This document shows, one piece after another, positions 1 to 64,000 of a stretch of DNA of 64,000 nt. The first letter of the stretch is position 1. Each line of letters begins with the position of its first letter. A program made the translations under genes and the position numbers. Under the pieces are notes generated by a model. That model saw only the letters and a list, made by a program, of their open reading frames with translations, was not told the origin of the DNA and ran no database searches. Source of the DNA: Candidatus Tectimicrobiota bacterium (lineage in GTDB: Bacteria > Tectomicrobia > Entotheonellia > Entotheonellales > Entotheonellaceae); contig BPKO01000014.1 of the NCBI GenBank assembly GCA_026005175.1, forward strand, positions 1 to 64,000. Direction: 5' to 3'.

Positions 1-2
1 TG

Positions 3-197
3 CTCGACGTTGTCACCCCCCAGGGGGAAAAGCACCGCCAGGGTGCGGTCGAGATCCACTTCCACCCCACCGGCGTGGTAGAGCCCCTCACCGTCCATCT
101 CGGCGCCGAGGCAGGGCCCCAGGCCACGGTGATCATCACCCCGCTGGCCGGGCACCTCAAGGTGGTCGAAGGGTATGTGGAACCAGAAACCGGCTAG
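3..197 (+). CDS. gspH: Type II secretion pseudopilin GspH-like, C-terminal fragment
   Basis: The 5' part lies outside the window; 64 codons remain and end in TAG. The visible part reads as the C-terminal beta-strand region of a minor pseudopilin, with the pattern ending in VTIITPLAGHLKVVEG-like residues (VIITPLAGHLKVVEG is what is encoded). No catalytic motif is expected here. The assignment rests mainly on position: it overlaps the start of gspI by 23 bases and precedes gspJ and gspK, which is the usual H-I-J-K order. GspH would sit in the periplasmic pseudopilus of the type II secretion system. The alternative is another pseudopilin such as GspG, but the order makes GspH most likely. Confidence 0.6.
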   Translation, partial: LDVVTPQGEKHRQGAVEIHFHPTGVVEPLTVHLGAEAGPQATVIITPLAGHLKVVEGYVEPETG

Positions 198-588
198 CTC
201 CGCCGCCCGCTACCCGGCAGCCGGCTTTACCCTGCTCGAAGTGCTGGTGGCGCTGGCCATCGTGGCCATCGCGCTGGTCATCGTGCTGCGCTTGCACTTG
301 CTTTCCCTTGACGCCACCCTGCGGGCGCAGGACCTCACCACGGCGGTGCTTCTGGCCCAAGGCAAGCTGGCCAGCCTGGGCGCTTTTCCCGAGCCGGGAG
401 AAGAAGACGGACAATTTGAAGAGCCCCAGCTGGCCCGCTACCGCTGGCACACGCAGGTGACCGCGCACACCCTGCCGGCCACGGAGACCGGCAGCGAGGT
501 GGAAGTGCGGCGCATCGAAGTGACCGTGAGCTGGCGCGACGGCCGGCAGGAGCGCCACTACACGCTGCAGAGCTATGCGCTACGCTAA
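175..588 (+). CDS. gspI: Type II secretion minor pseudopilin GspI
   Basis: This 137-residue protein starts with a short basic leader followed by a class III signal: Gly17 then Phe18-Thr-Leu-Leu-Glu22, the prepilin peptidase site with the conserved Glu at +5, and a hydrophobic helix of about 20 residues (LEVLVALAIVAIALVIVL). The size and the C-terminal beta-rich part fit GspI, a tip component of the type II secretion pseudopilus. It overlaps gspH upstream by 23 bases and gspJ downstream by 14 bases, so the genes are likely cotranscribed and translationally coupled. The family assignment is firm; the letter I rather than another minor pseudopilin is supported by gene order. Confidence 0.85.
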   Translation: MWNQKPASSAARYPAAGFTLLEVLVALAIVAIALVIVLRLHLLSLDATLRAQDLTTAVLLAQGKLASLGAFPEPGEEDGQFEEPQLARYRWHTQVTAHTLPATETGSEVEVRRIEVTVSWRDGRQERHYTLQSYALR

Positions 589-1238
589 GGCGCGGTGGCG
601 CAGCAGCGCCGGCTTCACCCTGGTGGAGCTGCTGCTCGCCTTGCTCATTTTTGGAACCATTGCCGGCGTGCTGTTTGCCTCCTTTGCCGCGGTGGGTCGA
701 CGGCGTCGAGCGTGGCCGCCAGAGCATCGACCTCTACCGGGTAGGCCGCACCGCCCTGCAGCGCATGGCCCAGGAACTGGCCGCGGCGGTGTGGTTTGCC
801 GACGACCCGCGCACCGTGCTGCGCGGCGAAAACGGGGAGGTGGCCGGACAGGCGCGGGATCGGGTGCGCTTTGTCACCGCCCCCTACCGGCGCTTCTCCC
901 TGGAGAGGCCCGAGGGCGAGCTGTGTGCCGTGGCCTATTTTATCGACACCGACGCCGCGGGCCGGCCGGCCCTGTGGCGCGCCGAGGACTGCACCCTGGC
1001 GGCCGAGCAGCCCGAAGAGGTGAGCAAAGTCGAGCTCACCGATGCCGCCCTCGGGCTTGACGTGACGTACTATGACGCCGAGGGCGAGTACGAGGCGTGG
1101 CCGCCACACGGCGCCGAAGAAGGGCCGCTGCCCTGCCGGGTGCGCCTGGCGCTGACCTTGCAGGGGAGACGGCAAGAGGGGCTCGTCTTCATCACCACGG
1201 TGGCGCTGCCGCTGCGGGAGAAGTGCGGTGAAGAGTAA
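575..1238 (+). CDS. gspJ: Type II secretion minor pseudopilin GspJ, split by a frameshift
   Basis: The N-terminal part (from 575) carries the prepilin site Gly13-Phe14-Thr-Leu-Val-Glu18 and a hydrophobic helix up to about base 690. The rest of the GspJ domain (VDGVERGRQSIDLYR, then RTALQRMAQEL and a beta-rich tail) continues in another frame and ends at 1238. Joining the two needs one base skipped near 685-705 and gives about 220 residues, the normal GspJ size. Both halves are well conserved, so a sequencing or assembly indel is more likely than true decay. The stop overlaps the gspK start by 11 bases. GspJ forms part of the pseudopilus tip with GspI and GspK. Confidence 0.8.
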
Positions 1239-2334
1239 CCAGCGAGGGGCCCTGCTCTTGGCCACGCTGGGCAGCGAGCGCGGCGTGGCGCTGATCGTCA
1301 CCCTTTTCGTCGTTGCCCTGGTGACCGTGCTGGTGGTGGACTACCACTTCGAGGCGGCGGTGGAGCTGGAGCTGGCAGCCAATTACGCGGCGGACGTGCA
1401 GGCGTATCACCTGGCTCTCGCCGGGGTGCAGGTGGCGCGGGTGCTCTTGCAGCAAGACGACGCCGCCGTCGACGGCCCGCACGACCTCTGGTACACGCTG
1501 GGGCAAGCGCCCGTTTGCTTGCCGCCAGAGCAGCTGCTGGCGATGGCCGAACAGGCTGAAACCGCGCTGCCGGCGGCAGAAGCAGAAAGCGGGGAGACAA
1601 GGTGCCTGCGCTTGCGTATCGGCGACGAAGCCGGCAAGCTGCCCCTTAACGCCCTGGTGCCGCCGCCTACCCCGGAGAACGCGCCTCCCAATGCCGACTG
1701 GCTGCGCATTTTCGAGGCCTTTTTCGCCAGCTTTGGCCTTGAGCCGGAAAAGCTCGAAGCCCTCCTTGACTGGCTCGACGCCGACGACGTCCCCCGCCTC
1801 GCTGGCGCCGAAAGCAGCTACTACGGCGGGCTGGAGCCCCCGTACGCGGCGCGCAACGGCCCCATGCACACCGCAGGAGAGCTGCGCCTGGTGCGCGGCT
1901 TCGACGCCGAAACGCTGGCCAAGCTCTTTCCGGGGCTGCCGCCGCAGGCGCTGGCCGACCTCGACTTGGACCGCAACGCCTATCTCACCCCCTACGGCGG
2001 GGCGGGCGAGGCCAAAGTGAACCTCAACACGGCCCTGCCCGAAGTGTTGCAGGCGCTGTTTGGCGGCTTGCTAGAAGGCATGGCCGCCGCCGACGAGCTG
2101 GTGCAAGAAGTGCTTGCACGACGCCAGGAAGCCTCGCTAGAGAGCCTTGGCGTCCTCGATCCCCTGCTTCCCGACGGCACGGTGCGCACCCGCCTGCGAC
2201 AAGTGGCCGACGTAAAAGGTTCGTACTTTCGCGTCGAGGCCACTGGGGAAGTGGGGGCGATCCGCAAGCGCGTGGTGGCGGTGCTCAAACGGGAAGGCGG
2301 CGCCGTTTCCCTGGTCTTTCTGCGGGTGGAGTAA
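1228..2334 (+). CDS. gspK: Type II secretion minor pseudopilin GspK
   Basis: A 368-residue protein with a prepilin-like N-terminus: Gly19 followed by VALIVTLFVVALVTVLV. The +5 position is Val rather than Glu, which is characteristic of GspK. The large globular domain contains the family features KLPLNALVPP, a helical region with LLDWLDADD, and VNLNTALPEVLQALFGG, which matches the helix-hairpin-helix-like SAM segment of GspK. GspK caps the pseudopilus with GspI and GspJ in the periplasm. It overlaps gspJ by 11 bases and is followed after 4 bases by a GspN-like gene; gspL and gspM are not between them. Confidence 0.9.
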   Translation: MKSNQRGALLLATLGSERGVALIVTLFVVALVTVLVVDYHFEAAVELELAANYAADVQAYHLALAGVQVARVLLQQDDAAVDGPHDLWYTLGQAPVCLPPEQLLAMAEQAETALPAAEAESGETRCLRLRIGDEAGKLPLNALVPPPTPENAPPNADWLRIFEAFFASFGLEPEKLEALLDWLDADDVPRLAGAESSYYGGLEPPYAARNGPMHTAGELRLVRGFDAETLAKLFPGLPPQALADLDLDRNAYLTPYGGAGEAKVNLNTALPEVLQALFGGLLEGMAAADELVQEVLARRQEASLESLGVLDPLLPDGTVRTRLRQVADVKGSYFRVEATGEVGAIRKRVVAVLKREGGAVSLVFLRVE

Positions 2335-2338
2335 GGCG

Positions 2339-3222
2339 GTGCCCAAAGTCCGTCTCGTCTTGCGCGTGCTGGCCTGGGTGCTTTACGGCCTGGCGGTGGC
2401 GCTGGTCTACCTCTATCTGACCTTCCCTTACGACTTGCTGCGCCAGCGCCTGGCCGAGCGGGTGGCGGCCACCGGCTTCGAGCTGGCGGTGGGCCCCGCC
2501 TGCGTCCTGCCTTCCCGCCTGGCCTGCGGGCGCAGCAGGTGCGGCTGCGGCCGTCCCGGGAAGAAACGACCGCTCCGCTCTTGCACCTTGAGACTCTGGG
2601 ACTTTACCCGCAGCTGCCTTCCCTGCTCCTTGGTCCGCTGCGCGCCGCGCTGGTCGGGGAGCTCTACGGGGGAACCCTGGCGGGCGAGGTGCAGCGCCGC
2701 TCCGCGGGGGAAGGGGGCTGGCAAGTCCACCTGCGGCTGTCTGATATCGACGTGGCGCGCTATCCGCTGCTGCAGGCCAACAGTCCCGTGCAGGTGCAGG
2801 GACGCCTGGCAGGGGAGGTGACGGCCACCCTCGACGAAAGCGGCCGCCCGCGCCACGGCACGCTTGCCTTTACGGTGCAGCCGGCGCGCTTCACCAAAGG
2901 CCAGCGGCTTGGCGTGCCGCTGCCCGAAGAGCTTGCCTGCACCACCCTGGAAGGGCAGCTGCGGGCCACCGCCGGGGTGCTGCACGTGCTCTTGCTCCGC
3001 TGCGAAGGCGACGACTTGCAGCTTGAGGCGCGGGGCACGGTGCGCTGGCGCCACCCGCTTGCCGCCAGTCAGCTCGACTTGCGCGTGCAAGTGCGCTCGC
3101 AGGCCACCTTCCGGCAGCACGTCGAACTGCTGGGGACGCTGGTGCGCCGGCGCCCCGATGCCCGAGGTGCCCTCTCTTTCCGGCTGCAAGGCACGCTGCA
3201 GCGGCCGCACCTGGGCGCCTAA
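2339..3222 (+). CDS. gspN: Type II secretion GspN-like protein, split by a frameshift
   Basis: The gene starts with GTG, four bases after gspK. The first frame encodes one N-terminal membrane helix (VLAWVLYGLAVALVYLYLTFPYDLL), followed by an amphipathic segment. From about 2495-2520 the conserved sequence moves to another frame (PAFPPGLRAQQVRLRP, then the region from 2539) and ends at 3222. One missing base restores about 294 residues. The layout, a single N-terminal helix ending in FPYDLL and a periplasmic beta-rich AsmA-like domain, fits the GspN family of Deltaproteobacteria-type secretion systems. The function of GspN is poorly defined. Its place directly after gspK is unusual because gspL and gspM normally lie between. 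Confidence 0.65.
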
Positions 3223-3229
3223 AAGCGTT

Positions 3230-3257
3230 TTGTCCCCGGAGGCGGATCCGCTACAAT
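3230..3257 (+). promoter_or_regulatory. Putative sigma-70-type promoter of alaS
   Basis: TTGTCC at 3230-3235 and TACAAT at 3252-3257 are separated by 16 bases. The site lies just after the gspN stop and about 34 bases before the alaS start. It is one of several similar sites in the window. Confidence 0.5.
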
Positions 3258-3290
3258 ATGGAGTACGCGACCTGCAAGTAGGAGGCGACC

Positions 3291-5954
3291 ATGACGGGCA
3301 ACGACATTCGCCGGGCCTTCCTCGACTTTTTTGCCCAGCGCGGCCACCGCGTGGTCAAGAGTTCGTCGCTGGTGCCCAAAGACGACCCCACGCTGCTGTT
3401 TACCAACGCCGGCATGGTGCAGTTCAAAGATGTCTTTTTGGGGCGCGAAAAGCGCGACTACACCCGGGCGGTGAGCGTGCAGAAGTGCCTGCGCGCCGGG
3501 GGCAAGCACAACGACTTGGAAAACGTCGGGCGCACGGCACGGCACCACACGTTTTTCGAGATGCTGGGCAACTTCTCCTTTGGCGATTACTTCAAAGAAG
3601 AGGCCATTGCCTTTGCCTGGGAGTTCCTCACCGGCCACCTCAAGCTGCCGGCCGAGCGGCTGTGGATCACCATTTACCAGGATGACGACGAGGCCTTTGA
3701 CATCTGGCACCGCCACATCGGCGTGCCGGCCGAGCGCATCGTGCGCATGGGTGAAAAGGACAACTTCTGGTCTATGGGCGATACCGGCCCCTGCGGCCCC
3801 TGCTCGGAGATCGTCATCGACCAAGGGCCAGAGCTGGGTACCGGACCTGAAGACGTGCTGGGCGGCGAGGGAGACCGCTACCTGGAGCTGTGGAACCTGG
3901 TCTTCATGCAGTACAACCGCGAGGCCGATGGCACGCTGACGCCGCTGCCCCAGAAGAACATCGACACCGGCATGGGGCTGGAGCGTATCGCCGCCATCCT
4001 GCAAGGAGTGCACAGCAACTACGACACCGACCTCTTGCGGCCGCTCATTACGGCCGTGGAGGAGCTGGCGGAGAAGGCTTACGGCAGTGACCCGCGGGCC
4101 GACGTGTCGATGCGCGTCATTGCCGACCACCTCCGCGCCATCGTCTTTCTCATCAGCGACGGCGTGCTGCCGGAAAACACCGGCCGCGGCTACGTGCTGC
4201 GGCGCATCATCCGCCGCGCCGCCCGCCACGGCAAGCTGCTCGGCTTTGGCGAGCCCTTCCTCTACCGCCTCGTCGACGTGGTGGTGCGCGTGATGAGCCC
4301 GGCCTATCCGGAGCTGGAAAGCAGCCGCCAGTTCGTCACCAAGGTGCTGCTCAACGAGGAGGAGCGCTTCCAGCACGCCCTGCACCAGGGCCTGCGCGAG
4401 CTCGAGACCCTCATGGCGCAGCACGAGGCCGACGGCACGCGCCTCATTCGCGGCGAGGAGGCTTTCCGCCTCTACGATACCTTTGGCCTGCCGGTGGATT
4501 TGGCCGAGGAGGTGGCGCAAGAGGCCGGCCTGCGCCTCGACCGTGCCGGCTTCGAAGCCGTGCTTGAAGCGACGCGGCAGCGGGCCCGCGAGACCTGGCG
4601 CGGCTCGGGCGAGCGTCAGGTGGCCCCCGTGTACCTAGAGACGCTGGAGCGGGTGGGGCCGTCCACGTTTGTCGGCTACGAGTGCGACGAAGCGGAGAGT
4701 CCGCTACTGGCCATCCTCGTGGGCGGGCGCCCGGTGGCGGCAGCCGCGGCCGGTCAGGAAGTGGAGCTGGTGTTTGCCCGCACGCCGTTTTACGGCGAGG
4801 CCGGCGGCCAGGTGGGCGATACGGGGCGGGCCGTTGCGCCAGAGTACGGCGTCGAGGTGGAGATTCACGACACCCAGAAGCCCCTCGAAGAGCTCATCGT
4901 GCACCGCGGCGTGGTGCGTCGCGGCACGATCGAATGCGGCATGGTGCTGCGCCTGGTCATCGATCGCGAGCGGCGCGAGGCCATTCGCAAGAACCACACC
5001 GCCACCCACCTGCTGCATGCCGCCCTGCGCCAGATCTTGGGCGAACACGTGAAGCAGGCCGGCTCGCTGGTGGCGCCGGACCGCCTGCGCTTTGACTTCA
5101 CGCACTTTACGCGCCTCACCGAGCGCGAACTCGAGCGCATCGAGCGCCTGGTCAACGAAGAGATCTGGGCCAACCTGCCGGTGCAGACGGCGCTTACCAC
5201 CCTGGAAGAAGCCATCGCCAGCGGGGCGCTCGCCTTTTTTGGCGAGAAGTACGGCGAGGTGGTGCGTACCGTGGAGGTGCCCGGCTTTAGCAAGGAGCTG
5301 TGCGGTGGCACGCACGTGCGCGCCACGGGCGAAATCGGCTTTTTCACCATCGTGCACGAAAGCGGCATCGGTGCCGGGGTGCGCCGCATCGAGGCGCTGA
5401 CCGGCCCTGGCGCCTTCCAGCACCACCGCGACGACGAGCGCATCCTGGGCGAGGTGCGCCAGCTGCTGCGGGCGCAGCCGCACGAGGAAGCGGAGAAGCT
5501 GCAGCGGCTTTTGGCGCAGCAGCGCGAGCTGGAGCGCCAGCTCGAAGCGCTGAAAATGCGCCTGGCCACCGCCCAGTCGCAGGACTACTTCCAGCGCGTG
5601 CAGGAAGTGGAAGGGATCAAAGTGCTGGCCCTGGTGCTCGACAACGTGGACCGCAAGGCGCTGCGCGCCTTTGTGGACACCGCCAAGCAGCGCCTGGGCT
5701 CTGGCGTGGTGGTGGTAGGCAGCGCCGAGGACGGCAAAGCGGCCATGGTGGCCGGGGTGACGCCAGACTTGACGCAGCGCATTTCGGCCGGCGAGCTGGT
5801 CGGACGCGTGGCGGCGCTGGCCGGGGGCAAAGGCGGCGGCCGTCCCGACATGGCCCAGGGGGGCGGCCCGGAGGCGGCCAAGCTCGCCGAAGTCATGGCC
5901 AAGGTGCCGCAGCTGGTGGCCGAACTTTTGCACGCGGGGAGCCAGCGCCCATGA
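3291..5954 (+). CDS. alaS: Alanine--tRNA ligase
   Basis: This 887-residue cytoplasmic enzyme charges tRNA-Ala with alanine. The class II catalytic core is at the N-terminus ([43 protein letters not shown]). The editing domain has the zinc motif His569-x3-His573 (HTATH) and Cys671-x3-His675 (CGGTH). The C-terminal DHHA1 domain ends with [12 protein letters not shown]. The length is normal for bacterial AlaRS. A good ribosome site (AGGAGG) precedes ATG by a normal spacing, and a promoter-like site lies upstream. The stop overlaps the moaC start as ATGA. Confidence 0.98.
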
Positions 5955-6460
5955 CGTGGACGCACCTCGACGCCCAGGGCCACGCCCGCATGGTGGACGT
6001 GGGCGACAAGCCGCCCACGGCGCGCGAAGCGGTGGCGCGCGGCTACGTTTACATGCAGCCGGCGACGCTGCAGGCCATCGTCGCGCAGCAGGTGGCCAAA
6101 GGCGACGTGCTGCAGGTGGCGCGCATCGCCGGCATCATGGCTGCCAAGCAGACCTCGGCTTTGATCCCCCTGTGCCATCCCCTGGAGCTGGCCAGCGTGC
6201 AGGTTGACCTCTGCCCCGAGCCCGAAGCCTCGCGGGTGCGCATCGAGGCACGGGTGCGCACCGTGGGCCGCACCGGCGTGGAAATGGAGGCCCTCACCGC
6301 GGTGGCCGTGGCCGCCCTGACCGTCTACGACATGTGCAAGAGCCTCGAGCGGGGCATGCGCTTGGCCGACATCGAGCTTGTGCACAAAAGCGGCGGTAAG
6401 AGCGGGGTTTATACGCACCCGGCGCATGCCGCGCCTGCCACGCCGCCCCCTGCGCCTTGA
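5951..6460 (+). CDS. moaC: Cyclic pyranopterin monophosphate synthase MoaC
   Basis: A 169-residue enzyme of molybdenum cofactor synthesis that converts the MoaA product, 3',8-cyclo-GTP, to cyclic pyranopterin monophosphate. Signature segments are [16 protein letters not shown] at the N-terminus, [13 protein letters not shown] in the middle, [22 protein letters not shown] and the C-terminal KSGGKSG. The ATG overlaps the alaS stop (ATGA), so translation is probably coupled. No other molybdopterin gene is in the window. The C-terminal tail after KSGGKSG is Ala/Pro-rich and probably disordered. Confidence 0.96.
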
Positions 6461-6509
6461 CGTCCTTCCTCTCTTGTCCTGGAGCCCGCGGGCGGCCGCG
6501 ATTTTTAAC

Positions 6510-6538
6510 TTGCGTTGCGGGTGAGAAATGGGTACAAC
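6510..6538 (+). promoter_or_regulatory. Putative promoter of the UPF0158 gene
   Basis: TTGCGT at 6510-6515 and TACAAC at 6533-6538 are 17 bases apart, and the -10 lies 46 bases before the ATG at 6585. Confidence 0.5.
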
Positions 6539-6584
6539 AGGCGCGACGTTTCGGGTGTGACTCAGACCGGGAGAAGGAAGAGGC

Positions 6585-7103
6585 ATGGCGCTTAAGCGTC
6601 TTCCCATCGACTTTGCTGCCTTTGCCGAAGCGATGCGCAACCAGGGTCGCAACGAGTATGACTACTACCTGGATACGGCAACCGGGCGGGTGATGCGCAT
6701 TTCCACCGAAGTGCTCGAGGCGCTCGAAGAAGGCCGCACCATTGCCGGTAGCCTCACGGCCTGGCAGCAGGAGCAGCTGCGCGAAGCCCGAGAAGTCATG
6801 GGCGACACCGTTGGCCGCTACCTCCTCATTCCCGAACGTCCCGCCTGGCGGGTGGAAGAGCTGATGGCCGATTTTGCCGACGGCGTGACCGACGCGGCGC
6901 TGCGCGAGAAGCTGCGCAGCGCCCTCGATGCCCGCGATGCCGCGCGGCGTTTCCGCGAGATCCTGGCCCAGTACCCCGAGGAGCAAAAACGCTGGCAGGC
7001 GCTGCAAGCGCAAAGCGACCAAGAGTACGCCACGGAATGGCTGAAAGAAGAGGGCATCGAGCCGCAGTGGACCACGCCGGCCCCGCGTGAGGCCAGTGCC
7101 TGA
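6585..7103 (+). CDS. UPF0158 family protein
   Basis: A 172-residue protein of the uncharacterised UPF0158 family. Diagnostic parts are [13 protein letters not shown] near residues 25-37, [23 protein letters not shown], and the C-terminal [19 protein letters not shown]. It is soluble with no signal peptide. The start is set by a purine-rich ribosome site (GAGAAGGAAGAG). The PIN-domain gene follows 34 bases downstream on the same strand, so the two may be cotranscribed. Function is unknown. Confidence 0.85.
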
Positions 7104-7137
7104 AGCGGCGCGTGCCGGCCACGCCGGCGGAGGGCGC

Positions 7138-7728
7138 ATGGACCGCTTTGTCCTCGACACCAGCGTCTTTACCAACCCCGACGTCTATATGCAGTTTGGC
7201 GACGACTCGCAGCAAGCAGTGGCCGCTTTCGTCGACCTAGCCCTGCGCACCCAAGCGCAGTTCTACATGCCCACTGCCGTATACGAAGAGCTGCGCAAGA
7301 TGAAAGACCTCAGTGGCTTGGCGGCGCATTTCGAGCTGGCAGTGCGCATCCGCTCGCCACGCCGCTTCAGCCTCATGATTCCCAGCAGCTTTCTCTACGA
7401 GTTCATCGAGGAAGTGCGCTACCGCATCGACCGTGGCCTGCGCATTGCCGAGGAGTGGACCAAGCGTGCCGGGGCGCGGGAGGCGCAGGACGTGGGCCAG
7501 CTCATCAGCAAGCTGCGCGAGCGCTACCGCGAAGGCATGCGCCGCGGCATCATCGACAGCAAAGAGGATGTCGATGTCTTGCTGCTTGCCTACGAGCTCG
7601 ATGCCATTCTCGTGTCTGCCGACGAGGGGCTGCGCAAGTGGGCCGACAAGGTGGGCATCGACATCATCGATCCTAAAAACCTGCGCCAGATCCTCGAAGG
7701 GCTAGTCAAATACCATCCCGCCTCCTAG
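7138..7728 (+). CDS. PIN-domain RNA ligase partner protein
   Basis: A 196-residue protein whose PIN domain begins immediately ([14 protein letters not shown], with the metal-binding Asp7). Further acidic residues fit the PIN active site: Glu in YEELRKM, Asp in [29 protein letters not shown]. It matches the RNA ligase partner family (MJ1548-like), whose members usually neighbour a Pab1020-type RNA ligase, and that ligase is next door here. The ATG at 7138 is preferred over an in-frame upstream ATG because AGGAGGG-like purines precede it by the right spacing and the family begins at this point. The last 27 bases overlap the 3' end of the convergent ligase gene. A role as an RNA-processing nuclease with the ligase is inferred. 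Confidence 0.88.
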
Positions 7729-8799
7729 CAAGTGCCCGAGCATGCTGGTCTCTTTGGGCAGCACTTTGTCGAACTCGAGCACGTACCACGCCCCTTCGCG
7801 CGCCAGTCGCCGCTGGCGCACGTGCGGATGGCCCAGCAGCCGGCGCAGGGACTGGATAAACAGCTGGGCATTGGCCTCCTGGCGAAAGCGGCAGCGAAAG
7901 GTGCGAAAGACTTTGTGGTGCTGCCGGTACTGGGCCAGGGCCTGGCGCAGCCCGGCGATAAAGGCTTCCCCCAGCGCGGCGCAAAGCGCCGGCGAGTCGG
8001 CCAGCTCGGCTTCGTCGAGAAAAAGGACCAGCCGCAGGAGGCGCTGGGTGTAAAACTCCGGTGGCAGCTGCAGCAGGCTCATCGCCGTGACCTGGATGTC
8101 GTGGAGGCAGGCGTTGGCCGTAACGTACTTGGCGCGCTGATCGCGAGGCGAGTCTTCTTTGAGTACGATGCCTTCCCGCCCCTCGGCGTTGAGCCAGCGC
8201 AGCAGGGCCTTGAGCCGCTCCAGGTCCCGCAATTCGAAGCGGCCGTAGTGGGGCACGCTGGGCAGGCCGTAGGCCTGCTGCAGCGCCAGGCGCTCGCCGT
8301 GGGGCACGAAGTGGGGGTCGTTCTTGCGCATCATGTCAAAGACGAAGAGCTGCACGTCCTCGGTGACATACGGCGGGTGGCTCTCGTTGTAGGGGTTTTC
8401 GGGCCCGGCCACCTCGGCACACAGCACCAGGTCGGGATGCTCGGCAAAAATGCGCAGCGGCAGCAAGTCAGGCAGGCGGTCGGTGGTAAAAGGACAGAGG
8501 TAGCCCCGGCGGGTGAGCGCCAGCACCTGGCCGCGGTGCTGAAAGACGCGCACGTTGTAGCCGTCGACTTTTTCTTCAACCCAAAAAGGGGCACGGAACT
8601 GCTCGCGAATGCCGGCCTCCAGGCGCAGGATGCGGCCGATTTCGGGGTAACCCCAGATGACGTCGCCGTCAAAGACCGCCGTGCCGCGGGGAATGCCGTG
8701 GGTGCGGTGCGGAAAGCGAAGGTAGCGCCAGGAGCCCACGCATTCCGTGGTGGCGCGCTGCTCTTCAAGGGCCTGTAGGACCAGCTGGTTGGCGTCCAT
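7702..8799 (-). CDS. ATP-dependent RNA ligase, Pab1020 family
   Basis: A 365-residue nucleotidyltransferase. Motif I is [10 protein letters not shown], with the adenylylated Lys77. Other ligase motifs are visible: [11 protein letters not shown] (motif III region), [11 protein letters not shown] (motif IV) and a conserved Lys in RAKYVT (motif V). The family is known mainly from archaea and scattered bacteria and joins single-stranded RNA or DNA ends, including circularisation in characterised archaeal members. It converges on, and overlaps by 27 bases, the gene for its usual PIN-domain partner. The natural RNA substrate is unknown. Confidence 0.92.
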
Positions 8800-8881
8800 C
8801 GCCTGCGGCTCATCCCGCGTGCCGTCAGCGTCTCCCTAAGTCTAGTAACGCCTGCTGGGCACGTCAAACGAGGGAAATGGA

Positions 8882-9307
8882 TTAACCGCGCCGCTTGGGG
8901 CCGACGTGCTCGATGCGGATGCGAATCAGCACCCGCTTTTCTTGCACCATGGCGCGGCGGTAGTCGTCCCAGTCGGGGTGCTCGCCGGCCAGGCGCCGGT
9001 AATAGTCGATAAGAGGCTCCATGGCCTCAGGCAGGGAGAGGACGGTGGCGGTGCCGTCGATTTGCAGCCAGGGGCCAAAGAAGCCGTCGGTAAACACGCA
9101 CAGCGACACGCGCGGGTCGCGGCGGATGTTGCGCGTCTTGTACGCCGTTTCGCGGCTGCTGAGGATGACGTCGCCTGCGGCATCAACGCCAACGCTCACC
9201 GGGGAAAGCTGCGGCCGGCCGTCACGGCGCCGTGTGGCCAGGACGGCACGGTGGTGCTGCGCCAAAAACGCACGGGCCTCTTCGAGATCCATGGCGTAGG
9301 GCTCCAT
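8882..9307 (-). CDS. PPOX-class FMN/F420-dependent oxidoreductase
   Basis: A 141-residue split-barrel protein of the pyridoxamine 5'-phosphate oxidase-like superfamily. Typical segments are AVLATRRRDGRPQLSPVSVGVD at the start, ILSSRETAYKTRNIRRDPRVSLCVF in the middle and a short beta C-terminus. Such enzymes bind FMN or F420; the cofactor cannot be told from sequence alone, though luciferase-like oxidoreductases nearby also use F420 or flavin. An in-frame ATG 15 bases downstream is an equally possible start. It lies two bases from the downstream enolase-superfamily gene on the same strand, with that gene upstream in the transcript. Confidence 0.8.
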   Translation of the reverse strand: MEPYAMDLEEARAFLAQHHRAVLATRRRDGRPQLSPVSVGVDAAGDVILSSRETAYKTRNIRRDPRVSLCVFTDGFFGPWLQIDGTATVLSLPEAMEPLIDYYRRLAGEHPDWDDYRRAMVQEKRVLIRIRIEHVGPKRRG

Positions 9308-9309
9308 CC

Positions 9310-10398
9310 CTAGGCAATCTGGTAGCGGGCGATGGCTTTGGCGTCGAAAGCCAGTCCCAGGCCGGGTCGCGACGGCGCCACCAGCTGGCCGTCCTCCAGG
9401 GCCGGCGTTTCCTCAAACAGCCGCAGCGTCCAGGGCATGTACTCCACGGTCAGGCCGTTGGGAATGGCGGCCACGAGGTGCACGTGGATTTCCGGCAGCA
9501 GGTGGCTGACCACCGGCACGTTGAAGGCTTCGGCCATCCCCGCCACTTTCATCCACGAGGTAATGCCGCCCACGCGCAGCAAGTCGATCATCACGATGTC
9601 CGCGGCCCGCGCTTCCAGCAGGTGCCGGAAGGGCCGGATACCGTAATGGTACTCGCCGGTGGCAATGGGGGTGGTGAGGGCGTCGGCCACCCGGGCCAGT
9701 CCCTGGTAGTCGTCGTGTGCCACCACGTCTTCGAGCCAGAAGAGGCGATAGGGCTCGAGGCGCCGCCCGATGGTGATGGCCTGGTTGACGTCCCACAGCT
9801 GGTTGATGTCGCACATGAGGTCGATGTCCTCGCCGATGGCCTGGCGCAGCACCCGCACCCGCTCTTCTTCGCGGGCTGGGGTGGGTTCGGCCCCCAGCTG
9901 CATCTTCATTTGCCGGAAGCCCATGCTGACCAGCCGCGGTCCGGCTTCGACCAGGTAGTCCATGGGGAAAGGACGCATGAGGGCCCCACTGGCGTAAGTG
10001 GGCACGCGGTCGCGGTGGCCTCCAAGCAGCACGTACAACGGCTGCTCCAGGAACTTTCCCTTGAGATCCCACAAGGCGATGTCGACAGCCGCCAGCGCCA
10101 AGGTGGCAATGCCGCCAGGACCGGCGCTGCTGGCCGCCTGGCGCAGCCTGGCCCCGAGGGCTTCGACGCGCAGCGGGTCTTCGCCAATGACCAGCGCCGC
10201 CAGGGCGTCGACCGCCGCCCGCAGGGCAGCGGTCAACGGTCCCCCAAAGAAGGTCAGGCCAATGCCGGTTAGGCCCTGGTCGGTTTCCAGCTCCAGGGTG
10301 ACAAACTCCCGCGTGGCATTGCCCACCGGGAGCCCCACCACCAAGGGATTGTCAGCCGGGGTTTGCAGCACGCGTGTCGTGGCCCGGGTGATTTTCAT
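9310..10398 (-). CDS. Mandelate racemase/muconate lactonizing enzyme family protein
   Basis: A 362-residue enolase-superfamily enzyme with an N-terminal capping domain and a C-terminal barrel. Metal ligands are visible in LMCDINQ (Asp), FWLEDVV (Glu) and IATGEYHYG (Glu), and the general base His lies near VVSHLLPEIHVHLV. The usual KxK acid-base pair reads KMQ (FRQMKMQLG), so the second Lys is replaced by Gln, which should change the chemistry. The start follows a strong AGGAGGGAGG ribosome site. It probably acts on a sugar acid or other carboxylate; gluconokinase lies divergently 141 bases away. The substrate cannot be named. Confidence 0.85.
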   Translation of the reverse strand: MKITRATTRVLQTPADNPLVVGLPVGNATREFVTLELETDQGLTGIGLTFFGGPLTAALRAAVDALAALVIGEDPLRVEALGARLRQAASSAGPGGIATLALAAVDIALWDLKGKFLEQPLYVLLGGHRDRVPTYASGALMRPFPMDYLVEAGPRLVSMGFRQMKMQLGAEPTPAREEERVRVLRQAIGEDIDLMCDINQLWDVNQAITIGRRLEPYRLFWLEDVVAHDDYQGLARVADALTTPIATGEYHYGIRPFRHLLEARAADIVMIDLLRVGGITSWMKVAGMAEAFNVPVVSHLLPEIHVHLVAAIPNGLTVEYMPWTLRLFEETPALEDGQLVAPSRPGLGLAFDAKAIARYQIA

Positions 10399-10475
10399 GC
10401 CGCCTCCCTCCTCGCGCGGAATCCTGCCGCCATCATAGCAAAGTGGCCAGGCAATGCCAGGCCAAAATCCCCCGC

Positions 10476-10504
10476 TTGGCCGCTCCCAGCACCTGTGGTA
10501 CGCT
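10476..10504 (+). promoter_or_regulatory. Putative promoter of gntK
   Basis: TTGGCC at 10476-10481 and TACGCT at 10499-10504 with a 17-base spacer, 35 bases before the gntK start. Matches to consensus are moderate. Confidence 0.35.
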
Positions 10505-10539
10505 TGCGCCTGCCCTGAAGCTCTCGTCGAGGCTGTCCC

Positions 10540-11043
10540 ATGCGTCCATCCCCGCCTTTGGTGTTGCTGCTCATGGGTGTGGCAGGGGCCGGCAAGACCA
10601 CCATCGGCCGCCTGCTGGCGCAGGAACTGGGCTGGCCCTTTGTCGACGGCGACGACCTGCATCCGCCTGCCAACGTCGACAAGATGCGCCGCGGCATTCC
10701 CCTCACCGATGCCGACCGCTGGCCGTGGCTGCAGGCCGTGCGGCGCTGCATCGAGGCGTACTTGGCCGAGGGGCAGAGCGCCGTTGTGGCTTGCTCGGCC
10801 CTCAAACAGGCCTATCGCGAGCTGCTGCAGCAGGGAGATGCGCGTGTGGTGCTGGTTTACTTACGGGGTGAGGAAGCGCTGCTGCGGCAGCGCCTGGCAG
10901 CGCGCCGCGGCCACTTCTTTGCGCCCCAGCTCCTGGCCAGCCAGCTGGCCGCCCTGGAGGCGCCACACGACGCCCTGGTGGTCGACGTGGCACTTCCGCC
11001 TCAGGAGATCGTGCGGACCATCCGCACCGCCCTGGGCCTGTAG
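10540..11043 (+). CDS. gntK: Gluconokinase
   Basis: A 167-residue P-loop kinase that phosphorylates gluconate to 6-phosphogluconate. The Walker A is GVAGAGKTTIG near residues 14-24, followed by the gluconokinase signature FVDGDDLHPPANVDKMRRGIPLTDADRWPWL and CSALKQAYRELL. The length matches the GntK/IdnK family. It sits between two enolase-superfamily genes that could be sugar-acid dehydratases, which supports a role in sugar-acid catabolism. It ends 8 bases from the convergent hemD stop. Confidence 0.93.
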   Translation: MRPSPPLVLLLMGVAGAGKTTIGRLLAQELGWPFVDGDDLHPPANVDKMRRGIPLTDADRWPWLQAVRRCIEAYLAEGQSAVVACSALKQAYRELLQQGDARVVLVYLRGEEALLRQRLAARRGHFFAPQLLASQLAALEAPHDALVVDVALPPQEIVRTIRTALGL

Positions 11044-11051
11044 GGGTTCTG

Positions 11052-11864
11052 CTACGGCGCCGTGCCTTGGCAGGCGGCGAGGAGGGCGTCCACCAGCCCG
11101 GCGATGGTGTACTCTGTGGCGACCGTATCCACGCGCAAGCCAAGCTCGCGGGCGGTGGCGGCGGTGATGGGCCCAATCGTTACCACCAGGGCGCGTGCGG
11201 CCAGGGAGCGGGCGCGCGCGGGGCCAAGCTGGCGAACGAAGTGGCGTACCGTGCTGCTGGCGGTAAAGGTGAGGACGTCCACACCGGCCTCAAGGGCGGC
11301 CAGGGCTTCAGGATCGGGGACGGCCGGAAGGGTGCGGTAGGCTGCCACTTCCACCACCTCGCCCCCGGCGGCCTGCAGGCGGGTGCGCAGCAGCGGCCGC
11401 GCCTGCGCCGCCCGCGGCAGCAAGAAGCGCTGTCCCCGCGGAGAAGGGATGGCCTCGAGCAAGGCCTCGGCCACGTAGCGCTCGGGCATGACGGCGACGT
11501 GCAGCCCCCGCGCTGCCAGGGCGGCCGCGGTGGCCGGGCCGATGGCGGCCAGGCGCACTTGGGATAGCGCCTGAGGGGACAAGCCTAGGGCCTGCAGGCG
11601 CTGGCAGACGTGAAGCACGCCATTGACGCTGGTGAACACCACCCAGTCAAACGTCGCCAGCTGGCGCAGGGCCGCGTCGAGCGCGGCATAGTTGTCCTCT
11701 GGAGGCACCAGGCAAAGGGTAGGGAAAAGAATCGGGACGGCACCCAGGGCGCGCAGGCGCTCTATTAGGTCCTGCGCCTGCTCCGGGGCGCGCGTCACCA
11801 GCACGCGCTTGCCCTGCAACGCCGCAGGGGAAAAGCCAACTGCCGCCGAAGGGGGACCGTTCAT
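11052..11864 (-). CDS. hemD: Uroporphyrinogen-III synthase
   Basis: A 270-residue two-domain enzyme that cyclises hydroxymethylbilane to uroporphyrinogen III in tetrapyrrole synthesis. Landmarks are GKRVLVTRAPEQAQDL at the start, DWVVFTSVNGV, AIGPATAAALAARGL, and in the second domain DVLTFTASSTVRHF and TIGPITAATARELGL. An upstream in-frame ATG at 11948 would add 28 unrelated residues; the start at 11864 follows a GAGAGGA ribosome site and has a promoter-like site upstream. No other haem gene is adjacent. Confidence 0.93.
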   Translation of the reverse strand: MNGPPSAAVGFSPAALQGKRVLVTRAPEQAQDLIERLRALGAVPILFPTLCLVPPEDNYAALDAALRQLATFDWVVFTSVNGVLHVCQRLQALGLSPQALSQVRLAAIGPATAAALAARGLHVAVMPERYVAEALLEAIPSPRGQRFLLPRAAQARPLLRTRLQAAGGEVVEVAAYRTLPAVPDPEALAALEAGVDVLTFTASSTVRHFVRQLGPARARSLAARALVVTIGPITAATARELGLRVDTVATEYTIAGLVDALLAACQGTAP

Positions 11865-11897
11865 CGCTGCCGTCCTCTCGCAAAAGCTGCTGACTCC

Positions 11898-11926
11898 ATG
11901 ATAAACGGCCCGGCGGCGCCTGTCCA
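11898..11926 (-). promoter_or_regulatory. Putative promoter of hemD
   Basis: On the minus strand TGGACA (11926-11921) and TATCAT (11903-11898) are spaced by 17 bases; each matches five of six consensus positions. The -10 lies about 34 bases before the chosen hemD start, which supports that start. Confidence 0.5.
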
Positions 11927-11978
11927 GCGGTGGCCAGGCCCAGGACATGACCGGCCTGCCACCGCGCTGGCGTGAGGG

Positions 11979-12251
11979 TTACTTTACCGCTTTGCCCGCC
12001 AGGGCAATGGCCTCCCCGGCAGCAATGACGGCGTCGGCGTGGCTGCCAGTGTCGTGCAGCTGCTGCGCCTCGGCACAGCCTTGCTTGGCCTGCGCCACCA
12101 TCGCCTGGTCAGCTTGGGCGTTCTTTTCCAGCTTGGCGACCAGCGCGTTGCACTCGCTCACCAGGCGCGGGCAGTGATAGGCCAGAGCCGGCGCGGCAAA
12201 CAGCGCAAGAGCCACCACCACGAGTAAGGCACGCAGGACATACCGCCGCAT
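11979..12251 (-). CDS. Small secreted protein of unknown function
   Basis: A 90-residue protein with a clear Sec signal peptide: MRRY, a hydrophobic core VLRALLVVVALALF and an APALA cleavage site, leaving a mature protein of about 66 residues that begins near Tyr25-His-Cys. The mature part is predicted helical, Ala/Gln-rich and has three Cys (YHCPRL, SECN, QGCAEA). It resembles no family I can name. A short perfect inverted repeat (GCCCGCG-A-CGCGGGC, 12272-12286) lies in its leader. A periplasmic or secreted location is inferred from the signal peptide. Confidence 0.7.
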   Translation of the reverse strand: MRRYVLRALLVVVALALFAAPALAYHCPRLVSECNALVAKLEKNAQADQAMVAQAKQGCAEAQQLHDTGSHADAVIAAGEAIALAGKAVK

Positions 12252-12409
12252 GGGTTTTCTCCTTGCTGAGGGCCCGCGACGCGGGCACGTTCTCCCCTGT
12301 CACTAGTAAGGAACGTCGCCGGCAGGCGATTGGATGCGTGGGTGTGGCACGGCGCCTTCAGAGGCGCTAGACTTTCGTCACCGTGAGCCCGGAAAGGAGA
12401 GGGTGGCGT

Positions 12410-12913
12410 ATGGGTCGTGAGGAGCAAGTCCGTCCGCCGGTTGGCGATGTGGAAACCCCTGCGGCGCTTGAGCCGCTGGTGGCCCGCTTGCAGGAGCTGC
12501 TGCAGCAACTTGAAGCCCTGCAGCACGAACTAGGGCCGTACTTCGAGCGGCTGGCGGCCGTTGACTGGCAGGCGCTGGCGCGTGAAGGCAAGCTGGCCGG
12601 CATTCCCCGCTTGTCGATCGAGCGCACCCTGCTCGACGCCCGGCAAGTGCTGGCCAGTGGCCTGCGCGAGCTGGCCGAAGAGCTGCGCCTGGTGCGCGAG
12701 GGCTATCCCGGGGTGGGGCGCCAGCGCCTCGACGCTGCTGCGCGCCTGCGTTCGGTGATTCGCCGCTATGTTGACGCGCCTGCCGATATCCGCACCCGCC
12801 ACCAGCGTCTGGTGGCCTGGGTGGCGCAGATCGACGAGGCCCTGCGCCAGCGTGGCGACACGCCCCTGTCGGCGCAGCTCGCCGCTGCAGAGCCTGACCG
12901 TCCTACCTCGTAA
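12410..12913 (+). CDS. Hypothetical helical protein
   Basis: A 167-residue soluble protein rich in Leu, Glu, Arg and Ala, with long predicted helices and likely coiled-coil stretches (LVARLQELLQQLEALQHEL; ASGLRELAEELRLVREGY). No catalytic motif is visible and I do not recognise the family. The ATG at 12410 is preferred over an in-frame ATG 27 bases upstream because an AAAGGAGAGGG ribosome site precedes it. It ends 12 bases before an enolase-superfamily gene on the same strand, so the two may be cotranscribed. Confidence 0.65.
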   Translation: MGREEQVRPPVGDVETPAALEPLVARLQELLQQLEALQHELGPYFERLAAVDWQALAREGKLAGIPRLSIERTLLDARQVLASGLRELAEELRLVREGYPGVGRQRLDAAARLRSVIRRYVDAPADIRTRHQRLVAWVAQIDEALRQRGDTPLSAQLAAAEPDRPTS

Positions 12914-12925
12914 AGGAGCACGCCG

Positions 12926-14032
12926 ATGCGTATTACCGACGTTGAGGTCCACGTCTATGCTTGGCCGCGACCCAAGCCGATCCGTAACGGCAAGTACACC
13001 TACACCACGGTGGTGTTCAACCTGGTGCACGTGCGCACCGACGAAGGGCTCACCGGCATTGGCTGGGGTGGGGCCACAGCGTCTACGCGCCCCGGGGAGG
13101 TGTTCCGCAGCCTGGTAGAGCACTTTAAAGTCGCCCTCATCGGTGCCGATCCCTTCACCTATCGCCGCCTTTGGGCCAACATGTGGCTGCCCAAAATCGT
13201 TGGCCGCCGCGGCCTCACCACGCAGGTGCTCAGCGCTATCGACATTGCCCTGTGGGACCTCATGGGAAAAGCGGTGGGCCAGCCGGTGGCCAAACTGCTT
13301 GGCGGCTACACCGATCGCATCCCGGCCTACATCGCCGGCGGCTACTATGAGGAGGGCAAAGGCCTGAAGGAGCTGGCACGCGAAATGGAAGAAAACCTGG
13401 CCCTGGGCGCCAAAGCGGTGAAAATGAAAATCGGGGGCGCTTCGATTGCCGAGGACGTGGAGCGGGTGCGCGTGGTCCGTGAGACCGTTGGCCCGCAAGT
13501 CAAGCTGCTGGTGGATGCCAATAACGCCTACAGCGTTCATGAGGCCATCGCCATTGCCCGCAAGCTTGAGCCCTACGACGTTTTCTGGTTCGAGGAGCCG
13601 GTTGCCCCCGACGATTACCGCGGCCATGCCCGAGTGGCGCGGGCAACGACCATCCCGGTGGCTACGGGGGAAAACGAGTACACCCGCTACGGGTTTCGCG
13701 ACCTTATCGCCCACGAGGCGGCGGCCATCCTTAACCCCGACGCCCAGATCCTCGGCGGCATCACCGAATTCATGCAGGTGGCAGCCCTCGCGGCTGCGCA
13801 CGACTTGCCCATTGCGCCGCACGGGGCGCAGGAAATTCACGTCCACCTGGTGACGGCAATTCCCAATGGATTGCTGCTAGAGGTGTATCGCGAGACCGTG
13901 GATCCGCTGCGCAGTCAGATCTTCACCGAGCCCTTGCGCCTGGACAAGAACGGCTACGTCCGCGTCCCCGACCGCCCTGGTCTGGGGGTAGAGCCCAACT
14001 ACGAGCTGCTGCAGCGCTACCGGGTGGCATGA
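12926..14032 (+). CDS. Mandelate racemase/muconate lactonizing enzyme family protein
   Basis: A 368-residue enolase-superfamily enzyme. The barrel has an intact KxK (AVKMKIGGASIAED), metal ligands in LLVDANNAY (Asp), FWFEEPVAPDD (Glu) and VATGENEYTR (Glu), and the catalytic His in IAPHGAQEIHVHLV. These fit the mandelate racemase subgroup acting on a carboxylate substrate such as a sugar acid. AAAGGAG precedes the ATG. The stop overlaps the SNF2 helicase start as ATGA. It differs from the homologue at 9310-10398, which has lost the second Lys. Confidence 0.88.
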   Translation: MRITDVEVHVYAWPRPKPIRNGKYTYTTVVFNLVHVRTDEGLTGIGWGGATASTRPGEVFRSLVEHFKVALIGADPFTYRRLWANMWLPKIVGRRGLTTQVLSAIDIALWDLMGKAVGQPVAKLLGGYTDRIPAYIAGGYYEEGKGLKELAREMEENLALGAKAVKMKIGGASIAEDVERVRVVRETVGPQVKLLVDANNAYSVHEAIAIARKLEPYDVFWFEEPVAPDDYRGHARVARATTIPVATGENEYTRYGFRDLIAHEAAAILNPDAQILGGITEFMQVAALAAAHDLPIAPHGAQEIHVHLVTAIPNGLLLEVYRETVDPLRSQIFTEPLRLDKNGYVRVPDRPGLGVEPNYELLQRYRVA

Positions 14033-16924
14033 GGGAGACAACCCACAGGATACAAGCGCTATTTGCCTCGGTGCGCCAGGCTTGCGCGCCGTCGGTCTGG
14101 TCCCGCGGCGTAGAGCTCAGCCGCCACGGCGTGGTGGTGACCGCCGAGGGCGAGGAAGTGGTGTGCAGCGTCGCCGTGCGCCCCGGCGCGGCTTATGCCA
14201 CGGTGACCCTGTGGCCAGAAGAAGTCGACTGGTCTTGTGCCTGCCACAGTACGGAGGAAGTATGCGTCCACGTGGCGGCGGCGGTGATTGCGCTGCGCCA
14301 CCGCCAGGCCGCGCCGGCAGCGCCACCGGCGCGGCTGCGCTATCGTTTTTCCCGTACCCCGCAGGGACTCCGCTTTGCCCGCTTCTTGGTGCGTGGAGAG
14401 ACGGAGCAGGTGCTGGAGACGTCTTTAGCGGCGCTGCTCGCCGGGCGGGTGGCCGGCCCTGCGGTGGTGGTGACGGCGGCCGACGAGGCGGTGGAGCGGC
14501 TCCTGCAAGGCTGGCGCCAGGGTCACGTGCCGCGCGAGCGATGGCCGGCGCTGCTGGCCGCCCTGGCGCCGTGCCCCGAAGTGTACCTGGACGAGATGCC
14601 CATTCGCACCACGGCGACTCCGGTGCTGCCGCGCCTCTGTCTCGTGGAGCGACACCACGGCTTTGCCCTCGTGCTGCAGCCTGACCCGCAGGTGACCGAG
14701 GTGTTTGCCAACGGCGCGGTGCTGTGCGGCACGACCCTGCGTCCACTGGGGGAGCCCCCCCTTACTGCGCGCGAGCGGGCTTTGCTGGCCCAAGGCTGGT
14801 TCTTTGCCCCGGAACAGGTGGCGGAGCTGGTCAACGAGGTACTGCCGTCGCTGCAGAAGCGCCTCACCGTAGAAGTACACACGGCCCGGCTGCCGCGCCA
14901 CGCTGCCGTGCCACCGCGTCTGGTGCTGGAGCTACGCCGTGAAGGGGAGGCGCTCCTGGTCTGGCCGCTGCTCGTCTACGGCGAGCCGCCCCTGGCGCGC
15001 GTAGAGGAAGGGCGCCTCGTGCACCTAGGCGGAGACGTGCCCCGGCGCGACTTGCCGGCCGAGCGCGCCCTGGTCCAGCGGCTGCAGCGCCAGCTTGGCC
15101 TCCAAATCGGAGAGCTGGCACGTTTCACCGGCGAGGCGGCGGTGCACTTCGTGCAGCGCTTGCGCTTTTGGGAAGGAGAAATTCGCGGGGATGCCCACCA
15201 GGCGTTTGCGCTCACGCCGCCTTTGGTGCCGCGACTGCAGCTCGATCCTGCCGCCTTTGACCTCACCTTTGCTGTGCCCGGTACGGGGCAACGCGTTGAG
15301 GCCAGCACGGTGCTGCGTGCCTGGCAGGAGGGCAAGACCCTGCTCCCCTTGCCCGGCGGAGCCTGGGCGCCGCTGCCGGTAGACTGGCTGCAGCGCTTTG
15401 GCCCCCAAGTCGCCGACTTGCTGGCTGCTCGCACGGCCAGCGGGGCCCTGCCTTCCTGCCTGCTGCCCGACTTGGCCCGCCTCTGCGACGCCTTGCAGCA
15501 ACCGCGGCCGCCGCAACTTAAGGCCTTGCAAGCGCTGCTTGAAGGGCAGGGGCGCCTGCCGGAGGTGCCCTTGCCGCCCGACTTGCGAGTCTCGCTGCGT
15601 CCCTACCAGCGTCTGGGGGTCAACTGGCTGGTGTGGCTGCGGCGCGCCGGCCTTGGGGCGCTGCTGGCCGACGACATGGGACTGGGCAAGACCCTGCAGG
15701 CCCTGTGTGCCATCGAGGGCCGCACGCTGGTGGTGATGCCCACCAGCGTGCTGTCGAGCTGGATCGACGAAATCGCCCGCTGCCGCCCTGGCCTGCGCTA
15801 TGCCGTCTATCACGGCATGCCGCGCCGCCTCGACCCGGCGGCCGAGGTGGTCCTCACCACGTACGCCATCCTGCGGCGCGACATCGAGGTGCTGGCCGCC
15901 GAGCCCTGGGATACGGTGGTGCTTGACGAAGCCCAAACGATCAAAAACCCCGACAGCCAAATTGCGGCGGCGGCCTACCGCCTGCAAGCACGTTTCCGCT
16001 TGGCCTTGACGGGCACGCCGGTGGAGAATCGCCTCGAAGAGCTGTGGAGCCTCATGCAGTTCCTCAACCCCGGCCTGCTCGGCAGCCGGCAGGATTTTGC
16101 CCGCCGCTACGTCGGTCCTATTGCCGCCGGGCAGGCGGAAGTGGCGGCGCGCTTGCGGGCCCGCTTGCAGCCCTTCGTGCTGCGCCGGCGCAAGCAAGAA
16201 GTGGCCGCCGAGCTGCCGCCTCGCATCGAAGTGGTGCGCCGCTGCCAGCTGAGCGAGGCAGAACGCCGGGTGTATGCCGCCGTGCTGGCCGCCACACGGC
16301 AGGAGGTGGTGCAGCGTTTGCAGGAAGGCGGCAGCGTCCTTGCAGCCCTCGAAGCCCTGCTCCGCCTGCGCCAGGCCTGCTGCCACCCGGCGCTGGTGCC
16401 CGGGCAGCAAGCCACCACCTCGACCAAAGTAAGCGTGCTGGTGGAAGCGCTGGAGGCAGTGGTGGCGGGGAGAGCACAAGGCCCTGGTTTTCTCGCAGTG
16501 GACGACCTTGCTCGACCTCATCGAGCCCGAACTGCGCGCTGCCGGCCTTGCATACCTGCGCCTCGACGGTCGCACCCGGGACCGCGCGGCCGTGGTGCGG
16601 CGCTTTCAGGACGCCAGCGGGCCGCCGGTGCTGCTCGTTTCTCTACGTGCCGGCGGCTTTGGCCTCACGCTGACCGCCGCGGACCACGTCTTCTTGCTTG
16701 ATCCCTGGTGGAATCCGGCCGTCGAGATGCAGGCGGCCGACCGTGCCCACCGCCTGGGCCAGCGACGGCCGGTGGTGGTCTACCGCCTGGTGGCCGCAGA
16801 CACCGTGGAAGAGCGCATCCTCGCCCTGCAGGCACACAAGCGCGCTCTGAGTACCGCCGTCCTCTCCGAACGCGACGCAGCCCCTGCCCTGACGCGCGAG
16901 GACTTGCTGGCGCTGCTGGCATGA
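14029..16924 (+). CDS. SNF2-family helicase with SWIM zinc finger, split by a frameshift
   Basis: The N-terminus has a SWIM zinc finger (Cys70-x-Cys72 in SCACH, then VCVHVA). The SNF2 ATPase core begins near residue 520: [11 protein letters not shown], Walker A DDMGLGKT near residues 548-555, DEAQ box [12 protein letters not shown] and [20 protein letters not shown]. The C-terminal helicase lobe ([57 protein letters not shown]) continues in another frame from about 16471. One surplus base there explains the break; the joined protein would have about 964 residues. Both halves look intact. It probably remodels protein-nucleic acid complexes; its partner is unknown. Confidence 0.9.
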
Positions 16925-16940
16925 CCCCAGGCGCCACACC

Positions 16941-17120
16941 TCAGGCGGTTTCGTCGTAGACGATTTTGATCACGTCGCGCTTGTTGATCTGGGCCACCAG
17001 CGAGCCGTTGCTGTAAATGCGCACGTTGTTGGGCCGCGAGTCGTCGACTCGGGTGATGTCTCTGTACACGCGCTGCTCGCCGTTGCGCAGGTGAAAGATA
17101 ACCGTCTTTGCTTTGCTCAT
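16941..17120 (-). CDS. Small hypothetical protein, 59 residues
   Basis: The ATG at 17120 follows GAAGGAGGAG at good spacing, so the gene is very likely real despite its size. The protein is soluble and beta-rich (KTVIFHLRNGEQRVY, NNVRIYSNGSLVAQINKRDVIKIVYDE), suggesting a small barrel. It has no cysteine or signal peptide. I do not recognise the family. It converges on the SNF2 helicase and stands alone. Confidence 0.65.
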   Translation of the reverse strand: MSKAKTVIFHLRNGEQRVYRDITRVDDSRPNNVRIYSNGSLVAQINKRDVIKIVYDETA

Positions 17121-17196
17121 TCTGGCTCCTCCTTCACGGGCCCAACGCGAGGTCCTTCCGGACGCCCCCGTGCGGGGTGCCGGGTGCGGTCTGAAG

Positions 17197-17225
17197 GTGA
17201 CAGAAGGTGGGAGCAACCCTATATT
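17197..17225 (+). promoter_or_regulatory. Putative promoter of manA
   Basis: GTGACA at 17197-17202 and TATATT at 17220-17225 are spaced by 17 bases and each matches five of six consensus positions. The -10 lies about 60 bases before manA. The rest of the 164-base gap holds nothing else recognisable. Confidence 0.5.
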
Positions 17226-17284
17226 TGTACTGAACTTGTTTTTGGCCTTGCAACTGCGGCCAGGCGCCGCCCGGAGGGCGCAGG

Positions 17285-18289
17285 ATGGACTTGTATCCGC
17301 TGACGTTTGTTCCCCTCTTCAAAGCGCGCGTCTGGGGTGGGCGCCGTCTGGCTTCCCTTTACGGCAAGCCTTTGCCTCCCGGGGTTCGGGTCGGTGAATC
17401 CTGGGAAATTGCCGACCGCCCCGGCGACGAGAGCGTGGTGGCCAACGGCCCTCTAGCGGGAAAATCGCTGCGCTGGCTCATGGTGCATGCCCCTGAGGCG
17501 CTGCTGGGCCGGGCACGGCCCCTACGCGGGCGCTTTCCGCTGCTCGTCAAGCTCCTCGATGCCCACGACCGCCTCTCGGTGCAGGTGCACCCGCCGGCGC
17601 CGGTGGCTGCCCGCCTCGGCGGCGAGCCCAAAACCGAGATGTGGTTCGTCACCCACGCCGAGCCCGGCGCCGAGCTCTTCGTGGGCTTGCGGCGCGGGGT
17701 AAGCCGCGAGCGTTTTGTTGCCGCGCTGGCCGCGGGAAAGGTGGCCGAGTGCCTGCACCGCGTCGAGGTGCGGGAAGGTGATGCCATGCTGGTGCCCAGC
17801 GGCCGCGTGCACGCCATTGGCGCCGGCAGCGTGCTCTTTGAGATTCAGGAAAACGCCGACACCACGTACCGCGTCTTCGACTGGAACCGCCTGGGCCTGG
17901 ACGGCCGCCCCCGTGCGTTGCACATTGCGCAGTCCCTGGCCAGCATCGACTTTGACGACCACGAGCCGCCGCTGCTGCGCCAGGAACCCGGCAGCGCAGC
18001 AGCCGGCCGGCGCCTGCTCGCTGCGGCGCCCAGCTTTCGCGTTGAGTACTGGCCTTTTGTCGCCGGCGTCCCACAGGCCCTGGCGCTCGAGGCCTGCGTG
18101 GCCCTGCTCGCCGTGGTGCGCGGGGCGCTGCAGGTGGTGGCGCCCCACGGCGAAGTCACCCTCTCGGCCGGCACCTGCTGCCTGCTGCCGGCGTGCTGTG
18201 ATCCCGTGCGCGTCGTGCCGCGCCGCGACGGCGCTTTTCTCCTCGCCCGCCCTGCCGTAGAAAGCGGCTCAAGCGAGGCTTTGCCCTAG
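17285..18289 (+). CDS. manA: Mannose-6-phosphate isomerase, class I
   Basis: A 334-residue cupin-fold zinc enzyme that interconverts mannose 6-phosphate and fructose 6-phosphate. Features include ARVWGGRRLASLYGK and GESWEIADRPGDES at the start, the zinc-binding SVQVHPPA...EPKTEMW, and LVPSGRVHAIGAGSVLFEIQENADTTYRVFDW. A ribosome site GGAGGGCGCAGG precedes ATG. The 3' end overlaps by about 22 bases the convergent surE once its frameshift is corrected. Confidence 0.92.
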   Translation: MDLYPLTFVPLFKARVWGGRRLASLYGKPLPPGVRVGESWEIADRPGDESVVANGPLAGKSLRWLMVHAPEALLGRARPLRGRFPLLVKLLDAHDRLSVQVHPPAPVAARLGGEPKTEMWFVTHAEPGAELFVGLRRGVSRERFVAALAAGKVAECLHRVEVREGDAMLVPSGRVHAIGAGSVLFEIQENADTTYRVFDWNRLGLDGRPRALHIAQSLASIDFDDHEPPLLRQEPGSAAAGRRLLAAAPSFRVEYWPFVAGVPQALALEACVALLAVVRGALQVVAPHGEVTLSAGTCCLLPACCDPVRVVPRRDGAFLLARPAVESGSSEALP

Positions 18290-19037
18290 CGCCCACACGT
18301 CGATACAGGTCAGGCTCACGTGGCCCTGCCGTACCACCTGGCTGTCGGTTTCGGCGCGGGGGGTCTTCACAGAGGCGCTCGATCTCGTGCTGGAAGCGGT
18401 CCCCGTAGCGCTTGAAGCAAGAGCCATACGTGGTGTGCCCTAGCCGCGCCGGCACCAGGCGCCAGTTGGGTGCTGCCTGCTCGGGCAAGTTGACGTTCCA
18501 GGTCACTGGGCGGTGCCAGAAGTCGTCGCGGCCCAGGAGGTGATCGAAAACGCGGGCGAGCAGGGTCTGCGTCTGGAGGCGCAGCCGCTCGCGTTCTTCC
18601 GGCGGGAAGCGGCGCTCGCGGCCCCACTGCTGAAAGGTGGCCGGGGAGAGCGACTGCGACAGGGCAATCGCCGGCACCCCGGCCAGGTTGGCCTCGAGAC
18701 AGGCACCCACGGTGCCCGAGGAGAGCACGAAGCCCAGCCCGGCATTGATGCCGATGTTGATCCCCGAAACCACCAGGTCGGGCTTGCGGGGCGTCACGTG
18801 GTGCAGGCCGAGGTTGATGCAGTCGGCCGGCGTGCCGTCCACGCAGTAAGCTTCCACGTCTCCCAGCCGAATGGCTTCCATGTAGAGGTAGCCAAAGCGC
18901 GTAATCGCTTTGCCCGTCCAGCTTTGCTCCTCCATGGGCACGACGATGGTCAGCTGCGCCATAGGCCTCAGCTGGTCGATGAGGAAGTGGAACAGCGGCG
19001 AGGTGTGGCTGTCGTCGTTGGTGAGAAGGACGTGCAT
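18268..19037 (-). CDS. surE: 5'-nucleotidase SurE-like, frameshift near the 3' end
   Basis: The N-terminus carries the SurE metal site (LLTNDDSHTSP, Asp8-Asp9), then CVDGTPADCINLGLHHV, PDLVVSGINIGINAG and SSGTVGACLEANLAGVPAIALS, which define the SurE phosphatase that releases phosphate from nucleoside monophosphates. The frame breaks at a six-G run (18358-18363, plus strand). Shifted by one base, it continues as AETDSQVVRQGHVSLTCID, the expected SurE C-terminus, and stops at 18270-18268. Unshifted, it would run to 18156 through low-complexity sequence antisense to manA. One missing base in the run gives about 256 residues. It ends inside the manA 3' end. Confidence 0.85.
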
Positions 19038-19052
19038 GGGGCCGGCGACTCC

Positions 19053-20267
19053 TCAGGCCTCGGGGGACGCCTCTGGGGTGAGCAGGGCCCCCGAAGCCAG
19101 CAGGCGGGCAATGGCCGCCTCGTCGTAGCCCAGCTCGCGGGCGATCTCCACGCTGTGTTCGCCAAAGCGCGGCGCGTGCCGGCGAATGGTGCCAGGGGAC
19201 TTGGCAAACGTCACCGGCGAGCGCACCAGCACCGTTTCGCCTTCGCTCGGGTGGCGGTGGCGCTCGAAGAGGCCGACGGCCTTAAGGTGAGGGTCTTCCA
19301 TGAGGTCTTCGAGGTTGATGATGGGCATGCAGGGAATCTCGGCAGCGTCGCAGAGGGCCACCCACTCGGCGGTGGTCTTTTGCGGGGTGACGCTGGCTAC
19401 AAAGCCGTAGAGGTCGTCCACGCTGTCGATGCGGGCACGGTAGGTGGCAAAGCGCGGGTCGTCCATGAGCTCGGGCCGGCCCACCGCGGTAAAAAACTTG
19501 CGCCAGTGCGTGTCGCTGTAAGGCAAGATGCACACGTAGCCGTCCTTGGTGGGGAAGGGACGCCGTGCGGCGGTGATCACCCGCTGGTAGCCCATGGTGC
19601 CCACAGGCGGCACGTAGGCGCAGCCGTTGAGGTGTTCAACCAGGAGGAACGAGACCAGGGTTTCGAACATGGGCACTTCCACGAACTGCCCTTCTCCGGT
19701 GCGCAGCTTGTGGACCAGGGCCATGGCCACGGCCTGGCTGAGCATCAGCCCCACCAGCTTGTCGGCCAGCGCCGTGGGCACGTAGCGCGGCGTGCCGTCC
19801 TGGCGGGCAAACAGGCTGGCCAGGCCGGAGGCGGCCTGAATGGCGTCGTCGTATGCCGGCTTGGTCCCGTAAGGGCCCTGCTGGCCGAAGCCGTAAGCGC
19901 CGACGTAAATAATGTCGGGCTTGAGGGCCGCCACTGCGGCGTAGCCAAAGCCCAGGCGCTCGATGGCCTGCGGGCGCATGTTGTGCACGAAGACGTCTGC
20001 CGTACGGATGAGTCGCCGCAGCACTTCCTTGGCCGCTTCTTGCTTTAGATCAAGGGCGAGCGAGCGCTTGTTGCGGTTGACGTTGAGGTAAATGCCGCCC
20101 ATACCGGGGCGGCGCACCGTGCCCATGTTGCGGGCGATGTCGCCGCTGGGGGGCGCTTCGACTTTGATCACGTCGGCCCCCAGATCGCCCAGGAGCTGCG
20201 TGCCGTAGGGGCCAAGCAAAACTGTGGTGACATCAATGATGCGGATCCCGTGCAGTGGACCTGGCAA
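19053..20267 (-). CDS. CoA-transferase family III (CaiB/BaiF)
   Basis: A 404-residue protein. Family landmarks are GIRIIDVTTVLLGPYGTQLLGDLGADVIKVE at the start, [30 protein letters not shown], and YDDAIQAASGLASL. The catalytic Asp expected after the CoA-binding region lies near the ALADKLVGLM segment. It would transfer CoA between carboxylic acids; the substrate is unknown. It lies 15 bases upstream (in transcription) of surE, so they may share an mRNA. A candidate -10 lies 46 bases upstream of the start. Confidence 0.9.
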   Translation of the reverse strand: MPGPLHGIRIIDVTTVLLGPYGTQLLGDLGADVIKVEAPPSGDIARNMGTVRRPGMGGIYLNVNRNKRSLALDLKQEAAKEVLRRLIRTADVFVHNMRPQAIERLGFGYAAVAALKPDIIYVGAYGFGQQGPYGTKPAYDDAIQAASGLASLFARQDGTPRYVPTALADKLVGLMLSQAVAMALVHKLRTGEGQFVEVPMFETLVSFLLVEHLNGCAYVPPVGTMGYQRVITAARRPFPTKDGYVCILPYSDTHWRKFFTAVGRPELMDDPRFATYRARIDSVDDLYGFVASVTPQKTTAEWVALCDAAEIPCMPIINLEDLMEDPHLKAVGLFERHRHPSEGETVLVRSPVTFAKSPGTIRRHAPRFGEHSVEIARELGYDEAAIARLLASGALLTPEASPEA

Positions 20268-20312
20268 GAGAAACCTCCTCGGTGCGGGTGACGGTTCGAA
20301 ATTCGGCAGCAG

Positions 20313-20318
20313 ATTGTA
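20313..20318 (-). promoter_or_regulatory. Candidate -10 element before the CoA-transferase gene
   Basis: TACAAT on the minus strand at 20318-20313, 46 bases before the start. No good -35 is seen at 17 bases, so this is a weak call. Confidence 0.3.
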
Positions 20319-20345
20319 CCATACTGGACGGCAAGCGGCGGGGCA

Positions 20346-21269
20346 CTAGCGGCATGCGGGCAGCACCTCAGTGGCCAGGCGCTCTAGCACCGCCAACGGG
20401 TCGCTGCGGCGCCCCATGGCAAAGAAGAGGGCCAGGTGGTCGACGCCGGCCTGGGCGTAAGCACGGAGGTCTTCGATGAGCTGGGCAGCGCTGCCGTGCA
20501 GGGGCGGCCGCGGCGCCGGCAGGGGGGTATCGGTGAGGCGAAACGTGGCGCGGAGCGAGATATCCATCGTTGCAGGATCACGGCCGTGCCGGCGCATTTC
20601 TTCGTGCAGGCGCTGGCGCAGCGCCGCGATTTCCTCCGGGGAGGCTTCGACGGCGTGCCAGCCCTGGCCAAAGCGCGCCGCGCGGCGCAGCGCCGCCGGG
20701 CTGTGGCCGCCAATGAGCAGCGGGGGGTGAGGTTGCTGCACCGGCTTGGGATAGCAGCCCAGCGGCGGAAAGCGGACAAAACGTCCTTGGTAGCTGGGCT
20801 GCTCTTCGCGCCACAGGGCGATCATCGCTTCCAAGTACTCGTCGCTCAGGGCGCCGCGCTGGGCGTACGGGGCGCCCAGGGCTTCGAGTTCCTCGCGCAT
20901 CCAGCCCACCCCCGTGCCTACCAGCAGCCGCCCGTTGCAGAGGCGATCCAGGGTGGCCAGCATCTTGGCGGTCACCACGGGATGGCGGTGCGGCAAGACC
21001 AGGACCGAAAGGCCGAGCTGCACCCGCTCGGTGCAGGCGGCCACGGTGGCAAGCAGGAGCAGGGGGTCGAGAAAGTCAGTCTGCGGCGGCATGGGGAACC
21101 TGCCCTCGGCGCTGCCCGGGTAGCGCGAGGCGATGTGGTAGGGAATCACCACGTGGTCGCTGACCCAGAGAGAGTCATAGCCCAGCGCTTCGGCCCGCTG
21201 GGCAAAGGCCAGCACCATGGCGCGGGTGCTGTGAGGGCCCATCTGCGGCAAGTGAATGCCCAGTTTCAT
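20346..21269 (-). CDS. LLM-class F420-dependent oxidoreductase
   Basis: A 307-residue luciferase-like monooxygenase-fold enzyme. It begins MKLGIHLPQMGPHSTRAM, and has YDSLWVSDHVVIPY, the central LATLDRLCNGRLLVGTGVGWMREELEALG, and PHPPLLIGGHSPAALRRAARFGQGWH. These match the F420-dependent LLM group. The start at 21269 is preferred over an upstream in-frame ATG because the family begins here, an AGGAAGA ribosome site precedes it, and a promoter-like site is well placed. The substrate is unknown. Confidence 0.88.
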   Translation of the reverse strand: MKLGIHLPQMGPHSTRAMVLAFAQRAEALGYDSLWVSDHVVIPYHIASRYPGSAEGRFPMPPQTDFLDPLLLLATVAACTERVQLGLSVLVLPHRHPVVTAKMLATLDRLCNGRLLVGTGVGWMREELEALGAPYAQRGALSDEYLEAMIALWREEQPSYQGRFVRFPPLGCYPKPVQQPHPPLLIGGHSPAALRRAARFGQGWHAVEASPEEIAALRQRLHEEMRRHGRDPATMDISLRATFRLTDTPLPAPRPPLHGSAAQLIEDLRAYAQAGVDHLALFFAMGRRSDPLAVLERLATEVLPACR

Positions 21270-21307
21270 CGTCTTCCTCCTTGCGCGGCGAACCGGTGCC
21301 TGGCCCT

Positions 21308-21336
21308 GTTGTAACACAGGCGGGACGTCAGGACAA
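21308..21336 (-). promoter_or_regulatory. Putative promoter of the LLM oxidoreductase gene
   Basis: On the minus strand TTGTCC (21336-21331) and TACAAC (21313-21308) are 17 bases apart; the -10 is 39 bases before the start at 21269. The pair is nearly identical to the alaS promoter candidate. Confidence 0.55.
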
Positions 21337-21365
21337 ACCGCGCGGGCGTCAGCCCTGGCCGGGCG

Positions 21366-22652
21366 CTACCACAGTTCAGGAGCCGGCAGCGCCCTGGCCG
21401 TCGACGCCGCACACACGACGAGGCGCTGCCCGGGGTGGATGATCGGGTTGGCGCCTTCGAGGCGGTTGAGCTCCTTGAGGGCCGCCACGCTGAGCCCGTA
21501 GCGGCGGGCAATCGCCAGCAGGGTGTCGCCGGCCACCACCGTGTACGTGCAGCCCTCTGCCAGGACCAGGCGCGCGCAGCAGGCGTCTGGCGTGGGGGGC
21601 GCGGCGAGCCGGATTTCCAGCTGGGGATGGTGCTGCACGCTGGCTGCCGGGATGCGGATGGGCACGTCGGCCGGCACGGGCTCTTTGAGGACGTGGGGGT
21701 TGAGGCGCTGCAAAGTGGCAAGCGGGACGCGGACCTGACGCGCCACGGCGGCCAGCGTGACCGGGTGCGGAAAGGTCATCTCTGCATAGGCCGGAGAGAG
21801 CGGAGGGGCATTGACGTCAAGCTGCAAGGTGTCGGCATGGGCCATGGCCACCCAGAGGGCCACCATCTTGACCAAGTACTTGCGGGTCTGCAAGGGGAGA
21901 AACCGCTTGCGGTAGAGGTGCCAGATGTTGCGGGTGCGCGCCCGCATGATGGCCTTGGTGAGGTTGTTCTCCCCGAAGTTGTATGCGGCCAGTACGTGCA
22001 GGGGCGAGGCGGCGCCGAAGATGTTTTGCAGCTCGCGCAGGTACTGCGCTGCGGCGTCGGTGGCCCGCAGAGGATCGAGGCGTTCGTCGACGCGGTCAGA
22101 GACCAGCAGGCCGTAAGCGCGGGCCGTGTCGGGCATGAGCTGCCAGAGCCCGGCAGCCCCGCTGCGCGGATGGGTGGCATCCGCTTGAAAGGCGCTTTCG
22201 GCCAGGGGAATATAGGCGTAGTAACGCGGCAGGCGGTACTGGCGCAGCATGTTGCGCACCAGCGGCAAGTAAGGCGCGGCCCGCTGCAGCATGGCCAAAA
22301 AGTCGCTGCGGTGAACGGCCGTGTAGGTATGAAGGGAAGCGGCAACTTGATGACGGAAGAAGGGAGGAACCGAGGCCGGGTCGAGGTCATAGCGGGGCAG
22401 CGCGGCGTCCACCAAGGCGACGTACGCCTCTGGCCCCGCCTCCGGCGGTGGCGCCGGGAGTGGTGCCGGCGGCTGCCCGGCCACGCGGGCCAGCGACACG
22501 GCCGGCCCTGGATGCCAAGGGGCCAACTGCAGCGCCAGTGCCCACCACTGAAGCAAAGCAAGCAGGGGAAGGAGGGCAAGCAGCGGCCAAAGGCGCCAGA
22601 GACGCCTTCGCACGGCAGCATGCCCTCTCTGCCTAGAGGCGTGACCTTCCAT
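21366..22652 (-). CDS. Lytic transglycosylase with LysM domain (MltD-like)
   Basis: A 428-residue envelope protein. A basic N-terminus is followed by one membrane helix (LWPLLALLPLLALLQWWALAL), then a Pro/Ala-rich linker. The SLT domain has the catalytic Glu in IPLAESAFQADATHPRSGAAGLWQLMPDTARAYGL and the later AAYNFGENNLTKA. The C-terminus holds one clear LysM repeat (CTYTVVAGDTLLAIARRYGLSVAAL...) that binds peptidoglycan, with a degenerate LysM-like segment before it. It cleaves peptidoglycan in the periplasm. The ATG at 22652 follows GCGGAGGATGG. The 289-base gap to the next gene upstream holds an imperfect GC hairpin near 22818-22843 but no clear promoter. Confidence 0.88.
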   Translation of the reverse strand: MEGHASRQRGHAAVRRRLWRLWPLLALLPLLALLQWWALALQLAPWHPGPAVSLARVAGQPPAPLPAPPPEAGPEAYVALVDAALPRYDLDPASVPPFFRHQVAASLHTYTAVHRSDFLAMLQRAAPYLPLVRNMLRQYRLPRYYAYIPLAESAFQADATHPRSGAAGLWQLMPDTARAYGLLVSDRVDERLDPLRATDAAAQYLRELQNIFGAASPLHVLAAYNFGENNLTKAIMRARTRNIWHLYRKRFLPLQTRKYLVKMVALWVAMAHADTLQLDVNAPPLSPAYAEMTFPHPVTLAAVARQVRVPLATLQRLNPHVLKEPVPADVPIRIPAASVQHHPQLEIRLAAPPTPDACCARLVLAEGCTYTVVAGDTLLAIARRYGLSVAALKELNRLEGANPIIHPGQRLVVCAASTARALPAPELW

Positions 22653-22941
22653 CGCCCATCCTCCGCCACGGCAACCGCAGTCGGCGCGCCCCGCTGCACC
22701 TTCTGCCTGCCACCCCAGGAGCCATCCTCCCTTTCTCAGCGTTCTCTTTTGTCTCAAAGAGAGATTACGTAAGAATCACCTTGGCTTTTCTTTCTCGGTC
22801 ACCACAAATACAAGCCAGCGGTTGCGGTACTGCGCCGCACCGCCTTCTGCCCCAAGGGCAAACTTCACCCCTCAAAGGAGTTGTATTCATTGGCAGATAC
22901 GGGTGTGATCGATGCCAGGTTACGACACGCCGCCGCGGCTG

Positions 22942-23847
22942 TCAAGCAAAAAATGCTTCCACCGTGGCGGGCGGCAAGTGGGCCGCCAGGGTGGCGATGA
23001 CCTGTTCCAGGGTACGGCTGCGGTCCAGGGTTTCTGGCGTTTCTTCGGCCAGGGGGGTGGTGCTGACGAAGCGGTAGACCTCGGCAGCCCCCTGGTGCAG
23101 GAGGGGGGTGAGCCCCACCTCGGCAAAAGTGTGGGCGATTTCTTCCATCTCGCCGACCCAGCGGCGCGCTTTTGTGGGCATGGGCGGGATCTGGCGCTGC
23201 ATGGCCCGGTAGCGCTCGGCCTGGCTGAGGGCGAATTCGTCCACCAGGGCTTCGTAGAGGCCCATCGCTTGGGCGGCCACCAGCAGGGCGGTGGCCAAGG
23301 CGGTAAAGCCCTTGGTGAGCGCCGCGTAGCACATCTTGAGCGCCGAAGCCTGGCCGATTTCTTCCCCCACCACCCGCACGTCGAGCCCGTACTGCCCCAG
23401 GGCGACCATGGCTTCGACGTCCGGCCCGGAGGCGTAAAACCGCGTCGTGCCGGCCTGGCGCGGGGGTGGGCCGATGATCGAGGCATCCACAAAGCGGCTG
23501 CCGGTGGCGGTGAGGCAGGTGGCAATCTCACGCACGGTGCGCGGCGACACAGCGTTGCAGTCCACATAGACCAGGGTGCGCCCTGTGACTTGCAGCGCCC
23601 GGGCCACCCGCTCGGCCACCGCACGGGCGGCAGCCGGCACAACGATGCTTAAGATGATCTCGGTGGTGCGTACCAGCTCTTCCTCGCTTGCCACTTCTTC
23701 GATCTGGGCGCGGCGTGCCAGCTGGCGGGTGCGCTCGCTGCGCCCGGCCAGGCAAGTGCGCACGCGCACGCCGTGGGCCTGGAGCACCTGGGCCACCACG
23801 TGCCCCATGTCGCCGGGGCTGAGCAGCCCCACGATGGGCGCGGCCAT
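22942..23847 (-). CDS. NAD(P)-dependent dehydrogenase with DUF1932 domain
   Basis: A 301-residue protein related to 3-hydroxyisobutyrate and 6-phosphogluconate dehydrogenases. The N-terminal Rossmann domain has the nucleotide-binding IVGLLSPGDMGHVVAQVLQ. It continues with YVDCNAVSPRTVREI and FVDASIIGPPP, and the C-terminal helical domain carries GQASALKMCYAALTKGFTALATALL, where Lys is the likely catalytic residue. A GGGAGGA ribosome site precedes the ATG. The substrate is unknown. It follows sodB on the same strand after a strong hairpin. Confidence 0.85.
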   Translation of the reverse strand: MAAPIVGLLSPGDMGHVVAQVLQAHGVRVRTCLAGRSERTRQLARRAQIEEVASEEELVRTTEIILSIVVPAAARAVAERVARALQVTGRTLVYVDCNAVSPRTVREIATCLTATGSRFVDASIIGPPPRQAGTTRFYASGPDVEAMVALGQYGLDVRVVGEEIGQASALKMCYAALTKGFTALATALLVAAQAMGLYEALVDEFALSQAERYRAMQRQIPPMPTKARRWVGEMEEIAHTFAEVGLTPLLHQGAAEVYRFVSTTPLAEETPETLDRSRTLEQVIATLAAHLPPATVEAFFA

Positions 23848-23870
23848 ACTGTGTCCTCCCGTGTGGTGCG

Positions 23871-23896
23871 GGCAGAGGGCAGCAGTGCCCTCTGCC
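23871..23896 (-). terminator. Perfect hairpin after sodB, possible terminator
   Basis: An 11-base perfect inverted repeat, GGCAGAGGGCA (23871-23881) and TGCCCTCTGCC (23886-23896), encloses a 4-base loop. It sits between the sodB stop and the start of the next gene on the same strand. No T-run follows on the minus strand, so termination strength is uncertain. Confidence 0.5.
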
Positions 23897-23909
23897 TGGC
23901 CTCGGCACG

Positions 23910-24491
23910 CTAGCTGCGCAGGTTCTTCGCCACAAAGTCCCAGTTCACGAGGTTCCAGAAGGCCCGCACGTAGTCTGGTCTGGCGTTGCGGTAGTCGATG
24001 TAGTAAGCGTGCTCCCAGACGTCAAGGGTCAACAGCGGCGTCTTGCCGTCGCGCAGCGGGTTGCCGGCGTTGGCGAGGTTTTCGATGGTGATGCGGCCGT
24101 CTTTGTCCTTGGCCAGCCAAGTCCAGCCTGAGCCAAAGAGGCTAATCGCCGCATTGGTAAAAGCCTCCTTGAAGGCCTCAAAGCTGCTGAAGGCCTGGTT
24201 GATAGCGGCCGCCACGTCTCCAGAGGGCACCCCGCCGCCACGCGGTGACATGCAGTGCCAGTAGAAGGTGTGGTTCCAGACCTGGGCGGCGTTGTTGAAG
24301 AGGGCGCCGTCGGCGGTGCGGATGAGCTCTTCGAGGGATTTGTTCGCTTCTGGCTTGCCTTCGGTCAAGCGATTGAGGTTGTTGACGTAAGCCTGGTGAT
24401 GCTTGCCGTAGTGGTACTCGATGGTCTCTGCCGAAATATGGGGCTGCAGGGCATCCTTGGGATAGGGGAGCTCGGGCAGCGTAAACGCCAT
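23910..24491 (-). CDS. sodB: Superoxide dismutase, Fe/Mn family
   Basis: A 193-residue enzyme that dismutates superoxide. Metal ligands are His in ISAETIEYHYGKHHQAYV, His in NNAAQVWNHTFYW, and Asp and His in LTLDVWEHAYYIDYRN. The pattern MAFTLPELPYPKDALQPHIS and FGSGWTWLA favour the Fe type, but Fe and Mn use cannot be separated with certainty. No signal peptide, so it is cytoplasmic. The start at 24491 is chosen because the family begins there and GGAGG precedes it. Confidence 0.95.
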   Translation of the reverse strand: MAFTLPELPYPKDALQPHISAETIEYHYGKHHQAYVNNLNRLTEGKPEANKSLEELIRTADGALFNNAAQVWNHTFYWHCMSPRGGGVPSGDVAAAINQAFSSFEAFKEAFTNAAISLFGSGWTWLAKDKDGRITIENLANAGNPLRDGKTPLLTLDVWEHAYYIDYRNARPDYVRAFWNLVNWDFVAKNLRS

Positions 24492-24594
24492 CGCTTGAGC
24501 CTCCATCGTTGCATAAATGTTATCGCTGGGGAAGCGCGCCCGGCGGGCACCTTCCCGTCCCTTACACGGCGTCTCTTCCGGATAGCTAGGATCT

Positions 24595-24623
24595 AGAATG
24601 GCAGAGGCCGCGGCGGTTGTCAA
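24595..24623 (-). promoter_or_regulatory. Candidate promoter of sodB
   Basis: A perfect TTGACA (24623-24618) lies 17 bases from CATTCT (24600-24595) on the minus strand. The -10 is poor and about 100 bases before sodB. Confidence 0.3.
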
Positions 24624-24651
24624 TTGCCAACGGCCTTGGCTCGCCAGCCGC

Positions 24652-24680
24652 TTGGGTGCAGCGCGCCGGCATGGTAAGAT
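24652..24680 (+). promoter_or_regulatory. Putative promoter of the gamma-glutamyltransferase-like gene
   Basis: TTGGGT at 24652-24657 and TAAGAT at 24675-24680, 17 bases apart, lie 42 bases before the ATG at 24722. It is divergent from the sodB candidate. Confidence 0.45.
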
Positions 24681-24721
24681 CCCGGGGCGGTGAGCTGACC
24701 CCAGAGAAAAGGAGCGGCGGC

Positions 24722-26461
24722 ATGGAAGAGAAGCCCATTGCCGGAGCCTATCGCCCGGCGATCATGGGAATGCACGGCATGGTCTCCTCAGGACACTACC
24801 TGGCGTCGCTGGCAGCGCAGCGCGTCCTTGCCCGCGGAGGCAACGCCATAGACGCCGGGGTGGCCGCCGGGCTGTGCCTAGGCGTGGTACACACCGACAT
24901 GGTGAACTTTGCCGGCGTGGCCCCCATCATGCTTTACCTGGCGGCCGAAGGGCGCGTGGTGACCATCAGCGGCTTGGGGCGCTGGCCGCGTGCCGCCAGC
25001 GTGGCCTTCTTCCAGGAGCACTGCGGCGGCCGCATTCCCCTGGGCGTGCTGCGCTGCGTTACCCCGGCGGCGCCCGATGCCTGGCTTACGGCGCTGGAGC
25101 GCTACGGCACCCTGTCCCTGGCCGAGGTGATGGCGGAAGCGGTGGCGCTTGCCGAAGAGGGCTTCCCCATGCACCCGTTTATGGCCGCCAACTTGCGCGA
25201 GCACGCCGCGCAGCTGGCGCAGTGGCCCAGCAGCGCCGCGGTGTTTCTCCCTGGCGGACGCCCTCCGGCGCCGGGCGAGCGGTTTGTGCAGCGTGACCTG
25301 GCGCGCACCCTGCGGCGCCTGCTGGAAGCCGAGGCGCGCGCCAGCGGCCAGGGGCGCGAAGCCGGCATCCAGGCGGCGCGCGACGCCTTCTACCGCGGTG
25401 AGGTGGCGCGGGACATCGCGGCCTTTTTTCGGGCCGAAGGCGGCCTGCTTACGGAAGACGACTTGGCGGCGTTTCGCGTGCAGCTCGAAGAGCCGGTGCG
25501 GGTGGCGTTCCGCGACTACGAAATATATACCTGTGGCCCTTGGTGCCAGGGGCCGGTATTGGCGCAGGCCCTGGCGCTGCTGGCCAACGAGGACTTGGAG
25601 GGACTGGGTCACAACTCCCCGGCGTACATCCACCTGCTCACCGAGGCCCTGAAGCTGGCCTTTGCCGATCGCGAAGCCTACTACGGCGATCCGGAGTTCG
25701 TGGCGGTGCCGATGGCAGGCTTGCTCTCTCCGGAGTACGTGGCGGCACGCCGCCGTCTCATCCGCATGGAGCGCGCCTGGGACGGCATGCCGCCGGCGGG
25801 CGACCCCTGGCGGGGGGAGGCGTGGGCACCGTCGCCCGCTGGCGCGCCGGTGGCTGCGGCCCCGGCCGCCGAGGCCCTCGACACCAGCTACGTGTGCGTC
25901 GTCGACCGCGCCGGCAATGTCTTTTCTGCTACCCCAAGCGACACCTGCATGGGGGCGCCGGTGGTGCCGGGCACGGGACTGGTGGTGTCAACGCGCGGCT
26001 CGCAGTCCTGGGCAGTGCCCGGCCACCCCAGCGCCGTGGCGCCCTGGAAGCGGCCCCGCCTGACGCCCTGCCCAGCGATTGTCTTCAAGCGCGGCAAGCC
26101 CTTCATGCCCCTGGGCACGCCGGGCGGCGACGTGCAGTGCCAGGCCATGCTGCAGGTCTTCCTCAACCTCGCCGTCTTTGGCATGGACCCGCAGCAGGCC
26201 GTAGAAGCGCCGCGCTTTGCCACGTTTAGCTTTCCGGGCTCCTTTGAACCCCACCCTTACCTGCCCAACGAGCTGCGCCTGGAGCGCCGCCTGGCCCAGC
26301 GCGTGGGCGAAGCCCTGGCAGCCAAAGGCCACAAGGTGGTGCCGTGGCCCGACTGGACGTGGCGGGCCGGCGGGGTCTGCACCATCACCATCGATGCGGC
26401 CAGCGGGGTGCTGACGGCCGGGGCCGACCCGCGCCGCATGAGTTACGCCATCGGCTGGTAA
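24722..26461 (+). CDS. Gamma-glutamyltransferase family protein
   Basis: A 579-residue Ntn-hydrolase proenzyme. The N-terminal subunit has VSSGHYLASLAAQRVLARGGNAIDAGVAAGLCLGV and later PAYIHLLTEALKLAFADREAYYGDP. The expected autocleavage site is before Thr388 in LDTSYVCVVDRAGN, where the new N-terminal Thr is the nucleophile. The second subunit contains PRLTPCPAIVFKRGKPFMPLGTPGGD and the final CTITIDAASGVLTAGADPR. No signal peptide is seen, so it is probably cytoplasmic, unlike classic GGT. The start at 24722 follows AAAAGGAG. Such proteins may act as amidohydrolases or cephalosporin-acylase-like enzymes rather than on glutathione. Confidence 0.87.
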   Translation: MEEKPIAGAYRPAIMGMHGMVSSGHYLASLAAQRVLARGGNAIDAGVAAGLCLGVVHTDMVNFAGVAPIMLYLAAEGRVVTISGLGRWPRAASVAFFQEHCGGRIPLGVLRCVTPAAPDAWLTALERYGTLSLAEVMAEAVALAEEGFPMHPFMAANLREHAAQLAQWPSSAAVFLPGGRPPAPGERFVQRDLARTLRRLLEAEARASGQGREAGIQAARDAFYRGEVARDIAAFFRAEGGLLTEDDLAAFRVQLEEPVRVAFRDYEIYTCGPWCQGPVLAQALALLANEDLEGLGHNSPAYIHLLTEALKLAFADREAYYGDPEFVAVPMAGLLSPEYVAARRRLIRMERAWDGMPPAGDPWRGEAWAPSPAGAPVAAAPAAEALDTSYVCVVDRAGNVFSATPSDTCMGAPVVPGTGLVVSTRGSQSWAVPGHPSAVAPWKRPRLTPCPAIVFKRGKPFMPLGTPGGDVQCQAMLQVFLNLAVFGMDPQQAVEAPRFATFSFPGSFEPHPYLPNELRLERRLAQRVGEALAAKGHKVVPWPDWTWRAGGVCTITIDAASGVLTAGADPRRMSYAIGW

Positions 26462-26476
26462 AAGACCGGCATGGCC

Positions 26477-27244
26477 TCAGACCGCGGTGCGCCCGCCATC
26501 GACAGGAAAAATCGCCCCGGTGACCCAGGCGGACTCGTCCGAAGCCAGGTAGACGGCCAGGCCCACCACGTCCTGCGCCGTGCCCAGGCGGCCCAGGGGA
26601 TGCTGGGCGACGATTTGCTGGTAGCGGGCGGGGTCTTGCAACAAGGCAGCGGTCATCGGCGTTTCCAGGGTGCTGGGGCAGATGGCGTTGACGCGCACGT
26701 TGTGGCGGGCATAAGTGGCGGCCATGGCGCGCGTCAGGGCCACCACGCCGCCTTTGCTGGCGTGGTAGGCGTGCCCGGCGTTAGGGCTGCCGATGAGCCC
26801 GGCGACCGAGGCGACGTTGATCACCGAGCCGCCGCCCGCCTGAATGAGGAGCGGAATGGCGTGCTTGGCGCAGAGAAAAACGCCTTTGAGGTTGACGTCG
26901 AGGATGCGGTTCCAGCCCTCGACGCTGAGCTGGGTGACCTCGCCGTCGAGCCCCTGCCCGATGATGCCGGCGTTGTTGTAAAGCACGTGCAGGGCCCCGT
27001 ACTGCCGCAAGGCAGCCGCCACCAGGGCCTGCACGCTGGCTTCAGAAGCCACGTCGGCAGGGACGAAGCAGGCCTCACCGCCGCTTTCCCGCACCAGGTG
27101 CAGGGTCTGGTTGCCCCCCTCGGCGTCGATGTCGCTGATGACCACCCGGGCGCCTTCTTGGGCGAAGCGGATGGCCACGGCGCGCCCCTGGCCGCTGGCC
27201 CCGCCGGTGATCAGTGCCACTTTGCCACGCAGTCTGTCCGCCAT
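26477..27244 (-). CDS. SDR-family NAD(P)-dependent oxidoreductase
   Basis: A 255-residue classical short-chain dehydrogenase. It has the cofactor motif ALITGGASGQGRAVA (GxxxGxG-like), an acidic residue after the second strand (ISDIDAEG) favouring NAD, the NNAG motif, and the catalytic Ser in NVASVAG and Tyr-x3-Lys in YHASKGG. It ends with VTGAIFPVDGGRTAV. The substrate is unknown. It ends 15 bases from the convergent GGT-like gene. Confidence 0.9.
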   Translation of the reverse strand: MADRLRGKVALITGGASGQGRAVAIRFAQEGARVVISDIDAEGGNQTLHLVRESGGEACFVPADVASEASVQALVAAALRQYGALHVLYNNAGIIGQGLDGEVTQLSVEGWNRILDVNLKGVFLCAKHAIPLLIQAGGGSVINVASVAGLIGSPNAGHAYHASKGGVVALTRAMAATYARHNVRVNAICPSTLETPMTAALLQDPARYQQIVAQHPLGRLGTAQDVVGLAVYLASDESAWVTGAIFPVDGGRTAV

Positions 27245-27354
27245 GGTGCCCTCTCATCGCTTGCAGGTTGTCCAGAGGTCTTGGTGTGGCCTCGACCCTA
27301 CGCCAGCCCCGCAGCGCTGTCAAGGCCTCTCCCAGGCCGTGCCGGAGCCCGGCC

Positions 27355-28680
27355 ATGAGCCGACCGTCGCTGGCAGCGCGCCTGCCGTTTTTCTACGGCT
27401 GGGTAGTGGTGGCGGTGGCGTTTGTGACCATGGGCATCGGGGTCAACACGCGGACGGCGTTTTCGCTGCTTTTTCCGCCGCTTTTGGCCGAGTTTGGCTG
27501 GCCGCGCGGCGTCACGGCCGCGGCCTTTTCCCTGGGCTTTCTCGCCTCGACCCTCTACGCCCCCTTTCTGGGGCTGCTCATGGACCGCTGGGGGCCGCGG
27601 TGGGTGATCCCGCTGGGGGTGTGCCTGGTCAGCGCCGGCATGGTCTTGGCCACCCAGATACGCCACCCCTGGCAGCTCTACCTGAGCCTGGGGGTGCTGG
27701 TGGTGGGCGGAAGCGTCTTCCTGAGCTATATTGGCCACTCGCTGTTTTTGCCCAACTGGTTCGTGCGCCGGCGCGGCCTGGCCATCGGCATCGCCTTTTC
27801 CGGGGTGGGAGTGGGGTCGATGGTGCTTTTCCCCTGGCTGCAAGCGCTGATTGTCCGCCTGGGCTGGCGCCAGGCCTGCTGGACGCTGGCGGCGCTTTTG
27901 GTGGTGACCTTGCTGCCGCTCAATTTCTGCCTGCAGCGCCAGCGGCCGCAAGACCTGGGCCTGGCACCCGACGGCGATACCCCCGGGGAGCCGGTGGCGC
28001 CGGAGGCGGCGGCCAACGTCGTCGACCCGGCCTGGGCGGCGGTGGAGTGGACGCTCTGGCGGGCCATGCGCACGGCACGCTTCTGGTGGCTCTTCGTGGC
28101 GTTTTTTGCCAGCCTCTTTGCCTGGTACGCGGTGCAGGTGCACCAGACCAAGTACTTGCTCGAAGTCGGGTTTTCTGCCGAGCAGGCGGCGTATGCCCTG
28201 GGGCTGGTGGGCCTGACGGGGATCGCCGGGCAGATCGCCCTTGGCCACCTTTCGGACCGCCTTGGCCGCGAGTGGGCCTGGACGCTGAGCGGCTGTGGCT
28301 ACGTGGCCTGCTACGGGCTGCTGCTGCTCATGCAGCGCACGCCGCTGCCGCTTTTCATGTACGCCATGGTGGCCGCCCAGGGCCTGCTGGGCTACGGCCT
28401 GGCTTCGGTTTACGGCGCCATTCCGGCCGAGCTGTTTCAGGGCAAGCACTACGGGACGATTTTTGGCACCCTGAGCCTGGCCTCCAGCCTCGGCGCCGCC
28501 GCTGGCCCCTGGGTGGCGGGTAGCGTGTACGACCGCACCGGCAGCTATACTCTAGCGTTCTGGCTGGCCATCGGCCTGAGCCTGCTCTCCATCGTGGCCG
28601 TGTGGCGGGCGGCGCCGCGCAAGGTGCGGGCGGTGGCCGGCCGTCTCCCCAAGCGCCCGCCGGTGCCGGAGGAAGGGTGA
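27355..28680 (+). CDS. MFS transporter
   Basis: A 441-residue inner-membrane protein with about 12 hydrophobic helices. It begins with the FFYGWVVVAVAFVTMGIGV segment common in the monocarboxylate/oxalate-formate antiporter-like MFS group. The loop 2-3 motif is LGLLMDRWGPRWVIPLG, and its second-half counterpart is LGHLSDRLGREWAWTLSG. It probably exchanges or imports an organic anion. An upstream in-frame ATG would add an unrelated, Arg/Pro-rich stretch, so the start at 27355 is chosen. The hotdog gene begins five bases after its stop, so they form an operon. Confidence 0.87.
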   Translation: MSRPSLAARLPFFYGWVVVAVAFVTMGIGVNTRTAFSLLFPPLLAEFGWPRGVTAAAFSLGFLASTLYAPFLGLLMDRWGPRWVIPLGVCLVSAGMVLATQIRHPWQLYLSLGVLVVGGSVFLSYIGHSLFLPNWFVRRRGLAIGIAFSGVGVGSMVLFPWLQALIVRLGWRQACWTLAALLVVTLLPLNFCLQRQRPQDLGLAPDGDTPGEPVAPEAAANVVDPAWAAVEWTLWRAMRTARFWWLFVAFFASLFAWYAVQVHQTKYLLEVGFSAEQAAYALGLVGLTGIAGQIALGHLSDRLGREWAWTLSGCGYVACYGLLLLMQRTPLPLFMYAMVAAQGLLGYGLASVYGAIPAELFQGKHYGTIFGTLSLASSLGAAAGPWVAGSVYDRTGSYTLAFWLAIGLSLLSIVAVWRAAPRKVRAVAGRLPKRPPVPEEG

Positions 28681-28685
28681 GGAGG

Positions 28686-29555
28686 ATGAGCGTCGCGCAG
28701 GCCCGAGAGCGGTTTGCCCGCATGCCGTTTGCCGCCCACCTTGGCATTGGCAGCGCCGAGGTGGCGCCGCAGCGGGCAGTGGTGACGCTGCCGTACCGGC
28801 AGGAAAATGCCAACCCTGGCGGGGTGCTGCACGGCGGCGCCACGGCTTCGCTGCTCCACCTGGCCGGAGAGCTGGCGGTATGGAGCGACGTCGACCTGGC
28901 TGCCCCGCTCGTGCTTGGCCCCGTTGACGTAACCATCCAGTATCTCTCCCCAGTCCTGGGCGACGAGCTGGTGGCCACGGCCTGCGTGCTGCGGCGCGGC
29001 CGCGACTTTTTTTTCGTGGAGGTGACGGTGTGCACGCCGCAGCAGCGGCTGGTGAGCAAGGGCCTGCTGAGCTACCGGGCGGCTGACTACACGGGCCGGC
29101 CGCGGCGCCTGCTGTCGAGTCCCGAATATCTCGCCGCGCCCTCACCGGCCACGGCCACGCCCCTGCCGTGGCTTGACGGCCCCTACATGCGTAAGCTGCG
29201 CATGACCACCTTGCACCAGAGCCCGGGACGGGTGCGCCTGTGCCTGCCGTGCTGGACACCGCTTACCGGGGCCGGGGAGACCCTGCACGAAGGAGTGCTG
29301 GCCTCGCTGTGCGACACCGCTGGCACCATGGCGGCCTGGAGTCTGGTGCGGCCCCAGGGTGCCCGCGGCGCCACGGTGGGCATGCAGCTCAGCTATCCTG
29401 GCGTGCCGGCGCACGAAGCGGTGATCGCCGATGCCCGCGTGCAGTACCGCTCCGAGGAACTCTTTTTTGCCACGGTGCAGGCGTTTACGGCCACCTCGCG
29501 CCAGCCGGTGGCCCTGGGAAACGTGACGTACCGCCTCCTGGAGGCGCCTCCGTAG
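28686..29555 (+). CDS. Tandem hotdog-fold thioesterase-like protein
   Basis: A 289-residue protein with two PaaI-type hotdog units. The first (residues about 1-135) has the typical NPGGVLHGGATASLLHLAG with VDVTIQYLSPVLGDEL. The second (about 160-285) has the parallel ETLHEGVLASLCDTAGTMAAWSL with VGMQLSYPG. Hotdog thioesterases hydrolyse acyl-CoA; the first unit keeps the HGG motif and the second replaces it with HEG. AGGAGG precedes the ATG, five bases after the MFS stop. A role in handling acyl-CoA from an imported acid is inferred from context. Confidence 0.82.
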   Translation: MSVAQARERFARMPFAAHLGIGSAEVAPQRAVVTLPYRQENANPGGVLHGGATASLLHLAGELAVWSDVDLAAPLVLGPVDVTIQYLSPVLGDELVATACVLRRGRDFFFVEVTVCTPQQRLVSKGLLSYRAADYTGRPRRLLSSPEYLAAPSPATATPLPWLDGPYMRKLRMTTLHQSPGRVRLCLPCWTPLTGAGETLHEGVLASLCDTAGTMAAWSLVRPQGARGATVGMQLSYPGVPAHEAVIADARVQYRSEELFFATVQAFTATSRQPVALGNVTYRLLEAPP

Positions 29556-29561
29556 CGGTCC

Positions 29562-31037
29562 TTAGGCCTCCACCCAGGCGCGCTCGAGGTAGGGCGTGGT
29601 CCCCACGCGGGTAAGGGTGAGGTGCTGCCGGTACCGGCCGGCCGGGGTGGGCGCCTCGGCGGTATAGGTGCGAGTCTCTACCGGCAGCTCGACGGCGGCG
29701 GGGGTGGCAAGGGCCTCGTGCAGCACCCGGCCCTCGATGCCGGCCGGCAGGGGATAGCCGAGCAGGTGCAGCACCGTCGGCATGAGGTCAAAAGTGCCGC
29801 TGGGCAGCTCGCTGGCATAGCCCTCGCGAAAGGCCGGGCCGTAGGCGACGCAGAGGCTATGGAGCTCTTGAGGGCTCAATCCGCCGTGGGTGCTGCCGCC
29901 CAGGGGCAAATACGAGTCGTCGTAGCAGCCGCCGCGCACGCCGTGGGCATCGGGCGCCTCGTCGCTGCGCAGGACGTAGATGAGGTCGGCGGCGCGGGGG
30001 TGCTCGACGTTGACCAGGGCACGGGCAAAGGTGCCGGGCACCAGCCCCTCGACGGCGTTTTTGCCCGGGGTAAAAAGGGGACCGCACCAGGGCTGGGCGA
30101 GCAGCCAGGTGGCGACTTGGGGCAGCAGGCGGGGCTGGCGCACGTGGAGGGCGCCGCAGCACCAGGGCACCACGGCGATGTCGGCATCCTCGTAGCTGCC
30201 GTGGCGGGCGGCAAAGCCGGCGGCCGCCAGCGCGGCACGCACGTCGACTTTGTGGCGCACCGTGAGGTGGCCGTGGTCAGAGAGCACGATGAGGTTAACC
30301 GCTTCGCGCTGGGCGGGCTGCTGCAGCCAGTCCAGGAGGCGCCCGAGCTGGGTATCAACGGCGCGCAGGGCTTCCTCCGCGGCCGGCGAGCCAATGCCGC
30401 AGTAGTGGTAAGTGCGGTCGGGGTCGGAAAACCACAAGATGGTCACCCGCGGCCGGTGCACGGGGAAGACGTACTCGAGAAACACGGTGGTCAGGTAAGC
30501 CAGCCGCGCGGCGTCGGGGGTGCCGGCCGCCGGCGGCGGACCGAAGCGCTCGAGGATGGCGGTTGCTTCCTGTGGCGGGAAAGAAGGCGCCAGCCCGTGC
30601 GCCGAGAAGACAAGCCCGCCTTGGCGCTTGACGGTGTGGTGCATGAGCCGGTTCGAGCCGGTGGTGCCGGCGCTGAGGGCAGCCAGGATCTGGCCGTGGG
30701 CGGCGAGGATCTCGCCCAGGCTGGGCGTACAGAGCAGCCGGCCTCCAAAGTAAGCGTTGGCGGCTTCCACCACGTCGTACTTGCCCAAGTCGACGGCGCG
30801 GTCGGCAAACAGGCCGGGCACAAAAAGCGAGTTGTTCACCACGCCATGAGTGCCTGCCGTGGCCCCGGTGACCAGGCTGGCCACGTTCACTCGCGTGGCG
30901 GTGGGGAAAACGGCCCGGTGGTGGCGAAAGTGGACTCCTTGCTGCATCAGGCGCCAGAGGGTAGGCATGCGCTCTGGCGTCACCCTGTCGGGCCGCAGGC
31001 CGTCAAGACCGACGATGAGAACATGCGGCGAGGGCAT
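29562..31037 (-). CDS. Alkaline-phosphatase-superfamily phosphodiesterase/nucleotide pyrophosphatase-like protein
   Basis: A 491-residue enzyme of the type I phosphodiesterase family. Metal and nucleophile sites are visible: VLIVGLDGLRPDRV (Asp), FPTATRVNVASLVTG (Thr nucleophile followed by Asn), WFSDPDRTYHYCG (Asp/His) and VLSDHGHLTVRH (Asp-His). A final His site is in GGSTHGGLSPQE. There is no signal peptide with this start. It is divergent from a phosphonoacetate hydrolase of the same superfamily. It may split a phosphate or phosphonate ester; the substrate is not determined. Confidence 0.85.
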   Translation of the reverse strand: MPSPHVLIVGLDGLRPDRVTPERMPTLWRLMQQGVHFRHHRAVFPTATRVNVASLVTGATAGTHGVVNNSLFVPGLFADRAVDLGKYDVVEAANAYFGGRLLCTPSLGEILAAHGQILAALSAGTTGSNRLMHHTVKRQGGLVFSAHGLAPSFPPQEATAILERFGPPPAAGTPDAARLAYLTTVFLEYVFPVHRPRVTILWFSDPDRTYHYCGIGSPAAEEALRAVDTQLGRLLDWLQQPAQREAVNLIVLSDHGHLTVRHKVDVRAALAAAGFAARHGSYEDADIAVVPWCCGALHVRQPRLLPQVATWLLAQPWCGPLFTPGKNAVEGLVPGTFARALVNVEHPRAADLIYVLRSDEAPDAHGVRGGCYDDSYLPLGGSTHGGLSPQELHSLCVAYGPAFREGYASELPSGTFDLMPTVLHLLGYPLPAGIEGRVLHEALATPAAVELPVETRTYTAEAPTPAGRYRQHLTLTRVGTTPYLERAWVEA

Positions 31038-31143
31038 GCTGGGGTATCCTTCTGCAAAATGGCCTCTGGCGTGCCGGGCGCGGCGGCGCCCGCTCGCGTC
31101 ACCCGCCGGCGCCATGCATGATGGCAGAGAGGAGAAATAGCCG

Positions 31144-32380
31144 ATGACCACGGTCCACGTCAACGGTCGCACGTATCGCCTGCCGCAGTGCCCTACGGTG
31201 CTGGTGTGCATTGACGGCAGTGCCCCCGAGTACTTCAGCGTGGGGTGGCAGCGTGGCCAGCTGCCCACCCTGCGGCGCTTTCGCGAGCAGGGCGTCTATG
31301 CCCTGGCCAAGGCGGTGGTGCCGACGTTTACCAACCCCAACAACCTTTCCATTGTTACCGGGGCGCCGCCGGCCGTCCACGGCATCAGCGGCAACTACTT
31401 CCTCGACCCGGCCACGGGACAAGAAGTGATGATGAACGAGCCGCACTTTCTGCGCGCCGAGACGATTCTGGCCGCCCTGTCGCGCTGCGGCGTGCGCGTG
31501 GCGGTGGTGACGGCCAAAGACAAGCTGCGCCGTCTGCTGGGGCACGGCCTGCAAGGGGGGATCTGCTTTTCGGCCGAAAAGGCGCACGCAGCCACCCTGG
31601 CCGAAAACGGCATCGAAGGCGTCAATGCCCTGGTGGGCTGGGAGACGCCGGAGGTGTACTCGAGCCAGCTCAGCGCCTTTGTCATGGAAGCGGGGCTACG
31701 CCTCTTGCAAACGCAGGCGCCCGACCTCCTCTACTTGTCGCTCACCGACTACGTGCAGCACAAGCATGCGCCCGGAGAGCCAGAGGCAGACCGCTTCTAT
31801 GCCATGCTCGACGACTACTTTGCCGCTTTTGACCGCCTCGGCGCCGTGGTGGGCATCACCGCCGATCACGGCATGAACGACAAACACACCGCCACCGGCG
31901 AGCCCAACGTGCTCTACCTGAGTCCGCTGCTTGAGAGCTGGTTGGGCGCGGGCAAGGCGCGAGTGATCTTGCCGATCACCGATCCCTACGTGGTGCATCA
32001 CGGCGCTCTGGGCTCTTTTGCTACGGTCTATCTGGCGCCAGACGTGGACGTCACGGCGGTGGTGGAGCGGCTGCGCCGCCTTGAGGCTGTCACTTACGTC
32101 GGCACCCGCGCCGAGGCCAGTCAGGGCCTTTGCTTTACCTGCCGATCGCATCGGTGACGTGGTGGTGATCAGCGACCGCCACACGGTGCTTGGCAAGGCG
32201 CCGGCCGACCACGACCTCAGCCTGCTTGCAGGCCGCCTGCGCTCGCACGGCGGCCTGGCCGAGCAAGAGGTCCCCTTCGTGCTCAACCGTCCCTTGCACG
32301 AGGCCTATCGCCACCGGCTGTCGGCGGAGCTGTGGAACTTTGACCTCTTTGACTTTGCCCTTAACGGGATTGTGCTTTAG
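31144..32380 (+). CDS. phnA: Phosphonoacetate hydrolase, frameshift near the 3' end
   Basis: The encoded protein matches the alkaline-phosphatase-superfamily enzyme that splits the C-P bond of phosphonoacetate to acetate and phosphate. Diagnostic parts are VLVCIDGSAPEYF (metal Asp), VPTFTNPNNLSIVTGAPP (Thr nucleophile and Asn), YLSLTDYVQHKHAPGE (Asp and His) and ITADHGMNDKH (Asp-His). The C-terminus (FALPADRIGDVVVISDRH, HDLSLLAGRLRSHGGLAEQEVPFVLN) is in another frame after about 32115-32132. One surplus base explains the shift and gives about 411 residues, the family length. AGGAG-like purines precede the ATG. Confidence 0.87.
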
Positions 32381-32412
32381 TCACTTCGGTCGCCAGGCGG
32401 ACGCCGGTGCCG

Positions 32413-32418
32413 TATAAT
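32413..32418 (+). promoter_or_regulatory. Candidate -10 element of the coiled-coil gene
   Basis: A perfect TATAAT at 32413-32418 lies 19 bases before the ATG at 32438. No good -35 is seen at 17 bases. An in-frame ATG at 32417 overlaps this box and is therefore unlikely to be used if the promoter is real. Confidence 0.4.
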
Positions 32419-32437
32419 GGAAGGGCAGGAGGAAGCC

Positions 32438-33616
32438 ATGCCCTTTACCGATGAAGACTTCCAGGAGCTTATTCGGCTCATCGAAACGCACCCCGAGTGG
32501 CGTGCGGAGCTGCGCCGTCTTTTGCTCACCGACGAGCTCCTCGCCCTGCCGGGTCAACTGGCGGCGCTGCGCCAGGAGACGGAAGAGCGCTTCCAGCAGT
32601 TGCTGACAGCTCTAGAGCAGCTCGTGGCACAGATGACGTCTCTGGCGGAAGCGCAGCGAGAGACCGAGTCGCGCCTGGCGGCGCTGACGGCGCGGGTAGA
32701 GGCGCTGGCGGCGCGCCTGGAAGCGCTCGCAGCACGGGTCGAAGAGCTGGCGGAAGCGCAGCGAGAGACCGAGTCGCGCCTGGCGGCGCTAACGGCGCGG
32801 GTAGAGGCGCTGACAGAGCGGGTAGAGGCGCTGGCCGCGGCACAGCAGCAAACCGAGGCGCGTCTAGAGGCGCTGGCGGAAGCGCAGCGAGAGACCGAGT
32901 CGCGCCTGGCGGCGCTGACGGCGCGGGTAGAGACGCTGGCGGCGCGCCTAGATGCGCTGACAGAGCGGGTGGAAGAGCTGGCGGAAGCGCAGCGAGAGAC
33001 CGAGTCGCGCCTGGCGGCGCTGACGGCGCGGGTAGAGGCGCTGACAGAGCGGGTAGAGGCGCTGGCCGCGGCACAGCAGCAAACCGAGGCGCGTCTAGAG
33101 GCGCTGGCGGAAGCGCAGCGAGAGACCGAGTCGCGCCTGGCGGCGCTGACGCGCACGGTCCAGGCGCTGGTGATCGATGTCGGCGAGCTCAAAGGCGACA
33201 GCCTGGAGCGCCGCTATCGCGAACGGGCAGGGGCGTACTTTGCCCGCCTGCTTCGCCGGCCGCGGCTTTTGCCCGAGGAGGAGCTCGAAGCGGTGCTGGA
33301 AACCGCCGTGGCACGTGGCCTGCTCAGCGAAGCCGAAGCCCACGACGTCACTTGGGCCGACTTGCTCGTGCGCGGCAGGCGCCGCGACGACGATGCCGAA
33401 GTGGTGCTGGTGGTGGAAGTGTCGTGGGGCGTTGGCCCTCACGACGTGGAACAGGCCGCCCAACGCGCTGCCCTGCTCAGCCGCGCTGGGTTGCCTGCCC
33501 TGCCCGTCGTTGCCGGCAAAACCATCACGCCGGAAGCCGCCCGCCTGGCGCAGGCACGCCAAGTGTGGCAGGTGCTCGACGGCCAGATGGTCGTGCCTCC
33601 TTCCGATTCGCCCTGA
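32438..33616 (+). CDS. Coiled-coil repeat protein with PD-(D/E)XK-like C-terminal domain
   Basis: A 392-residue protein. The N-terminal 60 residues are helical. Residues about 68-238 form a long heptad coiled coil built from near-identical blocks that begin LAEAQRETESRLAALTARVEAL; blocks alternate 35 and 42 residues (5 and 6 heptads). The C-terminal domain (YRERAGAYFARLLR ... EAHDVTWADLLVRGRRRDDDAEVVLVVEVSW) has the arrangement of a PD-(D/E)XK nuclease fold as in DUF3782-type proteins, but the usual ExK reads EVS, so catalysis is doubtful. The start at 32438 follows GCAGGAGGA. Function is unknown. Confidence 0.75.
   Translation: MPFTDEDFQELIRLIETHPEWRAELRRLLLTDELLALPGQLAALRQETEERFQQLLTALEQLVAQMTSLAEAQRETESRLAALTARVEALAARLEALAARVEELAEAQRETESRLAALTARVEALTERVEALAAAQQQTEARLEALAEAQRETESRLAALTARVETLAARLDALTERVEELAEAQRETESRLAALTARVEALTERVEALAAAQQQTEARLEALAEAQRETESRLAALTRTVQALVIDVGELKGDSLERRYRERAGAYFARLLRRPRLLPEEELEAVLETAVARGLLSEAEAHDVTWADLLVRGRRRDDDAEVVLVVEVSWGVGPHDVEQAAQRAALLSRAGLPALPVVAGKTITPEAARLAQARQVWQVLDGQMVVPPSDSP
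32642..33151 (+). repeat. In-gene tandem repeat, 231-base unit
   Basis: A conserved segment of about 48 bases starts at 32642, 32747, 32873, 32978 and 33104. Intervals are 105, 126, 105 and 126 bases, so the true unit is 231 bases (77 codons), present twice plus a partial third copy. All intervals are multiples of 21 bases, which keeps the heptad register. Confidence 0.9.
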
Positions 33617-33654
33617 TCCCCTTCAGGAATTAGCACAGGAACGAGCTCAGTCCC

Positions 33655-34224
33655 TCAGGTGTCGTAAGCGCCAAGGCTCTGCATGAAGCGGTGCTTGATG
33701 TAAGTGGGGCTCTTGGGCGGGCGTGCCGTGGCTTGCTGGTCGTCGACGCGCGCCACGATGATCCAGGGCCCCGGCGTGGCCATGGCCTGGAGAAAGGCCT
33801 GCTCAAAGGCTTCCTGCGTGTCTACGGCAACGACGCGCTCAAAGCCCGCCCCGCGGGCCAGCTGCGCCAGGTCGGCGCGAAAGGCGGTGTGCGTCGGCTG
33901 GCCGCCGGTGAGGGCGAACTGGCGGTTGTCCCAGATGACGTGGATGAGGTTCTGGGGGGCCCGCGCGGCTGCCGTGGTCAGGGCGTTGAGGTTCATGAGC
34001 AGTGCGCCGTCGCCGTCGAGCACGATGACTTTCTGCGCCGGGCGTGCCATGGCCAGCCCCAGCCCCATGGAGGCCGCCATGCCCATGGAGTTCCACATGT
34101 AAAAATTCTGCGGGCGATCCCCGGCGGCAAAGAGGTCGAACTTGGGATTGCCCAGCGAGGCAATAATGGGCTCGTCGTGTACTTGGGCAACGATGAAGCG
34201 CGTGGCGCGCAGGCGGTTGATCAT
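33655..34224 (-). CDS. TPP-dependent decarboxylase, TPP-binding (beta) subunit
   Basis: A 189-residue protein equal to the C-terminal TPP-binding half of phosphonopyruvate or sulfopyruvate decarboxylase. The TPP/Mg motif is LDGDGALLMNLNAL...VIWDN (GDG ... N). The upstream NFYMWNSMGMAASMGLGLAMARPAQKVIVLDGDG is typical of ComE/Ppd beta parts. The partner alpha-like subunit ends 5 bases before this start on the same strand. Together they would decarboxylate a 3-phosphono- or 3-sulfo-pyruvate. The nearby phosphonoacetate hydrolase gives mild support for a phosphono substrate, but sulfopyruvate is equally possible. Confidence 0.85.
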   Translation of the reverse strand: MINRLRATRFIVAQVHDEPIIASLGNPKFDLFAAGDRPQNFYMWNSMGMAASMGLGLAMARPAQKVIVLDGDGALLMNLNALTTAAARAPQNLIHVIWDNRQFALTGGQPTHTAFRADLAQLARGAGFERVVAVDTQEAFEQAFLQAMATPGPWIIVARVDDQQATARPPKSPTYIKHRFMQSLGAYDT

Positions 34225-34229
34225 CGCGG

Positions 34230-34745
34230 TTACCTCTCGTCTTTCCAGCCTGCCAGCTGGGTGGAAATGAGCACGGCAACGGGCTGTTCGGCGCTGTACG
34301 CCAGCTTCAAGGCGCCGGCGACCACCGTCGGTACTTCCGGGGCGTAACGCAGCACAAACGTGGGAATGTGCAGGGCGGCAAAGAGAGCCGGCAACGCCTG
34401 CCCCAGCGGCACCTGGGCGGCGTTGAATTCTCCGAGCTCTCCGCGCCAGCCAATGAACATGGGCAGCGGCACCTGGTAAGGGATGGCCAGCGAGGCCAAG
34501 GCGTTGAGGGCGTTGCCCACGCCGGCGGTGGGCATGAGCAGCGCGCCGCGCGCCCCGCCCATGTACTGGCCGGCGACCACCCCCACGCCTTCTTCCTCGC
34601 GCGCCAGGGGCAGAATGTCAAAAAAGGGATCCTGGCGCGCCAGGCGCAAGATCTGCTCGCCAATGGCGTCGGGGACGTAGCTGAGAAAGCGAATCCGATA
34701 CGCTTTGAGCTGCGCAATGATGTGCTGGGGCCAAGCCGTCTCCAT
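34230..34745 (-). CDS. TPP-dependent decarboxylase, PYR-domain (alpha) subunit
   Basis: A 171-residue protein equal to the N-terminal pyrimidine-binding half of phosphonopyruvate/sulfopyruvate decarboxylase. The catalytic Glu lies in LPLAREEEGVGVVAGQYMGGARGALLMPTAGVGNALNAL, the hallmark of this family. It continues with PLPMFIGWRGELGEF. The two subunits are on separate genes, as in ComD/ComE, rather than fused as in Ppd. It starts 11 bases after the OsmC-like stop and is followed by the beta subunit, forming a three-gene operon. Confidence 0.85.
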   Translation of the reverse strand: METAWPQHIIAQLKAYRIRFLSYVPDAIGEQILRLARQDPFFDILPLAREEEGVGVVAGQYMGGARGALLMPTAGVGNALNALASLAIPYQVPLPMFIGWRGELGEFNAAQVPLGQALPALFAALHIPTFVLRYAPEVPTVVAGALKLAYSAEQPVAVLISTQLAGWKDER

Positions 34746-34756
34746 GGGCGTTGTCC

Positions 34757-35230
34757 TTACCCCTCTTCCAGCTCCAAAGCGGTGGTGATGGCAATGCAGC
34801 CTCGCAAAGTGCGGGCCACCGGGCAGTAGTCGGCGTGGATGCGGTGGGCGCGCTCTGCCGCCTCGCGCTGCGCCGGGTCGAGCTTGAGCCGGTAAGTGAC
34901 GTGAATGCGGCGAATGACCAGGACGTTGCCGTCTTTTTCGATCTCCCCGCGGGCTTCGGCGCTCAGGCGCCCTTCCCCTGCTGCGATGCCGCGCGCTTCC
35001 AGCGCGCCTCCCAGAGTGCCGGTGAGTCAGCCGGCGGTGGCGGCCACCACGTAGTCAAGGGTGGTGGCGTGCGGCTCGTGTTCCTGCATGTTGACGCCAT
35101 AGTGGGCAGCGACTTCCGAGTGCACGCTAAAAAGCACCGGCTGCGCTTCTTGCGGCAGATAGGCCCGTCGCAGCGGCCCCTTGACGCGCTCGATGCGCAC
35201 CCGCGAGGTGTATACGACTTGCGAATCCAT
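34757..35230 (-). CDS. OsmC-family protein, probable selenoprotein with in-frame TGA
   Basis: The frame from 35230 encodes a 157-residue OsmC/Ohr-like thiol peroxidase if TGA at codon 68 (35029-35027) is read through. Residues 1-67 end with LDYVVAATAG and the sequence resumes as LTGTLGGALEARGI; in OsmC proteins the peroxidatic Cys occupies exactly this position (AGC-LT-like). The second conserved cysteine, Cys136, lies in HADYCPVARTL, 68 residues later; E. coli OsmC has 66 between its pair. No frameshift is needed. A SECIS-like hairpin follows the TGA. Sec replacing the peroxidatic Cys is the best reading; a nonsense mutation or base error is the alternative. It heads an operon with the split TPP decarboxylase. 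Confidence 0.8.
34991..35007 (-). promoter_or_regulatory. SECIS-like hairpin downstream of the in-frame TGA
   Basis: In the mRNA sense GCGCGC-UGGAA-GCGCGC forms a perfect six-base-pair stem with a five-base loop. The loop starts 25 nt after the UGA, and G is the second loop base. This agrees with the published bacterial SECIS model: loop 16-37 nt from UGA and a G among the first two loop bases. Confidence 0.6.
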
Positions 35231-35258
35231 ATCGTCTCCTCCATGACCCTGTAGGGCG

Positions 35259-35279
35259 AACCGGCTCTGCCTGCCGGTT
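35259..35279 (-). other. Perfect hairpin in the leader of the OsmC-like gene
   Basis: A seven-base inverted repeat, AACCGGC (35259-35265) and GCCGGTT (35273-35279), with a seven-base loop, lies between the barrel-protein stop and the OsmC-like start. It could end the barrel transcript or be part of the leader; no T-run follows. Confidence 0.4.
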
Positions 35280-35339
35280 GCGTGTCGTCAAGGCCTCAGT
35301 GTAGGCAGGAAGGGCAGGAGCGGTCAAGGCCGCCCCGCG

Positions 35340-36584
35340 CTAGAAGACCACCACCAGGGTGGGGCCAGCACCGCCAAAAATGCGATCGTCGAGGTCGTAG
35401 CTGGGTTGCAGCTGCAAGTAGGCACGCGGTGAAAAGCGGTAAGCCAGGGCCAAGCTCACTTTGGCTTCCAGGCCAAAGCCCAGCGCGTCGGTGCGGCGGT
35501 CGACCGCCTCCACCGGGCCCAGGAAGACCCCGGGCACAAGCGTAAACCCCTTCCACACCGGCATCGCCAGCTGGCCAAAGCCGATGACTTCGGTGCGCCG
35601 GCGGGTGAGGGACTGCGCCGGGGCCTGCGGGAAGCGCGTCGGCTCGTAGAAGTAGTGGACAAAAAGGCCGGTGTCGAGCAGGGTGCCCCCTGGCCACGCC
35701 TGCGTATAGACCAGCGTCAGTCGCAGCGCCGTGCGCTCCAGGCGGGCGCTTTCGGCTGCCCGGCTGCCGCTGAACTGCCGCACTTTGACGGCGTCTTCGC
35801 CGTAGAGGGCCAGACGAAGGCTGCGGGTCGGGTGGAAGTGATAGGCGACGCTGGCCCCGTAGGCCAGGCGGCGAAACGAGAAAAGCAGGGCCTCGCGCGG
35901 CTTTTCCAGCTCCAGAGGAAAGGTGCGAAAAAGGCGCAGGGTGAGGTGCCAGCGCGGCGCCAGCGCCAGAGTGGCCACCCCGCCCAAGCCAAAGGCTTGT
36001 TTCTCAAAGCGCGCTTCGGTGCGCGACTTCAAGTTGAGAAAGGCTTGGGGAAAGACAAACCCCAGGTCGAGGTCGAGCGGTCCCGCCGTCACCCGCAGGC
36101 CGCCGCCGGCGTCGATGTCTTCTTTGAAGCCGTTGAGCCGTGTAAAGCCATAAGCGGTCAAGGCTTGCGTCGTGCGGTAAGAAAGGCCCACGGCGTGCCG
36201 CAAGTAACGGCTGTCGTAGTCTTCCGCCTGCACGAAGCGGTAGTGCAGCGCCAGGCCGGGCAGCAGCGCCACCTCGAAGCGCGCCTCTTGGTCGAGGAAG
36301 AATTCGTCGCTGGTGACGCTGCCCATGGCCAGCCGGTAGCCCCGCGCCGCCGCCCCCCACAGCGCGTCCGAGGACGTCAGGTGGCGGGTCGAGAAGACGT
36401 TGAGGAAGTAGTCGTCGCGGTACCTGAAGTCTCGGTCTTCCACCTCGTCGCCGCGGAACGCCTCGCGCAGAAAGAAGTCAAGCGGGCCTGGCGTGCCGCT
36501 CAGGCCCAGGTAGCCCTCGGCGCTCCGGGCGAAAAGCAGCAGGATGACTGCCACGGCACGGCGGATGCAGCACCGCACTGGCAA
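35340..36584 (-). CDS. Outer-membrane beta-barrel protein
   Basis: A 414-residue protein with an N-terminal signal peptide (basic MPVRCCIRR, then AVAVILLLFARSAEG). The mature sequence is a run of alternating amphipathic strands with many aromatic ends (YFLNVFSTRHL, LALHYRFVQAEDYD, VAYHFHPTRSLRLALYG), separated by short turns and longer loops. It ends in TLVVVF, with a C-terminal Phe, the BAM recognition signature. It resembles DUF3570-type outer-membrane proteins, but that is uncertain. A role as channel or receptor cannot be assigned. Confidence 0.75.
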   Translation of the reverse strand: MPVRCCIRRAVAVILLLFARSAEGYLGLSGTPGPLDFFLREAFRGDEVEDRDFRYRDDYFLNVFSTRHLTSSDALWGAAARGYRLAMGSVTSDEFFLDQEARFEVALLPGLALHYRFVQAEDYDSRYLRHAVGLSYRTTQALTAYGFTRLNGFKEDIDAGGGLRVTAGPLDLDLGFVFPQAFLNLKSRTEARFEKQAFGLGGVATLALAPRWHLTLRLFRTFPLELEKPREALLFSFRRLAYGASVAYHFHPTRSLRLALYGEDAVKVRQFSGSRAAESARLERTALRLTLVYTQAWPGGTLLDTGLFVHYFYEPTRFPQAPAQSLTRRRTEVIGFGQLAMPVWKGFTLVPGVFLGPVEAVDRRTDALGFGLEAKVSLALAYRFSPRAYLQLQPSYDLDDRIFGGAGPTLVVVF

Positions 36585-36645
36585 CTTCCTCTACAGTGGC
36601 TGCGGCCTGGCAGGATAGGGCTCCGGTGATTCCCCGCCGTGCGGC

Positions 36646-36969
36646 TCACCGCTTGCCGGCCAGCCACTCGCCGTCGGCCGGAAAGATCGTGGTGCAGTAC
36701 TGGCGCACCGGCTCGGCGGCAAACCAGTCTTTTACCGTCTCCCGCCAGGTGAGGTAGTGCGGTGCCTGGCGGTGCGCCGCCAGGGCTGCTTCGTCGCGGT
36801 AGACCTCGTAGAGGTAAACGCGGTTGGGATCGCTCTGGTCTTGCAGGACGTCAAACCGCAGGCAGCCGGGTTCGTGGCTCACCGAGCCGCGCGCATCTTC
36901 GAGCAGGGCCTGAAGAAACGCCTCGCGAAACTCGGGCTTGATCTGGATGGTGACCAGCAGCGCCAGCAT
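36646..36969 (-). CDS. Antibiotic-biosynthesis-monooxygenase (ABM) domain protein
   Basis: A 107-residue dimeric alpha-beta-barrel protein. Typical parts are LLVTIQIKPEFREAFLQALLEDARGSVSHEPGCLRFDVLQD and VYLYEVYRDEAALAAHRQAPHYLTW. Members include cofactorless monooxygenases and quinol-type enzymes such as YgiN. AAGGAGGAG precedes the ATG. It is last in an SDR, enolase-superfamily, ABM gene series on the minus strand, 25 bases after the previous stop. Confidence 0.87.
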   Translation of the reverse strand: MLALLVTIQIKPEFREAFLQALLEDARGSVSHEPGCLRFDVLQDQSDPNRVYLYEVYRDEAALAAHRQAPHYLTWRETVKDWFAAEPVRQYCTTIFPADGEWLAGKR

Positions 36970-36994
36970 GAACTCCTCCTTGTGATCGGGGCCC

Positions 36995-38431
36995 TCAGGC
37001 CGAGGCCAGGGGAGAAAACCCCGTGACGTCAAGGTCAAAGCCGTACCCAAAGGGGGCAGCGTTCACCGAAGACACCGCAAGCCTTCCCGCCTCAAGGCGC
37101 AGCGTCGGCCAGCCCTGGGCGCTGCGCTGGTAGAGGTCAGGATGCGCAGCCAGCACCTGCGCCTGTACCGGCGGCGGCATCATCGACAGCCCGGCAAAGT
37201 AGTGGTGGCCGTTGCGCTCTACGCTGGCAATGCCCAGCAGAGCGCAGACCGCCAGGTCTTGAAGCAAGGACACCGGACCGATGGTGGTGAGATCCTCGCC
37301 GCTTAGAAGAAGCGGCGGTGCGGGCTGGCGGCGGCGCCGCCACGCCAGCAAGCAGGCATTGGCAATGCTCTTGCACACCCCTTTGCAGTTTTTGTGGCTG
37401 GTGCCGGCATAGCCCAGGCGCAGGGCGGTAGGCAGGCTGTCACAGGTGGCATCCGACTCGTCGATGATCACCGGCGGCCGTTGCGGCCAGGCGCGAAACG
37501 CCTCGGCCACCGCCGGCGCCAGGGCGACGTCGCGATGCAGGGGCTGCTCTACAAAGAGCAGGCGCGACAGCCAGGGGCGCAGGCGCGGCCGCGCTTGCAG
37601 CCGTTCCCAGAAAGCACGAAAGGCTTCTACCGAGGCAAACTGCTCGTTGCCGTCGAGGCTAAAGGCATAGTCAGGTGGGGCATGGGCCTCTAGCAGCGCC
37701 GCCAGGCGCTCCAGGCGCTCCAGGTCGGCGTCGGGGTCGCCGCTGACTTTGATTTTGAAGTGGCGCAGGCCGTACCGGGCAATACAGGCCAAGAGGCTCT
37801 GCGGCAGGCCGTCCTGGCAGCGCGCTGTCGGGGCGATCTCCGCGTCGGCAAGCGGGTCGGCCAGGCCCACCGTGTGGCGCAGCGTCAGCTGCGCCAGCGG
37901 GCGCGCCGGCAGCAGCTCGGCAGGGGAAAGCCCGGCCAGCTCGGGATGCACAGCCCCCAGGTCGAGGCCCAGGGCCCCCAGGCGCAGCAACGCCCACAGG
38001 GGCTGCTTGCGGGCGCGGCATACGGCGTCGAGCAGCGCGCGCTCCACCATGGAAACGCCAAACTGCACCAGCAGCGGCGGCAGTCCCTGCGCCGCGCCCC
38101 AGGCGCGCTGCGCCGCATCGAGCTGCTGCCAGAGGGCAAAGGCGCTCGGGCCACTTAGGCCCACGGCCGTGCGCAGCGCCTGGAAGAGCACCTGCTGCAT
38201 CTGCGCCACTTCCGCCGCAAAGGGCTGGGCCGGGTCTTTGGTGAACCATTTTGGCGGCAGGTGATCGGCGGCCAGTCCAGTGCAGACCTGACCGTCCACT
38301 TCGGCCTCGAGGCGGAGAAAGACGTGGGGCAGGCAGGTCATGGTGGCAATGCCGTACCTAAAGGGCATGCGGGTGTGCACCTCGAGCCCGTAGAAGGCAC
38401 CGCTGAGAATTCGCAGGCCCACCGCCCTCAT
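36995..38431 (-). CDS. Enolase-superfamily protein (muconate-lactonizing-enzyme-like)
   Basis: A 478-residue protein with the enolase-superfamily barrel: KxK in LRHFKIKVSGDPD, a metal ligand in FSLDGNEQF, Glu in LLFVEQPLHRD, Asp in VIIDESD, and a Lys in GTSHKNCKG opposite. The N-terminal capping domain has VHTRMPFRYGIATMT. It is longer than usual muconate cycloisomerases. The start at 38431 overlaps the SDR stop by ATGA, which fixes it. An open frame continues upstream antisense-free into the SDR because the SDR carries a frameshift; the fused reading is not real. The substrate is unknown. Confidence 0.82.
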   Translation of the reverse strand: MRAVGLRILSGAFYGLEVHTRMPFRYGIATMTCLPHVFLRLEAEVDGQVCTGLAADHLPPKWFTKDPAQPFAAEVAQMQQVLFQALRTAVGLSGPSAFALWQQLDAAQRAWGAAQGLPPLLVQFGVSMVERALLDAVCRARKQPLWALLRLGALGLDLGAVHPELAGLSPAELLPARPLAQLTLRHTVGLADPLADAEIAPTARCQDGLPQSLLACIARYGLRHFKIKVSGDPDADLERLERLAALLEAHAPPDYAFSLDGNEQFASVEAFRAFWERLQARPRLRPWLSRLLFVEQPLHRDVALAPAVAEAFRAWPQRPPVIIDESDATCDSLPTALRLGYAGTSHKNCKGVCKSIANACLLAWRRRRQPAPPLLLSGEDLTTIGPVSLLQDLAVCALLGIASVERNGHHYFAGLSMMPPPVQAQVLAAHPDLYQRSAQGWPTLRLEAGRLAVSSVNAAPFGYGFDLDVTGFSPLASA

Positions 38432-39235
38432 TCCTGCTCCAGAAAAGCGCGCTCCAGGCGCTGGAAGCGCCGCCGCAGCGGCTCCAGCCCCTCGGGATGG
38501 GTAAGGACGTACAGCCGGTTGCGGCGGACGGCCTGCAGCACCCGCTCGGCGACTTCCTCCGGGGTGAGGGTGCGGCCGATGAGCGCCACCGGCTCGCCGC
38601 GCGGATGGCCCTCGGGGTTGCGCAGCGCCGCCGGCCGGTGGCGCTCGCTGTCGCGGATGCGCGTGGCCACCCCCATGGGGCAGAGCACCGTCACGCCAAT
38701 GCCGTAAGGTTGCAGATCTTTGGCCAGGGTCTCCGAGAGGCCCACCACGGCGTACTTGGACGTGTTGTAGACGCCCAGCCCCTTGGAGGCAATCAGCCCG
38801 GCCATCGAGGCGGTGTTGACGATGTGGCCGCCTTGCCCGTGGGCGATCATGCCGGGCACAAAGGCGAGCAGGGCCGTGGATCACCCCCCACAGGTTGACG
38901 CCCAGCACCCACTGCCAGTCCTGGTAGGTGGCGGTCTCCAGCCCGCCCCACACCGACACCCCGGCGTTGTTGCACAGCAAGTGCACCGGGCCGTAGGCTT
39001 CCTGCACCCGCGCCGCCAGCGCCTGCACTTGCTCGAAAACCGCCACGTCGGTGCGCACCGCCAGTGCCTCGCCACCCTGCGTGGCAATGGCCTGCACCGT
39101 CTCCGCCATGCCCGCTTCGTCCACGTCGGCCACCACCACGCGGGCACCCTCGCGGGCAAAGACCAGGGCCATGGCGCGGCCAATGCCGCTGCCGCCCCCG
39201 GTGACCACCGCCACTCGCCCCTGCAAATGCTCCAT
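38428..39235 (-). CDS. SDR-family oxidoreductase, split by a frameshift
   Basis: The N-terminal part from 39235 has VAVVTGGGSGIGRAMALVFAREGARVVVADVD (NAD-binding) and LLCNNAGVSVWGG. It loses frame near 38871-38876; one surplus base in a GGG/CC stretch restores VIHGLLAFVPGMIAHGQGG. The rest has NTASMAGLIAS and the catalytic Tyr-x3-Lys in YNTSKYAVVGLSETLA. The joined protein has about 268 residues. It resembles the SDR group with C-terminal TPEEVAERVLQAVRRNRLYVLTHPE. The stop overlaps the enolase-superfamily gene (ATGA), so the two are coupled. Confidence 0.87.
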
Positions 39236-39265
39236 CGCTTTCCTCCCGTGCCGTGTGTGCGGGCC

Positions 39266-39294
39266 ATTGTAGCGCCAGCGGGCCAAAGGCACAA
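39266..39294 (-). promoter_or_regulatory. Putative promoter of the SDR-enolase-ABM operon
   Basis: On the minus strand TTGTGC (39294-39289) and TACAAT (39271-39266), 17 bases apart, lie 31 bases before the SDR start. Confidence 0.5.
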
Positions 39295-39369
39295 GTCTTG
39301 TCGCTTGATCTTTCCAGCCTCCTGGGCTATGAAGGGGAACCCACGGGGTGTCGCAGGGGAGGGAAGGCT

Positions 39370-41029
39370 ATGGCCAATATGACCGACTACGAGCGCGAGC
39401 GGGCCACGTTCCGGCTCGAGGTTCCAGACACGTTTAATTTCGGCTACGACGTCGTCGACCGCTGGGCTGAAGACCCAGACAAGCTCGCCTTGCTGTGGGT
39501 CGACGCCCAAGGCCGCAGCGAGCGCTACACCTTTGCCGAGGTGCGGCGCGCTTCCGACCGCTTTGCCAGCGTCCTGGAAGGGCTGGGCATTGGCAAAGGC
39601 GACGGCGTGCTCGTCATCTTGCCGCGGCTGCCGCAGTGGTACGTGGTGCTGGTGGGGCTGATGAAGCGCGGCGCCATCCCGATGCCGGGTACGGTGCTGC
39701 TTACCCCCAAGGACATCGAGTACCGCCTCAACCTGGCCGCCGCCAAAGCGGTGGTGGTGGATGCCGCCACCGCCCCCAAAGTCGACGCCGTGCGTGACCG
39801 CTGCCCCACCTTGGCCCACGCCATTGTGGTGGGCGGGGCCGCGCCCGGGCTGGCTTGACTACGACACCGCCATGGCCAGCGCCAGCGAGACCTTTACTCC
39901 CGTGGTGACACGCAGCGACGACCCGGCCCTGGTGTATTTCACGTCCGGCACCACCGGGGGCCCCAAAATGGTGCTGCACACCCAGGCCTCGTACCCTTTT
40001 GCCCACTTCATCACCGGCAAGTACTGGCTGGACCTTGGTCCCGCTGACCTCATGTGGAACCTCTCCGACACCGGCTGGGCCAAAGCCGCCTACAGCAGTC
40101 TGTTTGGCCCCTGGCGCCTGGGGGCGGCGGTGTTCGTCCAGCAGGGAAGCGGCCGCTTCGACGCCCAGGAGACGCTGCGCCTGCTCGAGCAGTACCCGAT
40201 CACCGTCTTCTGTGCGCCCCCCACCGCCTACCGCATGCTGGTTCTGGAAGACCTGCGGCGCTATCGCTTTGCCGCCTTGCGCCACTGCGTGGGGGCCGGC
40301 GAGCCTCTCAACCCGGAAGTGATCGAGGCCTGGAAAGCGGGCACCGGGCTGACCATTTACGACGGCTACGGGCAGACGGAGACGGTGATCCTGGTGGCCA
40401 ATTATCCCTGCGTGCCGGTAAAGCCGGGGTCGATGGGCAAGCCGCTGCCTGGCTTTGAAGTGGCCGTGATCGACGCCGAGCGCGGCGTCGAGCTGCCCCC
40501 TGGCCAGGAAGGCGAGATCGCGGTGCGCGTCAAGCCGCAGCGCCCCGTGGGGCTGTTTCGCGAGTACTGGAAGAACCCCGAAGCTACCGCCAAGGCCTTC
40601 CGCGGCGACTGGTATCTTACCGGCGACCGCGGCGTGCGCGATGCCGAAGGCTACTTCTGGTTCGTCGGCCGCGCCGACGACGTGATCATCAGCGCCGGCT
40701 ACCGCATCGGCCCCTTTGAGGTGGAAAGCGCCCTGCTTGAGCACGAGGCGGTGGCCGAGTCGGCGGTGGTGGCCAGCCCCGACGAGATGCGCGGCGCCAT
40801 TGTCAAGGCGTTCGTGGTGCTGGCCCCGGGCTACCGCCCCTCGGAGGCCCTGGTGACAGCGCTGCAGGAGCACGTCAAGCGCCTCACCGCCCCTTACAAG
40901 TATCCGCGCGAAATCGAGTTCGTCGACGAGCTGCCCAAGACCATCAGCGGCAAGATCCGCCGCGTCGAGCTGCGCCAGCGCGAAATCGCCCGCAAGCAGC
41001 ACGGCGGGCGCCAGGTGCGCGAGCTGTAA
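39370..41029 (+). CDS. AMP-forming acyl-CoA ligase (medium-chain/acetyl-CoA synthetase-like), split by a frameshift
   Basis: The adenylating enzyme activates a carboxylic acid to its acyl-CoA. The N-terminal half has FNFGYDVVDRWAEDPDKLAL, which is typical of medium-chain acyl-CoA ligases. The frame breaks at GGG 39847-39849; one surplus G there restores APGWLDYDTAM. After it come the P-loop YFTSGTTGGPKMV, the A5 motif DGYGQTE, the hinge YLTGDRGVRDAEGYFWFVGRADDVIISAGYRIGP, and the catalytic Lys in PKTISGKIRRVELR. The joined length is about 552 residues. AGGGGAGGGAAGG precedes ATG. Confidence 0.9.
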
Positions 41030-41040
41030 GCGCCGCTGCG

Positions 41041-41069
41041 TTGACGGCGGCAAGGCGCTGTGGCATCAT
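41041..41069 (+). promoter_or_regulatory. Candidate promoter before the enol-lactonase-like gene
   Basis: TTGACG at 41041-41046 and CATCAT at 41064-41069, 17 bases apart, lie 39 bases before the chosen ATG at 41108. Confidence 0.4.
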
Positions 41070-41107
41070 GCCCGCGCGACGGATCCGCAAACACGGAGGA
41101 GATGGAA

Positions 41108-41902
41108 ATGCAAATTACCGTCAACGGCATTCGTATGAACTACACCCTCGAAGGCCCGGAAACCGCCCCGGTGGTGACGCTGAGCCACTCCCTGGCCGCC
41201 AACCTCACCATGTGGGACCCGCAAGTGCCGGCCCTCACCTCGCGCTACCGCGTGCTGCGCTACGACACCCGCGGCCACGGCGGCACCGAGGCGCCTCCCG
41301 GGCCGTACACGCTCGAGCTGCTCGTCGAGGACGTGCGCGCCCTCTTGCAAGCGCTGGGGATTACCCGCACCCACTTCGTGGGCCTTTCCATGGGCGGCAT
41401 GATCGGCCAGCTGCTGGCGCTGCAAAGCCCGCAGCTGCTGCAGAGCCTGGTGCTATGCGACACCACCAGCCGCGTGCCGCCCGAGGCCAAACCCACCTGG
41501 GAGGAGCGCATCCGCACTGCCCAGACGCAAGGCCTGGCACCGCTGGTGGAGCCCACCCTGGAGCGCTGGTTCACCGCCCCCTTCCGCCAGCAGCACCCGG
41601 AGGTGGTGGACAAGGTGCGGGCGATGATCCGCGCCACGCCGCCTGCCGGCTACATCGGCTGCTGCCACGCCATTGCCGCCCTCGACTTGACCGACCGCCT
41701 GCCTGCCATCACCGTGCCCACCCTGGTGATCGTGGGCGAAGAGGACCCAGGGACGCCGGTGGCGGCGTCGCAGGTTATTCACCAGCAGATCAAGGGCTCT
41801 GAGCTGGTGGTCCTCAAAGGGGCGGCCCACCTCTCCAACATGGAGCAGCCGCAGGCGTTTAACGAGGCGCTGCTGGCCTTTCTCGACCGGCACCGGCAGT
41901 AG
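41108..41902 (+). CDS. Alpha/beta hydrolase, 3-oxoadipate enol-lactonase-like
   Basis: A 264-residue alpha/beta-hydrolase. The oxyanion and nucleophile regions are visible: SHSLAANLTMWDPQV, YDTRGHGGTEAPPGPYTLELLVEDVRALL and FVGLSMGGMIGQLLAL (nucleophile Ser). The acid is in VGEEDPGTP and the base in GAAHLSNMEQPQAFN. This order and spacing match PcaD, which opens 3-oxoadipate enol-lactone in the beta-ketoadipate pathway; other pathway genes are not next to it, so the substrate is uncertain. GGAGGA lies seven bases before the ATG at 41108. Confidence 0.85.
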   Translation: MQITVNGIRMNYTLEGPETAPVVTLSHSLAANLTMWDPQVPALTSRYRVLRYDTRGHGGTEAPPGPYTLELLVEDVRALLQALGITRTHFVGLSMGGMIGQLLALQSPQLLQSLVLCDTTSRVPPEAKPTWEERIRTAQTQGLAPLVEPTLERWFTAPFRQQHPEVVDKVRAMIRATPPAGYIGCCHAIAALDLTDRLPAITVPTLVIVGEEDPGTPVAASQVIHQQIKGSELVVLKGAAHLSNMEQPQAFNEALLAFLDRHRQ

Positions 41903-41911
41903 GAGGAGGCG

Positions 41912-43102
41912 ATGGAGGCTGACGAGCTGCACCAGCAGGTGGCGGAGCTGCGCGAGGCAGTGGTGGCGCTGCGGCGCGAGCTGCACCGCTGGCCCGAGCT
42001 CGGGTTTCAGGAAGAGAAAACGGCGGCGCGGGTGGCTGCCGAGCTGCGCCACCTCGGGCTGGACGTGCGCACCGGGGTGGGCAAGACAGGGGTGGTGGGC
42101 GTGCTGCGCGGCGCGCGGCCGGGAAAAACGGTGCTGCTGCGCGCCGACATGGACGCCCTGCCGCTGCAGGAGGCCACCGGCGCCCCGTATGCCTCGGAAA
42201 ACCCTGGCGTCATGCACGCCTGCGGCCACGATGGCCACACCGCCATCTTGCTCACCGTGGCCCGGCTGCTGGCCGCGCGGCGCGAAGCCCTGCCGGGCAC
42301 GGTGAAGTTCGTCTTCCAGCCCGCCGAGGAGCTGCCGCCAGGGGGCGCACAGGCGATGATCGCCGAGGGCGTCCTGGAAGACCCGCCTGTAGACGCCGCG
42401 TTTGCCCTGCACCTGTGGAACAGCCTGCCGGTGGGGCAAATCGGCGTCAGTGCCGGGCCGATCATGGCCAGCGCCGACCGCTTCCAGATCCGCATCAAAG
42501 GGGTGGGCAGCCACGGCGCTTACCCCCACTTGGGGGTGGATCCCATCGTGGTGGGCAGCCACCTGGTGAGCGCTTTGCAGACGCTGGTGAGCCGCGAGCT
42601 GCCGCCGCTCACCCCGGCGGTGGTGACGGTGGGCAAGTTCCATGCCGGCACCGCCTTTAACGTCATTCCCAGCGAGGCCGAGCTGGCAGGCACGGTGCGC
42701 ACCGTGGACGCCGCCGTGCGCCAGGAGATGCCGGCGCGGCTCGAGCGGCTGGTGCGCGGCCTGGCCGCCGCCATGCGCGCCGAAAGCGAGGTGACTTACA
42801 CGTTTGGCTACCCGGTGACGGTGAACGACGCCAAGATGGCCGCCCTGGCGGCGCAGGTGGCACGGCAGGTGGTGGGGGAGGCCAACGTGGTGGCGCCGCA
42901 GATGAGCATGGGCGCCGAAGACTTTGCGTACTTTCTTGAGGCGGTGCCGGGCTGCTACTTGCGGCTGGGCTCGGGCAACGCTGCCCGCGGCCTGGTGCAG
43001 CCCCACCACAGCGCCCTTTTTGACTTTGACGAAGCCGCCTTGCCCATCGGCGTGGAGGTGCTGGCGCGCCTGGCGCTGGCCTTCCTGCATCAGGAGACTT
43101 AG
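41912..43102 (+). CDS. M20-family amidohydrolase
   Basis: A 396-residue metallopeptidase-fold enzyme of the IAA-amino acid/hippurate hydrolase group. Metal residues are in LRADMDALPLQE, HACGHDGHTAILL, VFQPAEELPPGGAQAM, and ALHLWNSLPVGQIG; the dimerisation insert has GVGSHGAYPHLGVDPIVVGSHLV; the final His is in VQPHHSALFDFDE. It would hydrolyse N-acyl amino acids. It begins nine bases after the enol-lactonase-like gene and is followed five bases later by a CoA-transferase, so the three form an operon. Confidence 0.92.
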   Translation: MEADELHQQVAELREAVVALRRELHRWPELGFQEEKTAARVAAELRHLGLDVRTGVGKTGVVGVLRGARPGKTVLLRADMDALPLQEATGAPYASENPGVMHACGHDGHTAILLTVARLLAARREALPGTVKFVFQPAEELPPGGAQAMIAEGVLEDPPVDAAFALHLWNSLPVGQIGVSAGPIMASADRFQIRIKGVGSHGAYPHLGVDPIVVGSHLVSALQTLVSRELPPLTPAVVTVGKFHAGTAFNVIPSEAELAGTVRTVDAAVRQEMPARLERLVRGLAAAMRAESEVTYTFGYPVTVNDAKMAALAAQVARQVVGEANVVAPQMSMGAEDFAYFLEAVPGCYLRLGSGNAARGLVQPHHSALFDFDEAALPIGVEVLARLALAFLHQET

Positions 43103-43107
43103 GGAGC

Positions 43108-44418
43108 ATGACCCCTCCAGAGGAGCGTGAAGACGAAGCGGCCCTGGAAGCGCGCATCGCGGCGCTGGAAGCGGAGCTGCAGCGGCTCAAGGCACGGCGC
43201 CGGCGGCAGCAGCCGCTTGCCGGCATCCGCGTGCTTGACTTGTCGCGGTTTATTTTTGGCCCGTTCTGTACCCAGATGCTGGCCGACATGGGGGCCGAGG
43301 TGATCAAAGTGGAGCCCCTGAGTGGCGACCCGGCTCGCCGCGCCGGCTGGGTGGCGGTACACGGGGAAAGCGCCTCGTTTCTGGCGCGCAACCGCGGCAA
43401 GCGCAGCCTTGCCCTGGACTTGCGCCAGCCGGCCGCGCAGGAAATCGTGCGGCGGCTGGCGATGCGCAGCGACGTGCTGGTGCACAACTTCCGCCCCGGC
43501 GTCATGGAGCGCCTGGGGCTGGGCGCGGCACAGCTGCGCGCCGCTTGCCCGCAGCTCATTTACTGCGCCCTCAGCGGCTACGGGGCAAGCGGGCCGCGGG
43601 CCGACTGGCCGGGCCAGGACTTGCTGCTGCAGGCGCTGTCGGGCCTGGTGAGCCTTACCGGCTGGGAAGGCGGGCCGCCGGTGGCGGTAGGGACGTACGT
43701 GGTGGACGTCACGGGGGCGTTTGTGGCCGCCTACGGCATCCTCGCTGCCCTCTACGCGCGTGCCCAGTACGGCGTGGGGCAGGAGGTAGAGGTGTCGCTG
43801 CTCGACGCCGCCCTGGCGCTGCAGGCCATGGAGGCGGCAGTGTACTTAAACGGCGGCGTGGTGCCCGGCAAGAGCGGCAGCGGCCACTGGATGATGCCGC
43901 CGCCCTACGGTATTTTCCAGACCCGCGACGGGCAGCTGGCCCTCAACGCCCACTCGGACGACTGGTGGGCGCGCCTGTGCCGGGTGCCGGCCTTTGCCCA
44001 CTTGGGACAGGACGCGCGCTTTGCCACGCGTCAGGCACGTGCTGCCCACCGCGAAGCCCTCAATGCCGAGGTGCAGCGCATCCTGGCCACCCGCTGCCGG
44101 GACGAATGGCTCGAAGAGCTGCGGCGCTACGACGTGCTGTGTGCCCCGGTGCTCAATTACGCCGAGGTCTTTGCTGACCCGCAGGTGCAGCACAACGGCA
44201 TCGTTGTCGCCCAGCCCCATCCTGCCGGGGGCACGGTGCGGGTCATCGGCATCCCGGTCAAGCTGTCGCACACCCCGGGCGAGCCCGGTCCGGTGGCGCC
44301 GCCGCTTGGCGCCCATACGCGGCCGATTCTAAAGGAGCTGGGCTACGACGAGGCGCACATTGCTCGGCTGGCCCAGCAAGGCGTCATCGGCTTGCCCCCC
44401 GAGGACGGCGCCTCATGA
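43108..44418 (+). CDS. CoA-transferase family III (CaiB/BaiF)
   Basis: A 436-residue protein with an N-terminal helical, probably coiled-coil, extension of about 40 residues ([24 protein letters not shown]) absent from typical members. The family core follows: [61 protein letters not shown] and [20 protein letters not shown]. It transfers CoA between acids. It starts five bases after the M20 amidohydrolase stop. The substrate is unknown. It is distinct from the homologue at 19053-20267. Confidence 0.9.
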
Positions 44419-44494
44419 GGCCTCGTGCCGCAGCCGGCAGCGTGCGCTACGATTAAAACAGTACCCCTCTTGGCACGGTCATAAGGAGACCGCC

Positions 44495-46144
44495 ATGCCT
44501 GCGTTTCACTACCAGGAAATCTTCGAGCACGGGCCAGATACCACCCCGTATCGCCTGCTGACCACGGATTACGTCTCGACGACGAGGTTTGAGGGCCGCG
44601 AGATCCTCAAGGTGGCGCCAGAAGGGCTCACGCTGCTTGCCCGCCAGGCGTTTGACGACGTCGAGCACCTGCTGCGTCCCGGCCACTTGCAGCAGCTGCG
44701 CCGCATCCTTGAGGATCCCGAGGCTTCGGACAACGACCGCTTCGTGGCCCTCGAGCTGCTGCACAACGCCGTGATTGCCGCCGGCCGCGTGCTGCCGGGG
44801 TGCCAGGATACCGGCACGGCAATTGTGTTTGCCTACAAGGGCGAAAACGTCTTCACCGGCTGCAACGACGCCGAGGCGCTTTCACTTGGCATTTACCAGG
44901 CCTTTCAGGAGCGCAACCTGCGCTATTCGCAGCTGGCGCCGCTCGACATGTACACGGAAAAAAACACCGGCACCAACCTGCCGGCGCAGATCGAGATCTA
45001 CGCCGAGCGGGGCAACACCTACCGCTTCCTTTTCATCGCCAAAGGCGGCGGCTCGGCCAACAAAACGTTCCTCTACCAGGAGACCAAGGCGCTGCTCAAC
45101 CCCGAGTCCCTGCTTACGTTTGTCGCCGACAAGCTGCGCGCCCTGGGCACCGCCGCCTGCCCGCCCTACCACCTGGCGCTGGTCGTCGGCGGCATGTCGG
45201 CCGAGTTCACCCTCAAGACCGTCAAGCTGGCCAGCTGCCACTACCTGGACGATCTGCCCACCAGCGGCAACGAGTACGGCCGCGCTTTTCGTGACCTCGA
45301 CCTGGAAGAGAAGATCTTCAAGCTCTGCACCGCCATCGGCATCGGCGCCCAGTTTGGCGGCAAGTACTTTGCCCACGACGTGCGCGTCATCCGCCTGCCT
45401 CGTCACGGCGCCTCGTGTCCCGTGGGCCTCGGCGTTTCCTGCTCGGCGCACCGCCAGATCCTGGGCAAGATCACCCGCGAGGGCATCTTTCTCGAGCAGC
45501 TGGAAACCGACCCGGCGCAGTACCTCCCCGAGGTGCGCGAGGACCAGCTGCGCGCCGGGACCGTCGCCATCGACTTGCGCCGGCCTATGGCCGAGATTCT
45601 TGCCGAGCTGCGCCGCTATCCGGTGGGAACGCGCCTGTCGCTTTCGGGGCCGATGATCGTGGCGCGCGACATCGCCCATGCCCGGCTCAAAGCCCAGCTC
45701 GAAGCCGGCGAAGACTTGCCCCCGTACTTCAAAGAGCACGTCATTTACTACGCCGGGCCAGCCAAAAAGCCCGCAGGCTATGCGTCCGGCTCTTTTGGCC
45801 CCACCACCGCCAGCCGCATGGATCCCTACGTCGAGCTTTTCCAGCGCCACGGCGGCAGCCTGGTGATGTTGGCCAAAGGCAACCGCTCGCCGCAGGTGCG
45901 CGAGGCCTGCAAGAAGTATGGCGGCTTCTACCTCGGCTCTATCGGCGGCCCGGCAGCACGCCTGGCTGAGCACAGTATCAAAAAAGTGGAGCTGGTGGAT
46001 TACCCGGAGCTGGGCATGGAAGCCATCTGGCGCATCGAGGTGGAGGACTTCCCCGCCTTCATCGTCATCAACCACGAAGGCAAGGACTTTTACGCCGAGC
46101 TGCTGGCGCGGCGCCCCGAGGAGCTGGTGCAGCTGGTGTCGTAA
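44495..46144 (+). CDS. fumA: Fumarate hydratase, class I (iron-sulfur)
   Basis: A 549-residue enzyme joining the alpha and beta parts of class I fumarase, which interconverts fumarate and malate. The N-terminal domain has the first cluster Cys in [17 protein letters not shown] (Cys103), [18 protein letters not shown], and Cys in the [13 protein letters not shown] segment. The C-terminal domain has [19 protein letters not shown] and [29 protein letters not shown]. The 4Fe-4S cluster makes it oxygen sensitive. ATAAGGAGA precedes the ATG. A perfect hairpin follows the stop. Confidence 0.95.
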
Positions 46145-46146
46145 GG

Positions 46147-46179
46147 GGCGGCAAGGGGCCCGTGTCTACCCTTGCCGCC
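46147..46179 (+). terminator. Bidirectional hairpin terminator between fumA and the membrane protein gene
   Basis: An 11-base perfect stem, GGCGGCAAGGG (46147-46157) and CCCTTGCCGCC (46169-46179), with an 11-base loop sits between two convergent genes. It can serve both strands; no clear T-run follows on either side. Confidence 0.6.
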
Positions 46180-46185
46180 GCCGAC

Positions 46186-46713
46186 TCACGGATTGACCAC
46201 CATGTGCCGGTGCCGCTGCCAGAAGTAAAGCGCCATGGCCGCTGCCGCCAGGAAGTTGCCGGCGAGCACGGCCCGCCACGGCAGGACCTGGGAAAGCGGC
46301 CAGGCAAAGACCGCTTCGGCGGCCAAAAAGCCGCTCTCGAAGACCACAAAGAGCAGCAACACGCCAAACCCCAGATTGGGGTTCTGCTCGGCCAGCTTGA
46401 GTAGATAAGCAGCGGCACCGCCCAAGGCGGCAAAGATCAGCCAGTGGACAAAGGTAAAACCTACCACCACGTCCAGGGACAGAGGCAAGTCCTGCAAGGC
46501 AGCGCCGTCGCGTAGCCCCTTGAGGACCACGTGTCCCAGGACGTTGGGCGTGTACAGGGGGCGCCCGCCAAGGGCGTCCAGGATCAGGAACCACAAGGCA
46601 ATGGTCACAGCGCCAAGCGTGCCAGCGACCACCCCTTCCTGGTACCAGGTGGCTTGCCGGGCTTCCTGGCGTTCGGCAGGCGTCGTTGTCTGGGAACCGG
46701 TGTGCTGCACCAT
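46186..46713 (-). CDS. Integral membrane protein of unknown function
   Basis: A 175-residue protein with four predicted transmembrane helices (GTLGAVTIALWFLILDAL; VVVGFTFVHWLIFAALGGAAAYLL; FGVLLLFVVFESGFLAAEAVFAW; AVLAGNFLAAAAMALYFW). The N-terminus is polar and cytoplasmic. I do not recognise the family. GAGGAGGAGAG precedes the ATG. It is the only gene on its side of the hairpin terminator. Confidence 0.75.
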   Translation of the reverse strand: MVQHTGSQTTTPAERQEARQATWYQEGVVAGTLGAVTIALWFLILDALGGRPLYTPNVLGHVVLKGLRDGAALQDLPLSLDVVVGFTFVHWLIFAALGGAAAYLLKLAEQNPNLGFGVLLLFVVFESGFLAAEAVFAWPLSQVLPWRAVLAGNFLAAAAMALYFWQRHRHMVVNP

Positions 46714-46774
46714 CGTTCTCTCCTCCTCTGACCACCTCTCAGGACAGGTGGAAACGGCCCTGGGTGCCCGCTTC

Positions 46775-47410
46775 ATGCCGGTTCGTACGGCGCTCGTCGC
46801 TGTGTTATTCCTGGGATTGAGGCGCTGCTGGAGGCCGGAACACAACCCTGAGGGCGTGTCCCGGAAGCGCTGGCATCACGGGCACCGTCTGTACCGGCGA
46901 CTGCTTCCGGTGCTCACGCTCACCAGTCTGCTGTGGGGATCGGCTGCGGCAACCACGATCTCTTCTAAAGATATACCCCCGCAGCCTCCCGCTGTCGAGG
47001 CGTTTACCGCCTACATGAACTTGCTGGGAGAGGGCCGCTTTGCCGAGGCCTACGCCTACCGCGCCGGCATCAGCCGCGAGGCCTTCCTGCAGCAGGCCCG
47101 CCGGGAGTGGGAAGACTACACGCGGCTGTTTGGCCAGGCCGGCTTGCGATTTTTGGGCTGGCGGGTGCGGGTGGTGGACTATACCGCCGATGTGGGCGGC
47201 AACTTGTACTTGCGCATGGTGCAGACGTTCCGGCTGCAGGCAGGCAAGCAGCTGCTGTTGCGCCATGCCGGCTTTCTCTGCCGCGTGACGCTGCAACATA
47301 CCCGGATCGTGACCCTCGACATCATCCGCGGCCAGATCCTGGGCGAAGAAACCCGCCCCTGGCCGTCCCAGGAGGCCCCATGCGCGCGGTGCTCCACCGT
47401 CCCGAAGTGA
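46775..47410 (+). CDS. Hypothetical exported protein
   Basis: The reading frame encodes a protein of about 185-211 residues depending on start (46775 ATG or an in-frame GTG at 46856). The second choice gives a good Sec signal peptide: basic VSRKRWHHGHRLYRR, hydrophobic LLPVLTLTSLLW, and GSAAA cleavage. The mature domain (VEAFTAYMNLLGEGRFAEAYAYRAGISREAFLQQ ... VVDYTADVGGNLYLRMVQTFRL) looks like an NTF2-like alpha+beta fold, but I cannot name the family. The last 31 bases overlap the following gamma-glutamyltransferase start. Confidence 0.55.
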   Translation: MPVRTALVAVLFLGLRRCWRPEHNPEGVSRKRWHHGHRLYRRLLPVLTLTSLLWGSAAATTISSKDIPPQPPAVEAFTAYMNLLGEGRFAEAYAYRAGISREAFLQQARREWEDYTRLFGQAGLRFLGWRVRVVDYTADVGGNLYLRMVQTFRLQAGKQLLLRHAGFLCRVTLQHTRIVTLDIIRGQILGEETRPWPSQEAPCARCSTVPK

Positions 47411-49029
47411 TAGCCCCTACCGGCATGGTGGCCACGCCGCACTACCTGGCCAGCGCCGCCGGCCTGCGCGTGCTGCGCGCCGGCGGCAATGCCATCGAGG
47501 CAGCGATTGCTGCTTCGGCAGTGTGCGCGGTGGTCTATCCCCACATGTGCGGTCTGGGCGGCGACAGCGTCTGGCTCCTCTACGACGCCCGCCAAAAGCA
47601 GGTGCGGGCTCTCAACGGCACGGGCTGGGCCGGGGAGCGCTGCACCCTGGCTTTCTACCAGCAGGCTACCGGCGGCGAGGCCATTCCCCCGCGCGGCTTC
47701 CTGGCGGCCAACACGGTGCCGGGTGCGGTGGACGCCTGGGAAAAGGCCTACACCTACGGACGCCGCCATTTTGCTGCCAGTCTGCCGTGGCCGGCGCTGT
47801 TCGAGGAGGCCATCGCCTACGCCGACGGCGGCTACCCGGTGACGGCCAGCCAGTTCCACTGGACCTGGCGCGACACCCAGGAGGCCGCCAATCCCCTGGG
47901 CAGCCTGCAGCGCTTTGCCGGCTTTCGCCAGACGTACTTAAAGCCCGACGGCACCCCGTACCGCGCCGGCGAGCGCCTGCGCCAGCCGGCGCTGGCGCGC
48001 ACCCTGCGCACCCTGGCCGCTGCCGGGGCGCGGGTTTTCTACGAAGGGGAGCTGGCCGAGCGGCTGGTGCGCGATCTGGAGGCGCACGGCGGCGTCCTCA
48101 CCCGCGACGACTTCCGCCACTACCATGCCACCTGGGTGGCGCCGCTGCGCAGCACCTACCGCGGCTACACCGTCTACGGCGTGCCGCCCAACACCCAGGG
48201 CCTGGCCACCCTGCTCTTGCTTAACCTGCTGGCCCACGTCGACGTGGCAGCGCTGGGCGAGGGCACGGCCGATTACTACCACCTCATGGTGGAAGCCACC
48301 AAGCTGGCCTTTGCCGACCGCGACCGCTGGGTGGCCGATCCGGCGTTTGCCGCTATTCCCCTTGCGACCCTGCTCGACCCGGCCTACGCCGGCCGGCGCC
48401 TACGCCAGCTCGACTGGCAGCGCGCCGCGCCGCCGCCTACTCCCGGCCCGGCGGCCGGCGACACGGTGGCCATCGTCAGCGCCGACGCCCAGGGCAACGG
48501 GGTGGCCATGCTGCAAAGCCTCTACTTCGACTTTGGCTCCGGCATCGTGGCCGGCGACACCGGCGTGCTGCTGCACAACCGCGGTAGCTTCTTCTCCCTC
48601 GACCCCCACCACCCCAACTGCCTGGCCCCGCGCAAGCGCCCCTTTCACACCCTCTGCCCCGGCCTGCTCTGCCGCGGCGACCGCCTCTTCCTGCTGCATG
48701 CCACCATGGGCGGTGAAGGACAGCCCCAGACGCAGGCGGCCCTGGTGACGCGCCTGGTGGATTTCGGGCTGCCGCTGCAGGCGGCCATCGAGGCGCCGCG
48801 CTGGCTCTACGGCCGCACCTGGGGGATGGCAACGCGTGACCTGTCTCTGGAGGCGCGGGTGCCGGAGGCGGTGGTGCAGGAATTGCAGCGGCGCGGCCAT
48901 CCAGTGCGCGTGGTGGCCCCCTGGGACGAGTGCATGGGCCACGCCCAGGCGATCCTCATCGACCCGGCGACGGGCATGCGCCATGGCGGGGCCGACCCGC
49001 GCAGCGACGGCCTCGCCCTGGGGTACTGA
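47380..49029 (+). CDS. Gamma-glutamyltransferase family protein
   Basis: A 549-residue Ntn-hydrolase proenzyme. Family parts: PTGMVATPHYLASAAGLRVLRAGGNAIEAAIAASAVCAVVYPHMCGLGGDSVWLLYD; YYHLMVEATKLAFADRDRWVADP; and the cleavage site before Thr362 in GDTVAIVSADAQGNGVAMLQSLYFDFGSG. The C-terminal part has HTLCPGLLCRGDRLFLLHATMGGEGQPQTQAAL. No signal peptide is seen. GGAGG lies before the ATG, which overlaps the preceding gene by 31 bases. It is diverged from the homologue at 24722-26461; the nucleophile context is DTV rather than DTS. Confidence 0.87.
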   Translation: MRAVLHRPEVIAPTGMVATPHYLASAAGLRVLRAGGNAIEAAIAASAVCAVVYPHMCGLGGDSVWLLYDARQKQVRALNGTGWAGERCTLAFYQQATGGEAIPPRGFLAANTVPGAVDAWEKAYTYGRRHFAASLPWPALFEEAIAYADGGYPVTASQFHWTWRDTQEAANPLGSLQRFAGFRQTYLKPDGTPYRAGERLRQPALARTLRTLAAAGARVFYEGELAERLVRDLEAHGGVLTRDDFRHYHATWVAPLRSTYRGYTVYGVPPNTQGLATLLLLNLLAHVDVAALGEGTADYYHLMVEATKLAFADRDRWVADPAFAAIPLATLLDPAYAGRRLRQLDWQRAAPPPTPGPAAGDTVAIVSADAQGNGVAMLQSLYFDFGSGIVAGDTGVLLHNRGSFFSLDPHHPNCLAPRKRPFHTLCPGLLCRGDRLFLLHATMGGEGQPQTQAALVTRLVDFGLPLQAAIEAPRWLYGRTWGMATRDLSLEARVPEAVVQELQRRGHPVRVVAPWDECMGHAQAILIDPATGMRHGGADPRSDGLALGY

Positions 49030-49033
49030 GGCC

Positions 49034-49510
49034 TCAGGCCGGCGGCAAGGTGGCGGCCAGCAGCCGGCGCATGTGGGCCACGTGGGTGCCTTCCCAGTAA
49101 ATGCGGCGGCAGTGCGGGCAAATCAGAAAACGCTGCTGCTGCTGCCGCACGTAAGAGGGCACCCGGGCTGCCACGTCCTGGCCCGGGGCCGCTTGGAGTT
49201 CCTCGTTGCAGCACAGGCAACGGCTGAAGAGCCGCTCCTGCCAGCCCAGGCCAAAGGCCTCGACTACCTGGCGCACTTGCGCCAGAGGGGCTTCGGCGTG
49301 CAGCAGCAAGTAGCGCTCGAGGCGCCACTGGCGGGGCAGGGCGCGGTCGCGGGTGAGGACCACCCGCCCTTCGGCGCGTGCCTGCTGCACCAGCTCGGCG
49401 TCGGCAATGTGGGCCCGGTACGCGGTGTCGTAGCCCAGCACGCGCAGCCAGCGCGCCAGGCGGCCAAGCATGGCGTCGGCGATAAACCGCGGCGGGGTGC
49501 TCTGCGTCAT
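49034..49510 (-). CDS. Mut7-C RNase-like domain protein with zinc ribbon
   Basis: A 158-residue PIN-like protein. The Mut7-C domain is marked by FIADAMLGRLARWLRVLGYDTAY, VVLTRDRALPRQW and LERYLLLHAEAPLAQVRQVV. A C-terminal zinc ribbon follows with CLCCNEEL and FLICPHCRRIYWEGTHVAHM. Proteins of this type (DUF82) are predicted RNases or RNA-binding proteins. It ends 4 bases from the convergent GGT-like gene. The substrate is unknown. Confidence 0.88.
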   Translation of the reverse strand: MTQSTPPRFIADAMLGRLARWLRVLGYDTAYRAHIADAELVQQARAEGRVVLTRDRALPRQWRLERYLLLHAEAPLAQVRQVVEAFGLGWQERLFSRCLCCNEELQAAPGQDVAARVPSYVRQQQQRFLICPHCRRIYWEGTHVAHMRRLLAATLPPA

Positions 49511-49533
49511 GGCCAAGCTCCCAGGTGCCCTGC

Positions 49534-50319
49534 TCAGCCGCTTCTGGGAAACTGGCCGGGCCGCCGCCCCGGACCAGGCGGGCCGGCAAAGGCCTGGGCA
49601 AGGTGCATCCACTGCCGCGCCAGCTCGCCCTGCACCTGCAAGGCGGTATCGGCGAGGTGGCGCCGCTGCGTCACCACCAGGCAGAAGTCCAGGGCCGGGC
49701 CGGTGATGCGCTGCGCTGCCGCTTCCGGACCCCAGCTCCACCGCGCCCCGGCAGGACTGGTAAGGACCACGTGCACCGGCTCTTCTGGGGGCTCGAGGCC
49801 GCGTACGCGGTAGCTGTAGGGGCGGGCCAGCACCCCGAGGTGGGCGATGTGGCGCAGGCGCTCGCTGGCCGGGCGCACGAGGCCAAGCGCATCGACGATG
49901 TCTTGCCCGTGCGCCCAGATCTCCATCAGGCGGGCGGTGGCAAAGGAGGCGGCGCTCATGGCCGGCCCAAACCAGGGAATGCGGGTGCGGGCGTCGAGGC
50001 GGCGCAGGACCGCCAGCAGGTCGGCAAAGCCGTGCTGCCACCAGGCCAGCAGCTCGGCGCCGCGCAGGCGGCGCCCCACTTCCAGCTGCTGCGCGAGGCG
50101 GGCGGCGCGCGCCTGGGTGGCCATCTCGGCGGTGAAGCGCGCCGGGTCGGTGACCGCCAGGATGGCCACGCGGTCGGTCCAGCCCAGGTGGCTGATCTGG
50201 TCGCGCACCTGCCAGCCTTCGGCCGGCGTCGGCCGCGCCCAGGCCGCCTCGTCGAGGCCCGCGAGCAAGCCAGCCAGCGCCTGCTGTTCTGCTGCCAAGT
50301 CGTCACAGAGGGGTTGCAT
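49534..50319 (-). CDS. DinB/maleylpyruvate-isomerase-type family protein (TIGR03084-like)
   Basis: A 261-residue protein with the mycothiol-dependent maleylpyruvate isomerase N-terminal fold: LAAEQQALAGLLAGLDEAAWARPTPAEGWQVRDQISHLGWTDRVA and ARLMEIWAHGQDIVDALGL, with His residues typical of the metal site. The C-terminal half ends in VQGELARQWMHLAQAFAGPPGPGR. It matches the TIGR03084 family of unknown function. A GTG six bases upstream is an equally plausible start. A -10-like TACAAT lies about 50 bases upstream. Confidence 0.8.
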   Translation of the reverse strand: MQPLCDDLAAEQQALAGLLAGLDEAAWARPTPAEGWQVRDQISHLGWTDRVAILAVTDPARFTAEMATQARAARLAQQLEVGRRLRGAELLAWWQHGFADLLAVLRRLDARTRIPWFGPAMSAASFATARLMEIWAHGQDIVDALGLVRPASERLRHIAHLGVLARPYSYRVRGLEPPEEPVHVVLTSPAGARWSWGPEAAAQRITGPALDFCLVVTQRRHLADTALQVQGELARQWMHLAQAFAGPPGPGRRPGQFPRSG

Positions 50320-50363
50320 GTCCACGGAAGGCGTCCTTCTGGGCAAGGGAGCCGCTTTTCCCC

Positions 50364-50369
50364 ATTGTA
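50364..50369 (-). promoter_or_regulatory. Candidate -10 element before the TIGR03084-like gene
   Basis: TACAAT on the minus strand at 50369-50364, about 45 bases before the start; no good -35 is seen. Confidence 0.3.
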
Positions 50370-50455
50370 CCAGAAACGCCGCGCCCGCGGGCCTTGCCTT
50401 TGCCCAGCGGGCGTAGTATGGTGGCGTCCTAGACGCTGCGCAGAGGGAGGGGAAG

Positions 50456-50668
50456 ATGGGCATCGTCACCCACATTCACCTGGCACCGGCAGCCGGAGCC
50501 CCCATGGTGGCGGTCGACGCTGCCGAGCTGGTCGTCGGAGAAGGCATCGAAGAACTCGTGGGCCGGCCGCTCCGCCATCTCCTGAGTGGCCGCGGCGGCG
50601 TGCGCTGCGAGGTGCTCGAGGGCGGCACGGTCCGCGTGGGCGATGCGGTGGTGCCGCTGGAGGAATAG
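50456..50668 (+). CDS. Short MOSC-domain-like protein, probably internally deleted
   Basis: The 70-residue protein matches both ends of a MOSC domain. The N-terminal GIVTHIHLAPAAGAPMVAVDAAELVVGEGIE fits the MOSC start, and RHLLSGRGGVRCEVLEGGTVRVGDAVVPLEE fits its end. The centre, including the usual conserved Cys and the GID/NL region, is absent. It is therefore half the usual size of about 140 residues and may be inactive in molybdenum or sulfur transfer. AGGGAGGGGAAG precedes the ATG. It is three bases before an alpha/beta-hydrolase gene, which starts with GTG. Confidence 0.55.
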   Translation: MGIVTHIHLAPAAGAPMVAVDAAELVVGEGIEELVGRPLRHLLSGRGGVRCEVLEGGTVRVGDAVVPLEE

Positions 50669-50671
50669 GCC

Positions 50672-51601
50672 GTGGAACGGCGGGTGAGCTTTTACAGCGA
50701 GGGCCTGCGCCTGGCCGGCGTGCTGTTCGTCCCCGACGACTTGCCCCCCGGCCACAAGCGTCCCGGCATCGTTCTGTGCCAGGGCTTCAGCGGCATCAAA
50801 GACGCGCTGCTGCCCGACGTGGCGCGGCGCTTCGTGCAGGCAGGCTATGTGGCCCTGACCTTCGACTACCGCTATTTTGGGGAAAGCGAGGGCGAGCCGC
50901 GCTGGCGCCTCCTGCCCCAGGCCCAGGTGCAGGATATCCGCAATGCCATCACCTTCTTGCAGCAGCAGGAAGAAGTCGATGCGGCGGCCATCGGGCTTTA
51001 CGGCACCAGCTTTGGCGGCGCCAACGTCAGCTACACGGCGGCAGTGGACGAGCGGGTGCGCTGCACGGTGAGCACCGTGGGCATCGGCAGCGGCGCGCGC
51101 TGGCTGCGCAGCCTGCGGCGGTACTGGGAGTGGCGCGAGCTGCTCAAGCGCCTGGAAGAGGACCGCCGCACGCGCGTGCGCACCGGCCGCTCGGCGTACG
51201 TGCACACCCTGGAGATCATGCTGCCCGATCCCCTGACGCAGCAGTTCTGGGACAAGACCACCCCCCGGGCGCTGGAGCTCTTCCCGCACATGGGAACGCA
51301 AGTAACCCTGGAGTCGGCCGAAGCGGTGATCGAGTTTGTGCCCGAGGCGGTGGTGGCACGCATTGCTCCCCGCCCCATCTTGTGGATCCATGCGGCCGAA
51401 GACACGCTGGTGCCCCCCGAGGAGTCGCAGCGAATGTACGCGCGGGCGCGGGAACCCAAAAAGCTGGTCCTGCTGCCCGGCCTCACCCACTGGGACATCT
51501 ACCGCGGCGAGGGGCTGATTCAGGTGACCGACCATGCCCTGCAGTGGTACCGCCAGTGGCTTCCCGTGCCTTCGTACGCCGCCGATCGCCCTGCGTCCTG
51601 A
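50672..51601 (+). CDS. Alpha/beta hydrolase (dienelactone-hydrolase/peptidase-like)
   Basis: A 309-residue hydrolase starting with GTG. It has RPGIVLCQGFSGIKDALLPDVARRFVQAGYVALTFDYRYFGESEGEPR at the start and the nucleophile in IGLYGTSFGGANVSY (Ser). The catalytic acid lies in ILWIHAAEDTLVPPEES and the base in LPGLTHWDIYRGEG. Similar proteins lie in the X-Pro dipeptidyl-peptidase/DLH-like group. The substrate is unknown. It begins three bases after the MOSC-like gene and ends 17 bases before the duplicated-domain gene, so all three may be one operon. Confidence 0.83.
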   Translation: MERRVSFYSEGLRLAGVLFVPDDLPPGHKRPGIVLCQGFSGIKDALLPDVARRFVQAGYVALTFDYRYFGESEGEPRWRLLPQAQVQDIRNAITFLQQQEEVDAAAIGLYGTSFGGANVSYTAAVDERVRCTVSTVGIGSGARWLRSLRRYWEWRELLKRLEEDRRTRVRTGRSAYVHTLEIMLPDPLTQQFWDKTTPRALELFPHMGTQVTLESAEAVIEFVPEAVVARIAPRPILWIHAAEDTLVPPEESQRMYARAREPKKLVLLPGLTHWDIYRGEGLIQVTDHALQWYRQWLPVPSYAADRPAS

Positions 51602-51618
51602 GAAGAAGGAGAAGGCCG

Positions 51619-52410
51619 ATGCAACTGGGAGAACACCGCTTTGCGGCCGGACCGGTTACCCTGGCACTGCAGTACCGCGCGCTGATGGCCGACCAGGGCG
51701 TATGCCTTCAGGTCGCCGGCCAGATTGATGGCCGGGAGCGCGAGCTGCTGCGCTTTGACTGCTTTGTCGAGCGTCCCCACTACCACTACGACCCCGAAGG
51801 CCGCAACGAGCGCTGGGAGCTCGACACCACCACCTGCGGCCATCCCCTGCGCTGGGCGCTGACGCAGCTGCGCACCCGCCTGCCGGCCATGCTGCACAAG
51901 GCCGGGTACGCGGCGCTGGCGCAGCAGCTGGACCTGGCGGCGCTGGCGCAGCGGCTGCCCGAAGTGGAGGCAGCGGCCTGGCAGCTGGCCCGCCGCGAAC
52001 ACCGCACGGTGATTCACAACCGCGGCGAGGTGGTGATCGAAGCCGGCAACATCCGCTTCGGCCTCGAGTTTCGCCAGCTGCGCAACGACCGCGGCGTGGC
52101 CATCCACGTCCTGGGTGACGTGGCCGGCCAGGAAATCGAGCTGCTGGCGTTTGACTGCTTCGAAGTCGGCCCCCACTACCACTACGGCCCGCGCAACCAG
52201 GACATCCGCATTTACTGGGATACCGCGGTGGTCCCCGATCCCCTGCGCTGGACGCTCGATCAGTTCAAAGCGGGCAAGCTGCGGGCAATGCTAACGCGCG
52301 CCGGCTATCCCACCCATGCCGCCTTGCTCGACGAGGAACTGGTGGTGGCCAAAGTCACGCAGGAAGTGGAGCCGCGCGCGCTGGCCTTGCGTGCCGCCCA
52401 CGCCGCCTAG
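51619..52410 (+). CDS. Protein with two copies of an uncharacterised domain
   Basis: A 263-residue protein built from two homologous halves of about 105 residues. The first has LQYRALMADQGVCLQVAG, RFDCFVERPHYHYDPEG and PLRWALTQLRTRLPAMLHKAGY. The second has LEFRQLRNDRGVAIHVLG, AFDCFEVGPHYHYGPRN and PLRWTLDQFKAGKLRAMLTRAGY. The repeated FDCFxxxPHYHY motif suggests a metal or cofactor site. No signal peptide is seen. It is close to the domain now known as DUF7700, but I am not certain. GAAGAAGGAGAAGG precedes ATG. Confidence 0.7.
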   Translation: MQLGEHRFAAGPVTLALQYRALMADQGVCLQVAGQIDGRERELLRFDCFVERPHYHYDPEGRNERWELDTTTCGHPLRWALTQLRTRLPAMLHKAGYAALAQQLDLAALAQRLPEVEAAAWQLARREHRTVIHNRGEVVIEAGNIRFGLEFRQLRNDRGVAIHVLGDVAGQEIELLAFDCFEVGPHYHYGPRNQDIRIYWDTAVVPDPLRWTLDQFKAGKLRAMLTRAGYPTHAALLDEELVVAKVTQEVEPRALALRAAHAA

Positions 52411-52417
52411 CGCCGCC

Positions 52418-53347
52418 TCAGCGAAAGGCCGGTGCCACCTCGGTGATAAAGCGGTCGAGCTGCTCGTAGCGCCAGGGCGGCACAAAAGTGGGGATGCACA
52501 GCATGTCCACGCCGGCCGCTTGCAGGCGGCCCAGGGTGTCCTGCACTTCGCCCACGCTGCCGGCGAGCACGGTGTCGCGGGCCTCGGCTTCGCTGCGTCC
52601 AAAGAGCCGCATCAGGCTCTGTACCAGGCGCTGGCGCGCTTCGGGCTGGTCGGTGAGGAGCAGGGGCATGTTGGCCGAGCGCTTGATGGTACGGGGGTCG
52701 CGTCCCACCGCGGCACAGTGGTCTTCGAGAATGCGGATCTTGCGGCGCAGGATCTCCGGGCCGCCCCAGACGTTCCAGTGATCGGCGTACTTGGCGGCAA
52801 TGCGCAGGGTGCGGCGCTCGCCGCCCCCGCCAATGAGCAGCTCGGGGTGGGGCTGCTGCACGGGCTTGGGAAAGAGAGGGGCGTGGCGCAGCTGGTAGTA
52901 CTTGCCCTGAAACGTCGCTTTGGGCTCGTGCCAGAGGGCGAGCAGCACCTGGCAGGCTTCTTCCAGGCGTTCGAGACGCTCGCGCACGGTGTAAAAGGGG
53001 ATGCCGTAGGCCTCGTGTTCGTTTTGCTGCCAGGCGGCGCCCAGGCCGCAGATGAGCCGTCCCCCCGACATGATGTCGACGTTGGTGGCCATTTTGGCCA
53101 GCACCGCCGGGTGGCGGTAGGTGTTGCCGGCCACCAGGGTGCCGATGCGCAAGCGCTGCGTGCACAGGGCCAGTCCGGCCAGGGTCGTCCAGCACTCCAG
53201 CGTCGGCGTCACCGGGTCAGGGGTGTTGGGCATGAAGTGATCGGCCACAAAGGCTGCGTCCCACCCCGTGGCCTCGGCGTGGCGCCACAGGGCCTGGACC
53301 TGCTCCCAAGGGATGCCGGTCAGGCTGGTGAACAGGGCAAATTGCAT
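52418..53347 (-). CDS. LLM-class flavin/F420-dependent oxidoreductase
   Basis: A 309-residue luciferase-like protein. It has MQFALFTSLTGIPWEQVQALWRHAEATGWDAAFVADHFMPNT, RIGTLVAGNTYRHPAVLAKMATNVDIMSGGRLICGLGAAWQQNEHEAYGIPF and PHPELLIGGGGERRTLRIAAKYADHWN, typical of F420-dependent LLM enzymes. The substrate is unknown. GGAGCACC precedes the ATG. It ends seven bases from the duplicated-domain gene, convergent. It shares the fold but little else with the homologue at 20346-21269. Confidence 0.88.
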   Translation of the reverse strand: MQFALFTSLTGIPWEQVQALWRHAEATGWDAAFVADHFMPNTPDPVTPTLECWTTLAGLALCTQRLRIGTLVAGNTYRHPAVLAKMATNVDIMSGGRLICGLGAAWQQNEHEAYGIPFYTVRERLERLEEACQVLLALWHEPKATFQGKYYQLRHAPLFPKPVQQPHPELLIGGGGERRTLRIAAKYADHWNVWGGPEILRRKIRILEDHCAAVGRDPRTIKRSANMPLLLTDQPEARQRLVQSLMRLFGRSEAEARDTVLAGSVGEVQDTLGRLQAAGVDMLCIPTFVPPWRYEQLDRFITEVAPAFR

Positions 53348-53504
53348 GCGGGTGCTCCTCTGGCAGGGGATCAGCCCTGGGCCACCAGTATAGCATAGCC
53401 ACCGGGGAGGCCGGGGGATTCTGCTTGACAGCCTGCGGCGGCTGTGCCAACTACTACAGCATCACAGAAGCAGCGTCAGGACCGGATGGAGGGAGGAAAG
53501 CCCC

Positions 53505-54596
53505 ATGCAGGCAGAGTGGCTCTACCGCTTTTGGCAGCAGCAGGCAAGTGGGCGCCACGAAGGCGAGCCGGGCCAGGGCGAGGGCCTGTCGCGCCGGGAC
53601 TTTGTCAAAGCCGGGCTGGTTACCGGCATGGCTGCCGGCATGGCCGCCGGGCACCTGGCGCGGGCGCCGCATGCGGCCGAAGCCGCGCCAGCCGAAGAAA
53701 ACCCCATGGGCCGGCAGTGGTGGCCTTCGGAGTGGGGACCGGAGGACGAGGCAGGGGCCTCTAACCGCATCACCCCGGCCAAGGTGCTGGAGGCTGCCAG
53801 CCTCATCAAGCGCGGCCATATTTACCGCCTGGGCATGGTGCTCGAAGCGGGGATCCCTACCTTTGGGGCGCGCCACGTCTCTATCACCATTCCTGGAGGA
53901 CCCACCGGCGGCCCCTTTGGCAAGCACCAGCTCATGTACAACGACGAGATGTTCAGCGGCGAGATCGGCCAGGTGGGCTCGCAGTTCGACGGCCTTGGCC
54001 ACATCGGGGTGAAGATGGGCAACACGGTGCGCTACTACAACGGCTTCACCCAGGAGCAGGTGGGTGGGGCCTACGGGCTCAAGAAGCTCGGCGTGCACAA
54101 CGTCAAGCCCTTCTTCACCCGCGGTATTCTCCTCGACGTGCTCTCCCTCAAGGGCGGCGAGCGCCTGCCCATCGGCTACGTCATCACCATGGACGACGTC
54201 ATGCAGACGCTACGCCGCCAGGGCATCCGCGAGCCGGGCGAGGGCGACGTGGTGCTGTTTCGCACCGGCCACATCAAGCTATGGATGAAAGACAACGCCG
54301 AGTACAACCGCGGCTGCCCGGGGCCGAGCAAGACGGTGGCCGAGTGGCTGGCAGAGAAGAAAATCGCCTGTGTCGGCGCCGATACCTGGCCGGTGGAGGC
54401 AGTGCCCGGCGAGGATCCGGACCGGCCATTTATCTGCCACGTCATCTGGATCACCATGAACGGCATCTACATCATCGAAAACCAGTGGCTGGAGGACCTG
54501 GCCAAAGACCGGGTCTACGAGTTCGCCTGGTCGTTTAACCCCTTGCCGCTCAAAGGCGGCACCGGTTCGCCCGGCAACTCGGTGGCCATTGCCTAA
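53505..54596 (+). CDS. Tat-exported cyclase-family protein (kynurenine-formamidase-like)
   Basis: A 363-residue protein with a twin-arginine signal: SRRDFVK (Arg30-Arg31) followed by AGLVTGMAAGMAAGHLA. The mature domain belongs to the cyclase family (PF04199): metal-site region GSQFDGLGHIGVKMG, GILLDVLSLKGGERLPIGYVITMDDVMQTLRRQGI and CVGADTWPVEAVPGEDPD. The first His of the family metal motif HxGTHxD appears as Gln here. It would be a periplasmic hydrolase acting on a ring amide or lactone. A TTGACA lies 75 bases upstream but has no good -10 partner. Confidence 0.87.
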   Translation: MQAEWLYRFWQQQASGRHEGEPGQGEGLSRRDFVKAGLVTGMAAGMAAGHLARAPHAAEAAPAEENPMGRQWWPSEWGPEDEAGASNRITPAKVLEAASLIKRGHIYRLGMVLEAGIPTFGARHVSITIPGGPTGGPFGKHQLMYNDEMFSGEIGQVGSQFDGLGHIGVKMGNTVRYYNGFTQEQVGGAYGLKKLGVHNVKPFFTRGILLDVLSLKGGERLPIGYVITMDDVMQTLRRQGIREPGEGDVVLFRTGHIKLWMKDNAEYNRGCPGPSKTVAEWLAEKKIACVGADTWPVEAVPGEDPDRPFICHVIWITMNGIYIIENQWLEDLAKDRVYEFAWSFNPLPLKGGTGSPGNSVAIA

Positions 54597-54658
54597 CGCC
54601 TGCCGGCCCACAGGAGGCAGTCCTGTGGCCCCGGTGTGGCCCAGCCTGGAGGAGTTCC

Positions 54659-55543
54659 ATGGACGCCAGCACCCGCCGCCAGCGCCTGCGGCGCCTGCTG
54701 CACGGCGCGCAAACGGTGATTGTCCCCGCTGTCTTTGATGCGGTCTCGGCCCGCCTTGCAGAAATGGCCGGCTTTGAAGTGGCGCTGCTCTCCGGGTCGG
54801 TGACGGCGGCTACCCTGCACGCCGTTCCCGACTTGGTGCTGGTCACCCTGACGGAAGTGGCACAGGTGGCCAAGCGCGTGGTGGACGCCACTTCCCTGAG
54901 CCTGCTGGTGGATGCCGACCACGGCTTTGGCAACGCCCTCAACGTCATGCGCTGCGTGCGCGAGCTCGAGCGCGCCGGTGTTGCCGCCCTTACCCTGGAG
55001 GACACGGATCTGCCGCGTCCTTACGGCACGCGCGGCCCGACGGCCATTTCCATCCAGGAGATGTGCGGCAAGCTGCGCGCCGCGGTGGCGGCACGCCAGG
55101 ACCCCGAGCTGGTCCTCATCGGCCGCACCGACACCCTGCGCTACCGGGGACTGGAGGAGGCACTGGCGCGCGCCAAGGCCTATGCCGAGACGGGCGTGGA
55201 CGCCCTTTTCGTGGCGGGAGCGCAGCGCCGCGAGGAGCTGGAAGCCCTCCGCGCCGCCCTTCCCCTGCCGCTGATTGCCTCGGGTCTGCCGCAGCCCGAA
55301 GACGGCAAAAGCGGCCTGCAGGTCCTGCAAGACCTTGGCTACCCCCTCACGTTGCTGGCGGCGGTGCCGTTTCGCGTGGCGGTGCAGGCCATGCACGAAG
55401 CGCTCGCGTATCTCAAGGCGCACGGCGAGCCCGGTCCTTTTGCCGCGCGCATGGCTCCTGCCGCGCTGCTCGAGGAGGTGGTGCGTGCGGCGCAGTACGC
55501 GGCGTACCAGCAGCGTTTCTTGCAAGATGAGGCGGGGCTTTGA
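54659..55543 (+). CDS. Isocitrate lyase/PEP mutase family enzyme
   Basis: A 294-residue barrel enzyme. It starts RRLLHGAQTVIVPAVFDAVSARLAEMAGFEVALLSGSV and has the metal-binding LLVDADHGFGNALNVMRCVRELERAGVAALTLEDTDLP, plus IGRTDTLRYRGLEEALARAKAY. The sequence is nearest to the oxaloacetate decarboxylase or 2,3-dimethylmalate lyase subgroup; the PEP-mutase-specific DKxCPK motif is not seen. It cleaves C-C bonds of 2-oxo or 2-methyl acids. It follows the cyclase after 62 bases with GGAGG before ATG. Confidence 0.86.
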   Translation: MDASTRRQRLRRLLHGAQTVIVPAVFDAVSARLAEMAGFEVALLSGSVTAATLHAVPDLVLVTLTEVAQVAKRVVDATSLSLLVDADHGFGNALNVMRCVRELERAGVAALTLEDTDLPRPYGTRGPTAISIQEMCGKLRAAVAARQDPELVLIGRTDTLRYRGLEEALARAKAYAETGVDALFVAGAQRREELEALRAALPLPLIASGLPQPEDGKSGLQVLQDLGYPLTLLAAVPFRVAVQAMHEALAYLKAHGEPGPFAARMAPAALLEEVVRAAQYAAYQQRFLQDEAGL

Positions 55544-55569
55544 CGCCGCCCCGGGCCCCGGGCTACAAT
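55540..55569 (+). promoter_or_regulatory. Putative promoter of the NIPSNAP gene
   Basis: TTGACG at 55540-55545, overlapping the previous stop, and TACAAT at 55564-55569 with an 18-base spacer. It is 46 bases before the start and is the best promoter match in the region. Confidence 0.5.
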
Positions 55570-55614
55570 CGGCCCGCGTTTCTTTCGTGAGCCTCTTAGA
55601 GAAAGGATGGCGCG

Positions 55615-56232
55615 ATGATTTACGAGATCCGCACCTACACCCTCAAGCCCGGCACGGTGGCAGAGTTTGAGGCCCGCTTTGCCGAGGCGCTGCCGCACCG
55701 CCAGCGCTATTCCGAGCTGGCCGCCTTCTGGCATACCGAGATCGGCCCGCTCAACCAGGTGATTCACGTCTGGCCCTACGAGGACCTGCGGCACCGCGCC
55801 GAGGTGCGCGAGCGCGCCATGCAGGATCCCCACTGGCCGCCGCCGGTGCGGGAGTTCATCGTCGCCATGGAGTCGGAGATTTTCCTGCCGGCGCCCTTTT
55901 CGCCTCGCCTGGGCGGCGGCCAGAAGCTGGGCAACGTCTACGAGATGCGCATTTACCAGTACCAGCCCGGCACCATCCCCACGGTGATCGAGCGCTGGGC
56001 AGAGGCGCTGCCGGCGCGCCTGGAGCTTTCGCCCCTGGCGGCCTGCCTGTGGAGCGAGATCGGCGGCCTCAATCGCTGGGTACACATCTGGCCGTATGCC
56101 GATCTGGCCGAGCGCGCCCGCATCCGCGAACAAGCCACCAAGCTGCCCACCTGGCCCCCCAAGACGCGGGAGTTCCTGGTCAGCATGCAAAACAAGATCC
56201 TCATCCCGGCGGCATTCTCCCCCATGGCCTAA
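55615..56232 (+). CDS. NIPSNAP-family protein with two domains
   Basis: A 205-residue protein with two NIPSNAP units. The first has YEIRTYTLKPGTVAEFEARFAEALPHR, ELAAFWHTEIGPLNQVIHVWPYEDLRHR and PVREFIVAMESEIFLPAPF; the second has YEMRIYQYQPGTIPTVIERWAEALPAR, LAACLWSEIGGLNRWVHIWPYADLAER and TREFLVSMQNKILIPAAF. It is a dimeric ferredoxin-like fold; the function is not known. AAAGGATGGCG precedes ATG. The HSL-type hydrolase follows 16 bases later. Confidence 0.9.
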   Translation: MIYEIRTYTLKPGTVAEFEARFAEALPHRQRYSELAAFWHTEIGPLNQVIHVWPYEDLRHRAEVRERAMQDPHWPPPVREFIVAMESEIFLPAPFSPRLGGGQKLGNVYEMRIYQYQPGTIPTVIERWAEALPARLELSPLAACLWSEIGGLNRWVHIWPYADLAERARIREQATKLPTWPPKTREFLVSMQNKILIPAAFSPMA

Positions 56233-56248
56233 GCCGCAGGAGACGTGC

Positions 56249-57142
56249 ATGGCGCGCAGCGAAGCCCTCACCTCCCTGATTGCCTGGCTGACCTCTCGCC
56301 CGCGGCCACCCCAGCCCACGGTAGCAGAACTGCGGCTTGGCTTTGACATCCTGGGAAGCAAGCTGCCCCCACCGCCCGAGGTCACAGTTGAGGCGGTCCA
56401 GGCGGGCGGCGTGCCGGCCGAGTGGGTCGGCGCCCCGGGTGGCGACCCCTCGCGCGTGATTCTTTACCTGCACGGCGGCGGGTACGTCCTGGGCTCGCCG
56501 GCCACCCACCGCGGTCTGGCCGGTCGCCTGGCCCTTGCCGCGGCGGCGCGGGTGCTGGTGATCGACTACCGCCTGGCGCCGGAGCACCCGTTTCCGGCCG
56601 CAGTAGAAGACGCCACCGCGGCGTACCGCTGGCTGCTGGCTTCTGGCTACGCGCCGCAGCGCCTGGTGATCGCCGGCGATTCTGCCGGTGGCGGCCTGAC
56701 CGTGGCCACCCTGGTGGCGCTGCGCGACGCCGGGGACCCGCTGCCGGCGGCCGCGGTGTGCCTCTCGCCGTGGGTGGACCTGGAAGGCACCGGCGCCTCG
56801 ATGACCATCAAAGCGGGCGAAGATCCCCTGGTGCAGCGCGAGCTGCTGCAGCAAATGGCGGCGTGGTACTTGGGCGGCGCCCCTCCCCGCACGCCGCTGG
56901 CAGCCCCGCTCTACGCCGAGCTCCACGGCTTGCCGCCCCTGCTGCTCCAAGTCGGCACCGCCGAAGTCCTCCTCGATGATGCCGTGCGCCTGGCTGCGCG
57001 GGCGCGGGACGCCGGGGTCGAGGTCACCCTGGAGCCCTGGGAGGACATGATCCACGTCTGGCAGCTCTTCGCCCCGCGGCTGCCCGAGGGACAGCAGGCC
57101 ATCGAGCGCATCGGGGCCTTCGTGCGGGCGCACACGCCCTAG
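56249..57142 (+). CDS. Alpha/beta hydrolase, hormone-sensitive-lipase family
   Basis: A 297-residue esterase. It has the HGGG oxyanion motif (VILYLHGGGYVLGSPATH), VIDYRLAPEHPFPAAVEDATAAYRW, nucleophile Ser in VIAGDSAGGGLT, and the acid and base in VGTAEVLLDD and DMIHVWQLF. It hydrolyses short acyl esters. The start at 56249 follows GCAGGAGA and begins where the family does. It ends in a 4-base overlap with the convergent HAD gene. Confidence 0.9.
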   Translation: MARSEALTSLIAWLTSRPRPPQPTVAELRLGFDILGSKLPPPPEVTVEAVQAGGVPAEWVGAPGGDPSRVILYLHGGGYVLGSPATHRGLAGRLALAAAARVLVIDYRLAPEHPFPAAVEDATAAYRWLLASGYAPQRLVIAGDSAGGGLTVATLVALRDAGDPLPAAAVCLSPWVDLEGTGASMTIKAGEDPLVQRELLQQMAAWYLGGAPPRTPLAAPLYAELHGLPPLLLQVGTAEVLLDDAVRLAARARDAGVEVTLEPWEDMIHVWQLFAPRLPEGQQAIERIGAFVRAHTP

Positions 57143-57831
57143 CGCTCGGCAGGGGAAGCAAACAGGCGCTCGAGGTAAGCGCGCACCGCAACCAGCGAGG
57201 GCAGCACCCGGTGGGCCAGGGCGGCGACCGCTGCCGTCGGGGGGACGAGGTCGGGGACCATGATCACCGCCATGCCGGCGGCGTGGGCTGCCTGCACGCC
57301 GGCTGCGGCGTCTTCGAGGACCAGGCACTGCTGCGGTGGCCGGCCCAGTTGCTGTGCCGCCCGCAGGAAGAGGTCGGGGGCAGGCTTGCCGCGTGGGACC
57401 TCGCTGCCGGTGACCACGGTGGCAAAGTAGGCATGCAGGCCGCTGCCGCGCAGCTTCTGCAAGGCAAAGTGCTGCTCAGAGGAGGTGGCCACCGCCCGGG
57501 CAATCCCTCTGGCTTCGAGAAAGGCAAGCAACTCGGCAGCGCCCGGCCGCAGGCGAAGGCCCTCGGTGGCGATGGCCTGCTGCATGTAGTCCCAGGCGCG
57601 GCGCTGCACGGCCCGCAGGGGAAAAGCAGGGCCGAAGGCCTGGCGCAGCAGCTGCTCGCTGTCGGCTTCGGTGCGCCCCACCAGCGTCAGGTAGAGTTCG
57701 TCGCTGAGGGTGTAGTGCCAGTCGGCAGCGGCGCGCTGCCACGCCCAGCGGGCCAGCCGCTCGGTGTCGAGCAGCAGGCCGTCGAGGTCACAGATGACAG
57801 CCGTAAAGGGCATGGGTGCCATGGCAGGCAA
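57139..57831 (-). CDS. HAD-superfamily phosphatase (beta-phosphoglucomutase-like)
   Basis: A 230-residue HAD hydrolase, subfamily IA. Motif I is VICDLDGLLLDTE, motif II Ser/Thr in AVATSSEQHF, motif III Lys in RGKPAPDLFLRAAQQLG, and motif IV in LVLEDAAAGVQAAHAAGM. The helical cap lies between motifs I and II. It acts on a small phosphate ester. A second ATG at codon 6 could be the start. The last 4 bases overlap the convergent HSL-type hydrolase. Confidence 0.9.
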   Translation of the reverse strand: MPAMAPMPFTAVICDLDGLLLDTERLARWAWQRAAADWHYTLSDELYLTLVGRTEADSEQLLRQAFGPAFPLRAVQRRAWDYMQQAIATEGLRLRPGAAELLAFLEARGIARAVATSSEQHFALQKLRGSGLHAYFATVVTGSEVPRGKPAPDLFLRAAQQLGRPPQQCLVLEDAAAGVQAAHAAGMAVIMVPDLVPPTAAVAALAHRVLPSLVAVRAYLERLFASPAER

Positions 57832-57885
57832 AGTGTAGCCTGTCCCGGCTCAGGTTGCGAGTCAAACCGGCCCCGGGACCGCAGG

Positions 57886-57915
57886 TTCGCCACAGGACCG
57901 CGGCGGTGGTATAGA
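57886..57915 (+). promoter_or_regulatory. Candidate promoter of the MBL-fold gene
   Basis: TTCGCC at 57886-57891 and TATAGA at 57910-57915 with an 18-base spacer, 30 bases before the start. Moderate consensus match. Confidence 0.3.
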
Positions 57916-57944
57916 GAAGGGGAACCCCAAAGAAGGAGGGAGAG

Positions 57945-58895
57945 ATGGCCCAGTACCCTTATACCCACGGCCTGCATTCGCTGTCGCCGCGCGCCTATGC
58001 CTACTTGCAACCTGACGGCGGCTGGGGCTGGAGCAACAGCGGCCTCCTGGTCGGCAAGCGCGAGGCGCTGCTGGTGGACACCCTGTTCGACCTTGCCCTC
58101 ACCCGCCGCATGCTCGACGCCATGCAGGGGGTGCTGCCCGGTCCCATCCGCCGGTTGGTCAACACCCACCACAACGGCGACCACTGCTACGGCAACGCCT
58201 TGCTTCCCGACGCCGAAGTCATCGCCCACCGCGCCTGCCGCGAGGAGCTGCTGCGGATCCCCCCGGGGGTGATCCTGCGCCTGCTCGAGGCGTTTGGCGA
58301 CACCCCGGCCGGCCGCTACGTGCGCCACTGCTTCCAGGCGTTTGAGTTTCGCGACATCCCCCTGCGGCCGCCGACCACGGTGTTTGACGAAACCCTGACC
58401 CTTTACCTCGACGACGACCCCATCGAGCTGCGCTACCTGGGCCCGGCCCATACCCGGGGCGACATCATCGTGTACGCCCCGCGCGAGGGGGTGGTCTACG
58501 TGGGCGACCTCCTCTTCCACCAGTGCACGCCGATTATCTGGGAAGGCACCTGCGCCCAGTGGCTCAGCGCCCTCGACGCCATCCTGGCGCTCGACGTGGA
58601 GGTCATCGTGCCCGGCCACGGCCCGCTGGCCGACAAGGACGGCGTGCGGCAGCAGCGCGAGTACCTGTGCTACGTCTGGGAGCGGGCGCGCGAGCTCTAC
58701 CAGCGTGGCGTGCCGGTGTCAGAGGCCATTCACCAGATCGAGCTGGGGCCCTACGCCGCCTGGGGCGAGGCCGAGCGGCTGGCCGCCAACGTGCTGCGCT
58801 TTTACCAGGAGTTTGCCGGCGCCGCGCACCAGGAAGTGGACTACCTCGAGGCGTTCCGCTACATGGCCGAGCTTTACTTCCGCCGCCACCCCTGA
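57945..58895 (+). CDS. MBL-fold metallo-hydrolase
   Basis: A 316-residue metallo-beta-lactamase-fold protein. The metal site is THHNGDHCYGN (HxxxDH pattern), with LGPAHTRGDIIVYAP, VVYVGDLLFHQCTP and IVPGHGPLADKDG completing the ligand set. A C-terminal helical part follows. Members include hydrolases and beta-lactamase-like enzymes; the substrate is unknown. AAGGAGGGAGAG precedes ATG. It ends eight bases from the convergent DUF3179 gene. Confidence 0.9.
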   Translation: MAQYPYTHGLHSLSPRAYAYLQPDGGWGWSNSGLLVGKREALLVDTLFDLALTRRMLDAMQGVLPGPIRRLVNTHHNGDHCYGNALLPDAEVIAHRACREELLRIPPGVILRLLEAFGDTPAGRYVRHCFQAFEFRDIPLRPPTTVFDETLTLYLDDDPIELRYLGPAHTRGDIIVYAPREGVVYVGDLLFHQCTPIIWEGTCAQWLSALDAILALDVEVIVPGHGPLADKDGVRQQREYLCYVWERARELYQRGVPVSEAIHQIELGPYAAWGEAERLAANVLRFYQEFAGAAHQEVDYLEAFRYMAELYFRRHP

Positions 58896-58903
58896 GCGCG
58901 GCG

Positions 58904-60025
58904 TTACGGCGCGTAAATCTGCGTCTGGGGCTTGAAGGCCAGCCAGGCAAAGGCAAAGTGGTCGCCGTGCAGCACCGGCGGCAGCTGCCGCCCGGCCAGG
59001 GGGCCGGCAAGGGCCTTGCCCATGACGTTCCAGGTGCTCCCCGTCTCGCGGTCAACGAAGTGAGGGCCCTGCGCGGCCAGCGTCAGGGAACGGCCGTCGA
59101 TCTCGGGCACAAAGACGCCGGTGGCTCCCACGTCGCGCGAAGCGGCAATCTCGCTCCGGTCAAGGGCGGAGGCTGTCCCCGGGCTGTAGAGCACGACGAG
59201 GCGCTGCCCGCCCACCGTGTCGTAGACCACGCGCTGCTCGGCCAGGAGGCGATAGGGATAGGCCTTGTCCACGCCGCCCAGGGAGACGGCGACCACGCGC
59301 TCCATAGGGGGCAGGCGCCCGTCGAGGGGGCCGCGGAAGAGAAACGGCGTGCTGTCGATGTCGTCGTAGCCGTAGTACGGGTTGCGGCCGTAGTCGCGGT
59401 GAAAGCCGGTGTCGCGGGAGAGCACTTTCCCCTGGGGGTAGGTTTCTTTGAAGGCGGCGTAAGAGACGATGCTCGCCGGCAGCATGGCCAGCCGCTTGCC
59501 GGCCAGGGTGCCCACGATGGCCTCGCCGGTGAGCTGCTGCCACCAGGACTCGGTCTGGCGGTCCCACATGATGAGGTCGCTGTGGCGCAGGCGGCCGGTG
59601 GTGCCAAAGTCGAGCACCATGCCTTCGAGCCGCCGGTCAAAGGCAATGGCGCTGTTGCACAGCGGGCAGAACGTTACAGCCACCGGGTCGCCGCCAATCT
59701 GGTCGTTGACGATCTCGTGCCAGATGAGGATCTGCAGCGGGTAGGCTTTGGCCTCGCCACGGTGCGCGACCGCCACCACCGGCTCGCGGTCGCGCAGCCA
59801 GCCGTTGGCGGCTGCCGGGGTCACGAAGACCGGCTTGTCAATAGGCGGGATGCCGTCGCGCGGCGGGCCGCCGGAGATGATTTCTTCCAGGGGAACGGTG
59901 TGGCGGCTAAAATCGGTGCGCCAGGGGGCATCGGAAATGTCAAACGGCGGGCGTGCCGCAGCCGCCCATAGGGGGGCGGCCAGGAGCAGCCCGAGCAAGG
60001 GACTCATCGACACGGCCCAGGACAT
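58904..60025 (-). CDS. DUF3179 domain-containing secreted protein
   Basis: A 373-residue protein. The signal peptide is MSWAVSMSPLLGLLLAAPLWAAAA, ending near AAARP. The DUF3179 domain is marked by ILIWHEIVNDQIGGDPVAVTFCPLCNSAIAFDRRLEG with a CxxC, LDFGTTGRLRHSDLIMWDRQTESWWQQLTGEAIVG, and the C-terminal VYDTVGGQRLVVLYSPGTASALDR. Function is unknown. The start at 60025 follows AGAAGGAGAAAGG; an upstream ATG would bury the signal peptide. Confidence 0.88.
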   Translation of the reverse strand: MSWAVSMSPLLGLLLAAPLWAAAARPPFDISDAPWRTDFSRHTVPLEEIISGGPPRDGIPPIDKPVFVTPAAANGWLRDREPVVAVAHRGEAKAYPLQILIWHEIVNDQIGGDPVAVTFCPLCNSAIAFDRRLEGMVLDFGTTGRLRHSDLIMWDRQTESWWQQLTGEAIVGTLAGKRLAMLPASIVSYAAFKETYPQGKVLSRDTGFHRDYGRNPYYGYDDIDSTPFLFRGPLDGRLPPMERVVAVSLGGVDKAYPYRLLAEQRVVYDTVGGQRLVVLYSPGTASALDRSEIAASRDVGATGVFVPEIDGRSLTLAAQGPHFVDRETGSTWNVMGKALAGPLAGRQLPPVLHGDHFAFAWLAFKPQTQIYAP

Positions 60026-60114
60026 GGCCTTTCTCCTTCTGGCAAGGCACGGGGAGTTTACCAGGAAAAACGCCGCCGCCGGCGCGTTTCTTCCACAGGC
60101 AGGAGGGCAAGAGG

Positions 60115-61767
60115 ATGATCGAGCTGGCATCGGCCCTGCACGCCACGCGCGTGCTGGCAGAGGCTCTGGAGCGGGGCTGCGAGCGCACCACCGCCCACTT
60201 GCGCCGTCTCACCGAAGGCGGCAGCGGCATCGACGCGTACCAGGTGCCGTGCGAGCGGCTGGCGTACCGGGCCACAGAATTGCAGGCCATCCGCGCCCTG
60301 CTGGCCTATGCCACGGCGCTGCGCGACCACGGCCAGGAGGCACAGCCCACGGCCTTGATGGCTCTGGCCTACGCGGCCGGCGTCTACCAGAAGTGGCTGG
60401 GCGAGGTGGGCGTCAGCCCCGACGAGGACGGCCTGTCCGAGGCGTTCGTGCAGGAGGTGGTAGAAGCGCCGGCCGTGCGGCAGGCGCTGCGCCTGGGCGG
60501 CAGCGAGGCGCTGCTGCGCCACCTGGGCCGGGAGGTGATGGCCACCGGTGGCGTCAACACCTGCTGGCTGGGCGACGAGCTGGCCGAGCTGACCCGCCAG
60601 TCGGTGCGCGACTTTGCCCAGCGCGAGGTAGAGCCCCTGGCCGAGGCAATCCACCGCCAAGACGCCCTGGTGCCCGATGCGCTCATTGCCAAGATGGGAG
60701 AGCTGGGCTATTTCGCCATGTCGATCCCCGAAGCGTACGGCGGCACGGGAATGGGCCTCCTGGTGATGATCCTCACCACCGAGGAGCTGTCGCGGGCCTC
60801 CCTGGGGGCGGCGGGCAGCCTGATCACCCGTCCGGAGATCGTCGCCCGCGCCTTGCTTGACGGCGGCACCGAGGCGCAGAAGCGGCGCTGGCTGCCGCGC
60901 ATCGCCTCGGGCGAGCTCATGGTGGCCGTGTCGGTCACCGAGCCCGACGTGGGTTCGGACGTGGCGGCGCTTACCTGCCGGGCGCAGGCCGGAGAACTGG
61001 AGGGCCAGCCGGGCTACTTCATCAGCGGCACCAAGGCCTGGTGTACCTTTGCCGGCCGCGCCGAGCTCATCGGCCTGCTGGCGCGCACCGATCCCGACGT
61101 GCGCAAGGGAGCCCGCGGCCTGTCGCTTTTCATCGTCGAAAAGGAGCGCTGCTACGGGAAAGAATTCTGCCTCACCCAGCCCCATGGCGGCACCCTGCGG
61201 GGAACCGCCATTGCCACCCTGGGCTATCGCGGCATGCACTCCTTTACCCTCTACTACGACAACTACTTCGTGCCCGCGGCCAACCTGGTGGGCGAGGCAC
61301 AGGGGTACAACCGCGGCTTTTACCTCCAGATGCGCGGCTTTGCCAGCGGGCGGCTGCAAACGGGCGGGCGCGCCGTGGGCCTGGCGCAGGCGGCGCTGGA
61401 AAAGACCACGGCGTACGTCAAGGGCCGCGTGCAGTTTGGCCGCCCGGTGAGCGATTACGGGCTTACCCAGTACAAGCTGGGGTGCATGGCCACCCAGCTG
61501 GCCGCGGCACGGCAGCTCACCTACCGCGCGGCGCGCGCCATGGAGCGCGACCCGGGCATGGGACTGGAAGCCGCCATGGCCAAGCTGCTGGCCTGCGACG
61601 TGGCGGTGGGGCTCACCCAGGAAGGCCAGCTGCTCCACGGCGGCTGGGGCTATGCCGAGGAGACGCCCATCGCGCGCTACGTGGTCGATGCCTTGGTCCT
61701 GCCCATCTTTGAGGGCGTCAAGCCCATCCTCGAGCTCAAAGTGATCGCCCGCCAGCTGCTACGCTAA
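60115..61767 (+). CDS. Acyl-CoA dehydrogenase family protein, methylsuccinyl-CoA-dehydrogenase-like
   Basis: A 550-residue flavoprotein. An N-terminal extension of about 150 residues precedes the acyl-CoA dehydrogenase core; this layout and length match (2S)-methylsuccinyl-CoA dehydrogenase of the ethylmalonyl-CoA pathway. The core has GELGYFAMSIPEAYGGTGMG, VSVTEPDVGSDVAAL with the flavin-binding KAWCTFAGRAELIGLLARTD, and GFASGRLQTGGRAVGLAQAAL. The catalytic Glu is probably in LPIFEGVKPILELK. The substrate assignment is by layout only. GAGGGCAAGAGG precedes ATG. No other genes of the pathway are in the window. Confidence 0.83.
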   Translation: MIELASALHATRVLAEALERGCERTTAHLRRLTEGGSGIDAYQVPCERLAYRATELQAIRALLAYATALRDHGQEAQPTALMALAYAAGVYQKWLGEVGVSPDEDGLSEAFVQEVVEAPAVRQALRLGGSEALLRHLGREVMATGGVNTCWLGDELAELTRQSVRDFAQREVEPLAEAIHRQDALVPDALIAKMGELGYFAMSIPEAYGGTGMGLLVMILTTEELSRASLGAAGSLITRPEIVARALLDGGTEAQKRRWLPRIASGELMVAVSVTEPDVGSDVAALTCRAQAGELEGQPGYFISGTKAWCTFAGRAELIGLLARTDPDVRKGARGLSLFIVEKERCYGKEFCLTQPHGGTLRGTAIATLGYRGMHSFTLYYDNYFVPAANLVGEAQGYNRGFYLQMRGFASGRLQTGGRAVGLAQAALEKTTAYVKGRVQFGRPVSDYGLTQYKLGCMATQLAAARQLTYRAARAMERDPGMGLEAAMAKLLACDVAVGLTQEGQLLHGGWGYAEETPIARYVVDALVLPIFEGVKPILELKVIARQLLR

Positions 61768-61775
61768 AGGCCGCC

Positions 61776-62843
61776 TCAGGCCAGGGGCTGGTGCCCGCCG
61801 GGATGTGCTTCTTCCCGGTAGAGCCCCAGGCTGCGGATGAGCGGCGCATCGGTGAAAGAAATGAGCGCCGCTGCCTCGTGCGGCGAGGCGTTGGCGTGCT
61901 CGTGGTAGGCCCAGGAAGGAATGACGAAGACGTCGCCCGCTTCCCAGTCGTAGCGCCGGCCGTCGATAACCGAGTAGCCGCGGCCCTGCACCACCAGGTA
62001 GACGCTGCTGCTGGCGTGGCGGTGGGCCTGAGTTTGCACGCCCGGCCGCAGCAGCTGCGCCGTGCAGCCCATGGTGGGCAGCACCGGGCCGCCGGTGTGG
62101 GGGTTGGTGTATTCGAGCAGCAGGTCGTCGTAAGGGGAGGCGGCTTCCGCAGGCAGGGCGGCCAGGGCGGCGGCGGTGCGCTGCCACTTGTAGCTGAGCA
62201 GGGGCGAGGCCGGCCCGGTGTCCGGGGCGGGCGGGCGCAGCCCGGGCTGCTGGTAGAGCCGCAGCGACAGGTCGTCGGGCAGGCGGGCCTGCTGCTGCGC
62301 CTGCGTGGGGTGCTCGGTGAACACCACGTTCAGGGTTTGGATCAGCGGCAAGTCGAGGCCGTCGAGCCAGATGACCGGCTCGTTGCCGGGGTTGCCGTGA
62401 TCGTGCCAGGACCAAGCCGGGGTGAGGATGAGGTCGCCGGGTTCCATGAAGCAGCGCTGGCCGTCCACGGTGGTATAGGCGCCCTTGCCTTCAACGATAA
62501 TGCGCAGCGCGGCCGGTGAGTGGCGGTGGACGCGCGCCACTTCGCCAGGCAAAAGGAGCTGCATACCGGCAAAGAGGGTAGGGGTGATGGCGATTTGCCC
62601 CTCCAGGCCCGGATTGAGCAGCATGAGCACGCGGCGCTCGGCCTCGCGCGTGCTGACGAGCTCGCCGGCCCGCAGCAGCTGGGGGCGTAGCTCGGCATAG
62701 CGCCAAAGGTGCGGGCGGGCTTTGCCCTGCGGCGCCGGGGTCAGCAGCCGGTGGTACTCGGTCCACAGCGGCGCCAGGCTGAGCGGCTGCAAGGCCTGCA
62801 CAAAGGCCTCGTACGCCATGCGGTGAGAAGCCGGTGGGTGCAT
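61776..62843 (-). CDS. Bicupin protein, gentisate 1,2-dioxygenase-like
   Basis: A 355-residue protein with two cupin domains. The first has LLLPGEVARVHRHSPAALRIIVEGKGAYTTVDGQRCFMEPGDLILTPAWSWHDHGN, containing the HxH and the second-motif His of the iron site. The second has LLRPGVQTQAHRHASSSVYLVVQGRGYSVIDGRRYDWEAGDVFVIPSWAYHEHAN. Gentisate and salicylate dioxygenases keep the Fe(II) site in the first cupin and cleave an aromatic ring. Both cupins here retain His. The start at 62843 follows AGGAGGA. The substrate is not certain. Confidence 0.88.
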   Translation of the reverse strand: MHPPASHRMAYEAFVQALQPLSLAPLWTEYHRLLTPAPQGKARPHLWRYAELRPQLLRAGELVSTREAERRVLMLLNPGLEGQIAITPTLFAGMQLLLPGEVARVHRHSPAALRIIVEGKGAYTTVDGQRCFMEPGDLILTPAWSWHDHGNPGNEPVIWLDGLDLPLIQTLNVVFTEHPTQAQQQARLPDDLSLRLYQQPGLRPPAPDTGPASPLLSYKWQRTAAALAALPAEAASPYDDLLLEYTNPHTGGPVLPTMGCTAQLLRPGVQTQAHRHASSSVYLVVQGRGYSVIDGRRYDWEAGDVFVIPSWAYHEHANASPHEAAALISFTDAPLIRSLGLYREEAHPGGHQPLA

Positions 62844-62877
62844 GGGATGTCCTCCTGAAGCGCAGTCTACGTGTTGC

Positions 62878-62906
62878 ATCATACACCTCCCGGCCTGCGG
62901 TCTCCA
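62878..62906 (-). promoter_or_regulatory. Candidate promoter of the bicupin gene
   Basis: On the minus strand TGGAGA (62906-62901) and TATGAT (62883-62878) are 17 bases apart, 35 bases before the start at 62843. Confidence 0.4.
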
Positions 62907-63061
62907 GGGACGACCCGAAGGCCATGCCCGGGCCTTTCTCGGCTTGCCTCTCGCTTCCCCAGCAGCGCTGCCAGTTGACTAAAGTTTTTTGGCCAACGCG
63001 TCGATAACGGGCTGCAGGGGCGGGTGGGCCAGGACTGGCCGTTGGCAGAGAGAGGGCAGCC

Positions 63062-63583
63062 ATGTCGGAGTATCTCAAGATCCCCAAAAGAGAAAAAGTT
63101 GTCACCCTGTGGGTGCACCCAGAAGGGCGGGTGATCGGCTCGCTGTTTCTCAACCTGGTGAGCCGCAGCGGCGGCGCCGAGGATCCCAGCGAGATTCTCA
63201 ACGAGCCGACGCCGTTTGTGGTGCTCAAACGCCACGGGCCAGAGGAGATCCGCTTTTACAACAAGGCGGCCATCGTGCGTGTCGAGTACGCCGAAGACGG
63301 AGACGAAGCGCTGCCAGACATCCCGGCTGTTCCCTGTTGCCTGTCCCTAACGGACGGCTCGCGCATCGAAGGCCTCCTTCGCCAGCCCATGCCGCCAGGC
63401 TACACGCGCCTCTACGACTACCTCAACTGCAACGACGGCCCCTTTCTCAAGGTGTACGTGGGTGAGGGCCAGGTGTGCCTGGTCAACCGCGCCTATATCG
63501 TGTGCGCCACCTCCCGGGAAGCGCGGTGGCCGCAGGCTGCGGTCCAGAGCCAGGCCTACGAAAGCTCCCGGGTCGGCCCATGA
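63062..63583 (+). CDS. Hypothetical protein with two similar beta-rich halves
   Basis: A 173-residue soluble protein. Both halves contain a 'value then RxxG...F-L' beta pattern: LWVHPEGRVIGSLFLNL ... ILNEPTPFVVLKRHGPEEIRFYNKAAIVRVEY in the first and LSLTDGSRIEGLLRQP ... YLNCNDGPFLKVYVGEGQVCLVNRAYIVCA in the second. They resemble small barrel domains (DUF6812-like), though I am not certain. GAGAGAGGGCAGCC precedes ATG. It lies 96 bases before a GAF-domain gene on the same strand. Confidence 0.65.
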   Translation: MSEYLKIPKREKVVTLWVHPEGRVIGSLFLNLVSRSGGAEDPSEILNEPTPFVVLKRHGPEEIRFYNKAAIVRVEYAEDGDEALPDIPAVPCCLSLTDGSRIEGLLRQPMPPGYTRLYDYLNCNDGPFLKVYVGEGQVCLVNRAYIVCATSREARWPQAAVQSQAYESSRVGP

Positions 63584-63679
63584 ACCGCTTTGCCCGCCGC
63601 GCTCTTTCGCGCCAGGCTGCTCTCCCGGCCGCCCTGCGGCCTGACCGCGACCCGCGTGCAGCGTGAAGACGCATAACCA

Positions 63680-64000
63680 TGGCGCACGTCCGCTACCGCG
63701 CGTTTCCTGGTGATCCCGAAGCGGCGCCTGCCCCTGCGCCGCGTCCGGCGCAAGCCGAAGCCCTGCGCCTGCTCACCGACATCGGCGTGGCGCTGTCGGC
63801 AGAGCGCGACCTCGACCGCCTCCTGGCGCGCATCCTCACCACCGCCCGCTACCTGGTGGCCGCCGATGCCGGCTCGCTGTACGTGCTCGAGCACGACGCG
63901 CAGGGCAGGCCGTACCTGCGCTTTGCCCTGGCGCAAAATGACAGCATCAAGGCCGCGTGGGAAAGTTTTACTTTGCCCCTGAGCCCCTCCAGCCTGGCCG
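63680..64000 (+). CDS. GAF-domain protein, truncated by the window end
   Basis: The first 107 codons are visible. After an Ala/Pro-rich N-terminal segment comes a helix, EALRLLTDIGVALSAERDLDRLLARILTTARYLVAADAGSLYVLEHDAQGRPYLRF, typical of GAF sensors found in cyclic-di-GMP phosphodiesterases and histidine kinases. The output domain lies beyond the window. It may form an operon with the preceding protein. No clear ribosome site precedes this ATG, and the true start is uncertain. Confidence 0.7.

Follow-up and report, generated by a model that had tools for sequence, protein, structure and literature searches.

OsmC-like selenoproteins carrying the motif UxxT have been described from metagenomes, with three sequences from the Sargasso Sea and five in the GOS data (PMC1088965, PMC2398784). 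A 2026 compendium of 119 families contains one OsmC entry, also UxxT (PMC13188914), and the text of the deep-Sep paper makes no mention of OsmC (PMC12013277). In the 2005 selenoprotein pipeline, a candidate needed two or more Cys homologues; searches relying on Cys/UGA pairs would therefore miss a family in which all members carry selenocysteine (Sec). In Ohr proteins, the catalytic triad is formed by the peroxidatic Cys (Cp), an Arg, and a Glu, and is accompanied by a resolving Cys (Cr) (PMC5962072).

An earlier note, made from sequence alone, had proposed an OsmC-like selenoprotein in the genome of a Candidatus Tectimicrobiota bacterium. Four lines of evidence support that reading: the conservation of the TGA, a complete Sec machinery, a constrained and covarying SECIS-like hairpin, and the placement of U68 opposite the peroxidatic Cys of Thermus thermophilus OsmC. 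On this basis, the gene product is very probably an OsmC-fold selenoprotein with Sec at residue 68 (probability, roughly 0.93).

An OsmC-family gene with one in-frame UGA

The gene lies in a 64,000-nucleotide stretch of contig BPKO01000014.1, here called the window. Translation agreed with the earlier description of a minus-strand frame open save for one TGA; the frame ends with TAA at 34759-34757, and codon 68 is its sole in-frame TGA (Table 1). The residues around this codon were also as claimed, reading LDYVVAATAG-U-LTGTLGGALEARGI and, farther on, CPVARTL before the TAA. A search against OsmC families, proposed earlier as a check, placed the protein (with C for U) above the curated cut-off of Pfam OsmC (PF02566; 54.4 versus 27.5 bits), and the match covered residues 56 to 150, spanning the TGA. 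The host assembly comprises 3.99 Mb in 14 contigs and is 77% complete. When all of it was searched with PF02566, two OsmC loci were identified, each with a single in-frame TGA.

Table 1. Coordinates of the OsmC-family gene and its features in the window
Feature	Position	Strand	Basis
OsmC-family selenoprotein gene (probable), 157 aa, one in-frame UGA	34757..35230	-	ORF, PF02566, 80 relatives
UGA at codon 68, probable Sec codon (peroxidatic position)	35027..35029	-	Sequence, relatives, alignment with 1ukk
Ribosome-binding site GGAGGAG, before ATG at 35230	35236..35242	-	Sequence
Codon of invariant Cys136 (CP motif), probable resolving Cys	34823..34825	-	48-sequence alignment; CP motif of 1ukk
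Codon of invariant Arg21, possible equivalent of the Ohr catalytic Arg	35168..35170	-	48-sequence alignment; inferred from Ohr (PMC5962072)
SECIS-like hairpin with GG in the apical loop (GCGCGCU-GGA-AGCGCGC; 22-38 nt past the U of UGA)	34991..35007	-	Folding, synonymous constraint, covariation

Predicted fold and possible function

An AlphaFold model based on 48 family sequences had a pLDDT of 94.9, and its top PDB matches were all OsmC/Ohr proteins. The best was 2onf (VIA-align Z, 15.2; rmsd, 2.1 over 138 residues), with Z scores of 13.4 for 1ukk and about 12 to 13 for Ohr chains. Identity to solved OsmC/Ohr proteins was 10 to 22%, and phmmer found no match in the PDB sequences with the single window sequence, a family profile being required. 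In the profile alignment with T. thermophilus OsmC (1ukk), U68 falls on the AGC motif and C136 on the CP motif; U68 thus aligned with the peroxidatic Cys of that protein, the position to which the TGA had been assigned in the earlier note. Residues invariant across the 48-sequence alignment include R21, D59, U68, C136, and P137. C136 is the probable resolving Cys, and by analogy U68, R21, and C136 would be the natural counterparts of the Ohr Cp, Arg, and resolving Cys. The position of the Ohr catalytic Glu is taken in the profile alignment by the invariant D59, which may stand in for it.

This Cp/Arg/Cr layout suggests a peroxidase, and it is reasonably likely that the protein acts on organic hydroperoxides with Sec as Cp and an Se-S intermediate. 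SelB, bound to the hairpin that closely follows the UGA, would deliver Sec-tRNA(Sec), and Sec would enter at residue 68. As the peroxidatic residue, Sec68 would attack an organic, possibly lipid, hydroperoxide and be converted to a selenenic acid, which Cys136 would resolve as an Se-S bond for subsequent reduction by a cellular dithiol. The reductant of known Ohr enzymes is a lipoylated protein.

A possible but rather unlikely alternative is that this OsmC-fold selenoprotein has a role other than that of an organic hydroperoxide peroxidase, for example as a thiol-disulfide or selenium/sulfur-transfer enzyme. The apparent exchange of the catalytic Glu for an invariant Asp would suit such a role, as would the low identity to every solved OsmC/Ohr protein and the sulfopyruvate decarboxylase-like genes adjoining the window gene, although that neighborhood is not conserved. 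Against it, the U...CP pair and the invariant R21 fit the layout of a peroxidase, which is the function we favor.

Two genes on the minus strand (33655-34745) start 11 bp downstream of the OsmC gene and resemble the alpha and beta subunits of sulfopyruvate decarboxylase, both scoring below curated cut-offs. The pair is not conserved beside the OsmC gene in other genomes. No conserved operon could be identified across 80 loci, the TPP-enzyme neighbors of the window gene not recurring among them; genomic context is therefore uninformative on function. A 399-aa frame at 32417-33616 (plus strand) gave many weak matches to unrelated coiled-coil families and may be either the gene of a long coiled-coil protein or simply repetitive. 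Genes at 36995-39292 and at L001:1845-3251 (both minus strand) appear to be broken by indels, with only a partial match for a short-chain dehydrogenase and a second gene split between frames. Such breaks are consistent with assembly indel errors.

Relatives and conservation of the UGA

An initial search of 116 near and far genomes gave nine matches, spread over eight genomes that include the host of the window itself; all had exactly one TGA. A wide scan using one genome per species (~85,000 species) identified 519 relatives, the best 80 of which were examined. Of the two peptide patterns with which relatives were retrieved, one includes the Cys itself; search bias, if any, thus favors Cys members. 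The earlier note had suggested aligning homologues at position 68, and TGA was found at this codon in 80/80 of the best relatives (of 519), with no Cys orthologue among them. Each of these 80 genes has one TGA and is then open to a normal stop, and most encode ~155 to 160 aa. According to record titles, relatives include members of the Chloroflexi (Anaerolineales, Dehalococcoidia/SAR202, Thermomicrobiales, and Thermoflexus), Acidobacteria, Desulfobacterales and other Deltaproteobacteria, Nitrospiraceae, Nitrospinota, KSB1, Spirochaetaceae, Gemmatimonadetes, and Actinobacteria. One of the genomes is that of an isolate, Geobacter argillaceus ATCC BAA-1139 (L092; locus on NZ_VLLN01000026.1), which carries TGA at the same codon.

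Across 301 Chloroflexota genomes, all site-spanning matches with an E value below 1e-16 carry one TGA, and stop-free matches of the generic Cys-type OsmC that span the site start only near 1e-8. TGA-less matches with E values of 1e-13 to 1e-8 (G402 and G270) were rejected as Cys members, as they turned out to be fragments or decayed copies, none of which covers the site. The decayed copies at L140 and L141 lie in one Chloroflexota genome, G270, and their N-terminal halves are broken just before the Sec codon. The break points of L140 and L141 are nearly identical and carry similar unrelated sequence, as if an insertion were shared. From the best 80 of 519 loci read, the OsmC family of the window gene is likely all or nearly all Sec. 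The stronger proposal, an obligate-Sec OsmC branch found in many phyla, with UGA in all members and no Cys orthologue, and missed by Cys/UGA-pair searches, has in our view an even chance of being correct.

Decayed copies such as those in G270 raise the question of whether the window gene has itself become a pseudogene through a premature stop. Alternatively, translation might genuinely end at its UGA and yield a product of 67 aa. Both are very improbable, given that the protein is conserved past the TGA to the invariant C136-P137 in 48 aligned sequences, all 80 genes are open to one normal stop after the TGA, and synonymous sites downstream of the TGA are under constraint. The assembly does hold consensus errors, as the apparent indels in neighboring genes indicate, but the conversion of a Cys codon (TGC or TGT) into TGA by a sequencing or assembly error is less credible still: an identical TGA is present in 80/80 of the best relatives (of 519), which come from other assemblies and many phyla and include the Geobacter isolate, as well as in the nine first matches and in further Chloroflexota genomes. 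The earlier judgment that a base error was unlikely has therefore held.

A SECIS-like hairpin downstream of the UGA

The hairpin after the UGA (Table 1) has a predicted folding energy of -12.8 kcal/mol. A complete 6-bp stem was found in 63/81 genes, where 3.7 were expected when synonymous codons were shuffled within each gene, although kinship of the sequences inflates the hairpin counts. In the same 81 genes, the stem Ala codons are GCG in 89% (U+8) and 95% (U+11) of cases, compared with 30% for the other Ala codons of these genes, and Leu at U+9 is CTG in 90% versus 43% elsewhere. More distant members compensate, with the wobble base of the U+8 Ala codon tracking the middle base of the U+11 codon: GCG occurs with Ala GCG, GCA with Val GTG, and GCC with Gly GGG. 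Stem pair 27-35 is accordingly G-C, A-U, or C-G, and also occurs as G-U. The covariation score of 0.292 was equaled by 0/500 shuffles, and covariation on both sides is limited to this one stem pair. Sliding the hairpin partners abolished pairing, and RNAalifold recovered the same stem unprompted.

A shifted register, GCGCC-CUUGA-GGCGC, was present in seven genes, mostly from SAR202/Dehalococcoidia. Nine SAR202/Dehalococcoidia loci (L064, L066, L067, L070, L086, L087, L095, L096, and L102) have a variant stem after the TGA, and in most of them the register is shifted and the loop is CUUGA in place of UGGAA. In approximately 10/95 genes, neither register gives a complete stem; among these is the gene of G. 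argillaceus, whose stem looks weak. An Rfam scan of the region returned no SECIS family match, only noise. Taken as a SECIS-like element, the conserved hairpin is as expected of a bacterial SECIS and is a candidate SelB site.

Selenium machinery of the host genome

The presence of selA, selB, selC, and selD had been named as a check on the selenoprotein reading, and all four were found. selA (637.6 bits) and selB (391.7 bits) lie side by side on contig C3, ~7 kb from a tRNA-Sec of 97 nt with anticodon TCA and a long variable arm (76.5 bits). selD, on contig C9 (C9:120631-121554, minus strand; L103), is itself a UGA gene (CAGUASKMSP) and encodes a Sec-containing selenophosphate synthetase. TGA also serves as an ordinary stop, ending selA, selB, and several window genes, which indicates that the code of the host genome is not reassigned. 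Decoding of the UGA as Trp (code 4), or as Cys or Gly via another tRNA, is known in kind from UGA reassignment in some bacteria but has no specific support here and is exceedingly unlikely, as TGA additionally terminates the genes of 38/80 relatives, the genome holds tRNA-Sec, SelA, SelB, and SelD, and the codon occupies the place of the catalytic Cys.

tRNA-Sec was detected in 35/40 genomes with the gene, compared with 2/14 well-known control genomes. Within the Chloroflexota, co-occurrence was not discriminating (24/28 genomes with the gene versus 226/301). tRNA-Sec is also present in near relatives that lack the gene, and the distribution of the gene is thus patchy independently of the Sec trait.

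Significance

The 519 candidate loci from ~85,000 species genomes would add a widespread selenoprotein family. It is absent from the 119-entry 2026 compendium and from NCBIfam 20, and no description was found in the openly licensed literature. As the family is unnamed in the tools and lists checked, its members are likely annotated as proteins truncated at residue 67. A few all-Sec families are known. If all members do carry Sec, this one would offer a natural case for what selenium gives a peroxidase beyond sulfur, and if the obligate-Sec reading is true, the chemistry would need selenium. The family would also expose a blind spot in searches that rely on Cys/UGA pairs. With a member in the cultured G. 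argillaceus ATCC BAA-1139, it is open to experiment.

Comparison with known OsmC and Ohr proteins

The earlier note had referred to OsmC selenoproteins from metagenomes. These do exist (UxxT; PMC1088965; NCBIfam NF041052, OsmC-related (seleno)protein), but the window gene belongs to a different OsmC family. A member of the known type is present in the same genome: the second OsmC selenoprotein (C6:186412-186909, plus strand; L001:1342-1848) has the motif FULLTQ and matches NF041052 with 172.6 bits (cut-off, 95). Its relatives in G035 and G052 also have TGA. NF041052 is equated with the Sargasso UxxT family by name and motif. Neither the window protein nor its Geobacter relative matched NF041052 (NCBIfam 20), and BLASTP detected no similarity between the window and C6 OsmC proteins. 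OsmC proteins with Sec at Cp are therefore a known kind, and the distinctness of the window family from UxxT/NF041052 is well supported at the sequence level by these two results together with the motif U(L/M)TGT.

The two families have in common the OsmC superfamily, Sec at the peroxidatic Cys position, and a bacterial SECIS (SECIS-like in the window family) downstream. They differ in motif, as the window protein reads U68-L-T-G-T with T at +2 and +4 rather than +3, and in their homologues, as the published family has Cys forms, whereas none occurred among the best 80 of 519 relatives of the window gene. The OsmC peroxiredoxins (TIGR03562; PDB 1ukk and 1nye) share the fold, the two reactive positions, and the CP motif; they use Cys where the window protein would use Sec, and the latter scores 31.3 bits against a TIGR03562 cut-off of 85.8. 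Compared with Ohr (PDB 1n2f, 4xx2, and 6ebg), the window protein would have Sec as Cp, carries the invariant Asp59 in place of Ohr Glu51 by alignment, and is 14 to 20% identical, but has the same predicted fold (Z about 12 to 13) and, with R21 as the candidate catalytic Arg, a matching layout of Arg, Cp, and Cr.

Follow-up and report, generated by a model that had tools for sequence, protein, structure and literature searches.

An OsmC-like gene containing an in-frame UGA codon

The window, a stretch of 64,000 nucleotides from a Candidatus Tectimicrobiota bacterium (contig BPKO01000014.1), carries on its minus strand an OsmC-like coding sequence (34757-35230) that starts with ATG at 35230-35228, is preceded at a distance of 5 nt by a Shine-Dalgarno-like GGAGGAG (35236-35242, identified by inspection of the sequence), and ends with UAA at 34759-34757. 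Codon 68 (35027-35029, minus strand; position 69 of P0001) is an in-frame UGA that, on the basis of the TGA/Cys comparison of homologues given below, is probably read as selenocysteine (Sec). Translation from 35230 to 34757 with TGA taken as U encountered no further stop and yielded a protein of 157 residues with the Sec motif U-L-T-G-T. The gene matched the OsmC family PF02566 (E value of 1.8e-14; 54.4 bits, with a Pfam gathering cut-off of 27.5), and a 75% identical homologue with TGA was present in another genome of the same class. Sec and a second Cys (codon at 34823-34825, minus strand; position 137 of P0001), which is presumed to be the resolving residue, were both invariant in 15 of 15 alignment rows.

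The predicted structure of the gene product (pLDDT 86.8) retrieved OsmC/Ohr chains by Foldseek; the best match was 2onf, followed by 1ukk, and the matches also included 1nye (Escherichia coli OsmC) and dihydrolipoamide-bound Ohr. Identities to the solved OsmC/Ohr structures were 10 to 23%. Sec lies in a long helix (residues 58-80) of the predicted model; the structural matches, together with the invariant Sec and second Cys, agree with an OsmC/Ohr fold equipped with two redox residues. As described in PMC8945050, Ohr and OsmC reduce peroxides by using two Cys residues that form an intramolecular disulfide, which is then reduced by lipoylated proteins. The window protein resembles the OsmC/Ohr/YhfA thiol peroxidases treated in that source in its fold, in the placement of its reactive residue in a long helix, and in its conserved second Cys, but possesses Sec where those enzymes have the peroxidatic Cys. 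By analogy, we infer a peroxidatic role for Sec68 and a resolving role for Cys136. We also considered membership in NF041052 (OsmC_like_Se), a model of OsmC-related (seleno)proteins that aligns over the same domain; this assignment was rejected, as the window protein scored 15.7 bits and the best of 16 scanned proteins scored 28.0 bits, both below the cut-off of 95. No NCBIfam cut-off was reached by members of this branch where tested.

The Sec gene is located 11 nt upstream of a pair of ORFs (33655-34745, minus strand) resembling the alpha (133.1 bits; cut-off 147.95) and beta (169.0 bits; cut-off 221.5) subunits of sulfopyruvate decarboxylase, and both ORFs also resemble phosphonopyruvate decarboxylase. 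Near this pair, positions 31144-32157 (plus strand) encode phosphonoacetate hydrolase PhnA (467.1 bits; cut-off 407.55), and the three genes possibly form a phosphonate or sulfonate catabolic set. A coiled-coil ORF (32417-33616, plus strand) contains a 231-bp tandem repeat (32642-33151; 2.2 copies with 96% match) that is built of 42-bp units. We did not find a conserved neighborhood of the Sec-OsmC gene; the widest neighbor cluster was seen in 12 loci from a single lineage, and the 14 largest clusters exclude the window.

Conservation of the UGA codon and presence of the Sec machinery

An initial scan of contigs, using search patterns derived from the query itself, provided 80 loci; together with L015 and the window, 82 of 82 sequences had TGA at the aligned codon. 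Because the patterns were query-derived, we added even draws of whole genomes from the phyla of G017 (301 genomes; the locus from this source, L030, is from Thermoflexus, Chloroflexota), Geobacter argillaceus (G042; 247 genomes), an Acidobacteria metagenome-assembled genome (G035; 247 genomes), and a Nocardiopsaceae metagenome-assembled genome (G041; 296 genomes). In each of the first three draws, every match of at least 60 bits that spanned the site had TGA (29, 24, and 24 matches, respectively), and the fourth draw provided 31 matches with TGA and six, from four genomes, without it. The class to which one of these four genomes belongs was then sampled through 199 genomes, which yielded additional Cys forms. 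In total, 219 distinct genes spanned the site: 207 scoring at least 60 bits and 12 weaker matches, all 12 of which were Cys forms. The aligned codon in the 207 stronger homologues was TGA in 183, TGC in 23, and TGT in one, and conservation of TGA extended over many bacterial phyla. This pairing of 183 Sec codons with 24 Cys codons at a single site is the pattern expected of a selenoprotein gene. Two loci were irregular: the Sec-OsmC copy L222 (G1081:C1:3821626-3822025) was matched as three pieces in different frames and looks frameshifted, and L111 (G334) has two in-frame TGA codons within the match.

A tree of 115 representatives, constructed with the site blanked, required two changes to account for the 97 Sec rows and the Cys rows. 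Nine nearer Cys rows formed one group (SH-aLRT 83) and nine distant Cys rows formed another; many forks in this tree are unresolved and its root is uncertain, and the order of the Sec and Cys states is not given by it.

The genome that contains the window also encodes the machinery expected for Sec insertion. On contig C3, genes for SelA (637.6 bits) and SelB (391.7 bits) adjoin one another, and tRNA-Sec (76.5 bits) is found with them within approximately 10 kb. Of 50 genomes carrying the Sec gene (50 of the 80 loci were examined), 47 had a SelB match above the cut-off. In the class that holds both forms of the protein, SelB was above the cut-off in six of eight Sec-form genomes versus one of 22 Cys-form genomes; the two Sec-form exceptions perhaps reflect incomplete assemblies. 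Three more Cys-form genomes exhibited hits of 210 to 231 bits, just under the SelB cut-off, that may be pieces of SelB.

Geometry and folding of the hairpin after the UGA codon

The hairpin (34991-35007, minus strand) begins 19 nt after the UGA at 35029-35027 and is itself coding sequence, specifying GALEAR. Its 5′ arm GCGCGC (35002-35007) and 3′ arm GCGCGC (34991-34996) enclose an apical UGGAA (34997-35001). These features agree with the sequence-only reading, which had reported a perfect six-base GCGCGC stem with a UGGAA loop, a distance of 25 nt from the UGA to the loop, and G as the second loop base. In addition, U35001 and A34997 are able to pair, leaving a GGA triloop (35000-34998); inclusion of this closing pair leads to a 7-bp stem with a spacing of 26 nt and a free energy of −11.2 kcal/mol.

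The published bacterial SECIS (bSECIS) constraints, as printed in PMC13188914, were coded by hand for hairpin scoring. That consensus specifies a loop of 3 to 9 nt, a stem of 4 to 16 bp, a spacing of 16 to 37 nt, and a minimum free energy (MFE) of −7.5 or lower, with a G in the first two loop positions that is often followed by G or U. The window hairpin conformed to the printed model in every respect: loop and stem size (7 bp with GGA, or 6 bp with UGGAA), loop G (in GGA), spacing (25 nt for the 5-nt loop or 26 nt for the triloop), and MFE (−11.2 kcal/mol). Hairpins conforming to the model were found in 166 of 182 Sec genes (23% of codon shuffles passed) versus four of 24 Cys genes (14% of shuffles); one of the 183 Sec genes was not shufflable. 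The spacing was 26 nt in 125 of the 182 Sec genes and 19 nt in 30 of them.

Folding of 60 nt revealed a competing register. In the MFE structure, the GC stem was displaced by two bases and enclosed the loop UGGAAGC, at −21.4 kcal/mol compared to −21.0 kcal/mol when the original register was forced, and the pair probability of the original register was 0.41. The corresponding values were 0.99 over the first 45 nt, 0.96 to 0.99 in two shorter fragments (0.78-0.81 for the closing U-A), and 0.28 to 0.45 in fragments reaching 48 nt or beyond. The original register is the minor one over 60 nt and prevails when the first 45 nt or short fragments are folded; UGG is located at the hairpin tip in both registers. 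A more stable fold without a G-bearing apical loop, which the earlier reading had named as evidence against a SECIS element, was not observed, the sole competitor, favored by 0.4 kcal/mol across the 60 nt, being the slid register of this hairpin, in which G is still the second loop base. A scan of the 64-kb window against Rfam provided no match.

Conservation of the stem and constraint on its codons

Codon shuffles within each gene, which keep both the protein and the codon composition, were compared with the natural sequences. The exact 6-bp stem was present in 117 of 144 genes of group A (the Sec group of the window, of which 144 of 145 genes entered this comparison) versus 7.5 expected from the shuffles, in eight of nine genes of group Y (35-42% identity to the window) versus 0.8 expected, and in none of the 24 Cys homologues, for which 0.6 was expected. 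In groups A and Y together, 133 of 154 Sec genes had GGA, GGC, or GGG as the loop triplet. The stem and the loop G, whose lack of conservation in Sec-containing homologues the sequence-only reading had named as a refutation, are retained in most of them.

Codon choice was sharply restricted along the stem in group A. Ala at U+8 and U+11 was encoded by GCG in 243 of 274 cases, compared with 736 of 2212 at other Ala positions; Leu at U+9 was encoded by CTG in 131 of 145 genes versus 611 of 1428 elsewhere; and Arg at U+12 was encoded by CGC or CGT in 139 of 145 genes and never by CGG, a codon used for 496 of 1567 other Arg residues. High-ranking conserved codons also occurred outside the stem (Ile ATC at U+41 and U+88). 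Most Cys forms (L214-L219, L224-L239, L245, and L246) contain TLKAR or ALKAR where the Sec forms have ALEAR or a near variant. This difference in residues suggests that the RNA stem, rather than the enzyme, may fix some of the residues following Sec.

Base changes within the stem also point to pairing. All six stem pairs were individually able to form in 89 to 99% of the 96 distinct sequences from group A. Stem pair 5 was G-C in 81 of these sequences and the compensatory A-U in six, whereas in group Y it was C-G in four of six; the closing pair of group A was U-A in 48 and U-G in 45 (93 of 96 sequences). The covariation score over 93 sequences was 0.243 versus a shuffle mean of 0.196 (sd 0.004), the paired fraction was 0.960 versus 0.938 in the shuffles, and zero of 500 shuffles reached either value. 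Groups A and Y contained 102 distinct sequences, of which these 93 were used, nine slid-register fits having been dropped beforehand, which favors the main stem, and the shuffle control ignores relatedness. With so little variation in the stem, the covariation is modest. The comparison of homologues called for in the earlier reading did, therefore, reveal a compensated pair (pair 5) and a score above 500 of 500 shuffles, albeit a modest one from a test that ignores relatedness and excludes the slid sequences.

The conserved letters might alternatively reflect constraint on the protein (GALEAR) combined with codon bias, rather than RNA structure, in which case the UGA could still encode Sec while the SECIS element lies elsewhere. 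The near fixation of ALEAR in group A and the GC-rich composition are compatible with such an origin, yet shuffles with the protein and codon usage held fixed generate 7.5 stems where 117 are found, Arg at U+12 is never CGG, Sec groups with other residues (ULLGT, UMYGT, and UMMGT) make their hairpins from different bases, and Cys homologues with similar residues have no stem. We regard this explanation as very unlikely.

Chance expectation for the hairpin

Judged from the window sequence alone, the hairpin barely exceeds chance. Perfect 6-bp Watson-Crick stems with a 5-nt loop occur 25 times in the 64-kb window, and a model hairpin of at least 6 bp lies 16 to 37 nt downstream of 4.5% of 9132 sampled minus-strand positions. 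The exact stem arose in 2.0% of 5000 codon shuffles of the window gene, an equally good model hairpin was generated in 13% of 100 such shuffles, and the 60-nt fold was ordinary when compared with dinucleotide shuffles (z of −0.26). Single-sequence folding was rejected as proof of a SECIS element in view of this z value and the competing register. The caution in the sequence-only reading, that chance hairpins are common in GC-rich sequence and that the hairpin is support rather than proof, was well founded given the z value, the 13% of shuffles, and the 4.5% of positions.

The z value and the 4.5% of positions would be compatible with a chance GC-rich hairpin in a gene whose UGA is a genuine stop, a sequencing error, or the mark of a pseudogene. 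Against that account stand TGA in 183 of 207 homologues from many phyla, the excess of the stem (117 of 144 versus 7.5, with none in 24 Cys genes), and the restricted codons; by these sequence comparisons it is already refuted by conservation, and we consider it extremely improbable. That the UGA is read as some other amino acid, by a recoded genome or a UGA suppressor, is suggested by the open frame alone and is next to negligible in likelihood, as all 24 close non-TGA homologues have TGC or TGT and SelA, SelB, and tRNA-Sec are present.

Slid, relocated, and weakened hairpins

In 13 of 145 group A genes (L046-L050, L071, L072, L077, L086, L191, L197, L204, and L206), some of them from SAR202, the stem takes a variant form (GNGCN, 5-nt loop, NGCNC) whose 3′ side is shifted by one base and which displays its own U-A and C-G exchanges. 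The loops of this variant are CUUGA, CUGGA, or CUCGA, and 11 of the 13 genes depart from the loop-G rule; these account for 11 of the 14 genes, among 144 in group A, that did not conform to the bSECIS model. The 29 genes of group D (UMMGT), most of them from the Geobacter phylum, were folded separately and stand outside the covariation test; they possess a different hairpin, CUGGCCA-CGGUGC-UGGCCGG, located approximately 19 nt downstream of the UGA.

Neither the main stem nor the slid variant was present in 14 of 145 group A genes, Geobacter-type genes among them. An alternative 9-bp hairpin is possible in some Geobacter-type genes; this is weak evidence because a similar one is possible in the Cys genes L214, L232, and L236. 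The contig NZ_VLLN01000026.1 of Geobacter argillaceus contains two Sec-OsmC copies (L126 and L154) along with SelB, and the main stem is weakened in both copies (L076 and L090 in the stem comparison). Inspection by eye of some homologues suggested a possible extension of the lower stem, in which CCGGC would pair with GCCGG.

Discussion

The hairpin is, with high probability, a bacterial SECIS element that directs the reading of the UGA as Sec in a selenoprotein gene of the OsmC/Ohr superfamily. We make this assignment because relatives in many phyla keep the hairpin and Cys versions lack it. The SECIS interpretation put forward in the earlier reading is supported by the conservation of the UGA, the stem in 117 of 144 genes versus 7.5 expected, its absence from all 24 Cys homologues, the locked codons, and the Sec machinery; what had been a suspicion from a single sequence is now a well-supported SECIS and selenoprotein call.

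From the known biology of such elements, SelB carrying GTP and Sec-tRNA would bind the G-bearing tip of the hairpin and deliver Sec to a ribosome stopped at UGA codon 68, after which translation would continue through the stem, itself coding for GALEAR. The product would be an OsmC-type peroxidase, by inference from related enzymes for both its chemistry and its reductant, in which Sec replaces the peroxidatic Cys, and the conserved second Cys would form a selenenylsulfide with Sec during turnover.

Both bSECIS elements and OsmC-like selenoproteins are already known. Three Sargasso sequences with the motif UXXT and 10 Cys forms are given in PMC1088965, five GOS sequences in PMC2398784, and a row for OsmC-like selenoproteins appears in the reviews PMC9312934 and PMC13188914. 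As presented in PMC1088965, PMC2398784, and PMC13188914, those proteins share with the window gene the PF02566 domain, Sec within the OsmC domain, and a downstream bSECIS with G in the apical loop. They differ in the published motif and counts: the motif here is U[LM]xGT rather than UxxT, with G at +3 in 183 of 183 Sec genes, and the published sets are small and contain more Cys than Sec forms, compared with 183 Sec versus 24 Cys genes here. What is unusual in the present case is an OsmC branch that is mostly Sec. In the open-license literature, we found no paper describing this Sec-OsmC branch, including its occurrence in SAR202.

We lean modestly toward the broader view that these genes constitute a distinct OsmC branch in which Sec is the rule across many phyla, and in which a coding SECIS element dictates residues of its own helix (ALEAR versus mostly TLKAR) and has slid or moved between groups, including into a slid CUUGA/CUCGA form that breaks the loop-G rule; the branch would fall outside NF041052, the only NCBIfam model for Sec-OsmC. 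If so, the slid CUUGA/CUCGA form would escape a standard bSECIS search. The window gene is better annotated as a single Sec protein of 157 residues than as two fragments, and since the family is large, mostly Sec, and below the NCBIfam cut-offs where tested, its members are likely to be mis-annotated. The natural series of stems (main, slid, relocated, and lost in the Cys forms) offers a ready set for examining the tolerance of SelB for the hairpin tip.
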